The notes below the pieces were generated by a model. That model did no database searches, was not told where the DNA came from, and worked only from the letters and a program-made list of their open reading frames with translations. Positions 1 through 64,000 of a stretch of DNA of 64,000 nucleotides are shown here, in pieces (positions within the stretch are counted from its first letter, which is position 1; every line of letters starts with the position of its first letter). A program made the translations under genes and the position numbers. The DNA is from Candidatus Planktophila lacus (GTDB lineage: Bacteria > Actinomycetota > Actinomycetes > Nanopelagicales > Nanopelagicaceae): NCBI RefSeq assembly GCF_002287925.1, contig NZ_CP016769.1:434001-498000 (forward strand), given 5' to 3'.

Positions 1-2501
<2,501 letters not shown>

Positions 2502-2510
2502 TCTGTACCC

Positions 2511-2648
2511 ATGATTAACCAATCGGCTTTGACCAACCTGGCCTCTGAAACCGTACGCGAACTTCCTGCATCTCCTGTTGCTTTCGGCGTCGGCACATTT
2601 ATCGTCTTTGTAGTCTTTCTCTATCTAGTACTTCGTCTAGATCAATAA
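2511..2648 (+). CDS. small single-pass membrane protein, 45 aa, unknown function
   Basis: A short frame between ligA and nadD encodes 45 residues: a polar N-terminus of about 22 residues, then one hydrophobic helix (VAFGVGTFIVFVVFLYLVL) ending in RLDQ. A TAGTCT hexamer at 2499-2504, which includes the ligA stop codon, lies exactly 6 nt before the ATG, matching the leaderless-promoter spacing seen at other genes here. There is no Shine-Dalgarno sequence. Small membrane proteins upstream of nadD are familiar in actinobacteria, but no function can be assigned from sequence. Confidence 0.7.
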   Translation: MINQSALTNLASETVRELPASPVAFGVGTFIVFVVFLYLVLRLDQ

Positions 2649-2672
2649 TTTTTCTCACTAGGGAAATTTCAT

Positions 2673-3227
2673 TTGGCAAAGATCGCTATCTACGGCGGAA
2701 CATTTGATCCTATTCATTTAGGTCACCTTCACGTAATAACCGAACTATTAACTCGCGAGATAGCAGATCGAATTCTTTTAGTTCCAGCAGGACAGCCCCG
2801 CTTGCGAGATCAAGAACCAGTTGCAGCAGGTTCAGATCGTCGCGCAATGTGCCAGGCAGCGTTAAAGGATTTAGCTCCTGAAATTGCTAGCCGCGTAGAA
2901 GTAAATCCAATTGAAATTCTGCGCTCCGGCCCGAGTTACAGCATCGATACCGTCTTCGCTGTTGCCCAGACTTATCCGGGAGATCAAATACTTTTGATTT
3001 TAGGCACAGATGCCTTTAGCAAGATCGCAGATTGGCATCGCAGCAAAGAATTACAGGATATGGTCGACTTCATTGTTATCGATCGCCCAGACTTTCCAGG
3101 TTCGCCGAATCTGGATATCAATGCGCTCAACGTATCTGCAACTGCGGTACGCGCTGGTGAGATAGAAAGTGTTTCACCGCAGGTAGCCGCTTATATAAAG
3201 GAGCACAACCTCTATGCCAGCAAGTAA
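2673..3227 (+). CDS. nadD: nicotinate-mononucleotide adenylyltransferase NadD
   Basis: The 184-aa protein has the nucleotidyltransferase signature GTFDPIHLGH at residues 9-18 and the C-terminal VSATAVR motif (ISxTxxR type). It joins ATP and nicotinate mononucleotide to give deamido-NAD in NAD synthesis. The start is a TTG preceded by an AGGGAAA ribosome-binding site. The gene overlaps rsfS by 14 nt. The order nadD-rsfS-phosphatase matches mycobacterial Rv2421c-Rv2420c-Rv2419c. It is a little shorter than the usual 190-220 residues, with no core motif missing. Confidence 0.93.
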   Translation: MAKIAIYGGTFDPIHLGHLHVITELLTREIADRILLVPAGQPRLRDQEPVAAGSDRRAMCQAALKDLAPEIASRVEVNPIEILRSGPSYSIDTVFAVAQTYPGDQILLILGTDAFSKIADWHRSKELQDMVDFIVIDRPDFPGSPNLDINALNVSATAVRAGEIESVSPQVAAYIKEHNLYASK

Positions 3228-3591
3228 GAGCGTTACAGAGTTAACTCAAGTTGCAGCCCGCGCTGCCGCTGAAAAATTTGGCACGGAGATGATCGCTATC
3301 GATCTTTCAGATCAGATGGTTCTCTCAGAAGTATTTCTCATTATTACCGGTGCAAATATCCGCCAAGTCGATGCCATTGCAGATGAGGTTGAAGAAAAAC
3401 TCCGTTTGATTGGTGAGAAGCCGGCCCGCCGCGAAGGCACCGACGAATGGGTGTTGCTTGATTATTCAGATCTAGTTGTACATATCCAAAGTAGCGAACT
3501 GCGCCGTTATTACATGCTCGATCGCCTCTGGAATGATTGCCCAACAATTGAACTCGATGTCGTAAAGGAAACTGTGGCTGATGGCAGGTAA
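3214..3591 (+). CDS. rsfS: ribosome silencing factor RsfS
   Basis: This 125-aa protein of the RsfS/Iojap family binds ribosomal protein L14 and blocks joining of the ribosomal subunits when nutrients are scarce. Typical segments are LSDQMVLSEVFLIITGANIRQVDAIADEVE and the later DEWVLLDYSDLVVHIQ stretch that leads to a YYMLDRLW end. The ATG at 3214 lies inside the end of nadD, and the stop lies inside the next gene, so the three genes are translationally coupled. Confidence 0.93.
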   Translation: MPASKSVTELTQVAARAAAEKFGTEMIAIDLSDQMVLSEVFLIITGANIRQVDAIADEVEEKLRLIGEKPARREGTDEWVLLDYSDLVVHIQSSELRRYYMLDRLWNDCPTIELDVVKETVADGR

Positions 3592-4249
3592 GAATAATCG
3601 CATTCTTCTCTGGCGCCATGGCCAGACTGATTGGAACGTTGTAAACCGTTTTCAGGGACACTCTGATATCGAGTTAAATAACGTTGGAATTTATCAAGCG
3701 CAGCTTGCCGCACCGATTATTGCAGGCATGGAGCCAACTGCAATTTTAAGTAGCGATTTGTCTCGTGCTCGCGTTACCGCATCAAAACTTGGCGAGATCG
3801 TAAATATGGAAGTGCTAGTTGACGAACGTTTACGTGAAACCAACGGGGGACACTGGGAAGGTAAGACCGGCGCTGAAAATCGCGCGGCAGATTTAGAAAA
3901 TTTTGTGCGTTGGATCGATGGAAACGATAACCCTGCAGGAACTATTGGTGAGAGTCGGAGCCAAGTTGCAGCGCGTGCAAGTGCAGCAATCGATGAGTTC
4001 TTAGGCGATAAAGAGAATCAATTAATTGTTGTTGCAACACATGGCGGTACTGCGCGTTGTTTAATCGGTCATTATCTACATCTACCGATGGCGCATTGGG
4101 GAAAGATCGGCGGGCTTTCAAATGCGCGCTGGTCTATTTTGCAGACTAGCCCTAAGGGTTGGCACTTAGCCGAACATAACGCCGGCTCTATCTTGGAGCC
4201 GGTATTCGGTGAAGAATCTGGCGCTGATGTGCCAGATCACGTGCGCTAG
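3581..4249 (+). CDS. histidine phosphatase family protein, GpgP-like
   Basis: A 222-aa protein with the phosphoglycerate-mutase-like signature LLWRHGQTDWN (catalytic RHG at 12-14) and the second catalytic histidine in VVATHGGTARC. In mycobacteria the gene in this place (after nadD and rsfS) encodes glucosyl-3-phosphoglycerate phosphatase GpgP, so that role is possible here. Whether this organism makes glucosylglycerate or methylglucose polymers cannot be seen in the window. Other substrates, such as sugar phosphates or the cobalamin precursor, remain possible. It overlaps rsfS by 11 nt. Confidence 0.82.
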   Translation: MAGKNNRILLWRHGQTDWNVVNRFQGHSDIELNNVGIYQAQLAAPIIAGMEPTAILSSDLSRARVTASKLGEIVNMEVLVDERLRETNGGHWEGKTGAENRAADLENFVRWIDGNDNPAGTIGESRSQVAARASAAIDEFLGDKENQLIVVATHGGTARCLIGHYLHLPMAHWGKIGGLSNARWSILQTSPKGWHLAEHNAGSILEPVFGEESGADVPDHVR

Positions 4250-4270
4250 AGTTACCCTCTCGTACAGCAC

Positions 4271-4343
4271 GGGGATATGGCGCAGTTGGTAGCGCGCTTC
4301 CATGGCATGGAAGAGGTCAGGGGTTCGAATCCCCTTATCTCCA
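4271..4343 (+). tRNA. tRNA-Ala (GGC anticodon)
   Basis: A normal cloverleaf can be drawn: acceptor GGGGATA with TATCTCC, a GCGC D stem, anticodon stem CTTCC/GGAAG around loop ATGGCAT (anticodon GGC), and T arm AGGGG-TTCGAAT-CCCCT. The discriminator is A, as expected for alanine. No CCA is encoded. Confidence 0.93.
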
Positions 4344-4391
4344 CTCAAGTTATTTAAAATATTTAATTTAAATGAAAAGAATGGAAAGTAA

Positions 4392-5306
4392 ATGTCTATC
4401 GTCACCACAATTCCACGTGGCTGGAACGCATCAGACATCGGTGATCTCACTGGCAAATCTTTCTTAATCACAGGTGGCACCAGCGGTATCGGGAAAGAGG
4501 CCGCGCTCGAACTTGCTCGCGCAGGTGCACACGTAACAATTACCGCACGTGATGCCGCCAAAGGTTCTGCAGTTGTCGCCGAGATCGCTAAAGAACGCGT
4601 TGACTTCAAGCTCCTTGATTTAGCAGACCTAGCATCGGTTAAAAAATTTGCTAAGGAATTTACCAAGCCAGTTGATGTGCTGATTCTTAACGCAGGCGTT
4701 ATGGCGACACCGTTTTCGCTAACTAAAGATGGCTTTGAAATGCAGATGGGCACCAATCATTTGGGTCACTTTGCGCTAACTGGTTTACTGCGTGAAAAAG
4801 TTAGCGAAAGAATCGTTGCTGTTTCTTCACAGATGCATCGCGCTGCCCGCATCTCTGGAATATCTTCAGATGAGCTACGCAATCGCTCTCGCGGAATCGG
4901 CGCCTACAACCCTTGGTCGGCATATGCCTTAAGCAAACTTGCTAACTTACTTTTCATCCATGAATTCGAACGTCGCAGCAATCGCAATGGCTGGAATATC
5001 GAAGCAGTGGCTGCTCACCCAGGTTATGCCGCAACCAATTTAATTAGCGGAGCATCTGTACAAGATCGCGCTGGCGCACTTGCCAATGCGCTATTTGCGC
5101 AGAGCGCCGGACGTGGTGCGCTACCAACGCTCTGCGCCGCAACTTTTCCAGGGTTATATGGCGCCTCATATATCGGGCCTGATGGATTTATGGAGATGCG
5201 CGGTAATCCCAAACTCACCCGCGCCGCTGCAATTGCATATGATCAACAAATAGCTGCGCAATTATGGAGCGTTAGCGAAGAACTGACTGGCGTTACTTGG
5301 GGCTAA
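4392..5306 (+). CDS. short-chain dehydrogenase/reductase (retinol dehydrogenase-like)
   Basis: This 304-aa protein is a classical SDR: TGGTSGIGKEAALELARAGA glycine-rich NAD(P)-binding motif near residue 30, LILNAGVM (NNAG equivalent), and the catalytic SAYALSK (YxxxK) near residue 180. It resembles the retinol dehydrogenase/protochlorophyllide reductase-like branch. It should reduce or oxidise a small carbonyl or alcohol in the cytoplasm. The substrate is unknown. It lies alone between tRNA-Ala and leuS, preceded by a weak GGAAAG ribosome-binding site. Confidence 0.8.
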   Translation: MSIVTTIPRGWNASDIGDLTGKSFLITGGTSGIGKEAALELARAGAHVTITARDAAKGSAVVAEIAKERVDFKLLDLADLASVKKFAKEFTKPVDVLILNAGVMATPFSLTKDGFEMQMGTNHLGHFALTGLLREKVSERIVAVSSQMHRAARISGISSDELRNRSRGIGAYNPWSAYALSKLANLLFIHEFERRSNRNGWNIEAVAAHPGYAATNLISGASVQDRAGALANALFAQSAGRGALPTLCAATFPGLYGASYIGPDGFMEMRGNPKLTRAAAIAYDQQIAAQLWSVSEELTGVTWG

Positions 5307-5325
5307 AGCCCGATAAACTAAGTTA

Positions 5326-7806
5326 ATGACCACTTCACGCGATGAACAAACGCATGCTGCGTATGACTTCGCCTATGTGCAAGAGAAGTGGCTTCCAGTT
5401 TGGGACAAATTAGAGCCATTTAAATCAGGTCGCGCCGACGATAAGCGCCCTAAGAAATATGTCTTGGATATGTTTCCTTATCCCTCTGGTGATCTACATA
5501 TGGGCCACGCTGAGGCATATGCACTCGGTGATGTGATTGCGCGTTACTGGATCCAAAAAGGTTTTAACGTCATGCACCCAATTGGTTGGGATGCCTTCGG
5601 TCTACCAGCTGAAAACGCAGCAATTAAGCGCAATGAAGATCCGCGCATCTGGACCTACGAAAATATTGCAACGCAGAAAGCATCGATGCGTCGTTACGCA
5701 TGTTCTTTCGACTGGGATCGCGTCTTTAACACATGCGATCCTGAGTACTACAAATGGAACCAATGGTTATTTATCGAACTTCATAAACGCGGTCTTGCTT
5801 ACCGTAAAGATAGCGCCGTTAACTGGTGTCCAGGATGTCAGACAGTTCTTGCCAACGAGCAAGTAGTCGCTGGCCTTTGCGAACGCTGTGACACAGCAGT
5901 AACCAAGAAGAAGTTAAATCAGTGGTATTTCAAGATCACTGATTACGCCGATCGCTTGCTCGATGATATGAAAGAGCTCGAAGGTAAGTGGCCAGATAAA
6001 GTCCTTACGATGCAGCGCAACTGGATCGGTCGCTCACAAGGTGCCAACGTTAACTTCGTTATCGAAGGCCGCACAGAACCTGTAACGATCTACACAACCC
6101 GCCCCGATACTTTGTACGGCGCAACCTTTATGGTCGTTGCTGTTGACTCTGAGCTCGCGGCAGAACTTGCTAGCGGCACACCTGCTGAAAGTGAATTTAA
6201 AACGTATCTTGAATCCGTAAAGGCGGCCTCGGATATCGATCGCCTGGCAACAGATCGCCCAAAGAGCGGTGTCTTCTTGCAGCGTTATGCGATCAACCCA
6301 GTAAATGGTGAGAAGTTACCGATCTGGGCATCAGATTATGTTTTAGCTGATTACGGAACCGGTGCGATCATGGCCGTTCCAGCACACGATCAACGCGACT
6401 TAGATTTTGCCCGCGCCATGAAACTTCCAGTGCGCGTTGTTGTGCAAAGCGATGAAGAAGATCCAAGCGTTTCAGGCGTTGCCACAACAGGCGATGGAAA
6501 GATGATTAATTCAGGTTCTTTAAATGGACTTAACAAAACAGACGCAATTACTGCAATCAATAAGCAGTTAGAGGCAGATGGACTTGGAAAATCAGCACGT
6601 AACTACCGTCTGCGCGATTGGCTTGTTTCGCGCCAGCGTTACTGGGGCACACCAATTCCAATCGTTCACTGTGAAAAGTGCGGCGAAATTCCGGTTCCAG
6701 CAGATCAACTGCCACTCACTCTTCCTGATGCTAAAGGTCTTGATCTAAAGCCGAAGGGTCAATCACCACTTGCTGCAGCAACTGATTGGGTTAATACCTC
6801 TTGTCCAAAGTGCGGCGCAGCAGCGCTTCGCGATACTGACACGATGGATACCTTCGTTGATTCTTCTTGGTACTTCCTGCGTTATCCATCTTCAACTAAC
6901 CATAACGAACCATTCTCACGCGCCGATATCGATACCTGGTTGCCAGTTGATCAATATGTTGGTGGCGTAACCCATGCAATCTTGCACCTGCTTTATTCAC
7001 GTTTCTTCACAAAAGTTTTGCATGACATCGGAATGCTTGGCTTTACCGAACCATTTACCCGCCTGCTAAATCAAGGCATGGTTGTTATGGATGGTTCTGC
7101 GATGTCGAAATCACGTGGCAACTTGGTTCGTCTCTCTGATGAACTCGAAAACCATGGCGTCGATGCGATCCGTTTATCAATGGTCTTCTCAGGTCCGCCT
7201 GAAGATGATGTTGATTGGGCCGATGTTTCACCATCTGGTTCGGTTAAATTCTTAAGTCGCGCTTGGCGTTTATCGGGCGATGTCACATCACAGCCGGGCG
7301 TTGACTTCGCATCTGGCAATATCGCACTTCGTAAAGCAACGCATAAAGCTTTGCACGATGCCGCATTCGCCGTTGAATCCTTCCGCTTTAACGTTGCCAT
7401 CGCGCGCGTTATGGAGTTAGTAAATGCAACGCGTAAGGCGATTGATTCAGGTCCAGGAGCTGCAGATCCTGCAGTTCGTGAAGCAGTTGAAGCAATTGCG
7501 ATCATGCTCTCACTTGTTGCTCCATTTACCGCTGAAGAAATGTGGGATCGCCTAGGCCATAAGCCAGCGATTGCAACTGCCGGATGGCCAGTTGTGGATG
7601 AAAAACTATTGGTTGCAGATGCGGTTGAAGCCGTTATCCAGATCAACGGCAAGATCAAAGAGCGCATCGAAGTTCCACCAACAATTACCGATGCCGAGAT
7701 CGAAGCGTTAGCGCTAGCCCACCCAACAATTGCCGCTGAGTTAAATGGTGCAACGCCGAAGAAAGTTATCGCGCGCGCTCCAAAGATCGTAAATATCGTT
7801 CTTTAG
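5326..7806 (+). CDS. leuS: leucyl-tRNA synthetase
   Basis: An 826-aa class Ia synthetase that charges tRNA-Leu. HMGH is at residues 58-61 (HIGH signature), zinc-binding Cys pairs follow (CPGC and CERC), then an editing domain with the [12 protein letters not shown] threonine-rich motif, and AMSKS near 592-596 (KMSKS). The C-terminus ends in the usual VNIVL. A TAAACT element at 5314-5319 lies exactly 6 nt before the ATG with no Shine-Dalgarno sequence, suggesting a leaderless transcript. No T-box leader fits into the 19-nt gap. Confidence 0.97.
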
Positions 7807-7875
7807 ATCGTTATTTAGCCACAACCTACTTATCTTCTTTTATCAACAAAGTTAAAGCCCTGCACAATCTGGGCC

Positions 7876-8490
7876 ATGAATTCCATACTTGAAAACTTTC
7901 GCTCCTGGTGGAGCCATATCTCCTTCACCTCGCCCCAGAAACGCTCACTGCTCGCGCTTTCTGCAATTGTTGTTGCAACATCTGCCTTCTTTGTAGTCCG
8001 CGGCACCTCGCAAGAAATCGAAGTCGTTGCACCCGAATTAACTATGGTCGAAAGCGTTACGCAGGTAACCGTTGATGTCGCAGGCGCCGTTGTAAATCCC
8101 GGCGTTTATTCACTGCCAATTAATTCACGAGTAATTGATGCGATAAAGGCGGCCGGCGATACCGTTAAGGGCGCCGATGTTTCAGATATAAATCTGGCGC
8201 GCATCATCAAAGATGGCGAACAGGTTTATATATATCCACCGCAGAAAGGTGGCAGCGCTGCGCGCGTATCGCCACAGCGCGCCAAGGCGAAGCTAACCGG
8301 CCCAATTTCGCTAAATCGTGCCAGTGCAAAAGAGCTTGAATCACTTGATGGAATCGGCCCCGTACTTGCCGCGCGCATCGTTGCCTATCGAAAAATAAAT
8401 GGACCGTTCTTAACAGTTGAAGATCTGCTTAAGGTCTCTGGGATAGGCACTGCAAAGTACGGGCAATTTAAAGAGAAGTTACGCGTCTAA
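7876..8490 (+). CDS. comEA: ComEA-like DNA-binding competence protein
   Basis: A 204-aa protein with one N-terminal membrane helix (about 24-42), a SLBB domain (VTVDVAGAVVNPGVYSLP) and a C-terminal helix-hairpin-helix pair (LNRASAKELESLDGIGPVLAARIVAYR). This is the ComEA layout: a membrane-anchored receptor that binds double-stranded DNA and passes it to the ComEC channel. comEC follows directly. The pair suggests DNA uptake, although the pilus genes needed for transformation are not in the window. Confidence 0.92.
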   Translation: MNSILENFRSWWSHISFTSPQKRSLLALSAIVVATSAFFVVRGTSQEIEVVAPELTMVESVTQVTVDVAGAVVNPGVYSLPINSRVIDAIKAAGDTVKGADVSDINLARIIKDGEQVYIYPPQKGGSAARVSPQRAKAKLTGPISLNRASAKELESLDGIGPVLAARIVAYRKINGPFLTVEDLLKVSGIGTAKYGQFKEKLRV

Positions 8491-8552
8491 TTGATTACCG
8501 CGCCTTAGCTTTAGGAGGGGCGGTTTGGGTTGGTGCACTTACGCAAAGTTGG

Positions 8553-10664
8553 ATGGCGCCGTGGCGAATTTCCCTCGGCGCCATCTGCTTTGTTTTGCTG
8601 GCGATTTCACAGAAGAAGCGCCGGGTAATCGTTCTGGTAATTGCGCTGACTTTGGGTTCAGTGGTTATGTCGATGCGCCAGCAGAGTCTGGAATCGAGCG
8701 CGGTTGCCAATTACTTTCAAAGCACCGTTGAAGTAAGGGCGCAAATAACTACCGATCCACAGCGCACTGCTAAGCGGGTAAGCGGACAGAACTTCTTGCC
8801 ACCGAGTTATAGCTTTCTGGCATCGCTACGGCAGATTGATAGCGGTAGCGAAAAGTTCAATCTGCGAACACCGGTGCGGATTATTACTTCCGATAAGAGC
8901 GTGGTTGGCCTGCTTCCTGGTCAGTGGATTTCCTTGAGTGCCAGCGTCTTGGAAAGTAAAGAGGCGCGCACTGGTGCGCTCTTGATTGCACGCGGTTCGG
9001 TTACAGCAACTACCGAAGCAAGTTCATGGGCGAAATCTTTAGCGGCGATCCGTTTAGGACTTCGCAACGCAAGTGGTTCAGGAGATGGCGCATCGCTTAT
9101 CCCCGGAATGGTTCTGGGGGATACCTCACTGCAGAGTGATCAATTCAAGAGCGATATGCGCAGATCTGGGTTAACGCATCTAGTCGCAGTAAGCGGTGCC
9201 AACTTTGCAATCGTTTCGGCATTTGTCTTATGGTGCATGCAATTTCTCTTTCGCAGTATGCGTTTTCGCATTATTGCCACTGCGATCGCGCTTATTTGTT
9301 TTATCGCACTGGTTCGTCCATCGCCATCGGTTCTGCGTGCTGCAGCAATGGCTGCGGTGTTACTTATCTCTTACGGAACCAGACGCGGTGCTGATTCATT
9401 GCCGGCGTTGGGATTTGCGATCGCACTGGTTGTTGTCGGTGATCCGTGGCAGGCGCGCGAACCAGGTTTTGCGCTCTCTGTTCTGGCAACTGCTGGTTTG
9501 CTGCTCTATGCACCGCGGGTTACCAATTTCTTCGCACGTGGTGTGCCGAAGTTATTGGCACAAGCTGCTGCGCCACCGATTGCAGCGATGGTCTTCTGCG
9601 CGCCTGTCATCGTTGCTTTATCTGGCTTTCTATCTCCCGCTTCGTTATTTGCAAATCTCTTTGCCGCACCTGCCGTCGCACCGATTACGATCACCGGCTT
9701 TATCGCAGCGCTGATTTCACCGCTCTTTCCGCAACTTTCTACCTTGCTAATTACCTGCATTAAACCTTTAGCGATCTGGATCGCCTGGGTTGCAGATTGG
9801 GCCGCCGGTTATCGCGTCTTAACTCTGCAGAAAGGATTGATTGGCTTTCTAGTTATTGCCGTTGTTATTGCGCTCTTCTTGCTTGCGCCAAAGCGGTTGG
9901 TAGCAACCGTTGTTATCTTGGTAGTGAGCCTTTCCTATCTGCAACGCTTTCCAGCAGGGGATTGGCAGGTTGCCAATTGCGATATCGGACAAGGCGATGG
10001 CGCCGCAATTAACTTGGGCGACCACCGCGCAATTGTTATTGATACTGGCCCCGATCCGGAAGCGATTGATCGTTGTTTAAAACAACTTGGTGTACGCGAG
10101 ATTCCACTTTTGATAATTACCCATGGCCATGCCGATCACATCGCAGGTTGGCCAGGTGTAATCAAGGGGCGCAAGATTGACCTGACTTGGTATCAAAATG
10201 TAAAGCGTGGTGCACGTGCGCAATTGCAAAGCACACAAGGCCCAGTTGATATTGAAGTCTTATGGCCAGATTCCGGAATTTACGATCCTAATAACTCAAG
10301 TATCGCGGTACGTATTACAACTTCGGATTACACACTCTTTGCTGGTGGAGATATGGAGCCGTTATCGCAGAGTTTGATCGCATCAACTACAAGTGAAGTC
10401 GATATCTATAAAGTCTGCCATCACGGTTCGGCATATCAAGATGAGATCTTTACCAAGGCGCTCTCGCCACAAGTTGCGATGATTAGCGTTGGCGCGGGAA
10501 ATAGTTATGGCCATCCGGCGCCTGCCACCCTTGAACTATTGGAGGCGACAGGCGCTAAAGTACTGCGTACCGACAGAGATGGCGCGATCGCAATTAGCGC
10601 CCGTAACCATCGCCTTAAGGTGCGAACCAGCAGATCAAAGTTAACCTTTCTCCGTTGGGAATGA
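8553..10664 (+). CDS. comEC: ComEC/Rec2 DNA-uptake channel with metallo-beta-lactamase domain
   Basis: About 703 aa: N-terminal OB-like region, a multi-helix competence domain (LTHLVAVSGANFAIVSAF; PSPSVLRAAAMA) and a C-terminal metallo-beta-lactamase domain with THGHADHIAGWPG. It carries single-stranded DNA across the membrane, and the C-terminal domain is thought to degrade the other strand. The start is unclear. The first in-frame ATG is 8553, but the frame is open from 8472 and the residues encoded from 8490 (IDYRALALGGAVWVGALT) look like a normal ComEC N-terminal helix. No ATG, GTG or TTG precedes them, so an ATT start at 8490, overlapping the comEA stop, is possible. Confidence 0.92.
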   Translation: MAPWRISLGAICFVLLAISQKKRRVIVLVIALTLGSVVMSMRQQSLESSAVANYFQSTVEVRAQITTDPQRTAKRVSGQNFLPPSYSFLASLRQIDSGSEKFNLRTPVRIITSDKSVVGLLPGQWISLSASVLESKEARTGALLIARGSVTATTEASSWAKSLAAIRLGLRNASGSGDGASLIPGMVLGDTSLQSDQFKSDMRRSGLTHLVAVSGANFAIVSAFVLWCMQFLFRSMRFRIIATAIALICFIALVRPSPSVLRAAAMAAVLLISYGTRRGADSLPALGFAIALVVVGDPWQAREPGFALSVLATAGLLLYAPRVTNFFARGVPKLLAQAAAPPIAAMVFCAPVIVALSGFLSPASLFANLFAAPAVAPITITGFIAALISPLFPQLSTLLITCIKPLAIWIAWVADWAAGYRVLTLQKGLIGFLVIAVVIALFLLAPKRLVATVVILVVSLSYLQRFPAGDWQVANCDIGQGDGAAINLGDHRAIVIDTGPDPEAIDRCLKQLGVREIPLLIITHGHADHIAGWPGVIKGRKIDLTWYQNVKRGARAQLQSTQGPVDIEVLWPDSGIYDPNNSSIAVRITTSDYTLFAGGDMEPLSQSLIASTTSEVDIYKVCHHGSAYQDEIFTKALSPQVAMISVGAGNSYGHPAPATLELLEATGAKVLRTDRDGAIAISARNHRLKVRTSRSKLTFLRWE

Positions 10665-10711
10665 TTTTCTAAAAGAATTTAAGAAGAATTTAAGAGGAAA
10701 GGAGCCAAGCG

Positions 10712-11662
10712 ATGAACGATTTCTATCTCATCCTTGGCTCTGAAGCAGCGCTGGCAGATCGCGCGCTCTCTAAAATTTCTGCACAGTTAAAAGAGGAGAA
10801 AGCGGAAGTCACCACCATCTCTGCTGCAGATGCGATTGTCGGAGATATCTCTGATGCACTTGCCCCTTCGCTATTTTCCGAACGCCGCGCGCTAATCATT
10901 AAAGATCTGCAAGATCTACCTGAAGAATCTCGCGATGAAATAACTCGTTATCTACCCGAACCAGATGCCACAACTACGGTGATCTTCATTCATAAGGGCG
11001 GCGTAAAGGGTAAGGCGCTCCTTGATGCGATTAAGAAAGTTAAGCCAGAGATAATTGCCTGCGAGCCGCTAAAGAAAGATGCCGAGAAAGAGCAATTTGT
11101 CAAAGAGTTATTCCTGGATTCTGGCCGCAAGGCATCACCTGGCGCAGTTGCCGCCCTTGTCGGCGCACTCGGTGGTGATATGCGCGAGCTACAACAAGCA
11201 GTTTCGCAGATCGCACTCGATGCACCTGCGGGAGTAATTGATGAAAAATACATCGATGAATTCCACCAAGGCCGCGTTGAGACAACTGGCTTTGATGTTG
11301 CTGATGCAACTATTGATGGCAACTTACCAACTGCCTTAATTTCACTGCGCAGCGCAATTGAAACTGGCACAGATCCAGTAATGGTTACATCTGCAATCGC
11401 TTCCGCACTTCGCAGCCTGGCAAAAGTTTCTGGTTCTGCCACTGGTGCTAAATCTTTCGAACTTGCCGGACAACTCGGTATGGCGCCCTGGCAGATTGAT
11501 AAAGCCCGTCGCCAATTGCAAGGTTGGACGCCGCGCGCACTTTCCAAGGCGGTTCAAGCGATCGCTCTGGCAGATGCACAGGTAAAGGGAGCAGCGACAG
11601 ATCCGATCTATGCCCTCGAAAAAGCCTTGGCCACGATTACCGCTGCTCGCGCTGCTAGATAA
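10712..11662 (+). CDS. holA: DNA polymerase III subunit delta
   Basis: A 316-aa HolA protein, the clamp-loader subunit that opens the beta sliding clamp. It starts with the typical FYLILGSEAALADRAL and contains the LGGDMRELQQAVSQIAL stretch of the lid domain and a C-terminal helical collar region. It follows comEC by 47 nt with a clear AGGAAAGGAG ribosome-binding site before the ATG. comEA-comEC-holA is a common actinobacterial order. Length is slightly short but complete. Confidence 0.93.
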   Translation: MNDFYLILGSEAALADRALSKISAQLKEEKAEVTTISAADAIVGDISDALAPSLFSERRALIIKDLQDLPEESRDEITRYLPEPDATTTVIFIHKGGVKGKALLDAIKKVKPEIIACEPLKKDAEKEQFVKELFLDSGRKASPGAVAALVGALGGDMRELQQAVSQIALDAPAGVIDEKYIDEFHQGRVETTGFDVADATIDGNLPTALISLRSAIETGTDPVMVTSAIASALRSLAKVSGSATGAKSFELAGQLGMAPWQIDKARRQLQGWTPRALSKAVQAIALADAQVKGAATDPIYALEKALATITAARAAR

Positions 11663-11704
11663 CTCCCAGATAAGTCCTAAGTCAGGCGGGGATTTCAACC
11701 CAAT

Positions 11705-11734
11705 TTGAGCCTGCGCCCCCTGCGCTGATAACCT
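11705..11734 (+). promoter_or_regulatory. putative sigma70-type promoter of rpsT
   Basis: TTGAGC (11705-11710) and TAACCT (11729-11734) are separated by 18 nt and lie about 60 nt before the GTG start of rpsT. The gap between holA and rpsT is one of the longer ones in this gene block, which fits separate, high expression of a ribosomal protein gene. Assigned by eye only. Confidence 0.45.
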
Positions 11735-11793
11735 ACGCACCTGCCTGATTACCAAAAGGGTCATCAAAGCTTTCAACGTTCGGAGTAATACAC

Positions 11794-12063
11794 GTGGCAA
11801 ATATCAAGTCGCAGATCAAGCGCGTTAAGACCAATAACAAGGCGCAAGCTCGCAACAAGTCTGTCTCTTCATCTGTAAAGACCGCTGTTCGCAAATTCCG
11901 CGAAGCAGTCGTAAAGGGCGATGCAGCAACAACCACGACTGAACTCCGCGCCGCTTCAAAGGCTCTAGACGTTGCAGTAGCAAAGGGTGTTGTTCACCGT
12001 AACACTGCGGCAAATAAGAAGTCATCAATGGCTAAGGCAGCTGCCAAAGCCGGCGCTCGTTAA
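11794..12063 (+). CDS. rpsT: 30S ribosomal protein S20
   Basis: An 89-aa, lysine- and alanine-rich protein starting (M)[21 protein letters not shown], the standard S20 N-terminus, and ending in [22 protein letters not shown]20 binds 16S rRNA early in small-subunit assembly. The start is GTG with a GGAG ribosome-binding site about 10 nt upstream. rpsT next to holA and lepA is the usual actinobacterial context. Confidence 0.97.
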
Positions 12064-12112
12064 TTTTCTTTCCACCAGAATTAAAGCCCAAGTTAAGTTA
12101 GAGGTCGCATAA

Positions 12113-13990
12113 GTGCCTGCAATTCCAATTGCCAAGGCTCCGCAACCGGCAGCGACAAACCCCGCGCAGATACGTAACTTCTGCATCATCGCCCATATCG
12201 ATCACGGCAAATCAACGCTGGCAGATCGCATGCTCGGCATCACCGAAGTTGTAGAAGCTCGCAATATGCGCGCGCAATATCTAGATCGCATGGATATCGA
12301 ACGCGAACGCGGCATCACCATTAAGTCGCAAGCAGTTCGTCTGCCATGGCGCAGCGGTATCGATGGCCAGGAATACATCCTAAATATGATCGATACTCCT
12401 GGGCACGTTGACTTTACCTACGAAGTTTCGCGCTCGCTCGCTGCATGCGAAGGCGCAGTGTTGCTCGTTGACTGCGCACAAGGAATCGAAGCGCAGACTC
12501 TTGCCAACCTTTATTTGGCGATGGAGAACAACCTAACGATTATTCCGGTTCTAAATAAGATCGATCTCCCAAATGCGCAGCCCGAAAAGTTTGCGGCAGA
12601 ACTTGCTCGCTTAATCGGTTGCCAACCAGAAGATTGCTTACGCGTCTCTGGAAAAACTGGCGATGGCGTTGCCGACCTTCTAGATCAGATCGTTGCGCAG
12701 ATTCCCGCACCAGTTGGCGATGCCAACGCACCTGCGCGCGCACTTATCTTCGACTCTGTATATGACTCATATCGCGGTGTGGTTACCTATGTTCGCGTTA
12801 TCGATGGACGCCTTAATCCACGCGAACAGATTCAAATGTTCTCAACTGGCGTTCGACATGAAGCACTTGAAGTCGGCGTTATCTCACCAGAGCCACTACC
12901 CAGTAAAGGTTTAGGCGTTGGCGAAGTAGGTTATTTAATTACCGGTGTAAAAGATGTTCGACAGTCACGTGTTGGTGACACTGTCACTAACTATCAAAAC
13001 CCAACAAAGACCGCACTTGCTGGTTATAAAGATCCGAAGCCAATGGTCTTCTCTGGTCTATTTCCACTAGATGGCGCAGATTTTCCTTTACTTCGCGATG
13101 CGCTAGATAAATTGCAGTTAAACGATGCAGCCCTTGTTTATGAACCAGAGAGCTCTGCAGCACTTGGCTTTGGTTTCCGCTGCGGTTTCCTCGGTCTTTT
13201 GCATATGGAGATCGTGCGCGAGCGTCTAGAGCGCGAATCCGGGATCAGTTTGATATCAACCGCCCCAAACGTGGTCTATCGCGTGATGCTAGAAGATGGC
13301 AAAGAATTTATCGTTACCAATCCGTCAGAATTTCCTGATGGCAAGATCAATTACGTCAAAGAACCGATCGTAAAGTGCACCATCCTTGCGCCATCTGAAT
13401 ACATCGGAACCATCATGGAGCTCTGCCAAGAACGTCGCGGCACGATGCAGGGGATGGATTACATCTCGGAAGATCGCGTGGAAATTCGCTACACCTTGCC
13501 ACTTGCTGAAATTGTCTTCGATTTCTTCGATCAACTAAAGAGCCGCACCAAGGGTTATGCCTCACTTGATTATGAAGAACTCGGTGACGAAGAAGGCAAT
13601 CTCGTTAAGGTCGATATCTTGCTCCAGGGCGAGGCAGTAGATGCCTTTAGCGCAATCGTTCACCGCGATAAGGCTTACTCATATGGCGTGATGATGACCG
13701 GCAAACTTCGCGAACTTATTCCGCGCCAACAGTTCGAAGTTCCTATTCAGGCTGCTATTGGTTCACGCATCATCGCGCGCGAGAGCATCCGCGCGATCCG
13801 TAAAGATGTTCTTGCTAAGTGTTACGGCGGAGATATTTCACGTAAGCGCAAACTTCTGGAAAAGCAGAAGGAAGGTAAGAAGCGCATGAAGATGGTGGGA
13901 CGCGTTGAAGTTCCGCAAGAAGCCTTCGTTGCCGCCCTCGCCACAGATGCTGATATCGAAAAGATTAAAGCCGCGCGTAAGCAAGACTGA
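12113..13990 (+). CDS. lepA: elongation factor 4 (LepA), back-translocating GTPase
   Basis: A 625-aa translational GTPase: P-loop [11 protein letters not shown] near residue 30, switch [18 protein letters not shown], and [11 protein letters not shown] (NKxD). Domains II, III and V follow, then the LepA-specific C-terminal domain ending [22 protein letters not shown]4 acts on stalled or mis-translocated ribosomes. The start is GTG, 49 nt after rpsT. The hemW start follows the stop by two bases. Confidence 0.97.
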
Positions 13991-13992
13991 TC

Positions 13993-15111
13993 GTGCTCTC
14001 ATTCTACGTACATATCCCGTACTGCATTAAGCGCTGCGGATATTGCGACTTCAATACCTACACGCCTACTGAGCTACAGGATGGCGCAACCCTTGAGATC
14101 GTCTCTAACGATTACATCGATGCGGTTCTGCGTGAATTAGAGAGCGCACCTAAAGACCAAGTCCCAACAATTTTCTTCGGGGGAGGCACGCCTTCGCTAT
14201 TGCCCGCCCATGATCTAGGTCGAGTAATCACCGCGATTAAGGCGCGCAATGGTTTAACTGCTGATTGCGAGATTACGCTTGAGGCAAATCCAGATTCGGT
14301 AACGCAAGAGAAGTTAGCTGCCTATCTCGCCGCAGGCTTCAACCGCATCTCATTCGGAATGCAATCTGCGCAACCTCATGTTCTAGCGGTGCTTGATCGA
14401 ACCCACAATCCGGCCAATGTAAAGCGCGCAGTTGATATGGCGCGAGCTGCAGGTTTTCAAAGTATTAGCGTTGATTTGATTTATGGAACTCCTGGTGAAT
14501 CACTGGAGGATTGGCGCAGCACCGTAACTGAGGCGCTCTCGCTGGATATCGATCACATCAGCGCTTATGCGTTGATTGTTGAGACAGGCACCAAACTTGC
14601 GGCGCAGATCAAACGTGGTGAGTTAACTATGCCAAATGATGATCTGATGGCAGATATGTATTTGTTGGTTGATCAGATGTGCAATGACGCAGGTTTGAAT
14701 TGGTATGAACTATCTAACTGGGCAAAGCCTGGCAAAGAGTGCTTGCACAATATTGCTTATTGGAAGAGCGCTAATTGGTGGGGTCTTGGGCCAGGAGCGC
14801 ATTCACATGTTGATCGCAAACGATTCTGGAACGTTAAACATCCAACTGCTTACAAACAGAAGTTATTTGCTGGTGAGTCACCAATTGCAGATTCAGAGGA
14901 TTTAACTGCTGAACAATTGCGCGAAGAATCAATTATGTTGGCGATTCGTATGCGCACTGGTTTAGCGCTCTCGCTATTAACTGATGCCGCCAAAGAAAAT
15001 TTAGAAGCCTATAAATCATCAGGCCATCTAGAGATAGTTGGCGATGCAATCCAGTTAACTGCACAAGGTCGGCTGATCGCTGACCGTTTAGTCCGAGAGG
15101 CGCTGGCCTAA
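13993..15111 (+). CDS. hemW: radical SAM heme chaperone HemW
   Basis: A 372-aa radical SAM protein with the HemW-type cluster motif YCIKRCGYCDF (CxxxCxxC, residues 10-17) and FFGGGTPSLL glycine motif. HemW binds heme and delivers it to membrane enzymes. Older annotations call it oxygen-independent coproporphyrinogen oxidase, but the order lepA-hemW-hrcA-dnaJ is that of the heme chaperone. GTG start two bases after the lepA stop, so the two are coupled. Confidence 0.93.
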   Translation: MLSFYVHIPYCIKRCGYCDFNTYTPTELQDGATLEIVSNDYIDAVLRELESAPKDQVPTIFFGGGTPSLLPAHDLGRVITAIKARNGLTADCEITLEANPDSVTQEKLAAYLAAGFNRISFGMQSAQPHVLAVLDRTHNPANVKRAVDMARAAGFQSISVDLIYGTPGESLEDWRSTVTEALSLDIDHISAYALIVETGTKLAAQIKRGELTMPNDDLMADMYLLVDQMCNDAGLNWYELSNWAKPGKECLHNIAYWKSANWWGLGPGAHSHVDRKRFWNVKHPTAYKQKLFAGESPIADSEDLTAEQLREESIMLAIRMRTGLALSLLTDAAKENLEAYKSSGHLEIVGDAIQLTAQGRLIADRLVREALA

Positions 15112-15133
15112 GCGCCTGTAGTACCTTTAGCCC

Positions 15134-15472
15134 ATGACTACTAGCGCAACGATCATCCTGGCATTTCTCGCCGTCGTATTTGTTATCTCTGGCCTTTCCA
15201 AAGCCAGCGGCAACGAGAAGGGGCTATCTGGCACCCGCGATGTAAATGTTAAAGATGGACTCGCGCGCGTAATCGGTTTCTTTGAAGCGCTATTGGCGCT
15301 TGGCCTAATCCTCGGCCTCAAGTGGAATTGGATGGCGTACTTCCCACTAGTTGGACTCTGGTTCTTTATGGCCGGTGCCATCTTTGTTCACTTCAAAGCA
15401 AATAAGGCGAAGACTGCTTTCCCTGCCTTCTTCCTCTTAACTTTAATTTCTATCGCGCTAGTTTTGATCTAG
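15134..15472 (+). CDS. DoxX-like small membrane protein
   Basis: A 112-aa protein with about four hydrophobic helices and a short basic loop. The layout, with GLSKASG near the first helix and FFEALLALGLILGLKW in the second, fits DoxX/DoxD-like proteins. These are associated with redox or thiol stress in other actinobacteria, but no role can be set here. A TACCTT element at 15122-15127 lies 6 nt before the ATG with no Shine-Dalgarno sequence, suggesting a leaderless transcript of its own. Confidence 0.7.
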   Translation: MTTSATIILAFLAVVFVISGLSKASGNEKGLSGTRDVNVKDGLARVIGFFEALLALGLILGLKWNWMAYFPLVGLWFFMAGAIFVHFKANKAKTAFPAFFLLTLISIALVLI

Positions 15473-15506
15473 AGACTAATAAGAGAAAAGAACTATAGAA
15501 AAAGCT

Positions 15507-16247
15507 ATGCAATCACAACGCCGACTCGAGATTTTGCGCGCCATCGTTGATGAGTACGTAGCTACCCAAGAACCCGTGGGTTCTAAGGCGATTGCCGATA
15601 AAACTTCTCTAGGGCTCTCGCCTGCAACAATCCGCAATGAGATGGCGGTTCTGGAAGATGAAGGGCTAATCACTCATCCGCATACATCGGCCGGACGTAT
15701 TCCAACTGATCTTGGTTACCGAGTCTTCGTAGATAAGTTGGCAACGGTGAAGCCGATGTCATCTGCCGAACGCCGTGCGATTGAAACTTTTTTAGATGAA
15801 GCAAACAACTTGGATCAATTGATGAAGAGATCTGCAAAGTTGTTGGCAGATCTAACCAAGCAGGTTGCAGTAATTACCTATCCCATAACTGGCGAAGGCG
15901 CCGGTAGCGAAAAGATGACTATTTCTGGAACCGCCAACTTGGCGCGTTCTGGTGAAGATTTAGGAACATCTCTCTCACCAATTCTTGAAGCACTTGAAGA
16001 GCAAGTTGTTCTGCTTCGCTTACTTGGCGATGCCAATGACACCGTTAAGGTGCGAATCGGCGGCGAACAAAGTGAGAGCAATTTACGTCAAACATCCCTT
16101 GTCACAGTTGGTTATGGCGCAGCGGAGTCTCCAGTTGGAGCGCTCGGTATTCTTGGGCCAACGCGTATGGATTACGCAGGCTCGATGGCAGCAGTCTCTG
16201 CAGTTGCTCGTTATGTTGGGCGTTACATTACGGAAGGCCCACAATAA
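15507..16247 (+). CDS. hrcA: heat-inducible repressor HrcA, internally shortened
   Basis: A 246-aa HrcA homologue. The winged-helix N-terminus ([24 protein letters not shown] to [17 protein letters not shown]) and the C-terminal region ([53 protein letters not shown]) are both well preserved. Actinobacterial HrcA is usually about 340 aa. The missing 90-100 residues fall between VAVITYP (about residue 130) and the SGTANL segment, where the first part of the GAF-like domain and the dimerisation insert normally lie. The reading frame is intact. HrcA normally represses groE or dnaK operons through CIRCE operators; none was seen here. dnaJ follows with no gap. Confidence 0.9.
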
Positions 16248-17348
16248 ATGGCTGATCATTACCAAACACTTGGCGTTGATCGTGGGGCAAGTTCAGACGA
16301 AATTAAAAAGGCTTATCGCAAAATTGCGCGCGAACTGCATCCCGATGTAAATCCTGATCCTGCAGTACAAGATAAATTTAAAGAAGTAACTGCCGCCTAT
16401 GAAGTTTTAAGTGATCCGCAGAAACGTCAGTCATATGACATGGGCGGTTCTGGTTTCGGTGGTGGATTTGGTGGCGGTGGATTTAGCGACATCATGGATG
16501 CCTTCTTCGGTGGCGGTGGAAACCGCGGACCACGTCCACGTATGCGCCAAGGACAAGATGCCTTAATCCGCGTTGAAGTTGATTTAAATGAAGCCTGCTT
16601 CGGAACTGAACGCGACATCTCGGTAGAAAGCGCAGTCGCCTGTACCAAGTGCAACGGACAGGGTTCTGCCGATGCTTCAGCACCTGCAATGTGTCAGGTA
16701 TGTAAGGGTCGCGGCGAAACCCAACAAGTTCAGCGTTCCTTCTTAGGACAAGTTATGACTTCGCGTCCATGTTCTGCGTGTCAGGGCTTTGGCAGCGTAA
16801 TTCAAAATCCTTGCCGTGAATGTGCTGGCGATGGCCGCGTACGCGCTCGTCAAAATATAAACGTCAAAATTCCCGCAGGTGTTGAAACCGGCAACCGTAT
16901 TCAACTAGCCGGTCGTGGTGAAGTCGGAGCCGGTGGCGGACCTGCAGGAGATCTCTACGTTGAAATCGTTGAAGCAGAACACCCATTCTTAATTCGCGAT
17001 GGCCACAACCTGCATTTAGCAATCGAAGTTTCATTTGCTGCAGCTTCTCTTGGTACCAAAGTTAAAGTTGAATGTTTAGATGGCGAGATCGAAGTAGAAG
17101 TTCGCGCCGGAACACAGAGCGGGGCAACGATCCCAGTTCGTGGCAAAGGTATGACCCGCCTGCGCGCTGCAACCCGTGGAGATTTAATTGTTCACGTGGA
17201 AGTGCAAACTCCACATAAGTTAAATCGTGAACAAGAAGAACTACTCCGTAAATTTGCTACAGCGCGTGGTGAAAAGCCTGGCGATGTAAAGATCAAGGGA
17301 CTTGAGCAAGGATTCTTTAGCAAATTTAGAGATGCCTTCGGTCGCTAA
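16248..17348 (+). CDS. dnaJ: chaperone protein DnaJ
   Basis: A 366-aa type I DnaJ: J domain with HPD at 31-33, a Gly/Phe-rich stretch (about 65-90), four CxxCxGxG-type zinc repeats (CTKCNGQG, CQVCKGRG, CSACQGFG, CRECAGDG) and two substrate-binding barrels. It delivers unfolded clients to DnaK and stimulates its ATPase. The ATG directly follows the hrcA stop, so expression is probably tied to hrcA. This resembles the dnaJ2 copy of actinobacteria that sits after hrcA, away from dnaK-grpE. Confidence 0.96.
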   Translation: MADHYQTLGVDRGASSDEIKKAYRKIARELHPDVNPDPAVQDKFKEVTAAYEVLSDPQKRQSYDMGGSGFGGGFGGGGFSDIMDAFFGGGGNRGPRPRMRQGQDALIRVEVDLNEACFGTERDISVESAVACTKCNGQGSADASAPAMCQVCKGRGETQQVQRSFLGQVMTSRPCSACQGFGSVIQNPCRECAGDGRVRARQNINVKIPAGVETGNRIQLAGRGEVGAGGGPAGDLYVEIVEAEHPFLIRDGHNLHLAIEVSFAAASLGTKVKVECLDGEIEVEVRAGTQSGATIPVRGKGMTRLRAATRGDLIVHVEVQTPHKLNREQEELLRKFATARGEKPGDVKIKGLEQGFFSKFRDAFGR

Positions 17349-18067
17349 TGCTTAGCCTCTTCTTCGTCGCCGATCTTCCTACGATAGTAGGCAGTACTTA
17401 CCAATTCGGGGGAGATGAAGCAGCGCACGCAATTCGCGTCCTGCGCACCCAAGTTGGAGATTCACTTGCCCTATCTAGTGGGCAAGGTGGCTGGTCGGTT
17501 GTAAAGGTGTTAACTGTTGGCAAGAAAGATATGACGGTGCAAGTCTTATCAACCGGATTTGAAGATAAGTTGTGTGTTGAACTACATGTCGCACAGGCGC
17601 TCACCAAGGGCGATCGCATCAAGGAATCTATTGAGTTAAATACTGCAGGCGGCGCTGATGTGATTCTGCTCTGGGCTGCGGCGCGTTCGATCGGCAAAGG
17701 TTCTCCAGATCTAATGCAGAAGTTAGCCACCACTGCGCGCGAGGCAAGTAAACAAACGCGTCGTAATCGAATTCCATTTGTGATGGGCGTATTAGATGCC
17801 GCAAAGATTGCCGCCGAAATTCCAAATTATGATCTGGTAATTGTTTTGCACGAAGGCGCACAACGTAAATTCACTGAAGTGATTAAACCGGGTTCGCAGA
17901 AAGTTCTAGTCATCATTGGTCCAGAAGGTGGGCTAACCGATGAAGAAGTCGCGCTCTTTACCAAAGCTGGTGCGCAAGTTGCGCTACTTGGTCGCCCAAT
18001 TTTCCGTTCGGCTCATGCCGGAATGGCTGCGTTATCAGGCTTAAACGCAGCTTTGAGAATTTGGTAA
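17348..18067 (+). CDS. rsmE: 16S rRNA (uracil(1498)-N(3))-methyltransferase RsmE
   Basis: A 239-aa SPOUT-class methyltransferase. It has the N-terminal PUA-like domain (HAIRVLRTQVGD) and the C-terminal trefoil-knot motifs VIIGPEGGLTDEEV and LGRPIFRSAHAGMAAL that bind S-adenosylmethionine. It methylates U1498 in the ribosomal decoding region. The ATG overlaps the dnaJ stop by one base. Confidence 0.94.
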   Translation: MLSLFFVADLPTIVGSTYQFGGDEAAHAIRVLRTQVGDSLALSSGQGGWSVVKVLTVGKKDMTVQVLSTGFEDKLCVELHVAQALTKGDRIKESIELNTAGGADVILLWAAARSIGKGSPDLMQKLATTAREASKQTRRNRIPFVMGVLDAAKIAAEIPNYDLVIVLHEGAQRKFTEVIKPGSQKVLVIIGPEGGLTDEEVALFTKAGAQVALLGRPIFRSAHAGMAALSGLNAALRIW

Positions 18068-18083
18068 AGGTATAGTCGCACTC

Positions 18084-18431
18084 ATGGCACTTGATCCAAA
18101 TTGCATCTTCTGCAAAATTATTGAGGGACAGATTCCAGCCGAGATTGTTTATCGCAGTGAGAACGTTGTTGCATTTAACGATTTAAATCCGCAGGCACCA
18201 ACTCATGTGCTTTTGATTCCGACGGTGCATACTGAAAATGCGGCAGTTCTTGCCAAGATGTCACCAACGATTACCGCAGATCTTTTCACCGCAGCCGCCC
18301 ATATCGCCGCCGAGCGCGAGCTAGATGGCTACCGCACCGTCTTTAATACCGGCGCAGATGCTGGGCAGACCGTCTTTCACGCTCATTTACATTTGCTGGG
18401 CGGGCGTGGGCTCGCTTGGCCACCCGGTTAA
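18084..18431 (+). CDS. HIT family (histidine triad) nucleotide-binding protein
   Basis: A 115-aa HINT-type protein: CIFCKIIEGQIPAEIVYRSENVVAFNDLNPQAPTHVLLIP N-terminal half and the HAHLHLL triad (about residues 98-104). Such proteins hydrolyse nucleoside phosphoramidates and acyl- or aminoacyl-adenylates. TATAGT at 18071-18076 is 7 nt before the ATG, with no Shine-Dalgarno sequence, suggesting a leaderless mRNA. rsmE-HIT-phoH-ybeY is the standard actinobacterial order. Confidence 0.92.
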   Translation: MALDPNCIFCKIIEGQIPAEIVYRSENVVAFNDLNPQAPTHVLLIPTVHTENAAVLAKMSPTITADLFTAAAHIAAERELDGYRTVFNTGADAGQTVFHAHLHLLGGRGLAWPPG

Positions 18432-18449
18432 AAGTAGTATCAGCGATAT

Positions 18450-19433
18450 ATGGAACGCACTTTAATAACCGTCCCACCAGCGATTCCGATGGTCTCACTC
18501 ATCGGAGCAAACGATGCCAACTTACGAGCGATCGAAGCGGCTTTCCCAAGCGTTAACATCACAGTTCGCAGTAACGAGATAACTCTGCGCGGACCACATA
18601 TTGATTGCTTAGCAATTGAAAAGTTATTTGCTGAAATGACGCTGGTTATCCGCTCTGGTCAATCTTTAACAGTTGATGCCGTTGCGCGCAGTATTGCGAT
18701 GCTCGGCCAAGAACCTGCGCAAAGCCCGGCCGAAGTCTTATCTTTAAATATTGTCTCTAACCGCGGTCGCACCATCAGACCAAAGACGGCAAATCAGAAA
18801 CACTATGTTGATGCGATTGAAGATAACACCATCACCTTTGGAATTGGTCCTGCCGGTACCGGTAAGACTTATCTAGCAATGGCGAAAGCGGTTGCTGCCT
18901 TGCAAGCCAAGAAGGTAAATCGCATTGTGCTTACGCGCCCGGCAGTTGAAGCTGGCGAAAGTTTAGGATTTCTTCCTGGCACCTTAAGCGAAAAGATCGA
19001 TCCGTATCTGCGCCCGCTCTTTGATGCGCTGCATGACATGATCGATGTTGATTCGATTCCACGCTTGATTCAGACCGGGGTTATCGAGGTAGCACCGCTT
19101 GCATACATGCGCGGTCGTACCTTAAATGATTCATTTATCATCTTAGATGAAGCGCAGAACACCACACCTGAGCAGATGAAGATGTTCTTAACCCGTTTAG
19201 GTTTTGGTTCCAAGATGGTTGTTACAGGCGATGTAACGCAGATCGATCTTCCAAATGGAGCAAAGTCAGGGCTTCGCGTCATCACCGATATCTTGCAAGA
19301 TATTGATGACATCGCATTTATGGAGCTAACCGCAGAAGATGTGGTTCGCCACCGCTTGATCGGCGATATCGTCAAGGCTTACGAGAAATTTGATGCGGCA
19401 AAGGCTGCACCTCGTAATATCCGAAACTCCTAA
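18450..19433 (+). CDS. phoH: PhoH family ATPase
   Basis: A 327-aa PhoH-like protein (PhoL type): N-terminal KH-like region, then a RecA-like ATPase with Walker A GPAGTGKT near residue 132 and Walker B IILDEAQN near 230, and the GESLGFLPGT and RGRTLNDSFI motifs of the family. Linked to RNA or ribosome maturation because it is usually paired with ybeY, as here. Despite its name there is no sign of phosphate control. The gene ends 13 nt before ybeY. Confidence 0.93.
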   Translation: MERTLITVPPAIPMVSLIGANDANLRAIEAAFPSVNITVRSNEITLRGPHIDCLAIEKLFAEMTLVIRSGQSLTVDAVARSIAMLGQEPAQSPAEVLSLNIVSNRGRTIRPKTANQKHYVDAIEDNTITFGIGPAGTGKTYLAMAKAVAALQAKKVNRIVLTRPAVEAGESLGFLPGTLSEKIDPYLRPLFDALHDMIDVDSIPRLIQTGVIEVAPLAYMRGRTLNDSFIILDEAQNTTPEQMKMFLTRLGFGSKMVVTGDVTQIDLPNGAKSGLRVITDILQDIDDIAFMELTAEDVVRHRLIGDIVKAYEKFDAAKAAPRNIRNS

Positions 19434-19446
19434 TTTAAAACCACTT

Positions 19447-19884
19447 ATGACCATAGAAATCACCAACAAATCTGGCGAACTTGTGCCCACAGATCAAGTG
19501 CGCGCCCTGTTGACCCAGAGCCTGGTGCAGTTAAAGCTAAACCCAGAATGCGAAGTTAACTTAGTTTTTGTAGATGAAAACGAGATGACTGAACTACATA
19601 TTAAATGGATGGATGAACCAGGTCCTACCGATGTTCTCTCATTTCCTATGGATATGCCGGCAGCGCCAGGCGATGCGGTGACGCTTGGAGATATTGTGAT
19701 TGCGCCAACTGTGGCAGCGCACCAGGCAGCAACTGCCGGACACTCTGCCGAACACGAAATCTTTATCTTGGCCGCACACGGCTTGCTACATATCTTGGGT
19801 TATAACCATGCCAACAAGGAAGATGAAAAAGTTATGTTCGACCTACAAGAAGATCTAGTTAAGAACTGGCAGGCAAGTGCATGA
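19447..19884 (+). CDS. ybeY: endoribonuclease YbeY (rRNA maturation factor)
   Basis: A 145-aa zinc-dependent endoribonuclease with the HGLLHILGYNH motif near residues 110-120 (three zinc-binding histidines) and the upstream MDEPGPTDVLSFPMD signature. It processes 16S rRNA 3' ends and takes part in ribosome quality control. I chose the ATG at 19447 (MTIEITNKSG). A longer frame from 19390 lies inside phoH. The stop overlaps the next start as ATGA. Confidence 0.94.
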   Translation: MTIEITNKSGELVPTDQVRALLTQSLVQLKLNPECEVNLVFVDENEMTELHIKWMDEPGPTDVLSFPMDMPAAPGDAVTLGDIVIAPTVAAHQAATAGHSAEHEIFILAAHGLLHILGYNHANKEDEKVMFDLQEDLVKNWQASA

Positions 19885-21161
19885 ATGCGGTAAATATCAG
19901 CGCCATCGTTGCTCTAATTGCATTTGCAGGTTTTTTGGCTGCATCTGAATCAGCGCTGACTTCTATCTCACGCGTCTTAATTGAAGAGCTTGAAAGCAAG
20001 CGTGGGGGACACCTTCTAAAGAAGTACTCACAACATCCTTCGCGCTATCTCAATGTTTTGCTGCTTGTCCGCAAGATCTGCGAATTCACCGCAGCCGCGC
20101 TTCTAGCAGTTGCGCTCTTGCGCGAATATTCATCTGCACAAGCGATGATCGCAACTGTTGTCATCATGGTTGTTCTCTCATACGTAGTCGTCGGCGTTGG
20201 TCCGCGCACACTGGGTCGCCAGCAACCACATAAATGGGCGCGCGCCGGAATCTCTGTCGCTTACTTCTTAGCCTTTATCTTGGGTCCAGTGACAAACCTG
20301 CTTATTGCAATCGGTAACGCGATAACACCAGGTAAGGGTTTTCGTGATGGCCCATTTACCAATGAAGCAGAGCTTCGCGATCTAGTAGATCAAGCGCACG
20401 AGCGTGGCTTAGTAGAATCAGATGAACACGAAATGATCAACTCTGTATTCGAACTCGGCGATACCTTGGTGCGCGAACTCATGGTTCACCGCACAGATAT
20501 GGTCTGGATCGAAGGCGATAAGACTCTCCGCCAAGCGTTATCTCTGGCACTTCGCAGCGGTTATTCACGCGTTCCTGTAGTCGGTGAAAACCTCGACAAG
20601 ATTGTTGGAATTGCATACGTTAAAGATTTAGCAAAGCGTGCACTCGATCACCATGAAGCAGAGACAACTGAAAAAGTTGAGCAGCATATGCGCCCTGCAG
20701 TGTTTGTTCCCGAGATCAAGATTGCGGCCGAGCTGCTAAAAGAGATGCAGCGCGATCAGATCCACTTGGCGATTGTGGTTGACGAGTACGGCGGTACCGC
20801 CGGAATCATCACGATCGAAGACATTATTGAAGAGATCGTCGGTGAGATCACCGATGAATTCGATGATGGCGATGAAGCATTTACTTGGATCAATGAAGAT
20901 AAGGCGCGCGCGAAGGCAACGCTACATATTGAAGATCTAGCCGATGAGTTAAAGATCGAGATCGATAAAGAAGACTTTGAAGATGTCGACACTATTGGTG
21001 GCTTGATGGCGCAGAAGTTGGGGCGCGTTCCGATCGCGGGCAGCACGATTTCTATGCTGGGTTGGTCGATTACATCTGAGCGTCCAGTTGGTCGCCGTCG
21101 TAAAATAAGTTCGGTAATAATTGAGCGAGTTAAAAATGGCGAGGTTGATGAACATGAGTAA
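19881..21161 (+). CDS. CNNM/CorC-family membrane protein with CBS domains (hemolysin-like)
   Basis: A 426-aa protein: N-terminal CNNM membrane domain with about three or four helices (1-140), a pair of CBS domains (about 190-310, including HRTDMVWIEGD and VVDEYGGTAGIITIEDIIEEIVGEI) and a C-terminal CorC/HlyC domain. Family members are implicated in magnesium or cobalt export and resistance. The old name hemolysin is not evidence of toxicity. It overlaps ybeY by 4 nt. In actinobacteria this gene is usually followed by a deaminase-like gene and era. Confidence 0.9.
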   Translation: MNAVNISAIVALIAFAGFLAASESALTSISRVLIEELESKRGGHLLKKYSQHPSRYLNVLLLVRKICEFTAAALLAVALLREYSSAQAMIATVVIMVVLSYVVVGVGPRTLGRQQPHKWARAGISVAYFLAFILGPVTNLLIAIGNAITPGKGFRDGPFTNEAELRDLVDQAHERGLVESDEHEMINSVFELGDTLVRELMVHRTDMVWIEGDKTLRQALSLALRSGYSRVPVVGENLDKIVGIAYVKDLAKRALDHHEAETTEKVEQHMRPAVFVPEIKIAAELLKEMQRDQIHLAIVVDEYGGTAGIITIEDIIEEIVGEITDEFDDGDEAFTWINEDKARAKATLHIEDLADELKIEIDKEDFEDVDTIGGLMAQKLGRVPIAGSTISMLGWSITSERPVGRRRKISSVIIERVKNGEVDEHE

Positions 21162-21492
21162 TTCGGATTCAGCCAACCTCTTTGAAAATCCAGAAGATCA
21201 AAAGTTAGCAACTCTTGCTACATCAACTTTGGCACGCTCTGGTGCTAAACAAGCTGCCGCTCTGCGCGATTCAACAGGGCGTACCTATGTTGCAATAAAT
21301 GTGGCATCACCTGAATTAACTCTCGATGCAGTTGAAGCGGTATTTGTTGTCGCCTTGGCATCACAGATTTCTGGAATTGAAGGCGTTGTCTATGCAGGTT
21401 TGCCCGATGCCAAAGTTGCGGTAATCAAGGAACACTCAGCGCAAGCAACGCTCTTTCATATCGATGCAAGTGGAAGTGTGACAAGGGCGTAA
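21154..21492 (+). CDS. small cytidine-deaminase-like protein without catalytic residues (Rv2365c position)
   Basis: A 112-aa protein. Its place, directly after the CNNM/CBS gene, is that of the cytidine-deaminase-like conserved gene of actinobacteria (such as Rv2365c). The sequence GAKQAAALRDSTGRTYVAINVASPELTLDAVEAVFVVALASQISGIEGVVYAG has the shape of a deaminase fold, but the HAE and PCxxC zinc-site motifs are absent, so it should not be an active deaminase. I chose the ATG at 21154 with GAGGT 8 nt upstream. It overlaps the previous gene by 8 nt. Confidence 0.72.
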   Translation: MSNSDSANLFENPEDQKLATLATSTLARSGAKQAAALRDSTGRTYVAINVASPELTLDAVEAVFVVALASQISGIEGVVYAGLPDAKVAVIKEHSAQATLFHIDASGSVTRA

Positions 21493-21501
21493 GATAGCCC
21501 A

Positions 21502-22290
21502 ATGCGTATTGTTCGCTTCTCACCAGGTCCTGAATCAGGTTTAGGTACCGACCCGTTATTCGGCATCCTCGAAGATGACAATCAGATCAGCGTTATTTCA
21601 GGCGATCCGATCTATCACGGCGTTACCAAGACAGCGGCAAAGGTCGAGCTAACTAAGGTTCGCCTGCTTGCCCCAGTTATTCCGCGCAGCAAGATCGTTG
21701 CAGTTGGAAAGAACTATGCCGATCATGCAAAAGAGATGGGCTCGGAAGTTCCGAAAGAACCAATCATCTTCTTGAAACCAAATACTTCCGTAATCGGCCC
21801 CGGCGACACAATTGTCTGGCCCGCTATGGCGCCAACAATTGATTACGAAGCAGAACTAGCAGTTGTTATCGGTCGCGTCTGCAAAGATGTTCCAAAAGAG
21901 CGTGTGCACGAAGTCATTTACGGTTACACCTTGGCAAATGATGTTACTTGCCGCGAACTACAAAAGAGCGATGGTCAGTGGGCGCGCGCTAAAGGCTTTG
22001 ATACCTTCTGCCCAATTGGTCCGTGGATTGAAACTGATTTTGTTCCAGGAACTCAACGCATCTTCTCTAAGGTAAATGATGAAATCCGCCAAGATGCAAC
22101 CTTGGATCAGATGATCTTTAGCGTTGCCGATATCGTGGTCTTTGTTTCACAGGTCATGACCCTTTTGCCGGGCGATGTAATCATCACTGGAACCCCAGCA
22201 GGAATTGGACCGCTCATCGAACGTGGCAACGTCGTTGTCGGAATCGATGGACTTGGCCAACTAACAAATAAGGTGAGTGCAAAACCGTGA
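21502..22290 (+). CDS. fumarylacetoacetate hydrolase family protein
   Basis: A 262-aa FAH-fold protein. Signatures are VGKNYADHAKEMG near residue 73, PNTSVIGPGD, the metal-binding IDYEAELAVVIGR (Glu and Glu ligands) and LANDVTCRELQKSDGQW. Members hydrolyse or decarboxylate oxo-acids such as fumarylpyruvate, oxaloacetate or 2-hydroxyhepta-2,4-diene-1,7-dioate. The exact substrate cannot be told. A TAAGAT at 21490-21495, which includes the stop of the previous gene, is 6 nt before the ATG. gltX overlaps its end by 4 nt (GTGA). This place is often occupied by era in related genomes. Confidence 0.88.
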   Translation: MRIVRFSPGPESGLGTDPLFGILEDDNQISVISGDPIYHGVTKTAAKVELTKVRLLAPVIPRSKIVAVGKNYADHAKEMGSEVPKEPIIFLKPNTSVIGPGDTIVWPAMAPTIDYEAELAVVIGRVCKDVPKERVHEVIYGYTLANDVTCRELQKSDGQWARAKGFDTFCPIGPWIETDFVPGTQRIFSKVNDEIRQDATLDQMIFSVADIVVFVSQVMTLLPGDVIITGTPAGIGPLIERGNVVVGIDGLGQLTNKVSAKP

Positions 22291-23759
22291 GTACTAATAC
22301 AACTGCTAAAAAGGTAAAAGTACGTTTCGCACCTTCACCAACTGGCGACCTACACGTCGGAAATATCCGTACCGCCCTTTTTGATTGGGCTTACGCACGC
22401 CACACAGGTGGCACATTCTTATTCCGTATTGAAGATACCGATACAACTCGCGTTACCGATGAATACATCCAAGCAGCGATCGATACTCTGAAATGGCTCG
22501 GCTTGAATTGGGATGAGGGTCCAGAAGTCGGTGGCGAAAATGGCCCTTACTTACAATCGCAGCGTTTAGATATCTACGCACACTGGGCGCAGAAGTTTCT
22601 TGATCAGAAAGATGCTTACCACTGCTACTGCTCACCAGATGAGTTAGAGGCGGTACGCGAAGCACAACGCGCTGCAAATGTGGCACCTGGTTACAACGGC
22701 CACTGTCGCGAGCTAACTGCTGATCAAATCGCAGCGTATAAAGCACAGGGACGTGAAGCAGTTGTCCGTATGCGCATGCCTGATGGCTCAACCACATTTA
22801 CCGACGAGATCCGTGGTGACGTCACTTTCGATCACAAATTCGTACCTGACTTCGTTCTAGTTCGCGCCGATGGTTCACCGCTCTACACGCTGGCTGTTGC
22901 CGTCGATGATGTTTTGATGAAGGTAACCCACGTACTGCGCGGAGAAGATCTACTTTCCTCAACCCCACGACAGATCCGCGTTTACCAGGCGATGGGCGTT
23001 GCTATTGAAGATTACCCAGTCTTTGCACACCTGCCATTCGTTATGGGCCAGGACAATGCCAAGCTGTCTAAGCGCAACGGTGAAGTTTCGATTGCTTGGT
23101 ATCGCGAACAAGGTTATTTGCCAGAGGCGATCTGTAATTACTTAGCGCTGCTTGGTTGGTCACCTGGCGATGATCGCGAAAATGTCACGATGGCTGAACT
23201 CTGCGAACTCTTTACCATAGATAAGGTGCATTCATCACCTGCACGTTTTGACATGAAGAAGTTGGAAGCGATCAACGGCGACAAAATTCGTGCGCTAACC
23301 CTTGATGAATTCCTTAAGTGGTCGCTGCCATTCTTAAATAAGGCAAATGTGATCACCGGAAGCGATTCTGAGATCGCACTTGTTAAGCAGGCGCTGCCGC
23401 TTATTCAAGAGCGCATCGTTAAGTTGGATGAAGTTCCTGCGATGTTGCGCTTCTTATTTGTTAAGGATTTCAAAGTTGAGGAAGCATCGCTTTCAAAGGT
23501 TACCGATAGCGCATCAAAGGACGTGTTAAAGCGTTCACTTGCTGAGCTAACACCGCTTACAACTTGGAACCACGAGAGCATCGAAGCCGCACTTCGCACA
23601 TCACTTATTGAAGAGATGGGGCTTAAGCCACGCATTGCATTCGGTGCAGTTCGTATCGCAACAACCGGCAGCACCATTTCACCACCGCTCTTTGAGTCGA
23701 TGGAGTTGCTCGGAAAAGATGCGTCGCTGGCTCGAATTTCAGCGGCGATAGCGCTTTAA
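22287..23759 (+). CDS. gltX: glutamyl-tRNA synthetase
   Basis: A 490-aa class Ib synthetase: FAPSPTGDLHVGNIRTALF (HIGH-type motif) at the N-terminus, KLSKR near residue 258, and an all-helical anticodon-binding C-terminal half. GTG start overlapping the preceding stop. It is followed directly by tRNA-Gln and tRNA-Glu genes. Actinobacteria usually lack GlnRS, so this enzyme probably charges both tRNAs with glutamate and GatCAB converts Glu-tRNA-Gln. That is inference from the group, not visible here. Confidence 0.97.
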   Translation: MSTNTTAKKVKVRFAPSPTGDLHVGNIRTALFDWAYARHTGGTFLFRIEDTDTTRVTDEYIQAAIDTLKWLGLNWDEGPEVGGENGPYLQSQRLDIYAHWAQKFLDQKDAYHCYCSPDELEAVREAQRAANVAPGYNGHCRELTADQIAAYKAQGREAVVRMRMPDGSTTFTDEIRGDVTFDHKFVPDFVLVRADGSPLYTLAVAVDDVLMKVTHVLRGEDLLSSTPRQIRVYQAMGVAIEDYPVFAHLPFVMGQDNAKLSKRNGEVSIAWYREQGYLPEAICNYLALLGWSPGDDRENVTMAELCELFTIDKVHSSPARFDMKKLEAINGDKIRALTLDEFLKWSLPFLNKANVITGSDSEIALVKQALPLIQERIVKLDEVPAMLRFLFVKDFKVEEASLSKVTDSASKDVLKRSLAELTPLTTWNHESIEAALRTSLIEEMGLKPRIAFGAVRIATTGSTISPPLFESMELLGKDASLARISAAIAL

Positions 23760-23788
23760 TTTTTGGGGTATTCTTACCCCTGTTGTAA

Positions 23789-23860
23789 TGGGGTATGGGG
23801 TAATTGGCAGCCCTGCTGATTCTGGTTCAGTAAGTCTAGGTTCGAGTCCTGGTACCCCAG
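23789..23860 (+). tRNA. tRNA-Gln (CTG anticodon)
   Basis: Acceptor TGGGGTA pairs with TACCCCA and the discriminator is G. The D stem is GGG/CCC, the anticodon stem GCTGA/TCAGT encloses loop TTCTGGT (anticodon CTG), and the T arm carries TTCGAGT. No CCA encoded. It lies 29 nt after gltX. Confidence 0.92.
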
Positions 23861-23908
23861 CGCAGTACCCAAGCACCACCGCAATAAAGAGCAGTAAAAA
23901 TGTACTAG

Positions 23909-23981
23909 GGCCCCGTCGTCTAGCGGCCTAGGACTCTGGCTTCTCAAGTCAGCTACGAGGGTTCGAATCCCTTCGGGGCTA
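23909..23981 (+). tRNA. tRNA-Glu (CTC anticodon)
   Basis: Acceptor GGCCCCG pairs with CGGGGCT (one G-U), D stem GTC/GAC, anticodon stem CTGGC/GTCAG with loop TTCTCAA (anticodon CTC), T loop TTCGAAT, discriminator A. No CCA encoded. It is 48 nt after tRNA-Gln, probably in the same transcript. Confidence 0.92.
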
Positions 23982-23988
23982 CAAAAGC

Positions 23989-24040
23989 AACAGAGCGCCA
24001 ACTGGAGTTAACCTTCAGTAGGCGCTTTGTTCATTTTTTT
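23989..24040 (+). terminator. rho-independent terminator after the tRNA-Gln/tRNA-Glu pair
   Basis: AACAGAGCGCC (23989-23999) pairs with GGCGCTTTGTT (24021-24031) with one mismatch, and a run of seven T follows at 24034-24040. This ends the gltX/tRNA transcript before the secreted-protein gene. Confidence 0.8.
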
Positions 24041-24083
24041 GAAGTCTGTAATTCTTCTGCAAGCCTTTCACTCTACACGGGCC

Positions 24084-24123
24084 GTTCACAGGTTCTTCAA
24101 TTCAATTAACCTGTTTGTTAATA
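24084..24123 (+). promoter_or_regulatory. possible PHO box (11-nt spaced repeats) before the PhoX-like gene
   Basis: Starting at 24084, 24095, 24106 and 24117, exactly 11 nt apart, are GTTCACA, CTTCAAT, TTAACCT and GTTAATA. Actinobacterial PhoP binds direct repeats of GTTCACC-type units at 11-nt spacing, so this resembles a PHO box with a good first unit and degraded others. The downstream gene is PhoX-like, which fits. A suggestion from pattern only. Confidence 0.4.
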
Positions 24124-24138
24124 ATCAAAAGATTAGAT

Positions 24139-24180
24139 CTCCTCGTTGTAACCCACAACTAACTAAATTCTAACGAGGAG
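24139..24180 (+). promoter_or_regulatory. leader inverted repeat that covers the ribosome-binding site
   Basis: CTCCTCGTT (24139-24147) is the exact reverse complement of AACGAGGAG (24172-24180), which contains the GAGGAG ribosome-binding site of the following gene. If both arms are transcribed, the hairpin would hide the site. If transcription starts inside the left arm, the repeat could instead be a DNA operator. A similar CTCGTTA/TAACGAG repeat precedes the DUF305 gene at 45195-45225. Confidence 0.45.
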
Positions 24181-24187
24181 AATTAAA

Positions 24188-25792
24188 GTGAATATTTCAA
24201 AAGCTAAGCGTGGGATTGCTGTTATTTCAGCTACTGCGTTTCTAGCAATTTCAGCGGCGCCCGCCAATGCGGCTGCACCTGTTTACATGGAGGCTGTTGC
24301 TACATCAGCAACACTCACTCCAATCACCTCAGCCGGCGACATGATCGGCACCTACCTAGTTCCGGGAATTCCTGACGGATTAGGTGTAATCAAGAACGGA
24401 AACTCACTTCGCATCATCACAAACCACGAATGGAGCGCAACTAACGCTGTTGCTGCAGGTCGTACAACAGCTGGCGGACTCGTCTCAGGTTCATTCTTGA
24501 GCGATATGACCTATGACATCGCATCAAGTAAGGTGACCAAGGCTGTTGATCTATTTAAAGATGTCGTTTGGTATGACTACGCATCCGGCAAGTACGGGCA
24601 GAACCCAGGCGCTCCTGCAAGTGCTGCAGTTAAGGATTCTTACGGAACCCTAAATCACTCTTACCTACTTAATCGTTTCTGCTCAGGTTCTCTAGCTCCA
24701 GCAGGATCATTTTTTGACAAGACATCTGGCTTTGGCGTTAACGATGCAGTGTTTCTTGCCGGAGAAGAAGGCGGAGATGAATCTCGCGCATTCGCTACAA
24801 ACTTAACAACTGGTCAACTAGTTCAGCTTCCAGCTCTTGGGTTGGCTGCTTGGGAAAACGTCATCCCTGCGCCAACTAAGGGTAAGACAACTGTGCTTAT
24901 GACCAACGAAGATGGCGCTGCGACAGATAGCCAGCAATGGATGTACGTCGGAACAAAGACCAAGACTGGTGCCTGGTATGAAAAAGCGGGCTTTACAAAT
25001 GGAAAGTCATACGTTCTAGCAGCGGCTGCAGATGCAGTTGTAGCAAATGACAATGAAATCCGTGCAAAGTACGGAAAGAACACTCCTTTCCCAATCACAT
25101 TCGCTGAAGTGAACACGAAGGCAAATGGTAAGGATCAGAATATCGAAGCCAACGCTAAGGGTATTGAACTCTCACGCGTTGAAGATGGTCACTTTGATCC
25201 AAATAAGCCAAATGATTACTACTTCGTAACAACTGAATCAAATAAGGATCCAAAGGCAACTGCTGCTAACCCAGCAACTCCAACAGTTTCACGTGATGGT
25301 GGAGCCCTATGGCGCATACGCTTCAAGGATGTTTCAAAGCCACTAAGCGGCGCAACTCTAGAGATGTTGCTTGATGGTTCAGAAGATATCTACATGTCAA
25401 AGCCAGATAACATTGCAGTAGATTCACTTGGAAACGTCCTAATCCAAGAAGATCCAGGCAACAATGCACACGTTGCACGTATCGTTTCTTACCGCATTAG
25501 CGATGGCAAGCTAGCAACAATTGCTCAATTCGACTCAAAGTACTTCGATTCAACTCGCCCTAACTACATCACTCAAGATGAAGAATCATCGGGAATTATC
25601 GACGTCAGCAATGAATTGCGTACTTCAAAGAACGATAAGGCTAGTTACTACATGTATGTAGCTCAGATCCACGCAACACCTGCAAAGGCTCGTCCAGATA
25701 TGGCTGCAGATGATGCAACCCTGGCCAAGGCTGTTGAAGGTGGACAGTGGTACATCTTGAAGATTACGAACTGGACCGACGTCTACAAGTAA
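24188..25792 (+). CDS. secreted PhoX-like (DUF839-type) propeller protein, possible phosphatase
   Basis: A 534-aa protein with a Sec signal peptide (basic start, hydrophobic 9-22, cleavage after APANA). The segments VFLAGEEGGDESRAF, ENVIPAPTKGKTTVLMTNED, ELSRVEDGHFDPNKPNDYYFVTTE, GGALWRIRFKD and DNIAVDSLGNVLIQEDP resemble the beta-propeller of PhoX/DUF839 proteins, which are calcium-dependent alkaline phosphatases. A general phytase-like or esterase-like propeller cannot be ruled out. GTG start with GAGGAG just upstream. No lipobox and no wall anchor, so it is probably released. A possible PHO box upstream supports a phosphate-scavenging role. Confidence 0.68.
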   Translation: MNISKAKRGIAVISATAFLAISAAPANAAAPVYMEAVATSATLTPITSAGDMIGTYLVPGIPDGLGVIKNGNSLRIITNHEWSATNAVAAGRTTAGGLVSGSFLSDMTYDIASSKVTKAVDLFKDVVWYDYASGKYGQNPGAPASAAVKDSYGTLNHSYLLNRFCSGSLAPAGSFFDKTSGFGVNDAVFLAGEEGGDESRAFATNLTTGQLVQLPALGLAAWENVIPAPTKGKTTVLMTNEDGAATDSQQWMYVGTKTKTGAWYEKAGFTNGKSYVLAAAADAVVANDNEIRAKYGKNTPFPITFAEVNTKANGKDQNIEANAKGIELSRVEDGHFDPNKPNDYYFVTTESNKDPKATAANPATPTVSRDGGALWRIRFKDVSKPLSGATLEMLLDGSEDIYMSKPDNIAVDSLGNVLIQEDPGNNAHVARIVSYRISDGKLATIAQFDSKYFDSTRPNYITQDEESSGIIDVSNELRTSKNDKASYYMYVAQIHATPAKARPDMAADDATLAKAVEGGQWYILKITNWTDVYK

Positions 25793-25814
25793 TACTTTCT
25801 TGCGAGGGATAAGG

Positions 25815-25846
25815 AAAGAGGCCAGACGATCCTGGCCTCTTTTCTT
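25815..25846. terminator. bidirectional terminator between convergent genes
   Basis: AAAGAGGCCAG (25815-25825) pairs with CTGGCCTCTTT (25832-25842). A T-rich tract follows on the plus strand and a shorter one on the minus strand. It lies between the PhoX-like gene and the minus-strand nucleoside operon and can serve both. Confidence 0.85.
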
Positions 25847-25850
25847 TTGC

Positions 25851-26555
25851 TTACCAAGAGCTTGTGCCTAGGCCACCATCGAAGTCGTAAGTACTTCCGG
25901 TGGCCCAGGCATTTGCATCAGATAATAAAAATTCAGTAACACCGACTACTTCGATAGCTGTTGCATAGCGAGCCAGGGGAGTAGCAGCTTTCCAAGCAGC
26001 AACGCCTTCTGGCCAAGCTTGATCAATTCCGTCACGACCGATTAAACCTAAACGCAGTCCAAGTACACGCATTGGGGCATGTGCGCGAGATGCTGAACGA
26101 GTTAAGACATCTAGGGCTGCTTTACTTGCGCCATAAATTTCGTGGCCCGCGCGCGGATTTAGCGCTTCAACAGATGAGATATTCAAAACAACCTGCACAC
26201 CTGACTTTGCTGCTTCATCGATAATCTCTTTAGGCGCATCAACGTTGATACGCATCATAAGTTCTATTTCAGAGCGCGATGCGGCAGCCGGATCGAGGAT
26301 CGCTTGGTTAGCCGCATTATTGATTACATAATCTAACTTTCCCGCACGTGCGAGTGCTTCTTGTACAAGTGAATTTCCTGATTTAGTAACAGATAGATCT
26401 TCGGCAATGACATGTAAATTTGGACGGGCATGGATCTCGCCAGTATTTACTTGGGCGCAGACGGTGAAGCCAAGTTCTAGAAAGCGATCAACGTAGGAGC
26501 GCCCGATAAAGCCAGAGGCACCGGTGATTAGGATGCTGTTGCCAGCAAAGTTCAT
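25851..26555 (-). CDS. short-chain dehydrogenase/reductase, last gene of nucleoside operon
   Basis: A 234-aa SDR: ITGASGFIGRSYVDRFLELGF cofactor motif, VINNAAN, serine in LNISSVEA and catalytic YGASK, ending in STYDFDGG as usual for the family. The substrate is unknown. It overlaps the deaminase gene upstream by 4 nt, so it belongs to the nucleoside operon. It might act on a sugar released from a nucleoside, but that is only inference from position. Confidence 0.78.
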   Translation of the reverse strand: MNFAGNSILITGASGFIGRSYVDRFLELGFTVCAQVNTGEIHARPNLHVIAEDLSVTKSGNSLVQEALARAGKLDYVINNAANQAILDPAAASRSEIELMMRINVDAPKEIIDEAAKSGVQVVLNISSVEALNPRAGHEIYGASKAALDVLTRSASRAHAPMRVLGLRLGLIGRDGIDQAWPEGVAAWKAATPLARYATAIEVVGVTEFLLSDANAWATGSTYDFDGGLGTSSW

Positions 26556-27850
26556 CGAAGTGGGTCCAGCGCTTTTACTCGATGATTTACCCGCTTAATC
26601 AAATCTGTTAGATCGATCTTGGTGCTGGTTCGGTTAGCAACTACTTGATCACCTGCCACCCAGACATCCGTGACATCGCCGCGGCCTGCTGCAAAGACCA
26701 AGAGCGCGTTGACATCATGCACTGGCGTTAAATGTGCGGCATGAAGATCAATGGCAATGAGATCTGCCTCTTTACCAATTTCGATACTTCCGACTCGGTC
26801 GGCTAGTCCTACCGCGTGCGCTGCTTCGATAGTTGCAGCGCGCACAATAGAAGTTAGATCAACATCGGCAGGGGATTGGCGCAGTGCAACAACATGGGCT
26901 GCCATACGCATAACCGAGAACATATCTAGATCATTAGATGAAGAACAAGAATCAGTGCCAAGGCCAACTTTGATGCCAGATTTACGCAGGTCATTAAAAC
27001 GCGCAAGGCCTGAGCCAAGTTTTAAATTACTGCCTGGGCAATGGCCTACTGATGCGCCTTTACTTGCCGCAATCGCCATATCGGAATCTGATAAATGCAC
27101 GCCGTGTCCGAAGATAGTTGGGACATCCAAGATTCCAGTATCGCGACAAACTTCGGTTGGAGTCTTGCCGTAACGAGTAGCCACATCGTCGTTCTCGGCT
27201 TGTGTTTCCGAGACATGTAAGTGAATACGTACGCCAAGTTCTTTAGCGATCGCAGCTACCTGCGTTAAGTTTTCTGGTGAATCTGTATATGTTGAATGCG
27301 GCATTAAATATGTCGGAATATATGGGCCACCGATTTCAGCAAGTACTGCCTTCCACTGATGTGCGCGTTCGATGCGTTGCTCCCATTGCAGACCATCTAG
27401 GCCTGGGAAATCAAAGAAGATCGGCCCTGCGATATGGCGCAGACCAACCCGCACTGCGCCACGATGTGTTGCGGCAGGATTTAAATACATATCCATTGTC
27501 GTTGTTGTGCCAGATAGCAAAGCTTCCAGCGCACCGAGTTCGGTACCTAGTTCGCAGGTTGCCTCATCCATGATCGCACCTTCAGCGGCCCAGACGCGTT
27601 CTAGAAAACCTTGCAGGTTTACGCCCTCTGCCCAACCGCGCAACAGCGACATTCCTAAATGGGTATGGCTATTAATAAAACCCGGAGCGATTAACTTGCC
27701 CGATGCGTCATATGTTTTTGCTGCAGCAGGTTTATCTGTGCCCATGTATGCGATCTTGCCGTCTTTGATACCGATCGAGATATTTTCTAATATCTCATCG
27801 CTACCGTTAGAGGTTACTGCGTACCGCGCATTGGTGATTAAGAGATCCAT
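26552..27850 (-). CDS. amidohydrolase, MTA/S-adenosylhomocysteine deaminase type
   Basis: About 432 aa. Metal-binding motifs of the deaminase branch of the amidohydrolase superfamily are present: GFINSHTHLGMSLLRG (HxH), IHLHVSETQAEND, FGHGVHLSD and GTDSCSSSNDLDMF. Members remove the 6-amino group of methylthioadenosine, S-adenosylhomocysteine, adenosine or 5'-deoxyadenosine. The adjacent phosphorylase is of the methylthioinosine type, so deamination of MTA before phosphorolysis is the best guess. I chose the ATG at 27850 (MDLLITNARY); a TTG at 27865 would add five residues. Confidence 0.8.
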   Translation of the reverse strand: MDLLITNARYAVTSNGSDEILENISIGIKDGKIAYMGTDKPAAAKTYDASGKLIAPGFINSHTHLGMSLLRGWAEGVNLQGFLERVWAAEGAIMDEATCELGTELGALEALLSGTTTTMDMYLNPAATHRGAVRVGLRHIAGPIFFDFPGLDGLQWEQRIERAHQWKAVLAEIGGPYIPTYLMPHSTYTDSPENLTQVAAIAKELGVRIHLHVSETQAENDDVATRYGKTPTEVCRDTGILDVPTIFGHGVHLSDSDMAIAASKGASVGHCPGSNLKLGSGLARFNDLRKSGIKVGLGTDSCSSSNDLDMFSVMRMAAHVVALRQSPADVDLTSIVRAATIEAAHAVGLADRVGSIEIGKEADLIAIDLHAAHLTPVHDVNALLVFAAGRGDVTDVWVAGDQVVANRTSTKIDLTDLIKRVNHRVKALDPLR

Positions 27851-27865
27851 GGTCAATTTTTCCAA

Positions 27866-28606
27866 CTAAGAAGCCAGGATTTTTATCGCACCATCAATGA
27901 TTGTGATTACATTTCCCGCACAGCCCTTAATGACTTCACCGACGCCTTCGTGGCTAATCTCTTCCTTAGAAAGGCCTGCTGCTGGGTTGGCAACAGCTGC
28001 AATTGCTGCGTAACGAAGACCTGCCTCACGAGCCAAAGTTGCTTCAGGTACACCTGTCATTCCGACAACAGTTACACCCAACATCGCGCACATGCGGATT
28101 TCAGCCGGTGATTCAAAACGGGGACCGTTATAGACGGCGTAGATTCCACCTTCGTGCAATTTGATATCTGCTTTCTTCGCAGATTTTGCAAGCGCCGTTT
28201 GAATCTTCTTGTCATAGATATAGGTCATATCAATATGTTGAACGCCGCCTTCTTGGACACCATCAAAGAAGGTATCTGCGCGACCATGAGTGAAGTCGAT
28301 GAAATCATCAACTAACTGCAATGCACCCGGCTTTAACTTCTTATCAACGCCGCCAACAACGTTTACGCCGATAACGAGTTCTGCGCCCCAGTTCTTTAGC
28401 GCTTGAATATTTGCGCGATAGTTAACTTGGCTAGGTGGCACGGTGTGGTTAACGCCATGGCGAGTTAAGAAAGCAACTTCTGCGCCATGCCATTTACCCG
28501 TTGTGATAACTGCCTGACCGTATGCGGTGTCGACAGTTGTAGGGGATTGGCCTTCGAGCGCTGGAAGGTTGTAGAAACCTGTGCCAGCGATGATTGCGAT
28601 CTTCAA
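27866..28606 (-). CDS. S-methyl-5'-thioinosine phosphorylase-type nucleoside phosphorylase
   Basis: A 246-aa member of the PNP/MTAP family. RHGVNHTVPPSQVNYRAN, GVNVVGGV, DFIDFTHGRADTFF and GMTGVPEATLAREAGL follow the pattern of Pseudomonas methylthioinosine phosphorylase more closely than classical MTAP, which has SASAVGSL in place of the VNVVGG segment. It should split a 6-oxopurine 5'-modified nucleoside with phosphate to hypoxanthine and a sugar-1-phosphate. Its neighbours, a deaminase and a nucleoside ABC transporter, fit. Inosine or guanosine as substrate is the main alternative. Confidence 0.82.
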   Translation of the reverse strand: MKIAIIAGTGFYNLPALEGQSPTTVDTAYGQAVITTGKWHGAEVAFLTRHGVNHTVPPSQVNYRANIQALKNWGAELVIGVNVVGGVDKKLKPGALQLVDDFIDFTHGRADTFFDGVQEGGVQHIDMTYIYDKKIQTALAKSAKKADIKLHEGGIYAVYNGPRFESPAEIRMCAMLGVTVVGMTGVPEATLAREAGLRYAAIAAVANPAAGLSKEEISHEGVGEVIKGCAGNVITIIDGAIKILAS

Positions 28607-28610
28607 TTTA

Positions 28611-30119
28611 TTACTCCTTTAGACCGGCCATGAGACGGCCGATGTAGTTGCGATCTGCATCTTTGGAGTCAACGATCGCAACGATCTTTCCACCCGACAT
28701 AACCGCGATGCGGTCTGAGAGGGAGAGAATTTCATCGAGTTCGGCAGATACCAAAAGTACGCCAGCGCCGTTATCGCGCGCTGAAATTAACTGGTTATGG
28801 ATAAATTCGATTGAACCAACATCCACACCGCGAGTTGGCTGAGCTGCAACCAGAACAGGAAGTTCTTGGCTTAGCTCACGCGCCACAACAACTTTCTGCT
28901 TATTTCCACCAGAGAGTGAACTCGCTAGATTAAAGGCTGAAGGTGTGCGGATATCGAACTTCTCAACAAGTTGTTCGGCATTCTTAGCAACTTCGCCAAG
29001 GTTTCGAATCCAACCTTTAGCAAAAGGCGCTTGATCGAATTGGTTTAACACCAAGTTATCGGCGATCGAGTAATTAGCGACTAGACCATGCTTTTCACGA
29101 TCTTCAGGTACATGTGAAATACCAGCTTCATGAACTGAATGTGGGGCCATATCTCTAGAAGCAACGCCGCTGATTAGAACTTCGCCTTCCTCGCGATGGC
29201 GCATACCGCAAATTGCTTCGACTAATTCGCGCTGACCATTTCCTTCCACGCCTGCAACACCAAGAATCTCGCCTTTATGAAGTACGAGATCTACTCCCTT
29301 AACTGACAAGATCTTGCGATCATCGCGAACTTGTAGCCCTTTAACTTCTAGAACAATTGCGCCGCGTTTGGCCTCAGTGCGATTGACCTGCAGAACAACA
29401 GAGCGCCCCACCATCATCTGCGCCAAGCCTGCTTCGTCGGTCTCTTTAGGAGTTGTTGTTCCGACTAGCTTTCCACCACGCAAAACGACTACGCGATCGG
29501 CAACAGCCATAACTTCGTGGAGTTTGTGGGTAATCAAGACAACGCCAACGCCTGATTTAGCGAGGTTACGAATAACACCTAATAGTTCATCAATCTCTTG
29601 TGGAGTTAGAACTGCAGTTGGCTCGTCGAGAATCAAAAGCTTTACATCTTTACGCAGCGCCTTAAGAATTTCCACGCGCTGCTGCATACCAACTGGAAGA
29701 TCTTCGATTACCGCATCAGGATCTACTTCGAGGCCATAACGCTTTGATAGCGCGATGATTTCTGCGCGTGCTGCCTTCTGATTGATAAATAATCCGCGCT
29801 TTGGTTCATCTCCCAAGATCAAGTTTTCAGCAACAGTCATAACCGGTACCAACTGGAAGTGCTGGTGAACCATACCGACGCCACGTGAGATAACTCCTGC
29901 GGTATCGCCGAAGACGATTGGAGTGCCACCGATCTTGATCTCGCCAGAATCTGGCTTAATCAAACCAAATACTGCTTTGAGCAAAGTGGATTTTCCGGCG
30001 CCATTTTCGCCAAGCAGTGCAACAACTTCGCCAGCGTTAACAGTTAGCGAAACATTGTCGTTTGCAACAACTCCGGGATAGCGCTTGGTTACGCCAGTTA
30101 CTTCAAGAAGAGCGCTCAT
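28611..30119 (-). CDS. nucleoside ABC transporter, double ATP-binding protein
   Basis: A 502-aa protein with two fused ABC domains, as in NupA/YufO and sugar RbsA-type ATPases. Domain one has Walker A GENGAGKST near residue 37, an LPVGMQQRVEILKAL signature and LLILDEPTAVLTP. Domain two has a degenerate Walker A (GVEGNGQREL) and SLSGGNKQKVVVARE. With the two permeases and the BMP-family binding protein upstream it forms a complete nucleoside importer. It starts two bases after the permease stop. Confidence 0.92.
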   Translation of the reverse strand: MSALLEVTGVTKRYPGVVANDNVSLTVNAGEVVALLGENGAGKSTLLKAVFGLIKPDSGEIKIGGTPIVFGDTAGVISRGVGMVHQHFQLVPVMTVAENLILGDEPKRGLFINQKAARAEIIALSKRYGLEVDPDAVIEDLPVGMQQRVEILKALRKDVKLLILDEPTAVLTPQEIDELLGVIRNLAKSGVGVVLITHKLHEVMAVADRVVVLRGGKLVGTTTPKETDEAGLAQMMVGRSVVLQVNRTEAKRGAIVLEVKGLQVRDDRKILSVKGVDLVLHKGEILGVAGVEGNGQRELVEAICGMRHREEGEVLISGVASRDMAPHSVHEAGISHVPEDREKHGLVANYSIADNLVLNQFDQAPFAKGWIRNLGEVAKNAEQLVEKFDIRTPSAFNLASSLSGGNKQKVVVARELSQELPVLVAAQPTRGVDVGSIEFIHNQLISARDNGAGVLLVSAELDEILSLSDRIAVMSGGKIVAIVDSKDADRNYIGRLMAGLKE

Positions 30120-30121
30120 TG

Positions 30122-31102
30122 TTACTGTCCCTTCTCATATGGTTGACCTTCTGCGGCAGGTGGTCGCACCTTGCCGGCAGAAATTGTTAAGACAACGATC
30201 GTTAAAACATATGGAAGTGCCGCGGTAAATTGAGAAGGAATATTCACAACCTGATCGATCATCAACTGGCTGGCATAAGCCTGAGTTAGCCCGAAGAAGA
30301 GCGCTGCTGCGAGTGCACCGAGTGGATTCCAGCGGCCGAAGATCATCAAGGCAAGTGCGGTGAAGCCCTTGCCGGCGATAAAGCCGCGTTCAAATGAACC
30401 AACTAGTTCGAGTGCCAGGTATGCGCCAGCAAGTGCACCGATCGCACCTGCGATCGTGACGTTGATGTAGCGCAGACGAGCTACTGAAACACCTGCAGTG
30501 TCAGCGCTAGATGGGTGTTCGCCAACTGCACGAGAGCGCAAGCCCCAAGGCGTGTGATAAATCCCCACATAGAGAATCAGAATTATCGCAAGACCTATGA
30601 AGGTAAGTGCTCCGTGGATAAAGAGAACTTGTCCAAAGAATGGAATCTTGGAAAGTAGTGGAATTTCAAATGATTGGAAGACCGAGGGAATTGTCTTTCC
30701 CTGAACGTAGAGAAATGAAGTCAGTCCAGTAGCCAAAATATTAATAATAGTTCCGGCGATAATCTGATCCATGCGCCAAGAAACTGCCATCAACGCCAAG
30801 ATAAAGCCCATCAGCGCACCAACCATGAGAGCGGCGATGAGTCCGATGACGATGTTTTGAGTCAGATAAGAAACAAAGAAGGCGACGAATGCTGAGATAA
30901 GCATCGTTCCCTCAATACCAATATTTACGATACCGGTACGTTCGCACATGATTCCGACCATCGCTGCGAGTGCAAGGGGGAGTGCGAAAGCAGTACCTGT
31001 TGCGTAAACGGAAGTTGTTATATCTGCGTCACGAGAGTAGAAGAAAGCTGTCGCAGCAACTGCGAGCAAGATATAAATATTGCGCTTGGTGAGGTGTTTC
31101 AT
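30122..31102 (-). CDS. nucleoside ABC transporter permease (NupC/YufQ-like)
   Basis: A 326-aa inner-membrane protein with about eight to ten hydrophobic helices. GIMCERTGIVNIGIEGTMLISAFVAF near residue 50 and the GLRSRAVGEHPSSADTAGV cytoplasmic loop are typical of the BPD-transp-2 permeases of nucleoside importers. It pairs with the permease encoded just upstream (2-nt gap) and the double ATPase downstream. Confidence 0.9.
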   Translation of the reverse strand: MKHLTKRNIYILLAVAATAFFYSRDADITTSVYATGTAFALPLALAAMVGIMCERTGIVNIGIEGTMLISAFVAFFVSYLTQNIVIGLIAALMVGALMGFILALMAVSWRMDQIIAGTIINILATGLTSFLYVQGKTIPSVFQSFEIPLLSKIPFFGQVLFIHGALTFIGLAIILILYVGIYHTPWGLRSRAVGEHPSSADTAGVSVARLRYINVTIAGAIGALAGAYLALELVGSFERGFIAGKGFTALALMIFGRWNPLGALAAALFFGLTQAYASQLMIDQVVNIPSQFTAALPYVLTIVVLTISAGKVRPPAAEGQPYEKGQ

Positions 31103-31104
31103 AA

Positions 31105-32193
31105 TTAGTTACCCCATCCGCTAGTCATAGATTTATTCGAACTATTCTTAAAGAAGCGCGTAATTAGCGGCGCTGTTACAAAGAGCAGAATCAGCGCCAT
31201 CAGGAGATCCACAATTTCTGGGGCAACGCCGGCATCAAATTGCATATTGGCAGCACCTGCTCGCATGCCACCAATCAAGATTGCGCCCGGGATAATTCCG
31301 ATCGGATGAACGCGGCCCAGTAGTGCAATTGTGATTCCATCAAATCCCAAACCTAAGTTAAATGCTGGTGCGTAGCGATAAGTGATACCCAAAGTTTCGA
31401 TTGCACCACCCAAGCCAGCAATCGCACCAGACACGACCATCGCTGAAACAACTGTGCGCTTCACCGAGATACCTGAATACCAAGCGGCATGGCGGTTGCG
31501 ACCAACGGTTTCGATTCGGAAACCGCTGGTTGTGCGACCTAGAACCCACCAGATAAAGACGCCAAGGATTACTGCGATAAAGAATCCTGAAGGCAAGCTT
31601 CCAATGATTGGAAGCCTTGCACTTTCTGCAATCTCTGAAGTTCGCGTTAAGAATTGACCTGGCTCGCGCAATTTTCCTGATGCCAAATAATCAGCAATTG
31701 CCATCACAATACTGTTAAGCATGATCGTTGTAATAACTTCATGGACACCGCGGTAGGCCTTCAATAGACCTGAAATTGCGGCAACAATTGATCCGAAGAA
31801 TGCGCCGATTATCAACGCAACTGGAATGTGAATATATCCAGGAAGACCATCAAAGGTAACGCCGGCCCAAGCAGCCGCAAGTGAGCCAGAGAGAAGTTGT
31901 CCTTGAGCGCCGATATTAAATAAGCCAGCGCGTAAACCAACTGCAACTGCGAGTCCGCTTAAGACAAGAGGAGTTGATTTGCCAAGCGTTGCTCCAATTC
32001 CTTCAATGGAACCAAAGGCGGTTTTAAAGAGTGACTTGTAAGCAACAACTGGATCGAGTCCTTGCAACTTTATTAATATTCCGCCAATAAAGAGCGCAAT
32101 AAAAACTGCAATTATCGGAATCAACCAAGAGCCAACATCAAACTTTTTATCTGTCTTTTCCAGATCGGTTTTTATGGATTTCGTCTCGCTCAT
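31105..32193 (-). CDS. nucleoside ABC transporter permease (NupB/YufP-like)
   Basis: A 362-aa permease with a longer polar N-terminus, then about nine helices. GLAVAVGLRAGLFNIGAQGQLLSGSLAAAW and the FRIETVGRNRHAAWYSGISV loop are characteristic of the second permease of this transporter family. It lies first after the hairpin that separates the binding-protein gene from the membrane genes. Confidence 0.9.
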   Translation of the reverse strand: MSETKSIKTDLEKTDKKFDVGSWLIPIIAVFIALFIGGILIKLQGLDPVVAYKSLFKTAFGSIEGIGATLGKSTPLVLSGLAVAVGLRAGLFNIGAQGQLLSGSLAAAWAGVTFDGLPGYIHIPVALIIGAFFGSIVAAISGLLKAYRGVHEVITTIMLNSIVMAIADYLASGKLREPGQFLTRTSEIAESARLPIIGSLPSGFFIAVILGVFIWWVLGRTTSGFRIETVGRNRHAAWYSGISVKRTVVSAMVVSGAIAGLGGAIETLGITYRYAPAFNLGLGFDGITIALLGRVHPIGIIPGAILIGGMRAGAANMQFDAGVAPEIVDLLMALILLFVTAPLITRFFKNSSNKSMTSGWGN

Positions 32194-32262
32194 AATTGGC
32201 TATCTTATTGGTTTTTTGTAATAAAGAAAGAGGAAGGAAACTGTAAAGATGGCTGGAGAAAT

Positions 32263-32298
32263 GAAAGAGCGGGTGTGCATTTGCACACCCGCTCTTTC
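32263..32298 (-). terminator. 17-bp perfect hairpin between binding-protein and permease genes
   Basis: GAAAGAGCGGGTGTGCA (32263-32279) is the exact complement of 32282-32298, leaving almost no loop. It lies 22 nt after the binding-protein stop on the minus strand. There is no strong T run, so it is more likely a 3' stabiliser or partial terminator giving more binding protein than permease than a full stop. Confidence 0.75.
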
Positions 32299-32319
32299 AA
32301 CTAACTCTCAGATTATTAA

Positions 32320-33354
32320 TTAACCCTTGAAGCCAGTTGCAATTGAACCAGCAAGAACTGCTGTTGTTGTCTTCTTCAAACGTACCTTGACTGCTGCAGG
32401 AACTTTTGATTCCAAGTCGTGGTGTGGTGCAAGACCAACTTGACCTGTGTAGTTTCCGCCCTTGATTGTTCCGGCCTTAGCCTGACCAACAAGTGTTGCA
32501 ACTCCAAGTACTAGCTTCTTCTCTGCAGAAGTGACGAGACATGACTTTGCTTCAGGAACTGTGTAGTACTGATCGATGTCAACACCGATGCAGAGCGCGC
32601 CAGCCTTTTGGGCTACCTTGCCGATAGCACCGTTACCAGTTGATCCACCTGCACCGAAGATAACGTCGTATCCCTGTGTAAGTAGCTGGTTAGCAGTTGT
32701 TGCGCCCCATGCTGGATCTGAGAAAGCGTTATCGCCAGCTGCGTGGTAAACAACAGTTGACTTGATCTTCTTGCTGCGCTGCTTAGCTGCGTATGCAATT
32801 CCGCCTTCGTATCCTTCACCGAACTTGCGAACAGGAAGTACTTCCTTCATACCGAATACTGCGCCGACCTTGTTGGTCTTTGTTAGGTATCCAGCGAGGT
32901 AACCGGCCAAGAAGCCAGCCTTATCTTCGTCGAAGATCAAACCTGTGTAGTTAGTTTCTGTTGATGCGTTGAACTGATCAACACCGATGAACTTGATCTT
33001 TGGATAAAGCTTTGCAGCAGCTGCTGAAGCATCACCCATCAAGAAGCCGACAGTTACGATTGCGTTGTAACCCTTGTCAGCGAAAAGTTTGATGTTCTTT
33101 GCGTAATCTTTTGAATCTGTAGTTTCGATGTACTTAGCGAAACCGCCGGCTTTCTTAGCGCCTGCTACAGCGCCTTCCCATGCTGCTTGGTTGAATGACT
33201 TGTCGTCAATCTTTCCAAGGTCAGTTACGAGACCAACGCAAAATTCGCCAGCCTTACCGCAATCTGCTTCTGTTGTTGCAGCATTTGCTGGAACAATGAA
33301 GCCAACTGTTGCAAGAGCGAGTGCAGCTGTAATGGCTGAAATTCTCTTAATCAA
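32320..33354 (-). CDS. BMP-family nucleoside-binding protein, secreted
   Basis: A 344-aa BmpA/Med-type substrate-binding protein. VGLVTDLGKIDDKSFNQAAWEGAV after the signal peptide and FGMKEVLPVRKFGEGYEGGIAYAA are diagnostic. It captures nucleosides for the importer encoded downstream. The signal peptide (MIKRISAITAALALATVGFIVPANA) looks like a signal-peptidase I substrate: there is no lipobox cysteine, although binding proteins of Gram-positive bacteria are normally lipoproteins. AAGGAG ribosome-binding site upstream of the ATG. Confidence 0.9.
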   Translation of the reverse strand: MIKRISAITAALALATVGFIVPANAATTEADCGKAGEFCVGLVTDLGKIDDKSFNQAAWEGAVAGAKKAGGFAKYIETTDSKDYAKNIKLFADKGYNAIVTVGFLMGDASAAAAKLYPKIKFIGVDQFNASTETNYTGLIFDEDKAGFLAGYLAGYLTKTNKVGAVFGMKEVLPVRKFGEGYEGGIAYAAKQRSKKIKSTVVYHAAGDNAFSDPAWGATTANQLLTQGYDVIFGAGGSTGNGAIGKVAQKAGALCIGVDIDQYYTVPEAKSCLVTSAEKKLVLGVATLVGQAKAGTIKGGNYTGQVGLAPHHDLESKVPAAVKVRLKKTTTAVLAGSIATGFKG

Positions 33355-33376
33355 GTGGAGCTCCTTATATAGACGC

Positions 33377-33397
33377 GGTCGATTAGGGCAATCGACC
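33377..33397 (-). promoter_or_regulatory. leader inverted repeat upstream of the BMP gene
   Basis: GGTCGATT (33377-33384) and AATCGACC (33390-33397) form an 8-bp inverted repeat with a 5-nt loop, 23 nt upstream of the start codon. It may be an mRNA 5' hairpin or an operator for a repressor of the nucleoside operon. No known riboswitch fold was recognised. Confidence 0.4.
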
Positions 33398-33533
33398 TAC
33401 AAAACGTTTGTGGGGTAAGAGTAACCGAGCCCAAGAAATGCGCTATTCACCCGCCGTTTTATGCACGTTAATCTTTATTACTTTTTGATTAACTTGAACC
33501 TTCAACTTGAGGTTTAGGTCCTATGATTTACGC

Positions 33534-34022
33534 ATGAGATCAAAGAGATTGGCAGCATTCGCAGTGCTAGCGCTCTTATTCTCGGGTTCGCCCACCGCTG
33601 AGGCTTTATCTAAAGGCTCTTTCTACCTAGAGCTAAAGACTGGTTGCTATAGCGCCAATAAAGCGCCAACTAAATCAAGCCGCTGGACCGATACAAATTA
33701 CAAAACTCTTTATCCAACCGGTTGCACTGACCCACATCATTACGAAGTCTTTTACATCGGCAAGATAAAGGCGAAAGATTTAAATTCTGATGCTGCAAAG
33801 AAAGAGGCGGGAATCGCTTGTGATAATGCCGCGATTGCCACGCTTACTGGACAGAAAGAGTTGCCACCGACTTTAACTTATGGATATTTCTTTCCAGATC
33901 CTGGAGCTGAAGAGAAGAAGTACGGCAAGAAGATCTTGTGCTTCTTTAGAGTTGCCGATCCCAAGAACGACAAGTTAACGCTTTCGATCAAACGCACTTT
34001 CCGCGAAGTCAGTTACGTTTAA
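33534..34022 (+). CDS. secreted protein, weakly septum-formation-domain-like
   Basis: A 162-aa protein with a signal peptide (RSKRLAAFAVLALLFSG to about residue 24). The mature part has four cysteines and the segment GCTDPHHYEVFYIGKIKA, which resembles the C-x-x-PH-xx-EV core of actinobacterial septum-formation-family domains. Function unknown. I chose the ATG at 33534 because TATGAT at 33522-33527 lies exactly 6 nt upstream (leaderless type). A TTG at 33507 would spoil the signal peptide. The stop overlaps the convergent iolD stop by 4 nt. Confidence 0.7.
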   Translation: MRSKRLAAFAVLALLFSGSPTAEALSKGSFYLELKTGCYSANKAPTKSSRWTDTNYKTLYPTGCTDPHHYEVFYIGKIKAKDLNSDAAKKEAGIACDNAAIATLTGQKELPPTLTYGYFFPDPGAEEKKYGKKILCFFRVADPKNDKLTLSIKRTFREVSYV

Positions 34023-35938
34023 TTCCTCTCGCTCGCGCCCTTACCGAAGTATCTCTTCTGCGCTTTGCGCGCCTCTGAATAATGCGCGTATGCCTTCTGG
34101 GTGCTTTCCAAAGTAGAGACTGCAGGAATCGGAACTTCCCACCACGCTTCTCCACCCGGTGCATAAAGCAGCGGATCGCTATTTATATGGATCAGCGTTG
34201 CAGTTGGGTGCGCCTTAGCAACCTTCATCGCTGCAGATAGATCTGCAATGGCGTTAGGAGTTTCAGCGATGCGAATTACATTCATTCCGAGGCTCTCGGC
34301 ATTTGTTGCAAGATCAACTGGCAAGACATCGCCGGTTTCGTGGTTATTGGCTTTCTTATCGCGGAAGCGGTACTTGGTACCAAAGCGTTGTGAGCCAATA
34401 TCTTCAGAGAGATGGCCGATCGAAGCAAAGCCATGGTTCTGCACCAAGACGACAATAAATTTCAGGCCTTCTGCAACCGCGGTAACGAGTTCGGTATGCA
34501 TCATTAAGTAAGAGCCATCACCCATCATCACAACTGGTGTACGTGATGAATCAGCGCGAGCGACACCTAAACCTGCAGCGATCTCATATCCCATACAAGA
34601 GAAGGCATATTCCATGTGATATCCAAGTGGATCACGTACGCGCCATAACTTATGGAGATCACCAGGAAGTGAACCGGCTGCACCAACCAGAACATCACGC
34701 GGATCGGTTGCCGCCTGTACTGCACCGATGATCTCGCTCTGGCTTGGCTTGGCTAACTTTTGATCAATAAAAGATGCATCAACAATTGCATTCCAGGTTG
34801 TCTTCTCTTCAGCAATCTTCTTGGCATATGCCGCATCTAGCGCATATCCATTTAGCTCTTGTAAAAGTTCAGTTAACGCCTCGCGCGCATCGGCAACAAC
34901 CGGAATTGCGCTGCCATGCTTAAAGGCATCGAAGGCGGTTACGTTGATATTGATGAATTTAACATCTGGGTTTTGAAAGACGGTGCGTGATGCGGTTGTG
35001 AAATCGCTATATCGAGTGCCGATACCAATTACTAGGTCCGCATCTTTAGCTAGTCGGTTTGAGGTAGTTGTTCCTGTTGCGCCCACTGAACCGCACATTT
35101 GTGGGTGATCCCAATTAAGTGAACCCATTCCGGCTTGTGAAACACCAACTGGAATACCAGTTGCTTCCACGAACTTAGTGAGCGCTGCATGTGCATCGGA
35201 GTAGATAACTCCGCCACCAGCAACGATAAATGGACGCTTTGCGTTGCGAATCGCCTTTGCAGCAACTGCGCTGACACCCGCATCTGGGCGTGGACGGCGG
35301 ATATGCCATTCGCGATCTGCCAAGAATTCTTCAGGAACCTCAATCGTTTCGGCCTGCACATCTTCTGGAAGACAGATAGTTACTGCACCTGTTTCGGCAG
35401 GATCGGTTAACACACGCATTGCGCCAAGCAGCGAACTAAAGATCTGCTCTGGACGGTTGATGCGATCGAAGAATTTAGATAGCGGCTTAAATGCATCATT
35501 AACCGACATTGTGAAGTCATATGGTTGTTCTAACTGCTGCAGAACAGGATCGGCAACGCGGTTAGCAAAGGTATCTGCCGGAAAGAGCAACACAGGTAAA
35601 CGATTCGTCGTTGCAACTGCGGCACCTGTGAGCATATTTGTTGCTCCTGGCCCAACCGATGATGCGCAAGCAAAGGTAGAACGGCGACGAGTCATGCGGG
35701 CATAAGCCGATGATTCGTGAACCATTGCTTGTTCATTACGCGCCTGGTGATACGGCATTAAATCTGGATCAGTCGTTGATAACTGCTTTAGCGCTTGTCC
35801 GATACCAGCAACGTTGCCGTGTCCAAAGATTCCAAAGACACCCTGAATAGTTCGCTCGCGATGTGTGCCATCAACTGTGTATTGACGTGCCAAGAATTCG
35901 ACGATTGCTTGACCGACGCTCATCTTACGAGTTGCCAT
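34019..35938 (-). CDS. iolD: 3D-(3,5/4)-trihydroxycyclohexane-1,2-dione hydrolase IolD
   Basis: A 639-aa thiamine-diphosphate enzyme with the acetolactate-synthase fold. Near the N-terminus are FGIFGHGNVAGIGQAL and HESSAYARMTRR, and the C-terminal TPP-binding motif is VVMMGDGSYLMMHTELVTAV. The length and the GHGNVAG segment fit IolD, which opens the ring of trihydroxycyclohexanedione in myo-inositol breakdown. It lies downstream of mmsA on the same strand, 42 nt after it. Other iol genes are not in the window. Confidence 0.9.
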   Translation of the reverse strand: MATRKMSVGQAIVEFLARQYTVDGTHRERTIQGVFGIFGHGNVAGIGQALKQLSTTDPDLMPYHQARNEQAMVHESSAYARMTRRRSTFACASSVGPGATNMLTGAAVATTNRLPVLLFPADTFANRVADPVLQQLEQPYDFTMSVNDAFKPLSKFFDRINRPEQIFSSLLGAMRVLTDPAETGAVTICLPEDVQAETIEVPEEFLADREWHIRRPRPDAGVSAVAAKAIRNAKRPFIVAGGGVIYSDAHAALTKFVEATGIPVGVSQAGMGSLNWDHPQMCGSVGATGTTTSNRLAKDADLVIGIGTRYSDFTTASRTVFQNPDVKFININVTAFDAFKHGSAIPVVADAREALTELLQELNGYALDAAYAKKIAEEKTTWNAIVDASFIDQKLAKPSQSEIIGAVQAATDPRDVLVGAAGSLPGDLHKLWRVRDPLGYHMEYAFSCMGYEIAAGLGVARADSSRTPVVMMGDGSYLMMHTELVTAVAEGLKFIVVLVQNHGFASIGHLSEDIGSQRFGTKYRFRDKKANNHETGDVLPVDLATNAESLGMNVIRIAETPNAIADLSAAMKVAKAHPTATLIHINSDPLLYAPGGEAWWEVPIPAVSTLESTQKAYAHYSEARKAQKRYFGKGASERN

Positions 35939-35980
35939 TTGTAGCTCCCTTGATGTCTCTATTAAATAGTTCTAGATCAA

Positions 35981-37471
35981 TTAGTTCTGTGGGAAGCCGA
36001 GGTTGATTCCACCATGGCTTGGATCTAACCAGCGGCTAGTAATCGCCTTGCCGCGAGTAAAGAAGTGAACGCCTTCTTCACCGTGCGCCTTAGTGTCACC
36101 AAATAACGATTGTTTCCAACCACCGAATGAGTAGTAAGCAACTGGCACAGGAATCGGAACGTTAATTCCGACCATGCCAACTTGAATCTCATTCTGGAAG
36201 CGACGCGCTGCGCCACCATCGTTGGTAAAGATCGCAGTTCCGTTGCCGAATGCACCGCTATTAATTAGCGCAACGCCTTCGTCGTATGTCTTTACGCGAA
36301 CAATAGAAAGGACTGGACCGAAGATTTCATCCTTATAAACACTTGAAGTAGTTGGTACTTGGTCGATCAGGGTTGGTCCAAGCCAGAAACCTGCAGCCTC
36401 ACCGTCGGCCTTTACGCCGCGACCATCAACAACAACCTTTGCACCATCTTTAACAGCGACATCAATGTATGAAGCGACCTTGTCACGGTGTTCTTTGGTA
36501 ACAAGTGGACCCATATCGCAACCACGGCGACCATCACCGGTGCGAAGCTTGTCCATACGAGTAACAATCTTCTCGATTAGCGCATCTGCAACTGGCTCAA
36601 CTGCAACGACAACTGAGATCGCCATGCAACGTTCTCCCGCAGAACCAAAGCCTGCGTTGATTGCTGAATCCGCAACGAGTTCAAGGTCGGCATCTGGCAG
36701 AACCAACATGTGGTTCTTTGCGCCACCTAGTGATTGCACACGCTTTCCAGCCTTCGCACATTCTTCGTAGATATAACGTGCAATTGGAGTTGAACCAACG
36801 AATGAAATTGATTCAACATCAGGGGAGTGCAGCAATCCATCTACTGATTCTTTATCGCCATTGAGAACGTTAAAGACGCCATCAGGCAGACCCGCTTCTT
36901 TCCAAAGCTTTGCAATCCAGATTGATGCAGTTGGATCTTTCTCAGATGGCTTCAATACAACTGTGTTACCGGCAGCGATTGCGATTGGGTAGAACCACAT
37001 CGGAACCATCGCTGGGAAGTTAAATGGAGAGATGATGCCAACTACGCCAAGTGCCTGGCGAGTTGAATAAACATCCACACCTGTTGAAACGTTTTCAGAG
37101 TAATAACCCTTAATAAGTTGTGGCATTCCAACTGCAAACTCGACTACTTCTTGGCCACGGGTAATTTCACCGAGGGCATCAGATAAAACTTTTCCGTGCT
37201 CGCTAGTGATGATCTCGGCGAGCTCACCCTTTTTAGCATTTAGAAGTTCGCGGAATTTAAAGACGATCTGTTGACGCGCTGCGAGTGAAGTCTTTGACCA
37301 ACCAGGAAATGCCTTCTTCGCAGATGCGATAGCAGCGTTGATCTCTGCCGCATTTGCCAGCGCAACGCGCTTTGTCTCAACACCTAAAGCAGGGTCATAG
37401 ACAGGAGCTGTGCGTCCTGATGTGCTTGGTACTTCTTTATTATCAATCCAGTGGCCAACAGTTGTAGTCAT
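35981..37471 (-). CDS. mmsA: CoA-acylating methylmalonate-semialdehyde dehydrogenase (MmsA/IolA)
   Basis: A 496-aa aldehyde dehydrogenase of the methylmalonate-semialdehyde type: ISPFNFPAMVPMWFYPIAIAAGNTVVLKPSE, SFVGSTPIARYIYE and the catalytic cysteine in GSAGERCMAIS (about residue 280). It converts malonate or methylmalonate semialdehyde to acetyl- or propionyl-CoA, the last step of inositol or valine breakdown. With iolD next to it, the inositol role (IolA) is likely. TAGGAT at 37478-37483 lies 6 nt before the ATG: a leaderless-type start. Confidence 0.9.
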   Translation of the reverse strand: MTTTVGHWIDNKEVPSTSGRTAPVYDPALGVETKRVALANAAEINAAIASAKKAFPGWSKTSLAARQQIVFKFRELLNAKKGELAEIITSEHGKVLSDALGEITRGQEVVEFAVGMPQLIKGYYSENVSTGVDVYSTRQALGVVGIISPFNFPAMVPMWFYPIAIAAGNTVVLKPSEKDPTASIWIAKLWKEAGLPDGVFNVLNGDKESVDGLLHSPDVESISFVGSTPIARYIYEECAKAGKRVQSLGGAKNHMLVLPDADLELVADSAINAGFGSAGERCMAISVVVAVEPVADALIEKIVTRMDKLRTGDGRRGCDMGPLVTKEHRDKVASYIDVAVKDGAKVVVDGRGVKADGEAAGFWLGPTLIDQVPTTSSVYKDEIFGPVLSIVRVKTYDEGVALINSGAFGNGTAIFTNDGGAARRFQNEIQVGMVGINVPIPVPVAYYSFGGWKQSLFGDTKAHGEEGVHFFTRGKAITSRWLDPSHGGINLGFPQN

Positions 37472-37475
37472 AGCC

Positions 37476-39068
37476 TCATCCTATGACGGCAACCCCAGAT
37501 TTATAAACGGTCCGAATCTTGATACTGGCCACATCGTGCGGCGCGATTGCCAGCGGGTTCTGCTCCAGAATCATCAAATCCGCCTGCATCCCGACAGCGA
37601 TCTCACCGAAGCGCTTTTCATTAAAGCCTTGGTAGGCAACGCCTGCGGTGTAGAAAGACAGACTCTCTTCAATCGTTATCGCCTCGTGTGCGCTCCAACC
37701 TTCAGCCGGCCATTTATCAGGCGACTGGCGATGGGTTGGAACAGCCAGCGCCAATAAAGGAATGTATGAGGTAACTGGCCAATCGCTTCCGTAACTCATA
37801 CGCGCACCACTTTTGATCATCGACTTCAGTTGATATTGACGATTATTTCGCTCATCACCAATGCGCGGTGCAATAAGTTCTTTATTCATCGGATCTAGAT
37901 AAGTCCACAAAGGTTGATAATTTGCGATCACGCCAAGAGATGCAAAACGTGGCAGATCTGCTTCATCAATTAACTGCGCATGTGTAATTACCGGACGGCG
38001 ATCCCACTTGGGATTTACTGCAACCATCTTTTCAATCGTATCTAACGACTGACGCACCGCAGCATCGCCGATGGCGTGCATATGTAATTGAAAACCTAGC
38101 GAATCAAATAGAACAGCGGCATCCAAGATTTCGTCATCGTTCCAGATCAATAGACCCTTTGATGTTGGATCATCTAAATATGGAGATAACAAAGCAGCAG
38201 TGCCGGCAGATAAAGCACCATCGCCAATAATCTTTATCGTCTTACATGCCAACTTCGACTTTGGACCAAGTGCCTTAACTTGTTCGCGAATCTGCCCGAA
38301 GTAGTTGACGTTATCTCGCCATGAATCAGGCTGTGCCAACAGATATAGGTCCATATCAATCTTTAGCGCACCACTTTTATCAGCGGCCATATATGCCTCT
38401 GCCATACCCTCGCGAACCCACGCATCAACGGATGCGGTTACTCCACTTTCTAAGTAGCGCTGCGATGACCAAGCAATTGCTGCCACATCATCTTCCAGCG
38501 TGCGCTCTGGCGCATGTTTCATAATCAAATCCATGGCAGATGGCTCGCGAAGTGTGCCGCGTGCTGATCCATCAGGGTTGCGGGCAATCGTTCCGCCATC
38601 AGGATCAACGGTTGCAACGGTGATTCCAGCAATCTCAATAGCTTTGCTATTTACCCAAATCGTATGGTGATCAACTGCCTGCAATACAACAGGACGATCG
38701 CTAACAACTTCATCTAACCAAGTTGCTAAGAAGTCTCCACCGTTAACAGCGGCAGCTTCATAAGCGCCGCCAATAATCCACGGCGTATTTGGATTGGCAT
38801 CTGCAAACCTTTTTACTTCGGCAACCATTTCAGCAACAGTCTGCAGACCATTTACCAGCGGTCCTTGCGCTTCGCGTCCACCAAATAACGGATGCGCATG
38901 TCCATCCATAAATGCTGGTGCCATAAATGCGCCTGCTAAATCGACAACGTTATCTCCAGGTTGAGCTGCACCATTTACCTCAACGATCTTCTCGCCATCG
39001 ATGCGCACAGAGTCTGCAACACAACCGATGCCACACCAGATAGTGCCGCCGCTAAAGAAAGTTGCCAC
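37476..39068 (-). CDS. amidohydrolase family protein (YtcJ-like, amidohydrolase 3)
   Basis: A 530-aa metal-dependent amidohydrolase. HxH is in MDGHAHPLFGG near residue 55, a lysine/histidine region HAQLIDEADLPRF and QLHMHAIGDAAV follow, and the C-terminal SYGSDWPVTSYIPL holds the conserved aspartate. YtcJ-like enzymes act on N-substituted amides or formamides; the substrate is unknown. GTG start with GGGAG upstream. It ends 4 nt before the mmsA start and may be co-transcribed with it, although mmsA also has its own promoter-like element. Confidence 0.8.
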   Translation of the reverse strand: MATFFSGGTIWCGIGCVADSVRIDGEKIVEVNGAAQPGDNVVDLAGAFMAPAFMDGHAHPLFGGREAQGPLVNGLQTVAEMVAEVKRFADANPNTPWIIGGAYEAAAVNGGDFLATWLDEVVSDRPVVLQAVDHHTIWVNSKAIEIAGITVATVDPDGGTIARNPDGSARGTLREPSAMDLIMKHAPERTLEDDVAAIAWSSQRYLESGVTASVDAWVREGMAEAYMAADKSGALKIDMDLYLLAQPDSWRDNVNYFGQIREQVKALGPKSKLACKTIKIIGDGALSAGTAALLSPYLDDPTSKGLLIWNDDEILDAAVLFDSLGFQLHMHAIGDAAVRQSLDTIEKMVAVNPKWDRRPVITHAQLIDEADLPRFASLGVIANYQPLWTYLDPMNKELIAPRIGDERNNRQYQLKSMIKSGARMSYGSDWPVTSYIPLLALAVPTHRQSPDKWPAEGWSAHEAITIEESLSFYTAGVAYQGFNEKRFGEIAVGMQADLMILEQNPLAIAPHDVASIKIRTVYKSGVAVIG

Positions 39069-39127
39069 TTGTGCTCCCGCCCTAGTTTCTAGAAAACTCT
39101 AGAAAAGAATTGGCGCAAGTCTAGGGG

Positions 39128-40771
39128 TTACTTCTTTTTATATCCCGCCGGGCACTTAGGACTAACTGCCGTTACCTTCTTAGTGGTCTTTCCCTTTACG
39201 CAAGAGATTGTGATCTTCTTAGAGGCGACCGGCGCCACAACCTTCTCCTGAGAAAGCTTTACGTTGATAGTTGGCGCAGAGAATGTAAATCCCTTAGCAG
39301 AGAGATAGAGCCATCCGTTCTTCTCGTTAACGATAGTGGTGGCAACTTTCTTCTCACCTTCATCGGAGGTAATTGAAATCTCTGCCTTGATCGGAGCGCT
39401 TGAGAAACCATAGAGACAACGCGCAATATCGCTACGCATCGACAAGTCGTAACTTCCGGAGGCGAGAGAGCCATTTGCTTCATAATGCGGTGAAGCAACT
39501 TTATAGGTGAGCGATTGCGATTCTTTATCAAATGTCGGAGGACCAGGTAGATAAGTAAGGGCATTGGTTGTTACAAGACCTGCAACGTTTCCTGTGTTAT
39601 CTGAACATTTCTGAACATCACTGGAATTCTGGCCGTAATTCATTGCTTTAAAGGCCCAAGTTGTGTTTGTCGATGTTGCCTTATCTTTATATGCGGGGGC
39701 AAAGGCCGCAGCTAAATCAACCATTACAGCTGAAGAGGAACCGTCGTTGATGCGTGCTTCTCTTATTCCATCCCCGCTCTTTCCGAAGTATCTATCAGTA
39801 AAAACAATGTCTCGAACTTTCTGTGGAATCTCTGCATTAGGAACAGAGAAGTTCAACGTTGGAACACGTACTGGTTCGGCTTCGACTGAAATTTCCTGTC
39901 CAGTTTTCCAATTCTTAATCGTTACATCAGGCAGTGCCAAACGTCCGTGGTACCAACCAGATAACTTTGTTCCCATGCGCAGCGAAACACCAAAGCGATA
40001 GCCCGCTGGAAATTCACGAACGGCTTCACAGACATTTACATCAGTTCCGACACAACGCGAACCGTCTGGCAAATACCAATTTCCAGTATCGCCCCAGTTA
40101 ACCCAAGAAGCACGAGCGGTGCCGTTATCACGCGGCTGAATCAATCTATATTGCCCAGGAATTTCTTCGACAGGCGATATTCCAGTCTTTAGCTCGCTAA
40201 GGAAAATCTTTCGTGCACTAATTGGCTCACCAACTTTCTTCTCTGGTTGAGCAAGCATAAATTGAGATGATACAAAGTATGTATCTTTACCTGCGCTATT
40301 GATGACGCCAGGTATTTGCCACAGCGCACCTTGCCCTGTTCCATCCGGCAAATTGATCGCAACATTTTCTTTAAATGTAAATTTCCCGTAATCCAGTGGA
40401 ACAGATTTAACTAATTTTCCAGGAATCTTTTTTCCGGCCGAGTCAACCGCCCAAACATCAGCGATACATGCAACGCTTGATGCATCGGTACAAACAGTGA
40501 GATTTACATATCCGATAATTCCAGCCGCATCAGTGCAAATCTTGTCCTCGAGATCATCGCAACGAAGCCAAGTTTCCTGCGAATCCAAGTTGCCTTTACC
40601 GAAGACAACATTTGGTGAGCGACCAAACTCCAACCCATCTTCGATTAGCAGTCCGAGTAGAGGAATATCTGGAGCGAACTTCATTCCGGCGTTAGCCGTA
40701 TTGGCCTGAACCAACGAACCCAACAAAAGCGCAGCAACTAGAGCTGCTCCATATTTACGGACTGACTTCAC
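39128..40771 (-). CDS. large secreted protein with C-terminal CVKGK module
   Basis: About 547 aa with a signal peptide (VKSVRKYGAALVAALLLGSLVQANTANA). I chose the GTG at 40771, which has GGGG 6 nt upstream; ATG 40783 and TTG 40789 are alternatives. The mature protein is rich in beta-strand-like segments with paired cysteines, and the last part (ISCVKGKTTKKVTAVSPKCP) is a lysine-rich two-cysteine tail shared with two other proteins in this window. It is a full-length paralogue of the broken gene at 49819-52456, sharing GSYDLSMRSDIARCLYGFSSAP-like and YLSAKGFTFSAPTINVKL-like segments. No enzyme motif recognised; surface or extracellular structural role is inferred. Confidence 0.75.
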   Translation of the reverse strand: MKSVRKYGAALVAALLLGSLVQANTANAGMKFAPDIPLLGLLIEDGLEFGRSPNVVFGKGNLDSQETWLRCDDLEDKICTDAAGIIGYVNLTVCTDASSVACIADVWAVDSAGKKIPGKLVKSVPLDYGKFTFKENVAINLPDGTGQGALWQIPGVINSAGKDTYFVSSQFMLAQPEKKVGEPISARKIFLSELKTGISPVEEIPGQYRLIQPRDNGTARASWVNWGDTGNWYLPDGSRCVGTDVNVCEAVREFPAGYRFGVSLRMGTKLSGWYHGRLALPDVTIKNWKTGQEISVEAEPVRVPTLNFSVPNAEIPQKVRDIVFTDRYFGKSGDGIREARINDGSSSAVMVDLAAAFAPAYKDKATSTNTTWAFKAMNYGQNSSDVQKCSDNTGNVAGLVTTNALTYLPGPPTFDKESQSLTYKVASPHYEANGSLASGSYDLSMRSDIARCLYGFSSAPIKAEISITSDEGEKKVATTIVNEKNGWLYLSAKGFTFSAPTINVKLSQEKVVAPVASKKITISCVKGKTTKKVTAVSPKCPAGYKKK

Positions 40772-40854
40772 GTAAAACCCCATTCGCAACTGACCGATAC
40801 AGCCTAGTTAGGCCTATATATCTGCCGTCAATTACCCCCGCGATTTATGCAGGG

Positions 40855-41541
40855 CTATTCCAGTTCCTTGGGCGCCTGCATCGTAAGCGGTGGGATCGCA
40901 GGCTTATCTTCCTCGAGTTCCTTCATATTCTTATCTATCTCCTGGATTACCCGATCGATGCCGTACTCGGCGGCAATCAGGGCGCAGGATAAGAAGCGGT
41001 TAAATTCGCGGCCATCGCGGGCGCCAAATAACACCCCCGAAGTCTTCTGGCGATTGCTGACGTGGAAGATGTAATCGGTTTCATCGGCACTTGCCGCAGC
41101 ACCGTTCCACTTTGAGAAGGCCCACTCTTTGGTATTAAACATTCCGTTAAACAAAACGCGCTGGGTCGTTAGCAGAACATCGCCGACTTCAGCATATTTC
41201 TGAATCGGATCGCCTGAAACATAAGTACCGCGCGTTGCGCCAACGCGATAACGAATACCGGCAACCACCGGAATGCTTAGCCCTTGGCTAGAGCCTTGAA
41301 AACTTCCGGCGCCTCGACCTGCTTCGTGGAATTGACCTTGCGCTGTCCAGAGAACTATTTCGCCAGCCTTTTGAATCGTCTGATTAACAACAACATCTTC
41401 ACCTTTAGCCGCCAATAGAAATGCATCGCGCGCCTTCTGAAAGATTTCAATATCGCTCTGCCAATCGGTTAACTCGGCATCGTAAACTTCCATCGCGCCT
41501 TTATATGCGCGCTTAGCTTTCCAATTAGCGATAAATCCCAT
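40855..41541 (-). CDS. conserved hypothetical cytoplasmic protein, 228 aa
   Basis: No signal peptide and no membrane helix. The N-terminal 60 residues look helical. A middle beta-rich part contains GDVLLTTQRVLFNGMFNTKEWAFSKW, the kind of sequence seen in bacterial PH-like or GRAM-like domains (TxxRVxF). The C-terminus is helical and acidic, with a proline-rich tail. Function not recognised. It starts 4 nt after the stop of the CPBP protease gene, so the two may form an operon. Confidence 0.65.
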   Translation of the reverse strand: MGFIANWKAKRAYKGAMEVYDAELTDWQSDIEIFQKARDAFLLAAKGEDVVVNQTIQKAGEIVLWTAQGQFHEAGRGAGSFQGSSQGLSIPVVAGIRYRVGATRGTYVSGDPIQKYAEVGDVLLTTQRVLFNGMFNTKEWAFSKWNGAAASADETDYIFHVSNRQKTSGVLFGARDGREFNRFLSCALIAAEYGIDRVIQEIDKNMKELEEDKPAIPPLTMQAPKELE

Positions 41542-41544
41542 GGC

Positions 41545-42387
41545 CTAATTCTGCCCAACTAGCGCCGGTTTGTCCGAACTTTCATCAACTAACTTCCATT
41601 TAATTGCTAGACGGATAGCAAAACCTTTAAACCACCGCGGAGCCCAGATCTTACGTGGCTTTGAAAAGTAGAGGATCAGGAGAGCAGGAAAGAGAATCAT
41701 TAAGAAATCTGAAAATGGCGATGTCAGCCCTTCCCAGAATGGATATGAAGTCGGCGGGTTATCAGCCAATTTTGGGGGAGTTTTATCAAAAACAACGCTC
41801 CAGTCCATTAGCGCGTGCACCAACACTGGAACCCAAATGCTGCGCGTTGCAATCATGATCGCGCACATCAAGAAACCAAAACAGAAAGCGCTCATCACAT
41901 GCCAATAGGCCAACCATGGATCCCAGTCACTGCCCGTGTAGAGATTTAAATGCATGAGCCCGAAGAAGAGCGATGAAACAAATATCGCTGCCTTATGGCT
42001 CCGCCTCTTTAACACGCCATATATAAAGCCACGAGCAACGATTTCTTCACCGAAACCTATAGAGAGCAAGAAGATAATCCCGGGCACCGCAACTTTCCAC
42101 GGTTTCATCACGTTATCTTCATTAGAGATAACTGAAATCAAGATCGCAGCAGAGAGAGCCATGGCAAAGATTGAACCAGGTGAAATACGAGGCAATCCAA
42201 AGTATTCAAGCGTTGGCAAATTAAATCGCTTAATGAAAAAGAGAAATACCAAACCCATCACAACGAAAGCCGCGATATTGCTGGCGCTTCCAGACGGATC
42301 CATAAATGGAACGCGCACATATCGCAGCAACAAAATTGCAAAGAACGAGAACCCCGCTAAGGAGAACCCGATCTGTAATCGCTTCAT
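41545..42387 (-). CDS. CPBP-family intramembrane metalloprotease
   Basis: About 280 aa with seven or eight hydrophobic helices. The CPBP/ABI (CAAX-protease-like) motifs are present: FGEEIVARGFIYGVLKRR (EExxxR) near residue 135, FFGLMHLNL, and later HALMDWSV. Members cleave membrane proteins or confer self-immunity to bacteriocins. I prefer the ATG at 42387, because TAGCTT lies 7 nt upstream. A GTG at 42438 would add 17 residues. Confidence 0.8.
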   Translation of the reverse strand: MKRLQIGFSLAGFSFFAILLLRYVRVPFMDPSGSASNIAAFVVMGLVFLFFIKRFNLPTLEYFGLPRISPGSIFAMALSAAILISVISNEDNVMKPWKVAVPGIIFLLSIGFGEEIVARGFIYGVLKRRSHKAAIFVSSLFFGLMHLNLYTGSDWDPWLAYWHVMSAFCFGFLMCAIMIATRSIWVPVLVHALMDWSVVFDKTPPKLADNPPTSYPFWEGLTSPFSDFLMILFPALLILYFSKPRKIWAPRWFKGFAIRLAIKWKLVDESSDKPALVGQN

Positions 42388-42450
42388 ACCTGCAAAGCTA
42401 GCGAGCCCCACTGACAAACGTGGTTCATATCTATCCACAGCAAAGTAAAA

Positions 42451-42484
42451 AACCTAAGTCAGCAAACTTCTACTGACTTAGGTT
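42451..42484 (-). terminator. 12-bp hairpin with T-rich tract on the minus strand
   Basis: AACCTAAGTCAG (42451-42462) pairs with CTGACTTAGGTT (42473-42484). Read on the minus strand it is followed by TTTTACTTT. It lies between the CPBP protease gene and the tRNA-like gene, and would stop antisense transcription leaving the tRNA-like locus. Confidence 0.6.
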
Positions 42485-42495
42485 CCGTCCTGCGT

Positions 42496-42569
42496 ACCGC
42501 TGTAGCTCATTGGATAGAGCATCCCACTAACTACGGGAATGGTAGCGGGTTCGAACCCCGCCAGCGGTA
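42496..42569 (+). tRNA. tRNA-like gene with atypical anticodon arm (formal anticodon AAC)
   Basis: Clear tRNA parts: acceptor ACCGCTG/CAGCGGT, TA, D stem GCTC/GAGC with loop ATTGGATA, and T arm GCGGG-TTCGAAC-CCCGC. The anticodon arm is odd: stem TCCCA/CGGGA has an A-C mismatch next to loop CTAACTA, which gives formal anticodon AAC and U at position 37, and the variable region has six bases. The acceptor helix can extend to 11 bp (42492-42502 with 42562-42572). No CCA is encoded. The D arm resembles arginine tRNAs. Identity is not secure; tRNA-Val(AAC) would be very unusual in bacteria. A strong terminator follows, so it is probably transcribed. Confidence 0.6.
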
Positions 42570-42576
42570 CGCACAC

Positions 42577-42617
42577 CTAATGGCCACGCCGTAGTAAAGC
42601 GTGGCCATTAGTATTTT
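42577..42617 (+). terminator. rho-independent terminator after the tRNA-like gene
   Basis: CTAATGGCCACGC (42577-42589) pairs perfectly with GCGTGGCCATTAG (42599-42611) around a 9-nt loop, followed by TATTTTC. Confidence 0.85.
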
Positions 42618-42669
42618 CTAACGCAGAGTAACTATTTACTTAGCAACCAAAGACCCAATACTTTTGGCT

Positions 42670-43692
42670 ATGAAACTTCGCGCAGTAGCCGTGGCCTTAG
42701 CCCTCTGCGCATCTACCTTTACTCAACCTGCCAACGCTGGATTAAACGCAGAAATTGATCTCTCCAATCCGCGAATTGTTCCGATCTATGGCTCTGATTC
42801 GCCGACACCTCCCAATATTGGTGATCAGGCTTCTTACTCGGGCTTTCTTTATTCATCACGAATAGTTTTCTCGGCCGCTCATTCTGAATATCAATTCGAT
42901 CAGCAAGGAAACAAGATCCTATTCGGTTCCAAGTATTTATTTGTTGGTCTGCCTAATTCGACAGCAGGAGACTATAAGGGTGCTGTAAAAGTAGAATTGA
43001 GATTAGTCGCAAAAAACTACAGATCTAAAAATGGCAATCTCGATGATTTTGCGATCTATGTTCTCGAGAAAGATTTAATTCCAGCGGATCCAGTCAGGCT
43101 GTTAACCCTAGAGCTTGAAGCTGAAATTCGTGAATCCAAGACGCCAATAAAGATGCATGGTTATGGAGAATATATAGATCGCTGCGATGTCAACGAAAAA
43201 CTGCCGTGTACATCTAAGTACCAAAAAACCTTTCAGCCCAGATCTTTAACTACCATTTTGCGAACTCTTAAAGAGGCCGAAGCGATTGTTGGTTATGAGC
43301 GCCAACAATTACAAAATCATCTAGTAATGAACAATGGAAAAGCAGGATTCGGGTGCAGTGGTGATTCAGGAGGCTCCATCACATCAACTTACAAAAATGA
43401 GTTGATTTACATGGCTACAACGCCAAACGGCATGAATGCCTATTCATGCGGAGCGGCCGGAGATCACGACGGCAAAGGGGGAATCAACTACGCATCTCCT
43501 GTTTACAAGCACCTTGATATTTTGAAGGAAGCCGAAGATTACGTCGCTGCAGCGCTAGCCAAAGAGGCGGAAGCAAAAGCCGCACTCGTTAAAAAGAAAT
43601 CAACGATCACCTGCGTTAAAGGCAAGACTTCAAAGAAGGTAACTGCCGTTTCACCCAAGTGCCCAACTGGCTTTAAATTAAAGAGGTTATAA
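42670..43692 (+). CDS. secreted trypsin-like serine protease with C-terminal CVKGK module
   Basis: About 340 aa with a signal peptide ending near QPANA. The chymotrypsin-fold triad can be read: His in VFSAAHSEY, Asp in NLDDFAIYVLEK and Ser in GCSGDSGGSI. Cysteines pair likely around the active site. A helical alanine-rich linker (AAALAKEAEAKAAL) leads to the C-terminal module TITCVKGKTSKKVTAVSPKC, the same as in two other secreted proteins here. Substrate unknown; it probably acts outside or at the cell surface. The ATG at 42670 is chosen over a TTG at 42664. Confidence 0.82.
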   Translation: MKLRAVAVALALCASTFTQPANAGLNAEIDLSNPRIVPIYGSDSPTPPNIGDQASYSGFLYSSRIVFSAAHSEYQFDQQGNKILFGSKYLFVGLPNSTAGDYKGAVKVELRLVAKNYRSKNGNLDDFAIYVLEKDLIPADPVRLLTLELEAEIRESKTPIKMHGYGEYIDRCDVNEKLPCTSKYQKTFQPRSLTTILRTLKEAEAIVGYERQQLQNHLVMNNGKAGFGCSGDSGGSITSTYKNELIYMATTPNGMNAYSCGAAGDHDGKGGINYASPVYKHLDILKEAEDYVAAALAKEAEAKAALVKKKSTITCVKGKTSKKVTAVSPKCPTGFKLKRL

Positions 43693-43752
43693 AAGGTAAC
43701 CTTTTGCCACCTCGTCTGGTAGGCTGAACCCGTTGAATTAAAGGAGGCCGCC

Positions 43753-43962
43753 TTGGCACAAACTGTAAAACTCTCCGATGAACTCGTAGAAGATGCCAAG
43801 CGCATCGCCGCCGTTGAACACCGTTCCGTTCCGCGCCAGATTGAGTTCTATTTCCGTATGGCGCTGATCGCAGAAGAAAACCCTGATCTTTCATTTTCGT
43901 TGATCAGAGAGATTATGAAAGCCGACGCCGAGGAAGCAACTGAGGAATACACCTTCGGCTGA
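43753..43962 (+). CDS. ParD-like antitoxin of a toxin-antitoxin pair
   Basis: A 69-aa protein. VKLSDELVEDAKRIAAVEHRSVPRQIEFYFRMALIAEENPDL looks like a ribbon-helix-helix DNA-binding antitoxin of the ParD-like family, followed by an acidic tail that would wrap the toxin. TTG start with a strong AAGGAGG ribosome-binding site at 43741-43747. The stop overlaps the toxin start (TGATG). The palindrome AAAAGGTAACCTTTT at about 43691-43705 upstream could be its operator. Confidence 0.83.
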   Translation: MAQTVKLSDELVEDAKRIAAVEHRSVPRQIEFYFRMALIAEENPDLSFSLIREIMKADAEEATEEYTFG

Positions 43963-44240
43963 TGAAGATTAGCTATGGTGCTCAGTTCGCTCGTTCTCTA
44001 AATCGCCTTCATAAGAATCAAAAACGCGCCCTAGATAAAGCGGTCATGGCGATCGCAGCAAACCCAAAACTCGGCGATGCCAAAATCGGCGACCTCACCG
44101 GCGTCAGCGTTTACAAATTCAAGGCTAATCAAACTCAATGGCTTCTTGCCTACCGCATAGTCTCCCGCCAAGAAATTACATTGTTGGTTTTCGGCCCACA
44201 TGAAAACTTTTATCGCGATTTAAAAAAATCCGATCAATAG
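43962..44240 (+). CDS. RelE/ParE-family toxin
   Basis: A 92-aa basic protein with the RelE/ParE fold pattern: FARSLNRLHKNQKRALDKAVMAIAANP, DLTGVSVYKFKANQTQWLLAYRIV and a C-terminal ITLLVFGPHENFYRDLKK. Such toxins cut mRNA on the ribosome or poison gyrase. The HENFYRDLKK end with Tyr favours a RelE-type RNase. Coupled to the antitoxin by a one-base overlap. Confidence 0.85.
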   Translation: MKISYGAQFARSLNRLHKNQKRALDKAVMAIAANPKLGDAKIGDLTGVSVYKFKANQTQWLLAYRIVSRQEITLLVFGPHENFYRDLKKSDQ

Positions 44241-44273
44241 CCAATTTATAGATTTACCGAATACGATCCGATT

Positions 44274-44756
44274 ATGACAATTTCACTTCAGCGCGCACTC
44301 GAACATATGGCTTGGGCCAATCAAGAGATCTACAAGTTAATTGCCGAGCTACCCGATGAAGCGCTCGATGCCTATGCAACTGACCCAGAATTTCCGGTCC
44401 GCGAAATCCTGCGCCACATCGCATCATCATCCGGCAGTTACGCATCGCGCCTCGAAGAGACAGCCCCCGTCGTACTAGAGCAGCCAAAGAACATGGCCGA
44501 ACTCCGCGAGCTCTCAAAAATTCTTGCAGTAAATGATGCTCGCCTTTTGAAACTTGTTGATCTCGAAGATAAAACAATTTCAATAACTCGCGATGGCGAA
44601 ACCACACATTGGTTACGCTCGACAATCATCACTCAAGCGGTGCACCACTCAATCGAACACCGCGCTCACGCAGTTTCTGCACTAGAAGCCCGCGGCTACA
44701 AAAAAGTTGATCTAGACGTATTCGACGTCTGGGGCTTTGAACTCAGCCTGCGCTAG
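44274..44756 (+). CDS. DinB-family protein
   Basis: A 160-aa four-helix-bundle protein. The three metal-binding histidines of DinB-like proteins can be matched to HMAWANQEIYKLI (residue 11), REILRHIASSSGSY and AVHHSIEHRAHAVSALE. These act as thiol-dependent transferases or have unknown roles. TACGAT at 44262-44267 is 6 nt before the ATG, a leaderless-type start. Confidence 0.8.
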   Translation: MTISLQRALEHMAWANQEIYKLIAELPDEALDAYATDPEFPVREILRHIASSSGSYASRLEETAPVVLEQPKNMAELRELSKILAVNDARLLKLVDLEDKTISITRDGETTHWLRSTIITQAVHHSIEHRAHAVSALEARGYKKVDLDVFDVWGFELSLR

Positions 44757-44813
44757 CGAGTCTGTGAAGCGCAGAACGGGCAAACGCTCTTAACTATTGC
44801 TACCTTTGTCCTC

Positions 44814-45188
44814 ATGTTCAGGGCCAAAGCCGTAGCCGCCAAGTACAGCGGTGCGTTAGCAATATCGCTAGCTCTCTTTTCGGCCGGCTTTGTCATGGTC
44901 CACGCTTGCCACACAGATCAAACCTCTCATGAAAGCGTGAGCGGCCACCATCAGGCTGATGAGGCTGCCTCAACTATTTTTACTAGCGATAATTCATTAG
45001 TAGCGAAGGTGTGTTCAGCTACATTCTTTTTTGTCTTGATATTTGGCCGTAAAGTTAAATTAAAGAAAATTAACCGATTACGCCTTGAACTAGTATCACA
45101 AGCGACATTCCGAGTGGCCTCGTTACGAAGCCCACCAAATTTGAAGTATGCATTATCTATTTCTCAATTAGGAGTTATTCGAATCTAA
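44814..45188 (+). CDS. small histidine-rich membrane protein, 124 aa
   Basis: Two hydrophobic segments (about 12-30 and 62-78) flank a loop with HACHTDQTSHESVSGHHQ, rich in histidine with a cysteine, which could bind a metal such as copper. The C-terminal 45 residues are basic and cytoplasmic. No family recognised. It lies before a DUF305 gene, a family often found in copper or heavy-metal clusters. TACCTT at 44801-44806 is 7 nt upstream of the ATG. Confidence 0.6.
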   Translation: MFRAKAVAAKYSGALAISLALFSAGFVMVHACHTDQTSHESVSGHHQADEAASTIFTSDNSLVAKVCSATFFFVLIFGRKVKLKKINRLRLELVSQATFRVASLRSPPNLKYALSISQLGVIRI

Positions 45189-45194
45189 TCCAAC

Positions 45195-45225
45195 CTCGTT
45201 AAAACTTACCTGTTTACCTAACGAG
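45195..45225 (+). promoter_or_regulatory. leader inverted repeat before the DUF305 gene
   Basis: CTCGTTA (45195-45201) pairs with TAACGAG (45219-45225), ending 2 nt before the AAAGGA ribosome-binding site. Closely similar in sequence and position to the repeat before the PhoX-like gene (24139-24180). Confidence 0.42.
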
Positions 45226-45238
45226 CAAAGGATTATTT

Positions 45239-45781
45239 ATGTTGAAAAAAGTTGTTGTTGCATTCTTATTTACCATCTCGCTATTGCCCGCTAACCCTGC
45301 GGTAGCGAGTTCTCACGCCAAGTCGCTTAGCAATCTCAGTGGTACCGACATCATGTTCGCGCAAATGATGATTCCTCACCACCAACAAGCCGTCGACATG
45401 TCGAAATTTGCCCTGAAAAATAGCTCCAATAAGGCGATCAGGTCCCTTGCCACTGCCATCGTATCCAGTCAGGGTAAAGAGATAGCCCAGATGAAATTTT
45501 GGTTAAGCGCCACTAAATCATCGGCAACGATGGGTCACCACATGGATATGAACGGGATGATTTCTGATAAGCAGATGAAGGCTCTCGGTGGCTTAAAAGG
45601 AGCAAAGTTCGATAAGGCGTTCATTACCGCCATGATTGAGCACCATCAAGGCGCTCTTGAAATGGTAGTCATGCTGGAAACATCAAAGAACTCCGAAGCC
45701 AAAAAATTGGCCAAGGATATTCTCCGCGTCCAAAAATCCGAGATCGCCACCATGAAGAAACTTTTAGCGACATTCGCTTAA
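45239..45781 (+). CDS. secreted DUF305 family protein
   Basis: A 180-aa protein with signal peptide (cleavage near AVASSHA). DUF305 consists of paired helical hairpins: DIMFAQMMIPHHQQAVDMSKFAL and DKAFITAMIEHHQGALEMVVML are the two HHQ repeats, with a methionine- and histidine-rich middle (MGHHMDMNGM) suited to copper. Members occur with copper-resistance genes; the biochemical role is not established. It is followed by two cell-wall hydrolase genes. Confidence 0.88.
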   Translation: MLKKVVVAFLFTISLLPANPAVASSHAKSLSNLSGTDIMFAQMMIPHHQQAVDMSKFALKNSSNKAIRSLATAIVSSQGKEIAQMKFWLSATKSSATMGHHMDMNGMISDKQMKALGGLKGAKFDKAFITAMIEHHQGALEMVVMLETSKNSEAKKLAKDILRVQKSEIATMKKLLATFA

Positions 45782-45793
45782 AGCGGATTTACA

Positions 45794-46795
45794 ATGATGC
45801 GCGCATTACTTACTTTGGCGATATTTCTTACTTCTTTAATCGCTTCCCCTATGGCGGTTGCCGCTCCTTCGGTGGCCTCGGTTCAGCGAGATGTTGACCG
45901 CTTAAGGACCTTGGCTGCCGAAAAGTACGAAGCAGCCAACGAAGCCAATATCCGAATTAAGCAACTTGAAAGAGAGAGCGTCACTCTTATTGCAAAAGAG
46001 GCGATACTGAAAGAGAAGTTGAATGCTTCTAGCGAAATTCTCGCGCGCATCGCTATAGCAAATTTTCAAGGTCACGGTTTTGGAAAAACTATCGACTTAA
46101 TGTTTTCGGCTGATCCCACTCAGTATTTATCTGATGCTTCAGTATTGGACATAATTACTCGTGGTTATTCTCAGGAGCTGCAAGAGTTCAAGAGAAATAA
46201 ACAAAAGGTGGAAGCTTCGCGATATGTGGTTTCCGACAAGACCGCACTTTTAAAGCGGGAGAAATTGCGCCTGAACAAAGAAGTTGCATCTGCTAAATCT
46301 GCATTGGCAAAAGCTGAAAAATTATTGAAATCGCTAAAGAAGGAAGATCGGGAAAAGCTCGCTCAGCAAGAGGCAGAACGTGAAAATAAAATACTCAGCG
46401 ATTCAAAGAGATTTGCCGCCAATTATGCAGGTGATAATTCACGTGGATCTATCGCTCTCAAATACGCACTGAAACAAATTGGTGACATCTATGTTTGGGC
46501 AGCGGCCGGCCCAACACGTTGGGATTGCAGTGGATTGACCATGCGGGCGTATCAGACCGCAGGTGTCTCTCTACCGCATTCATCGCGAATCCAAGTTAAG
46601 TATGGAAAATCTATTTCCTATAACTCTCTCAAACCCGGAGATTTACTTTTCTTTGGCAAGCCAATCAGCCACGTATCCATGTATATGGGTGGTGGAAAAA
46701 TGGTGCAGGCGCCTAGACCGGGAAAACGTGTTGAGGTTGTTAATTTAACGAAGCGTTTTGGTTCAAAGCCATTTGTAGGGGCGAGACGGCTATGA
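45794..46795 (+). CDS. secreted NlpC/P60 peptidoglycan hydrolase
   Basis: A 333-aa RipA-like protein: signal peptide (to about residue 24), a long coiled coil (25-205) and a C-terminal NlpC/P60 domain with catalytic Cys in RWDCSGLTMRAYQ and His in ISHVSMYMGGG. It should cut D-Glu-to-diamino-acid bonds in peptidoglycan, and the coiled coil usually keeps it inactive or docks it to an activator. Its stop overlaps the next hydrolase gene (ATGA). Confidence 0.9.
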   Translation: MMRALLTLAIFLTSLIASPMAVAAPSVASVQRDVDRLRTLAAEKYEAANEANIRIKQLERESVTLIAKEAILKEKLNASSEILARIAIANFQGHGFGKTIDLMFSADPTQYLSDASVLDIITRGYSQELQEFKRNKQKVEASRYVVSDKTALLKREKLRLNKEVASAKSALAKAEKLLKSLKKEDREKLAQQEAERENKILSDSKRFAANYAGDNSRGSIALKYALKQIGDIYVWAAAGPTRWDCSGLTMRAYQTAGVSLPHSSRIQVKYGKSISYNSLKPGDLLFFGKPISHVSMYMGGGKMVQAPRPGKRVEVVNLTKRFGSKPFVGARRL

Positions 46796-48003
46796 CGAGA
46801 TTTAAGCTTGCGATTACTTCTACGTTAGTTCTCATACTAGCTTTTTCTTCGGGTGTTACGCCGCTGCTTGCAACTAATCACAAGCCGACTCTGGCTCAAA
46901 TTGAAGCAGCTAAGAAGGCCGAACTAGCTAAGAAGAAAATTGCCGATGAAGCCTTTAAGAAGTTAGCCAAGGCGCGTGGAAACTTAAAGGCGCTAATCCA
47001 GCTGGCAAATGCGGCTGATCAGAAATATCAAAGAGCAAGAGCGGCTCTAGCCATTGCGGTTTCTCAATCTCAACAAGCGCAGGCAGCCTATGAAGTGGCA
47101 GTGGCGGCAGTTGCCGGAACACATCGTGAGATAGGCAAGCTCGCTTTGAATGCGTATATCTCTGGGGGCGGTTTAACCGATCTCGAATCAATTCTTAGCT
47201 CTAATGGCCCGCAAGATGTAATTGATCGCTTATCAACTTTAGATAATTTAGGAGAAGGCAACAGAACTGCACTAAAGCGTTTTAAAGTCGCAGAAGATAT
47301 TGCCGAGGCAGCGAAAACAAGAGCCGAAGTTGCCAAAGCAAATCAAGCGGCGGTCACCGTTCGAGTCGCAGCCGCAAAGAAAGAAGCTGACGATGCACGT
47401 AGTGAACAACAAAAAGAAGTTGATAAATTACAAGCAGTTCAAGATAAGTTGCAACGTGATCTAGCTTCTGCAAAGAAAGTGCGAATTACCCTAGAGCAGA
47501 AGCGCCAGTTGGCAATTCTAGAAGAAACCCGTGCCAATGAAGCGACCAAAACAAAGACCCAATCAAAAATTTGGAAAGGCGGAGGACCAACTGGTGTCTC
47601 CCGGATCAGAACCACGGAAGAACAACGTTTAAAGGTTGTTGAATTTGCAAAGAAGCAAGTTTTGGCTGGCAAGCCATATATATGGGGTAGTGAAGGTCCA
47701 AACGCTTTCGATTGTTCTGGTCTGGTTTATGCCGCCTTTAAATCAGTTGGTCTCGGTTGGCCGATTTGGGATCGCCTAAACTCAAGCCTTTATTACACCT
47801 ACACAAAACAGATTCCAATCGCAGAGATGCAACCCGGCGATCTAATTTTTTACTCATACAAGGGAACCCAGAGCACCATTCATCACATGAGCATCTACGC
47901 CGGAAACGGGATGATGTGGGAAGCGCGTTCCACTAAAACTGGCCTTCGTTATTCCAATATCTACAGCGTCGAAGGCATGATGCCTTACGCGGGAAGAGTG
48001 TAA
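46792..48003 (+). CDS. second secreted NlpC/P60 peptidoglycan hydrolase
   Basis: A 403-aa paralogue of the previous protein with signal peptide, alanine/lysine-rich coiled coil (35-255) and NlpC/P60 domain: catalytic Cys in NAFDCSGLVYAAF, His in IHHMSIYAGNGMMWEA. Two tandem hydrolases of this kind in one operon recall RipA-RipB of mycobacteria, which split daughter cells. The stop is directly followed by the next ATG. Confidence 0.9.
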   Translation: MTRFKLAITSTLVLILAFSSGVTPLLATNHKPTLAQIEAAKKAELAKKKIADEAFKKLAKARGNLKALIQLANAADQKYQRARAALAIAVSQSQQAQAAYEVAVAAVAGTHREIGKLALNAYISGGGLTDLESILSSNGPQDVIDRLSTLDNLGEGNRTALKRFKVAEDIAEAAKTRAEVAKANQAAVTVRVAAAKKEADDARSEQQKEVDKLQAVQDKLQRDLASAKKVRITLEQKRQLAILEETRANEATKTKTQSKIWKGGGPTGVSRIRTTEEQRLKVVEFAKKQVLAGKPYIWGSEGPNAFDCSGLVYAAFKSVGLGWPIWDRLNSSLYYTYTKQIPIAEMQPGDLIFYSYKGTQSTIHHMSIYAGNGMMWEARSTKTGLRYSNIYSVEGMMPYAGRV

Positions 48004-48783
48004 ATGCGACCAGTAAAAGTTATGGCAACGGTATTTGCGCTAGCGCTTACACAAATCTCACCATCGAGTGCCGCCACCTTTGATTCGGTCTCACATATCC
48101 ACGGGATCAAAGCATTTAATAACACAATCTTGATGGGAACTCACGAAGGTTTATTTGAGTTCGTTGATCAAAACAAGATGCAACCAATCGGCAAAGATCC
48201 CTTCGACATTATGGGTTTGGATGCTAGAGGCAAAACGCTATTTGCGAGCGGGCACCCAAGTGCAGTTTCAAAGTTACCTAATCCTCTGGGGCTACTAAGT
48301 TCTGGCGATGGAGGTAAGACTTGGAAGTCAGTGTCACTACTGGGAAAAGTTGACTTCCACTTCCTGGAAGTTTCTGGCTCCCAGATATATGGCGGTAACG
48401 CCACTGATGGTTCTCTGATGTATTCCAAGGACCTGGGAAAAAATTGGAAGCGACTTGGTGAAATGAAATTCACAGACATTGCTGTTTTATATGGCTCGCA
48501 CGGTGGTGCCTTAGCAATTGATAATGGCAAGCTGTTTAAAACCAGTAACTCTCTCACTAATTCAACTCCGCTAACCTTCAAATCTAAAGTTGCCGCTGTG
48601 GAGAGCATCGGCAAGGATATTTACATCGCATCAAAGAATCAGATCTTTCGCTCAACCGATGCGGCCAAGAGCTGGAAAATCTTTAAAAGCTACAAATCCG
48701 AAGTTTCAGATATCTCGGTCTCTTCAAAAATATTGGCAGCAATAGTCGCCGGAGAGGTTTTGACCATTAAAGTAGGTACATGA
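48004..48783 (+). CDS. secreted BNR/sialidase-like propeller protein (F510_1955-like)
   Basis: A 259-aa protein with a signal peptide (to about residue 23). HIHGIKAFNNTILMGTHEGLFEF, then BNR/Asp-box repeats LLSSGDGGKTWKSV, MYSKDLGKNWKRL and FRSTDAAKSWKIF, form a small beta-propeller. The HIHG start and order match F510_1955-type proteins, which often occur next to DUF305 genes in metal-related clusters. No sialidase catalytic residues are evident. It begins directly after the NlpC gene and overlaps the alcohol dehydrogenase gene by 4 nt. Confidence 0.72.
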   Translation: MRPVKVMATVFALALTQISPSSAATFDSVSHIHGIKAFNNTILMGTHEGLFEFVDQNKMQPIGKDPFDIMGLDARGKTLFASGHPSAVSKLPNPLGLLSSGDGGKTWKSVSLLGKVDFHFLEVSGSQIYGGNATDGSLMYSKDLGKNWKRLGEMKFTDIAVLYGSHGGALAIDNGKLFKTSNSLTNSTPLTFKSKVAAVESIGKDIYIASKNQIFRSTDAAKSWKIFKSYKSEVSDISVSSKILAAIVAGEVLTIKVGT

Positions 48784-49814
48784 ACGCTATTTACTTCACC
48801 CAATTCAAGGGACCACTTGAAATCAAAGATATCTCGGTCCCAACTGCAACAAACGATGGCGTCGTTATAAAAGTTGAAGCAACTGGTTTATGTCGTAGCG
48901 ATTGGCACGCTTGGATGGGCCACGACTCTGACATCGTCTTGCCACATGTCCCGGGCCACGAACTCGCGGGTGTTATCTCCGAAACCGGCAGCGCAGTTAC
49001 CAAATTTAGAGTCGGCGATCGCGTAACCGTTCCCTTTGTCTGCGGCTGCGGCAAATGCCAATACTGCACACGCGGTGATGCCCAAGTCTGTCCCACCCAA
49101 ACTCAACCCGGCTTTACCGGTTTCGGATCATTTGCCGAATATGTCGCGATCAATAACGCCGACTTCAACTTAGTAACCATTCCCGAGAACGTTTCCTTCG
49201 CAACTGCCGCAGCGCTGGGTTGTCGCTTTGCAACTTCTTACCGCGGCCTCATAAAACGCGCGCACGTCAAAGCAAATGAGAAAGTTGTTATCTACGGATG
49301 CGGCGGCGTTGGCCTAAGCGCAATCATGATCGCCAAAGCCCAAGGCGCAAACGTTTACGCCGTCGACATCAACGATGCCGCTCTTGCAATCGCACAATCA
49401 CTCGGCGCCGAAACAATTAACTCCAGCAAAGTCGATCCCGTTGCCTTTATGCAAAACCTCGGGGGAGCAGATGTTGCAGTTGATGCACTCGGCAGCCAAC
49501 AAACCGCTAGCGCATCCGTACTTTCACTTGCTCGTTGCGGCCGCCATTTACAACTCGGCCTATTACTTACAGCAAACGGTTTAACCGATATCCCAATGGC
49601 CCGCGTAATCGCTTGGGAGTTAGACCTACTCGGTTCTCACGGAATGGCCGCAAAGGATTACCCAGAAATGTTGGCACTCGTTGCCAGTGGCAAACTAAAT
49701 CCAGCATCACTGATCACGCGCGAAGTTGGCCTAACTGAAGGCGCTAAAGCACTCGCCGAATTGAATAGCCAGCCATTCGGTGGCATCACCGTCATCAAGC
49801 CCAGCGAGAAATAA
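48780..49814 (+). CDS. zinc-dependent alcohol dehydrogenase
   Basis: A 344-aa medium-chain dehydrogenase: catalytic zinc Cys in TGLCRSDWHAW, GHELAGVI, a structural zinc site CGCGKCQYCTRGDAQVC and a Rossmann motif VIYGCGGVGLSAIMIA (about 170). It oxidises an alcohol with NAD(P). Substrate not determinable. Overlaps the preceding gene as ATGA, which places it in the same operon as the secreted proteins although it is cytoplasmic. Confidence 0.88.
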   Translation: MNAIYFTQFKGPLEIKDISVPTATNDGVVIKVEATGLCRSDWHAWMGHDSDIVLPHVPGHELAGVISETGSAVTKFRVGDRVTVPFVCGCGKCQYCTRGDAQVCPTQTQPGFTGFGSFAEYVAINNADFNLVTIPENVSFATAAALGCRFATSYRGLIKRAHVKANEKVVIYGCGGVGLSAIMIAKAQGANVYAVDINDAALAIAQSLGAETINSSKVDPVAFMQNLGGADVAVDALGSQQTASASVLSLARCGRHLQLGLLLTANGLTDIPMARVIAWELDLLGSHGMAAKDYPEMLALVASGKLNPASLITREVGLTEGAKALAELNSQPFGGITVIKPSEK

Positions 49815-49818
49815 CCAG

Positions 49819-51156
49819 TTACTTCTTCTTATAACCCGTAGGACACTTAGGCGATACGGCAGTCACTTTCTTAACCAGCTTGCCCTTCACGCAAGTTATC
49901 GACTTGGTCGCAGCCTTTTTAACTGGCGCCGGCGCAACTACCGCTTGCTTTTCCTGCGTTAACTTAACGCGGATTGTGGGCGTAGAAAAGGTAAAGTTCT
50001 TAGCCGACAAAAATAACCATTCTCGTTTAGCATCTTCGCGCACCGTTTCGGTACCGATTATCTGCTCACTTCCGTCTGCGTTAATAACTGAAACCGATGC
50101 CTGAAATGGCGCACTTGTGAATCCATAAACACAGCGCGCAACCGATGATCTAATCGCCAAGTCGTAACTTCCCCGCGTTAGCGTCTTGCCATCTTCCATA
50201 AAGTGCAAGCCCGCAACCTTGTAACTTAGCGCGCCATCTTTAAACTCTGGCGCAGAAGGGGAGTAAACCATCGCATTAGTTGTCACGATTCCAAGCAACT
50301 GTGTTTTGTCATCAAAACAAGCATTACCGCTGGTTGCCTGATAACCGTTGGCACTTGCACCGGAAGAGACAATCCACTGCGCGCGATAACCCGCCTTGGT
50401 CTTCAAAATCGGCTCAAACGCAGCGAAATCTTCGAAGTTTCCAACTGGGTCATACCCATCAACGATCGAACCTTCACTTTGCAGCATCATGTTGTACCCA
50501 AAGACCCCAGAACTTAAACGCACTCGGGCATCAATCTTCGGGTTACTGGCTAACTCACTCTTCTTTATATAACCAAATGCACCCGGAGCGTTTACAGGAA
50601 GAGCTTCAATCTTGATTCGATTATTCTTCGCATCAATCGGATCGACTTTAACGTCGACATCCTTCATGCGGCCATAAAGCCAACCAGTCATTTCAGCGCC
50701 CATACGCATCGTCAAAGCAACGCGCGTGTTATCGGCAAAATCTTCATACTTTGCGCAGAAACCTAATTCTGTCCAAGCGCAATCTGCCAAATTGTCGTAA
50801 TCGTTTCCAGTTTGCCGCACGCCAAAAGTAGCGCCACCATCGGGATTAACCGATGTGTAACTTTCAAGCGGGTAATACTTCCCAGCCTTTTGAGTAACTG
50901 GAATAACGCTTAAGTTCATTGAGGTCAAAGTTATCGGTGCATTAGCTTTTCCTGCCGCACCAACAGCTTCACGATTCTGTCCATACACAACCCGCGCAAT
51001 TACGCCGTAAGTAAAGTTGCCAGATTTGTTGGCAAACTTTGCCGACTTCCACAAACTCGGACCGCCACCACGCGGTAAACCAAGCGCCACATCTGCCGGA
51101 GTCGTAAGCGATCTAACTTCGTGATCCAAAACCGCAAATAAAGTGCAAGCCCGCAA
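49819..51156 (-). pseudogene. C-terminal fragment of a secreted protein split by a 940-bp duplication
   Basis: 445 codons open from a TTG at 51156. It has no signal peptide or good start. Residues from LDHEVRSLTTPADVALG onward repeat what is already encoded in the upstream fragment, then continue into the true C-terminus with FLSAKNFTFSTPTIRVKLTQEK and the SITCVKGKLVKKVTAVSPKC tail. Removing one 940-bp copy would join it in frame with 51113-52456 to give about 565 aa, close to the 547-aa paralogue at 39128-40771. As it stands the C-terminal half is out of frame and probably not made. Confidence 0.75.
50198..51137. repeat. 940-bp tandem direct repeat, copy 1
   Basis: Identical by eye to 51138-52077 at an offset of 940, including identical translations in several frames. 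The copies abut exactly at 51137/51138. 940 is not a multiple of 3, so the duplication shifts the reading frame. Confidence 0.93.
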
Positions 51157-52456
51157 CCTTGTAACTTAGCGCGCCATCTTTAAACTCTGGCGCAGAAGGG
51201 GAGTAAACCATCGCATTAGTTGTCACGATTCCAAGCAACTGTGTTTTGTCATCAAAACAAGCATTACCGCTGGTTGCCTGATAACCGTTGGCACTTGCAC
51301 CGGAAGAGACAATCCACTGCGCGCGATAACCCGCCTTGGTCTTCAAAATCGGCTCAAACGCAGCGAAATCTTCGAAGTTTCCAACTGGGTCATACCCATC
51401 AACGATCGAACCTTCACTTTGCAGCATCATGTTGTACCCAAAGACCCCAGAACTTAAACGCACTCGGGCATCAATCTTCGGGTTACTGGCTAACTCACTC
51501 TTCTTTATATAACCAAATGCACCCGGAGCGTTTACAGGAAGAGCTTCAATCTTGATTCGATTATTCTTCGCATCAATCGGATCGACTTTAACGTCGACAT
51601 CCTTCATGCGGCCATAAAGCCAACCAGTCATTTCAGCGCCCATACGCATCGTCAAAGCAACGCGCGTGTTATCGGCAAAATCTTCATACTTTGCGCAGAA
51701 ACCTAATTCTGTCCAAGCGCAATCTGCCAAATTGTCGTAATCGTTTCCAGTTTGCCGCACGCCAAAAGTAGCGCCACCATCGGGATTAACCGATGTGTAA
51801 CTTTCAAGCGGGTAATACTTCCCAGCCTTTTGAGTAACTGGAATAACGCTTAAGTTCATTGAGGTCAAAGTTATCGGTGCATTAGCTTTTCCTGCCGCAC
51901 CAACAGCTTCACGATTCTGTCCATACACAACCCGCGCAATTACGCCGTAAGTAAAGTTGCCAGATTTGTTGGCAAACTTTGCCGACTTCCACAAACTCGG
52001 ACCGCCACCACGCGGTAAACCAAGCGCCACATCTGCCGGAGTCGTAAGCGATCTAACTTCGTGATCCAAAACCGCAAGCTCCATATCAGAAGCAGAAGTT
52101 CCAATACTTAATCCTTCGACGCACATCAATTGATTTGCCGTTTCACATGGCGGCAAGATTAATTGCGCTCTAACGAATGAACCTTTCGCACAGTTTGCAT
52201 CACTTAATGACGAGCAAAGAAATGTGTTAGGCGGAGTACCAGGCTGGGCAGAAAGGTTTGAAGTAATGATCGAAACATTCTCACCAGAAGTAGGTTGGCG
52301 CTCTGAAAAATCAACGCCTAAATAACCTTTACTCGTTGCACCACCCGGCAGCAGATCCAACAAACTCGCACCTTGAGTCGGTGCCAGTGTTGTAAATGCG
52401 AGAGAAATGACGGAAAAAGCGATCACAAAAAACCTGGCGGCAAATTTCTTCGGCAT
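51113..52456 (-). CDS. secreted protein, N-terminal fragment truncated by duplication frameshift
   Basis: About 447 aa from an ATG at 52456 with GAAAGG upstream. A TTG at 52552 is possible but would overlap the DUF2256 gene and precede the signal peptide. The signal peptide MPKKFAARFFVIAFSVISLAF is followed by beta-rich sequence with several cysteines, a paralogue of the protein at 39128-40771. The frame runs through repeat copy 2 and breaks at the junction, ending in a foreign tail (ICGFGSRS). The product therefore lacks the C-terminal CVKGK module. Function unknown. Confidence 0.7.
   Translation of the reverse strand: MPKKFAARFFVIAFSVISLAFTTLAPTQGASLLDLLPGGATSKGYLGVDFSERQPTSGENVSIITSNLSAQPGTPPNTFLCSSLSDANCAKGSFVRAQLILPPCETANQLMCVEGLSIGTSASDMELAVLDHEVRSLTTPADVALGLPRGGGPSLWKSAKFANKSGNFTYGVIARVVYGQNREAVGAAGKANAPITLTSMNLSVIPVTQKAGKYYPLESYTSVNPDGGATFGVRQTGNDYDNLADCAWTELGFCAKYEDFADNTRVALTMRMGAEMTGWLYGRMKDVDVKVDPIDAKNNRIKIEALPVNAPGAFGYIKKSELASNPKIDARVRLSSGVFGYNMMLQSEGSIVDGYDPVGNFEDFAAFEPILKTKAGYRAQWIVSSGASANGYQATSGNACFDDKTQLLGIVTTNAMVYSPSAPEFKDGALSYKVAGLHFICGFGSRS
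51138..52077. repeat. 940-bp tandem direct repeat, copy 2
   Basis: Second copy, directly adjoining copy 1. The left boundary follows ACCGCAA at 51131-51137 and the right boundary is at 52077, after which the sequence becomes unique (GCTCCATATC). Confidence 0.93.
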
Positions 52457-52518
52457 CTGATACAAACCTTTCAAAGTGTTAACTAAGGGTACTCCGCACC
52501 CGGCGCTAACCTTCTCCA

Positions 52519-52656
52519 GTGATCGCAAAGACCAAGAACGGCTTCCCGCCAAAGATCTGCGCGCGATGTGGCCTACCCTTTGAATGGCGTAAGAAATGGG
52601 CGCGCGATTGGGAGAACGTTAAGTATTGTTCTGAAAAATGTAAGACCGGAAAGTAA
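52519..52656 (+). CDS. DUF2256-type small zinc-ribbon protein, 45 aa
   Basis: A 45-codon frame encoding [22 protein letters not shown] and ending [11 protein letters not shown]. The CxxC...CxxxC pattern with FxWRKKW is that of DUF2256, small proteins probably binding one zinc. The start is a GTG with TAACCT at 52507-52512, exactly 6 nt upstream, so a leaderless start is likely. The next stop codon on the other strand (OYE gene) is adjacent. Confidence 0.82.
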
Positions 52657-53721
52657 TTAAATAGTCCGGCCGCGATCAAGCGGCAACGACCAAGGGATCT
52701 TCACACCCAACGCCTCTGCCGCGTTCATCGCCCAACGCGGATTGCGCAACATCGCACGCGCCAAGAAAACCGCATCTGCTTCTTCGGTCTCAATTATGTA
52801 TTGCGCTTGCTCTGGCTCGGTAATCAAACCAACTGCCGCAGTTGCAATCCCTGCCTCTTTACGAATCGCAGCCGCAAAGGGAACCTGAAAACCAGGCGTT
52901 GCCTTAATCGGTGCGTTATGAACTGCGCCCCCTGTTGAAACATCAATCAAATCAACGCCAGCAGCCTTTAACCTAACTGCTAATTCAATCGAATCAATTA
53001 AGTTCCAACCGTCATCAACCCAATCAGTTGCCGAGATACGAACAAAGAGCGCCACCTGATCGCCAATCGCAGCGCGCACCGCATCGGTTACCTCCATCAA
53101 GAAACGGATCCGATTATCAAAGCTGCCACCGTATTCATCGGTGCGATCATTCGAAACCGGTGAATAGAACTGGTGCAACAAATAACCATGTGCTGCATGT
53201 ATTTCAATTACATCAAAGCCAACTGCCACAGCACGACGAGCCGCATCAGCAAACTCACTTACCAACTGCGCAATCTCGGCAACCGTTAAAGCACGCGGCG
53301 CCGGATATCCCTCAAATGCTTTATCGGTTGAAGAAACCGCTTGCCATCCACCTTCACCAATTTCCGCCATCCGCTTTGTATCCCACGGACGCATCGTCGA
53401 TGCCTTGCGCCCAGCATGTGCCAACTGAATTCCCATCTTCACACCCTGCGAATGCGCGAACTCAACCATCGGTGCAAAGGCCTTGGCATGCGCGTCATCT
53501 TCAATCGTTGGACAACCAATTGAGATTCGCCCCTCTGGAACAACACCAGTTGCCTCAACCATGATCAACCCTGGCGCACCCGTTGCAAAGGCTCCCAAGT
53601 GCGCGCTATGCCACGCACCCACAAAACCATCAGTTGCGCTGTACTGGCACATAGGGGAGACCCAAACACGATTCTGAAATGTAACCCCGCGCAGAGTAAA
53701 TGGATCAAAGAGTGTGTTCAT
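52657..53721 (-). CDS. NADH:flavin oxidoreductase, Old Yellow Enzyme family (YqjM-like)
   Basis: A 354-aa FMN TIM barrel. FDPFTLRGVTFQNRVWVSPMCQYSATDG holds the cysteine of the YqjM class, IQLAHAGRKAST, and EIHAAHGYLLHQFYSPVSNDRTDEYGGSFDNR the FMN and substrate-binding His residues. It reduces activated double bonds of small enones with NAD(P)H. TAAGAT at 53728-53733 is 6 nt before the ATG, a leaderless-type start. Confidence 0.92.
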   Translation of the reverse strand: MNTLFDPFTLRGVTFQNRVWVSPMCQYSATDGFVGAWHSAHLGAFATGAPGLIMVEATGVVPEGRISIGCPTIEDDAHAKAFAPMVEFAHSQGVKMGIQLAHAGRKASTMRPWDTKRMAEIGEGGWQAVSSTDKAFEGYPAPRALTVAEIAQLVSEFADAARRAVAVGFDVIEIHAAHGYLLHQFYSPVSNDRTDEYGGSFDNRIRFLMEVTDAVRAAIGDQVALFVRISATDWVDDGWNLIDSIELAVRLKAAGVDLIDVSTGGAVHNAPIKATPGFQVPFAAAIRKEAGIATAAVGLITEPEQAQYIIETEEADAVFLARAMLRNPRWAMNAAEALGVKIPWSLPLDRGRTI

Positions 53722-53796
53722 ATCTCGATCTTACTCGGTAATAAATTCGCATACCCACTACTCTTATAGAAAGACCAATCAAACAAGGAGCAACAA

Positions 53797-53946
53797 ATGG
53801 GCGCTTGCACATGCGGATATACAACCGATCCAGAGAAGAACTGCAACGGCACTCACAATGTAGTCAAGGCTGTTAAAGCCGACATCATCGCCAAGCTTGA
53901 GGCTGAAGGTTTTGCAGATGCCGCGGAGTCGCTGAAGGTTAAGTAA
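53797..53946 (+). CDS. small CDGSH-like cysteine protein, 49 aa
   Basis: The protein begins MGACTCGYTTDPEKNCNGTH, then a helical tail. The CxC...P...CNGTH pattern resembles the CDGSH iron-sulfur motif (three Cys, one His binding a 2Fe-2S cluster), but with nine rather than eight residues between the second and third cysteines and Asn for Asp. AAGGAG ribosome-binding site 6 nt before the ATG. Small enough to be missed by gene finders. Cluster binding is a suggestion only. Confidence 0.72.
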   Translation: MGACTCGYTTDPEKNCNGTHNVVKAVKADIIAKLEAEGFADAAESLKVK

Positions 53947-53988
53947 AGTTTTATTTCTCTTTGATTATTCTAGATTTCTCCCTTGGAA

Positions 53989-55116
53989 CTAGCTATTTTT
54001 CATTACCTTGTAGTCATATCCAAGGGCATCTAAGTCTGAATCTTCAATCTTCCAAGGTGAGATGAAAATAACCTTTCCACCTTTTGCCGATGGTGGCTCG
54101 CTTCGATCTAGATCTATTTGGCTCACGACGATAAGCGCATTATTTGGATGCTCTTGGCGGTGAAGAAGAACTTCATTTCGGGTGAGTACAACTTTCTCAC
54201 CTAACGACATCGTTCCCTTAACCTCGATGTAAAAATCGATGTCATTCAACTTTGCGGCGATGTCATAGGAACGATTTTTTCCGACATCTTTAATGTCCGT
54301 GAAACCCTTCTTTCCCAAATGCTTCATGGCTACTTCAACTGCGTGCTCTTCAATGACTTTCTTATGCGCTTGCGGTAAACGCGAGCGCCCTTGGCGTCGA
54401 GGTCCGGTTAGATCTCTTCCAGCGGCTTGTGCGATTGCTGCGACAGCTTCTTTATGCTCAGGACTTTCGGATCCGGGGATCGTGGCATCCGTTTCCTGCA
54501 AAAAATAAATCTTAGATAGCATCTCCAACAAGAACTCGATATCCGTGAAAATCTGTTCGTCAGAGGGAACGCTTTCTTTGCGATATTCAAATCCACATAA
54601 ACTGGTCCGATCATAAGCTTCAGCAAGATTTCCTTTTGCCTCTAGATTTCGTGAGAACTTAAGTCTCGGATTCTTAACCTGATCAAGATTTAACTTTTCG
54701 CGGCCCCACGTCATTAGCGCGGCAGCAACCTCAGGTGCGAGAGCTTTTTGATATCTCCGCTCCATGGAATCACCATCGTAAGTCGTGCTGGCATGCCCAA
54801 GACTTAGGTAACAGTTAGATCCGGTGGCTGAGAACAAGAAAACGACGTACCAGCCTTTTGTGGCACTTGGACTGAGTTCTTTAGATGCTAGACGCACCCA
54901 AGGAATCTCTGCTTTATTTCCGTCGCCATCTTTACCTTGCACCCAGAGATCTTCGATAGCTATTTCGTACTTGGATTTGAAGCGATCTAAGTTTTCGCTC
55001 AGCGAAGAGGCAATCTCTTTGCGGATCAGGATTCCACGTCTTTGCATAGCCGGAGTGTTCTTTGAGGTGTATTGCCTTTGAAGCTCAAGAACTTCTCGAA
55101 TCTGGGAACTGATCAT
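53989..55116 (-). CDS. MrcB-N/DUF3883 restriction-like protein
   Basis: A 375-aa protein with two domains. The N-terminal 170 residues (GKDGDGNKAEIPWVRLASKELSPSATKGWYVVFLFSA) resemble the MrcB N-terminal (DUF3578) module that reads modified DNA in McrBC-type systems. The C-terminal part (HAVEVAMKHLGKKGF, then YDIAAKLNDIDFYIEVKGTMS) is a DUF3883 domain with a PD-(D/E)xK nuclease core (D, then ExK in EVKGT). This is a plausible type IV restriction enzyme acting alone. TAACCT at 55123-55128, 6 nt before the ATG, gives a leaderless start. It diverges from the nuclease-helicase operon across 75 nt. Confidence 0.82.
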   Translation of the reverse strand: MISSQIREVLELQRQYTSKNTPAMQRRGILIRKEIASSLSENLDRFKSKYEIAIEDLWVQGKDGDGNKAEIPWVRLASKELSPSATKGWYVVFLFSATGSNCYLSLGHASTTYDGDSMERRYQKALAPEVAAALMTWGREKLNLDQVKNPRLKFSRNLEAKGNLAEAYDRTSLCGFEYRKESVPSDEQIFTDIEFLLEMLSKIYFLQETDATIPGSESPEHKEAVAAIAQAAGRDLTGPRRQGRSRLPQAHKKVIEEHAVEVAMKHLGKKGFTDIKDVGKNRSYDIAAKLNDIDFYIEVKGTMSLGEKVVLTRNEVLLHRQEHPNNALIVVSQIDLDRSEPPSAKGGKVIFISPWKIEDSDLDALGYDYKVMKNS

Positions 55117-55191
55117 GCTGGAAGGTTACTCAGGGTAACCGACATCTGCCAGATGCTTACGGAGAGTAGTTTTCGGCTATAGCCTTAACTC

Positions 55192-57045
55192 GTGCTGGCA
55201 TATCTCGCTACGAAGAAGAAATTTCTGGAGGACGCCCACATCATTGAAGACCTTGTCAGGGATGCCGTAAAGCAGAATTTGGGCCTAGGTGTCGGGCAAA
55301 ATGAATATTCATCCTGGCGAAACTCACTCGGTAACGGAATGTCTCACATTATTGCGAGTCCAGATATACCGGATGATGCAGGAATTGCTATTGAGTATCA
55401 AATAAATAAACTCAAAAACCGAATCGATTTCATAGTTTCTGGAAGGCAAGCGGACGGGTCCGAATCAATTGTAATAATTGAACTTAAGCAGTGGACAAGT
55501 ATTGATTATTCCGAGCTGCCGGAACATGTAAACACCTTCGTAGGCCAGAAGAATCGAGATGTCGTTCATCCTTCTTATCAGGCACGAAGTTACGCAAGCT
55601 TGTTAGAAATGTACAACGAATATGTCTACGAGACGCCCGTTAGAATTACTTCGTGCGCATATTTACATAATTGTCCTGAGTTAGATGTTGTCAATGATTC
55701 TCGTTACGAAGAAGCGCTTCGAAATACCCCTGTTTTTATTAAAGGACAAAAGAAAGAAATAGTCGCACTAATTTCTGATCGAATTAAGAGTGGTGATGGA
55801 GTAGAACTACTTAAGAGAGTCGATGCCTCACCAACAAAACCTTCACTTCAGCTAGCTGATGCAGTAACAAATATGCTTCAAGGCAAAGAAGCATTCGTTC
55901 TCATTGATGAGCAAAAAACGGTCTTGGAAACGATTGTCAAGACTTCACTCCAGGGCTTGAAGGGGCCAAAGCAAGTCGTGATAGTTAAAGGTGGACCAGG
56001 GACAGGTAAGTCAGTTATTGCGATAAATTCACTTTCGAGACTTATGGGTCAGCGATTGATTGCTCGCTATGTAACGCCGAATGCCGCACCTAGAGCAGTT
56101 TTTGAAGTGAAGCTTAAGTCGGCTTTCAAAGGTGGAGAGATTAAAGAGCTTTTTAGCGGATCTGGAAATTTTACGGGAATAGAAGCAAATGACTTCGATG
56201 TACTGATTGTCGATGAAGCGCATCGACTAAAACTAAGAACCCAATATTCGAAGGGAGGCGATAATCAGATTCGCGAGGTTATTCAGGCCGCGAAAACTTC
56301 TGTTTTCTTCCTGGATGAAGCGCAGAAAGTAACCTGGAAGGACATAGGGGAGTCATTCGAGATCGAAAAATTCGCCAGGGCCATGGGGGCCGAGATTCAT
56401 CATCTTGAGTTAAAGTCTCAGTTTCGATGTAACGGTTCCGATGGGTATTTAACCTGGCTTGATGAAAGCTTAGGGATTGCGGAGGACTCAGGTAACTCCT
56501 TCAACGATGCCAATTATGATTTTCAGGTTTTTGACGATCCATCGAAACTGTACGCTGAAATTCGAAAGCGAAATAAACTGAACAACAAATCGAGAATGTT
56601 GGCGGGTTACTGCTGGGACTGGATAAGTAAAAAAGATAAATTGAAATTTGATATTGAATTTCCCAAGTTTAATTTTCGAGCGAAGTGGAACTTGGAGTCT
56701 CGTGGAAGTGCGTGGATAATCGACCCCAATTCTATTGACGATATTGGCTGCATTCACACATCACAAGGTTTAGAACTTGAATATGTAGGTGTAATCATCG
56801 GCCCAGACTTTAAATTAATAGATGGTTGCTTAGCGACAGAACCCTCAGGTCGGGCAAGCACCGATGTTTCACTGCATGGATATAAAAAAGAGTTCAAGGA
56901 GAATCCCGAATTAGCCACCATCAAGGCAGACCAGATAATCCGAAATACATACAGAACTCTCATGACGCGAGGTATGAAGGGTTGCTATATTTACTGTACT
57001 GACGAGCAAGTAGCTAGTTATTTCCGAGATCGACTAGCAAGATAG
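55192..57045 (+). CDS. nuclease-helicase with DUF2075 domain
   Basis: A 617-aa protein. The first 150 residues form a PD-(D/E)xK-like nuclease (RIDFIVSG, then ESIVIIELKQW). A superfamily-1-like ATPase follows with Walker A KGGPGTGKSV near 262, Walker B VLIVDEAHRL near 340, and later motifs (DEAQKVTW, GCIHTSQGLELEYVGVIIGPDF, RTLMTRGMKGCYIYC) typical of DUF2075. Such proteins occur in phage-defence loci. GTG start with TATAGC 8 nt upstream. AGA arginine codons are more common than in the housekeeping genes, suggesting transfer. Followed 7 nt later by a MazG-like gene. Confidence 0.85.
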   Translation: MLAYLATKKKFLEDAHIIEDLVRDAVKQNLGLGVGQNEYSSWRNSLGNGMSHIIASPDIPDDAGIAIEYQINKLKNRIDFIVSGRQADGSESIVIIELKQWTSIDYSELPEHVNTFVGQKNRDVVHPSYQARSYASLLEMYNEYVYETPVRITSCAYLHNCPELDVVNDSRYEEALRNTPVFIKGQKKEIVALISDRIKSGDGVELLKRVDASPTKPSLQLADAVTNMLQGKEAFVLIDEQKTVLETIVKTSLQGLKGPKQVVIVKGGPGTGKSVIAINSLSRLMGQRLIARYVTPNAAPRAVFEVKLKSAFKGGEIKELFSGSGNFTGIEANDFDVLIVDEAHRLKLRTQYSKGGDNQIREVIQAAKTSVFFLDEAQKVTWKDIGESFEIEKFARAMGAEIHHLELKSQFRCNGSDGYLTWLDESLGIAEDSGNSFNDANYDFQVFDDPSKLYAEIRKRNKLNNKSRMLAGYCWDWISKKDKLKFDIEFPKFNFRAKWNLESRGSAWIIDPNSIDDIGCIHTSQGLELEYVGVIIGPDFKLIDGCLATEPSGRASTDVSLHGYKKEFKENPELATIKADQIIRNTYRTLMTRGMKGCYIYCTDEQVASYFRDRLAR

Positions 57046-57052
57046 GTTAGCT

Positions 57053-57361
57053 ATGAACGAAATTAATCAACTAATGGCTGAAATTCGGGCTTTTGCTGAT
57101 GCACGAAAATGGGAGGTTTTTCATACTCCCAAAAATCTGTCTATGGCAGTAGCAGGTGAAGCGGGTGAGCTGGTCGCAGAGTTCCAGTGGCTTACCGCAA
57201 GAGAGTCGGAACGCTCAGAGTTATCTGCTGAAAAACTGATCGATATCGAAATGGAAATCGCTGATGTGGCTATGTACTTGTTAAGACTGGCAGACGTTTT
57301 AAATATAGACCTCTCAGAAGCTGTCAGAAAGAAATTGGCAATTAACGAATCCCGTTTTTAG
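57053..57361 (+). CDS. MazG-like nucleotide pyrophosphohydrolase
   Basis: A 102-aa all-helical protein with the metal-binding pattern GEAGELVAEFQWL and, 30 residues later, EMEIADVAMYLLRLAD (ExxE...ExxD). It should hydrolyse (d)NTPs or related nucleotides such as modified or alarmone nucleotides to monophosphates. Its placement in the nuclease-helicase operon suggests a role in defence, for example by depleting nucleotides. It stands 26 nt before the next gene. Confidence 0.88.
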   Translation: MNEINQLMAEIRAFADARKWEVFHTPKNLSMAVAGEAGELVAEFQWLTARESERSELSAEKLIDIEMEIADVAMYLLRLADVLNIDLSEAVRKKLAINESRF

Positions 57362-57387
57362 CTTATCAATCGAATAGCGGGGGAACT

Positions 57388-58236
57388 GTGGACGCTGATC
57401 TTGCACTTCGCAAGAGTCTCGGATTAACTCCATCAGATTCATTTGAGAGATATTCAGAATCTGAGATTATTGATTTGGTAATCAAGTTTGCGATTTGGCC
57501 ATTGGAAGATTCTTTCCGACATGCGCCTTGGTTAGCTCGATACGCGGTTAGAAGGCAGCGACACAGAATTGATGAGAGAGCGCCAGGAGAAAAAAGAGAT
57601 CTTTGGGGAATGCCAGATGAATCAGGCTATTTCGCTGACGATAATTCTCTGTTGAAAAGTACATTTATGAACCTACCGATTTTAGGGAAGAACAACCCCT
57701 ACGGAAATTCCCGCATCTCTTCCGGATTAGTCTGCTGTCATATTTGGCCGAAGACGACTAGTGACCCACTTCTATTTTCATTTCTTCCAAATTTGGTTTG
57801 GATTCCAAAAAGCCTTTCAAGATTTACCGATGTATTTGGCGATAAGGCTACCCATAAAGTTCATTTCGTATTGCAAACACTTTCGCATTCTCGATATAGA
57901 GAATTGGAAGTTTTAACGGGGGAGGGGCAAGTAGGCGATGCATGGAGGCAACTCACTAACCCTTCAATAGATATTGATCGCGAGTTCCAATTCAATGAAA
58001 TGATTTCAGAGCCATCTTTGTCTAAACGCGTTAGAACTAGGCATGACCGGCTGATAACCTTTTTGACTTCTGCGCTGGAAGATGGACCCGGATTACAGCG
58101 CAGATTCAGTAAGCGCTATCACTTAGGTTGGGGCCCGGGTATCGACAAAACTATCCCGTCGATAAATGAACTTGTGAGCAGGAGCAAGATTCTGGAACTA
58201 AAGAGAATCATCGAAGAGACATCTCCAAGACTTTAA
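57388..58236 (+). CDS. uncharacterised protein with HNH-like motif, third gene of the island operon
   Basis: A 282-aa protein without signal peptide or membrane helix. The middle part SSGLVCCHIWP, DPLLFSFLPNLVWIPKSLSRFTD has the C/H...N spacing seen in HNH-type nuclease folds, followed by histidines in THKVHFVLQTLSHSRYRE. The N-terminus (ARYAVRRQRHRID) and the C-terminus are basic and helical. Not assigned to a named family from sequence alone. GTG start with GGGGGA just upstream. Transcribed with the nuclease-helicase and MazG-like genes, so it may be the effector or partner of the system. Confidence 0.65.
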   Translation: MDADLALRKSLGLTPSDSFERYSESEIIDLVIKFAIWPLEDSFRHAPWLARYAVRRQRHRIDERAPGEKRDLWGMPDESGYFADDNSLLKSTFMNLPILGKNNPYGNSRISSGLVCCHIWPKTTSDPLLFSFLPNLVWIPKSLSRFTDVFGDKATHKVHFVLQTLSHSRYRELEVLTGEGQVGDAWRQLTNPSIDIDREFQFNEMISEPSLSKRVRTRHDRLITFLTSALEDGPGLQRRFSKRYHLGWGPGIDKTIPSINELVSRSKILELKRIIEETSPRL

Positions 58237-58273
58237 TTCTGATTTTGGTAATCAATTAACTGAATAAACCTAA

Positions 58274-58561
58274 TTAAACCCGATGCTTCCCAACCTGCTT
58301 TAACTTCCGCAGCGCTTTCGGCGTGATCTTGCCACCGAAAGTTCCGCGCTTTGGTGCAGTGAGAAAGCCGATATCCATTGCAGTGCTCACGCATTCTCCG
58401 ATGAATTCTTCGGGGAGGACGAGTTCGTAGGCGAGGTCGATAACGGGGATCTGTGAACCAGTGAGGACTACGCGGTTATAGAGCCAAGCGATTTCAAGGA
58501 GGTATTCCTCGCTATCGGAGTCGGGTGTAAGGGTGCGGGCGCGTTCGAGTGCGAAGTCCAT
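58274..58561 (-). CDS. hypothetical protein, 95 aa
   Basis: A mainly helical protein (LLEIAWLYNRVVLTG, LAYELVLPEEFIGECVSTAMDIGFLT) with a basic C-terminus (KALRKLKQVGKHRV). The pattern could be a winged-helix-like fold, but no family is recognised. It lies between the island operon and the tRNA-like cluster, on the opposite strand. Confidence 0.55.
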   Translation of the reverse strand: MDFALERARTLTPDSDSEEYLLEIAWLYNRVVLTGSQIPVIDLAYELVLPEEFIGECVSTAMDIGFLTAPKRGTFGGKITPKALRKLKQVGKHRV

Positions 58562-58598
58562 GTGGGGAATCTATGGGTGGGGTGTGACATGGGGAGAG

Positions 58599-58632
58599 AA
58601 AGCGAAAACCCCGCCATTGCTGACGGGGTTTT
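58599..58632 (+). repeat. 34-bp terminator-bearing repeat, copy A
   Basis: Identical to 59009-59042 (offset 410). It contains AAAACCCCG...CGGGGTTTT, a 9-bp hairpin with T run, so it is also a terminator. It lies just beyond the start of the 95-aa gene. Confidence 0.85.
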
Positions 58633-58690
58633 CTGCTGTTGCTCAATAATGCATCTCTTTGACTCAGAGAACATAAGTTTAGCAGGCAAA

Positions 58691-58726
58691 CAAAAAGTCC
58701 CACAGATGATTCTGCGGGACTTTTTT
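58691..58726 (+). terminator. terminator hairpin upstream of tRNA-like fragment
   Basis: AAAAAGTCCC-A-CAG (from 58692) pairs with CTG-C-GGGACTTTTT (ends 58725) around ATGATT, with one mismatch, followed by T. Possibly bidirectional because both arms are A/T flanked. Confidence 0.7.
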
Positions 58727-58762
58727 GCTGTGCTCTGGATAGAGCGCACGCCAATGACTAAG
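58727..58762 (+). repeat. tRNA-like fragment (5' half, truncated after anticodon)
   Basis: GCTG-T-GCTC-TGGATA-GAGC followed by CACGCCAATGACTAAG, the same as the intact tRNA-like gene at 58869-58941 up to the anticodon 3' stem, with two small deletions in the D arm. The T arm and acceptor 3' half are missing. A remnant of duplication or of an integration event. Confidence 0.75.
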
Positions 58763-58868
58763 TGAGCAAAGGTTACCAAAGAAATTTCAAGTTTGATTGA
58801 AAAGTTATACACAGATGAGTGACCAAAAAATTACTCGTAACAGGAAAACATTTAAGTTCCGCATGTGT

Positions 58869-58941
58869 CTCGCTGTAGCTCAGCGGATAGAGCACGCCAA
58901 TGACTAAGGCGTAGACGCGGGTTCGAATCCCGCCAGCGAGA
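58869..58941 (+). tRNA. tRNA-like gene, formal anticodon GAC, atypical anticodon arm
   Basis: Cloverleaf: acceptor CTCGCTG/CAGCGAG, D stem GCTC/GAGC with loop AGCGGATA, T arm GCGGG-TTCGAAT-CCCGC, discriminator A followed by an encoded CCA (58942-58944). The anticodon stem CGCCA/AGGCG has an A-A mismatch next to loop ATGACTA, so the effective loop is nine bases; formal anticodon GAC (valine) with U at 37. The acceptor can extend by two pairs. The D arm again resembles arginine tRNAs. Related in sequence to the tRNA-like gene at 42496. Function in translation is uncertain. Confidence 0.62.
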
Positions 58942-58950
58942 CCACTCCTT

Positions 58951-58990
58951 AGAAGCCCTGGGAATTAGTCACCTGGGGCTTCTTTGTTTT
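58951..58990 (+). terminator. terminator after the tRNA-like gene
   Basis: AGAAGCCC (58951-58958) pairs with GGGCTTCT (58976-58983), followed by TTGTTTT. Confidence 0.8.
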
Positions 58991-59008
58991 CCCATTAAGT
59001 TATGCGGA

Positions 59009-59042
59009 AAAGCGAAAACCCCGCCATTGCTGACGGGGTTTT
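59009..59042 (+). repeat. 34-bp terminator-bearing repeat, copy B
   Basis: Second copy of the element at 58599-58632, with the same CCCCG/CGGGG hairpin and T run. It is followed by another tRNA-like fragment. Confidence 0.85.
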
Positions 59043-59044
59043 TC

Positions 59045-59080
59045 GTTGTAGCTGCGGATAGAGCGCCTCTTGACGAAGGG
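59045..59080 (+). repeat. second tRNA-like fragment
   Basis: GTTGTAGCTGCGGATAGAGC followed by GCCTCTTGACGAAGG resembles the 5' half of the tRNA-like gene, with a two-base deletion in the D arm and a loop TTGACGA that again carries GAC. No T arm follows. The rest of the stretch to 59128 holds only the leaderless-type TACTCT element (59117-59122) of the next gene. Confidence 0.6.
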
Positions 59081-59128
59081 AGTTTATTTTAACAAACATT
59101 TATCAGTGTGCGCCAGTACTCTTAGGGC

Positions 59129-59368
59129 ATGTCATTTGTTATGTATTCAACTAGCTGGTGTGGTTACTGTAAGCGTTTGAAATCTCAATTAGGTGAACTC
59201 GGAGTTACATTTGAAGAGATCAACATTGAGGAAGTACCGGGCACGGCTGAGATCGTTGAGAAGGTAAATGGTGGCAATCGCACGGTGCCGACATTGGTGT
59301 TCGCAGATGGAAGTGCGATGACCAATCCTTCGGCCAAAGAAGTTGTTGCGAAGTTGGCTGCGCTTTAA
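59129..59368 (+). CDS. mycoredoxin/glutaredoxin-like protein
   Basis: A 79-aa thioredoxin-fold protein with the active site SWCGYCKRL (residues 8-16), then NRTVPTLVFADGS (cis-proline motif). The CGYC active site is that of actinobacterial mycoredoxin Mrx1, which reduces mixed disulfides with mycothiol. TACTCT at 59117-59122 lies 6 nt before the ATG. This supports a mycothiol-using actinobacterium. Confidence 0.9.
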   Translation: MSFVMYSTSWCGYCKRLKSQLGELGVTFEEINIEEVPGTAEIVEKVNGGNRTVPTLVFADGSAMTNPSAKEVVAKLAAL

Positions 59369-59387
59369 AGGAAATTTGAGGAGCCGC

Positions 59388-59894
59388 GTGAAAAAGTTAA
59401 TTGCCGCCCTGCTGGCTTTGAATTTGCTTGGCATGGCGCCAGCATCTGCGCATCAACCGGTGGATTTGTTAAATAGCGACACCACGCCAAGTGCTGGGCC
59501 TCTGTTGGTAGATGGCACAGTCTCGTTTGCGGTACGCGCATCATTTACTAAGGCTGGACAGAAGAAGGCATTTCGCGCCGCCTTAAAAGAAGGCGATCAG
59601 TTGGATGTTCAATACTTAATCATTGATAAGAAGCCAGAGAATAAACTGAAGAATTCTAAATTACCGCTACTGGTTATAACTTCGCCGTCGGGTAAGAAGA
59701 CAACAATGAAATTCACCGAGCGAACTGAGTTCTTGGAAACTTATAGTCGCACTATGTATTTGTATTTATCGCGCATTAGCGAAGTCGCTGAACCTGGGAT
59801 CTATAGCTTCATGATCACTGCGCGTACTAAATCTGCGATAACGCTCGGGGTTGGTGCGAGAGAAGTGCCTGGCGAAGTTCTGCGCGGGCAATGA
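59388..59894 (+). CDS. secreted protein of unknown function, 168 aa
   Basis: Signal peptide VKKLIAALLALNLLGMAPASA, then a probable beta-sandwich (VDLLNSDTTPSAGPLLVDGTVSFAVRASF, LPLLVITSPSGKKTTMKF, EPGIYSFMITARTKSAITLGVG). It may act like the peptidase-C-terminal or carbohydrate-binding sandwich domains, but no match is claimed. GTG start with GAGGAG 5 bases upstream. The stop overlaps the DoxX-like gene (ATGA). Confidence 0.7.
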   Translation: MKKLIAALLALNLLGMAPASAHQPVDLLNSDTTPSAGPLLVDGTVSFAVRASFTKAGQKKAFRAALKEGDQLDVQYLIIDKKPENKLKNSKLPLLVITSPSGKKTTMKFTERTEFLETYSRTMYLYLSRISEVAEPGIYSFMITARTKSAITLGVGAREVPGEVLRGQ

Positions 59895-60292
59895 GATTCG
59901 TCAAAGGTTTTGCACGGGTTACTCTAGGAATTGCTCTGGGGTATGCGGGGTTTACCCATTTAACTTCTAGCCGTTTGGAATTTCAGGCACAGGTGCCGAA
60001 CTGGGTTCCGTTTAGCGCTGATTTTGTGGTGCTGGCATCTGGTGTGGTGGAGATTGTCTTGGGTCTGGCGTTGGTCTTTTTAGTTAAGTACCAAGTGCAG
60101 GTGGGTTGGGTTGTGGCTGCGTTCTTTGTGGCGATCTTTCCGGGAAATATCTCGCAGTATGTAAATGGGATAGATGCATTTGGGTTAGATACCGACCGCG
60201 CGCGATTGGTGCGTTTATTCTTTCAGCCGCTGCTTGTGGCGTGGGCGCTATGGGCAACTGGGGCGTGGCGAGCGGTTCGACGGGCGAGGTAA
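59891..60292 (+). CDS. DoxX family membrane protein
   Basis: A 133-aa protein with four hydrophobic helices. LGIALGYAGFTHLTSSRLEFQAQVPNWVP and FFVAIFPGNISQYVNGIDAFGLDTDRARLVRLFFQPLLVAWALWATG are typical of DoxX-like proteins related to MauE/DoxX. Role unknown, possibly redox-linked; a mycoredoxin gene is close by. Confidence 0.8.
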   Translation: MRFVKGFARVTLGIALGYAGFTHLTSSRLEFQAQVPNWVPFSADFVVLASGVVEIVLGLALVFLVKYQVQVGWVVAAFFVAIFPGNISQYVNGIDAFGLDTDRARLVRLFFQPLLVAWALWATGAWRAVRRAR

Positions 60293-60315
60293 AGAACGCG
60301 GGTGTACCGTTTTCT

Positions 60316-60798
60316 ATGGCAAAAAAAGAGATTGAATCTGAAGATAAAGTCTATGGAGAGAAATCCATCCTTCCACTGAAGTACGTGGACATGATGGAAG
60401 ATATTTTTCACGCAGTTCTTGCACTCGCCTTGCTGGGTATCGGCATTGGCGCATTTTTCTTTAGCATCAAACGCTTAATTGAGACTGCGCCCTTCTTTCC
60501 AAATGGAATGATCCAAGGCGTAAATGACATCTTGTTTATCGTCATCATTCTTGAAATCTTGCGCACTGTTATCTCGCGCTTTACCGATGGCGTTTACCAG
60601 CTCGATAAGTTTTTGATTATTGGTGTAATCGCTGCCGTGCGACATATCTTGACGGTGGGTGCATCGCTTACCTTGCAGACAGGTAAGAGTGATGTGGCAT
60701 TTGAGCGCGCGATTTACGAGATGGGGTTAAATGCCCTGATAGTTGTTGCTTTGGTATTTGCGATCTTCTTATCGAAGAGCGCACATCGCCGTAAGTAG
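60316..60798 (+). CDS. PsiE-like membrane protein (phosphate-starvation-inducible family)
   Basis: A 160-aa protein with four membrane helices. Segments DMMEDIFHAVLALALLGIGIGAFF, NDILFIVIILEILRTVISRF, FLIIGVIAAVRHILTVG and ALIVVALVFAIFL correspond to the PsiE domain. The name comes from E. coli; the function is not known. I chose the ATG at 60316 (MAKKEIESEDK) over a GTG-type start within the previous gene. Confidence 0.8.
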   Translation: MAKKEIESEDKVYGEKSILPLKYVDMMEDIFHAVLALALLGIGIGAFFFSIKRLIETAPFFPNGMIQGVNDILFIVIILEILRTVISRFTDGVYQLDKFLIIGVIAAVRHILTVGASLTLQTGKSDVAFERAIYEMGLNALIVVALVFAIFLSKSAHRRK

Positions 60799-60800
60799 AA

Positions 60801-60923
60801 CTACTCGAAATCTCCGCCGCGGCCGGTAAGGCGCTTCGGGTTTTTGCGCGGCCGATCAAAACGCGTTGCCAGAGCAATGACCGCTATCGCATTGATGGCA
60901 ATTAAGACAAGACCTATCTTCAT
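60801..60923 (-). CDS. small membrane protein, 40 aa
   Basis: An ATG at 60923 overlapping the stop of the upstream gene (TAATG) opens 40 codons: one hydrophobic helix (KIGLVLIAINAIAVIALA) followed by a basic cytoplasmic tail with TRFDRPRKNPKRL. The tight coupling supports it as a real gene. Function unknown. Confidence 0.6.
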   Translation of the reverse strand: MKIGLVLIAINAIAVIALATRFDRPRKNPKRLTGRGGDFE

Positions 60924-61300
60924 TAGGCGCCTAGTACTGCCCAGACAACGAGAGCGAAGATTGCGATATCAAATGCGATGATCGCAATTGCTGACAGTGA
61001 AACAAGGCCGCGTGAATCTGCGATCTTTTCAGTCATTGCAGATGGCTTCTCAACTTTGCGAAGATCAATGATCAACGCTTCGCCTTCGCGCACTGCTGCG
61101 TATTGGCTGATAGTTGCAAGAATTCCGGTAACGGCGGCAACGCCAAGGGCTAAGTACTTAGCGCCATCTGATGCGGTTTCAAAGGAACCGATTGCAGCAA
61201 GGGCGACAATTGCAATAAGAACTAGAGCCGGGGCAACTTGTGCCTGAATGATTTGAAGACGTAGTTGGTTCCACTGCTTAATGAGCGACTTCTCTTCCAT
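60923..61300 (-). CDS. membrane protein, 125 aa, unknown function
   Basis: Two membrane helices (APALVLIAIVALAAIG and YLALGVAAVTGILATI) and a third at the C-terminus (LSAIAIIAFDIAIFALVVWAVLG), with a charged amphipathic N-terminus (MEEKSLIKQWNQLRLQIIQAQ). I chose the ATG at 61300 with GAGAGGAAA upstream; a longer frame to 61414 lacks such a site. No family recognised. Confidence 0.65.
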   Translation of the reverse strand: MEEKSLIKQWNQLRLQIIQAQVAPALVLIAIVALAAIGSFETASDGAKYLALGVAAVTGILATISQYAAVREGEALIIDLRKVEKPSAMTEKIADSRGLVSLSAIAIIAFDIAIFALVVWAVLGA

Positions 61301-61443
61301 GAGCGTTTCCTCTCCAAGAAACTCTGTTATCCGTTTGGATACCTTAAAGGTTAGGCGTACGGAAGGAGAAGTGCGACCTGAAAAAACCTTGTGGATTTTG
61401 GTTCTAGCGCGCATGGCGGATCGGGCTGGTTTACCCTTTCGCT

Positions 61444-62001
61444 ATGAAAATCTATGCGATCGCCACTGGCGCAGCCGTTGCACTGGCTCTAGTTGTTGCC
61501 CCATCTGCCTCAGCCGCTGTTAAAGAAGGTGCGGCATGTAAGAAGGCGGGACAGTCTTCGACAGTATCTGGTCGCAAATTCACTTGTGTGAAAAAGGGAA
61601 GTAAGTTGGTTTGGAATAAAGGTGTGGTGATTAAGAGCGCACCAACTGCATCGGCAACTGCTGCTGCGAGTGCGGCTCCTATGGCGAGTGCAACTCCAAT
61701 GGCAACAAAATCTGCAGAACCAACAAAATCTGCAGAACCAACCAAATCTGCAGCCCCAGCTTCAACGGGTTACACAATGGAGCGCGTTAAGGCCAACGGC
61801 ACAACTTCAAGTTGTTGGGCTGTAATTAGTGGAAACGTTTATGACTTAACTAAGTGGATTGGTTCTCATCCAGGTGGATCAGGTGCGATCGCATCTTTAT
61901 GTGGCACAGATGGCACATCCGAGTTCAACTCGATGCACCGTAATCAAAATAAACCAGAAGCACGCCTAGCGGGTTACTTGTTAGGACCGCTGGCTAAGTA
62001 G
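61444..62001 (+). CDS. secreted cytochrome b5-like heme protein with N-terminal CVK module
   Basis: A 185-aa protein: signal peptide (to about residue 21), a small module with GAACKKAGQSSTVSGRKFTC and KLVWNKG (22-60), a low-complexity linker with 15-nt DNA repeats (KSAEPTKSAEPTKS), and a C-terminal cytochrome b5-like domain, VISGNVYDLTKWIGSHPGGSGAI, with heme His in HPGG and a second His 23 residues later (NSMHRN). An exported b5 domain could carry or sense heme or electrons at the surface. TACCCT at 61432-61437 is 6 nt before the ATG. It is followed 9 nt later by the metalloprotease gene, which shares the module. Confidence 0.82.
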   Translation: MKIYAIATGAAVALALVVAPSASAAVKEGAACKKAGQSSTVSGRKFTCVKKGSKLVWNKGVVIKSAPTASATAAASAAPMASATPMATKSAEPTKSAEPTKSAAPASTGYTMERVKANGTTSSCWAVISGNVYDLTKWIGSHPGGSGAIASLCGTDGTSEFNSMHRNQNKPEARLAGYLLGPLAK

Positions 62002-62010
62002 AATGGGGAG

Positions 62011-63546
62011 ATGAAACGGGCTTTCTCAACTCTTGTTGTAGTTGTATCTCTCGCGGTATTTGCCTCGAATGCACAAGCAGTTGTTAAAGCAGGCAGCGCC
62101 TGTTCTAAAGTTGGCGCTACGAGCGTTGCATCGGGAAAGAAATACACCTGCGTTAAATCTGGAAAGAAACTCGTTTGGAATAAAGGCGTAACCGAAAAAG
62201 CGGCGAACAAACAGTCTGCATCACCCGTACCTGCTGATCCTGTGACACCAACAGCAGAAACCTACTCATTTAATCATTATTGCGATCCTGATCCTTTTAT
62301 CCCTGCAAAGTGGAAAGCTTGGCAAGACACGGAAAAGCGCCTTAACGGTTGCCCTCCGCCTTACCGTTATTTGGTAAAGGAGTTAGGTTCTGCCGCTCCT
62401 AAAATTGCGCAAAGCGATCTGAGTGAGTTGCAAAAAATTGAAGCATGTAAAAATCTAGGCAGTCGAGTTCGTCCAGGGCGCTCATTTATCGGTGCCACAA
62501 AGGCTCGCCCAACGATAATTCAGGTAGTGCCTTTCTATATGAATAATGGAACGCCAACAACTACGCCGGCGCAGGATTGGGCGGATGCTCATAAATTTGC
62601 TCTCGATGCGATTGCTAATATGAGCGATCAGGGTTCAGATATTCAGATTCGAATGCCAGATTCATATATCTACGTAAATGATGATTTAAAGCGATTTAAT
62701 CTAGGCAATAACACGATGCATGGCGATACCTCTGCAACCGAAAGTCGCTGGGATTTGATTAATACTGTTACAAAAGTGGCTGATCCTGGGATTGACTTCT
62801 CAGAAGCAGATGCCGTCTGGTTCTTGGCGCCAAGTAATGTCAAACGAACTTTGCTTTCAAATCAAATTGCATATGGCAGACAACTCATCACAAAGGAAAA
62901 AAGCTTTAATCAAAGCTCATATATTTCCTCACCAATTTCTGATTTTTCGAATGAAGGCTTCCAGGCACGAGAACCCTTTGGTTTCGTTCACGAGTTAATG
63001 CATATATTTGATACCGCTGACGATCACTATGGGGATCACAAAAACGATTTAGGAACAGGCGGCTGGGGCAACATGTCTGGTGCTCAGGTCGATTTCTTAG
63101 CCTGGGATAAATGGACTTTCGGGTGGATTGGTGATCAGCAAGTTAGATGTGCGCCGGCTGGCACAACCAGTATTCATTGGATTAAACCTTCAACCGTTAA
63201 AGGTGCATATGAAAAATTATTGATGATTCCGATCAGCAATACTAAATTCATTGCAGTCGAGTCAGTGCGTAACAGCGGGTTTAACTTTAAAATTCCAGTT
63301 CCAATGCTTGGTGCAATTGTATACACAATCGATACCAAAGTACTTGATCAGCAAGTTGTATTCGGAACGGGCATTAACGTTCTATGCCCTAAAACACGCT
63401 CTTGTGATTACGCTCCTATGGCTCGCAACTTTCCGCTTAGTGGAGCAGCGCTAAAGGTAGGCGAGTCAATAACCGCACTGGGTTATCGAATAAGCGTTGT
63501 AGAAAGCGGAGATTTTGGAGATGTTGTAAAGGTTGAAATCGCTTAA
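62011..63546 (+). CDS. secreted zinc metalloprotease-like protein with N-terminal CVK module
   Basis: A 511-aa protein: signal peptide (to about residue 24), the same module as its neighbour (GSACSKVGATSVASGKKYTC, KLVWNKG), a threonine/proline linker, then a large domain with HELMHIFDTADDHY near residue 329 (HExxH zinc site with downstream Asp and His, as in M6-like peptidases), and a C-terminal beta-rich part. It probably degrades extracellular protein. TAGAAT at 61999-62004 and a GGGGAG sequence both lie just before the ATG. Confidence 0.8.
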   Translation: MKRAFSTLVVVVSLAVFASNAQAVVKAGSACSKVGATSVASGKKYTCVKSGKKLVWNKGVTEKAANKQSASPVPADPVTPTAETYSFNHYCDPDPFIPAKWKAWQDTEKRLNGCPPPYRYLVKELGSAAPKIAQSDLSELQKIEACKNLGSRVRPGRSFIGATKARPTIIQVVPFYMNNGTPTTTPAQDWADAHKFALDAIANMSDQGSDIQIRMPDSYIYVNDDLKRFNLGNNTMHGDTSATESRWDLINTVTKVADPGIDFSEADAVWFLAPSNVKRTLLSNQIAYGRQLITKEKSFNQSSYISSPISDFSNEGFQAREPFGFVHELMHIFDTADDHYGDHKNDLGTGGWGNMSGAQVDFLAWDKWTFGWIGDQQVRCAPAGTTSIHWIKPSTVKGAYEKLLMIPISNTKFIAVESVRNSGFNFKIPVPMLGAIVYTIDTKVLDQQVVFGTGINVLCPKTRSCDYAPMARNFPLSGAALKVGESITALGYRISVVESGDFGDVVKVEIA

Positions 63547-63548
63547 GG

Positions 63549-64000
63549 CTAAGAGCGAATGAATTGAGCAACTTCTGGGTTGCTCTTCATCTGCGCTAGA
63601 TCTTCAGGTGTTGGCAGAGTTGGGCGATCGCGTTTTACTTTGACCATACATAAGAAGCCAAGTACTTCGTTTTCGGCGGCGCGGAATTGGTGCCACGCCC
63701 AAGCTGGAACATAGACCAAGTCATGAATTGCTAGCGGCAGAACTTCATCGTCGACTAAACAGGAGCCTTTGCCCTTAATCGGAATAACTAAATGTGTGTG
63801 TTCATGTTTTTCTAGAGTTGTGTGGCCGCCGGCATCTACTTCGAAGTAGCGGACCTCCATGCCATCCTGGTGATCTTCACCGAACAAGATGCGACGGGTT
63901 ACATCTTTAAATGTGGCAGCGCCATCTTCATCTTTATAGACGAGCTCTTCAACGTTACGCCAGCGATGAGGTTCATCCTGGGTAACGTGGTATTTACTCT
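63549..64000 (-). CDS. cupin-domain protein (5' end outside window)
   Basis: Minus-strand frame open to the right edge; at least 150 codons, because the frame continues upstream of the TTG at 63887 through HRWRNVEELVYKDEDGAATFKDVTRRILFGEDH. The cupin core is MEVRYFEVDAGGHTTLEKHEHTHLVIPIKGKGSCLVDDEV (HxH...E-type metal site) and DLVYVPAWAWHQFRA. Single-domain cupins bind metals and may be isomerases, dioxygenases or sensors. The start codon is not in the window. Confidence 0.85.
   Translation of the reverse strand, partial: SKYHVTQDEPHRWRNVEELVYKDEDGAATFKDVTRRILFGEDHQDGMEVRYFEVDAGGHTTLEKHEHTHLVIPIKGKGSCLVDDEVLPLAIHDLVYVPAWAWHQFRAAENEVLGFLCMVKVKRDRPTLPTPEDLAQMKSNPEVAQFIRS

Follow-up and report, generated by a model that had tools for sequence, protein, structure and literature searches.

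Does the perfect tandem duplication that interrupts this secreted-protein gene exist in the living cell, or was it introduced when the genome was put together? In the window (the whole stretch of 64,000 nucleotides that we analysed), two 940-bp units directly adjoin one another and agree at 940/940 positions, just as the original prediction had read them, to the base. The match at period 940 holds exactly from 50198 to 51137, with 0 further matching bases past either edge, and both copies lie at 484198-486077 of the contig (G000:C1, G000 being the window's genome). An identity over 940 bases cannot be chance. The sole sequence specific to the duplicated state is the junction itself (Table 1), and this 30-mer, GATCCAAAACCGCAAATAAAGTGCAAGCCC, found no match in the viral contigs searched. 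We consider it highly probable that the duplication is false and was made in assembly, and that the real chromosome most likely carries a single copy with an intact 565-aa gene.

Table 1. Features of the locus and exact two-copy tandem duplications in the contig and in a second genome of the genus, G004. Locations are window coordinates unless marked as contig (G000:C1) or G004.
Feature	Location	Strand	Period (bp)	Junction homology (bp)	Remarks
940-bp unit, copy 1	50198..51137	no strand			940/940 identical to 51138-52077
940-bp unit, copy 2	51138..52077	no strand			940/940 identical to copy 1
Junction	51123..51152	+		0	GATCCAAAACCGCAA joined to ATAAAGTGCAAGCCC
Split gene, 5' part	51113..52456	-			ATG 52456; signal-peptide-like N-terminus MPKKFAARFFVIAFSVISLAFTTLAPTQGA; 447 codons
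Split gene, 3' part	49819..51156	-			C-terminal module SITCVKGKLVKKVTAVSPKCPTGYKKK; without a signal peptide of its own
Distant intact paralogue	39128..40789	-			553 aa from TTG, 547 aa from ATG 40771; same secreted family
Contig duplication	start 31369		1067	1	topA/galE
Contig duplication	start 147911		270	1	stretch adjoining fmdB-like gene
Contig duplication	start 286360		799	3	prmC
Contig duplication	start 413237		1253	1	LacI-type-regulator/hydrolase region
Contig duplication	start 484198		940	0	split secreted-protein gene (this locus)
Contig duplication	start 585869		1126	0	murD
Contig duplication	start 1035158		1041	2	another secreted-protein gene pair
Contig duplication	start 1251605		306	0	transport-permease pair
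Contig duplication	start 1318469		1502	4	ABC-transporter region
G004 duplication	L136:16294-18077		892	0	
G004 duplication	L137:14218-16431		1107	2	
G004 duplication	L146:644-2197		777	0	

The split gene and its single-copy form

The whole split gene lies on the minus strand and runs from an ATG at 52456 to a stop at 49819. As had been claimed, 940 is one more than a multiple of 3 and the gene is split into two frames, the break falling at 51137/51138: the 5' ORF reads through one copy, continues for ~8 out-of-frame residues past the join and stops at 51113. Removal of one copy leaves (2638-940)/3 = 565 aa plus the stop. The expectation that a single copy would be an intact gene of ~565 aa is borne out by G107, a genome of the same genus, which has an intact single-copy orthologue of 565 aa (L029:4113-5810). 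The gene agrees with this orthologue at ~80% at the DNA level (dN about 0.1, dS above 1.1), and either half can be aligned to it with no gap or stop. Join aside, the split gene shows no apparent lesion or decay. The length had originally been judged from the paralogue in the window; this paralogue is indeed intact, but at about 26% identity to the split gene (E 2.6e-27) it is weaker evidence than the G107 orthologue.

In G003, which is of the same species, the whole gene is absent (window 49795-52519), while the neighbours are conserved and both flanks are colinear. By this comparison, 49795-52519 is an apparent strain-variable insertion site. Because a genome of the same species is without it, the gene is accessory and its loss thus tolerable.

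Exact tandem duplications across the contig and in related genomes

We scanned the whole contig of 1,460,061 bases for exact two-copy tandem duplications with a period of at least 200. The first 504-kb sample already held four further exact duplications, which was unexpected, and the contig holds nine, with periods of 270-1502 and 8,304 duplicated bases showing 0 mismatches. Genes at the nine units were named by eye from their translations, and murD also through the Pfam family Mur_ligase_C. The natural birth and death of tandem copies should give copies of mixed age, yet all nine stand at zero. Ungapped diverged tandem copies at 70-99.9% identity were sought over the whole contig and, except for one short-period array, none were found, so that there is no spectrum of ages; identical copies throughout a genome with no such spectrum are a mark of false duplication. 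The array (G000:C1:368414-368700) is a genuine imperfect one with units of ~39-42 bases, and is the contig's only tandem repeat with diverged copies.

The junction homology of each duplication, taken as run length minus period, was 0-4 bp at the nine joins and summed to 12, against 6.0 expected for sequence-blind joins (P = 0.04). These are blunt or almost blunt joins, as they would be in false duplications, whose breakpoints are blind to sequence; the sum is slightly above pure chance, and this is a counterpoint to an origin in assembly. Verified spontaneous duplications in Salmonella have junction homologies of at least 11 bp, and shorter overlaps there acted like chimeric reads (PMC3411829). 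The joins reported here, with 0 bp at this locus and 0-4 bp elsewhere, do not reach the ~11 bp or more of those natural duplications. Both kinds share a direct tandem arrangement and a novel junction, but the Salmonella duplications occur in subpopulations (PMC3411829), whereas here simultaneous fixation at nine loci would be needed.

Related genomes served as controls. In G003, 7/9 loci could be traced across both edges and all of these were single copy. The 420 kb of G003 and the 400 kb of G011 that were scanned contained no such exact tandem duplication, although 820 kb should hold ~5 at the rate of G000 (P about 0.006, by our own arithmetic). A 400-kb sample of G004 contained three such duplications, at loci other than the nine of G000. 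Each of these places has just one copy in G000, and one lies inside a stretch that is 99.9% identical to G000. Since the two genomes differ in the loci concerned, the pattern belongs to particular assemblies and not to loci or species. Occurrence at several unrelated places, together with absence from well-assembled close relatives, is again what false duplication would produce. As a second counterpoint, the three G004 duplications could also come from a genus-level process.

Two of the duplications fall on murD and prmC. The former is frameshifted 10 residues before its end in G000 only, and is whole in G003 and G004; the latter is rearranged in G000. We had considered the argument that essential genes are destroyed and that the duplications must hence be false, but it loses force because the first murD ORF is complete up to its last 10 residues and little is missing from the second prmC ORF. 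Such damage would inconvenience a living cell, but it is not clearly lethal and not by itself impossible.

Origin of the duplications

The original prediction had left the choice between a recent event, perhaps phase variation, and an assembly artefact. The artefact is strongly supported by the nine exact duplications, their 0-4 bp joins and the single copies in G003, and we infer that the junction is absent from cells. The most likely route to it would be that contig ends sharing 0.27-1.5 kb were placed one after the other with the overlap kept; less likely, the assembler may have gone twice round a loop arising from chimeric reads. Rotation of the closed sequence to a start beside dnaA would then have left the seams in mid-contig. 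The first base of the contig lies ~100 bases ahead of dnaA, and the contig ends meet exactly, as they do in G003; because the ends are seamless near dnaA, the circle was closed elsewhere and then rotated. For related isolates, short-read contigs are described as having been lengthened, paired through their overlapping ends and closed manually or by PCR (PMC12381374; PMC6794327), with whole-genome amplification in some cases (PMC5301498). Two other assembly faults were rejected: a chimeric misjoin of distant sequences, since both flanks of the locus are colinear with G003, and leftover overlap at the present contig ends, since these meet exactly near the origin.

False duplications described in other assemblies (PMC9516828; assembly forensics, PMC2397507) likewise consist of identical side-by-side copies, several per assembly, which are single copy in close relatives and falsely split or duplicate genes. 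The published cases are mostly eukaryotic, arise from heterozygosity or read errors and often have a gap between the copies, whereas the organism studied here is haploid and its copies abut exactly with no gap. The decisive marks of the published cases are read depth and discordant pairs; the likeness drawn here is one of sequence.

One version of the assembly artefact would trace the joins to chimeras from whole-genome amplification, which were then traversed as small loops. Amplified DNA has been used for streamlined isolates of the lineage (PMC5301498), and chimeras made during amplification form where homology is short or lacking (PMC1855051); the small surplus of 1-4 bp at the joins would agree with this. 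However, such chimeras are mostly inverted, with only 15% direct and only 11/475 both direct and spanning less than 10 kb (PMC1855051), so that direct tandem seams should be rare and loops less likely as the main cause. We regard this version as rather unlikely, and its share is counted within our overall confidence in an artefact.

Far less probable than either assembly route is a real and very recent duplication by illegitimate (blunt, end-joining-like) recombination, which would leave the accessory gene off until one copy was lost by recombination between the two. Identical copies in an otherwise undamaged gene are what would be expected right after a real event, loss of a gene absent from G003 could be tolerated, and bacterial cultures often carry tandem duplications (PMC3411829). 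At this locus alone such an event would be plausible. However, with eight more zero-age duplications in the contig, nine simultaneous events would be needed, and nine at once and of the same age are not plausible; housekeeping genes are also struck by other units, and joins with 0-4 bp of homology are unlike those of verified natural duplications (PMC3411829). The corresponding reading for the whole chromosome is a real burst in G000 and G004, and not in G003 or G011 as sampled, of mismatch-free, near-blunt two-copy duplications of ~0.3-1.5 kb, and we give it an equally slender chance. If true, it would represent an undescribed end-joining-like duplication process in a genome-streamlined freshwater genus. 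Long tandem repeats are unstable in growing cells, which also counts against a real duplication. In E. coli, Lovett's tetA assays reportedly measure deletion between repeats with reporter genes into which an internal tandem duplication has been engineered. Those constructs resemble the present locus in that the duplicated segment is slightly shorter than 1 kb and disrupts the gene, which is restored when one copy is lost; they differ in being built and real, and they imply frequent loss of a real duplication, not the existence of one here.

Phase variation by slipped recombination, in which gain or loss of one 940-bp copy would switch a surface protein on and off, did not hold up and is extremely unlikely. 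Gain or loss of 940 bp, one more than a multiple of 3, would shift the frame, and the product is secreted and from a large strain-variable family. The proposal was nevertheless rejected on mechanism. A phase switch has repeats in both states, and no direct repeat is present at the single-copy edges, where in-register identity is 3/20 within 10 bp of the breakpoints and no 9-mer is shared within 60 bp. Without flanking repeats in the single copy, a return to the OFF state would be too rare to be useful, and the switch would work one way only. A phase-variable duplication would also recur at the same gene in relatives, and a comparison with sister genomes, as the original prediction had proposed, gave no recurrence: the gene is absent from G003 and single and intact in G107, and no such tandem duplication was found at 20 family-member loci from relatives (90 kb). 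Finally, three of the nine periods are multiples of 3, and several of the units lie outside secreted-protein genes.

An assembly artefact, our preferred reading, is mainly a warning about quality. A one-contig genome rated 99.96% complete apparently contains nine false seams (~8.3 kb), and if they are false, the true genome size would be near 1,451,757 bases. False seams split or duplicate genes, and G004, of the same genus, shows the pattern too. Any tally of pseudogenes, paralogues or surface-protein variation based on such records would be in error at these loci. In other finished genomes of bacteria, the same fault would show up in a simple search for exact tandem duplications whose junction homology is close to zero.

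The secreted-protein family and neighbouring genes

The product of the split gene is a member of a family of large secreted proteins (~520-650 aa) with many invariant cysteines in their alignment. There are about a dozen matches in the 1.46-Mb G000, and the family is present in 37/135 genomes of the genus. Pfam and NCBIfam gave no family for either gene half or for the paralogue, and a protein scan of named genomes gave no match. An AlphaFold model of the G107 orthologue (mean pLDDT 79.6, pTM 0.78) showed no convincing match to the PDB, the best having a probability of 0.35 and a TM of 0.14. The function of the protein is not needed for explaining the duplication.

The C-terminal module is ~29 residues long (ITCxKGKxxKKVTAVxPKCPxGYKKK), with two cysteines and a lysine-rich end, and is found in the window at 49819-49905, 39128-39220 and 43600-43692. 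It ends at least 19 ORFs of G000, including large secreted proteins and one trypsin-like protein. By protein search, it was present in 29/60 relatives, all in the window's own family, and in 0/23 genomes from other families of the class. The module may serve in cell-surface retention or sorting.

Near the split gene, 53989-57361 encodes a protein with MrcB_N and a NO VEIN C-terminal domain, a Schlafen group 3 helicase-domain protein and then a 102-aa protein. These genes form a possible candidate for a defence-like group.
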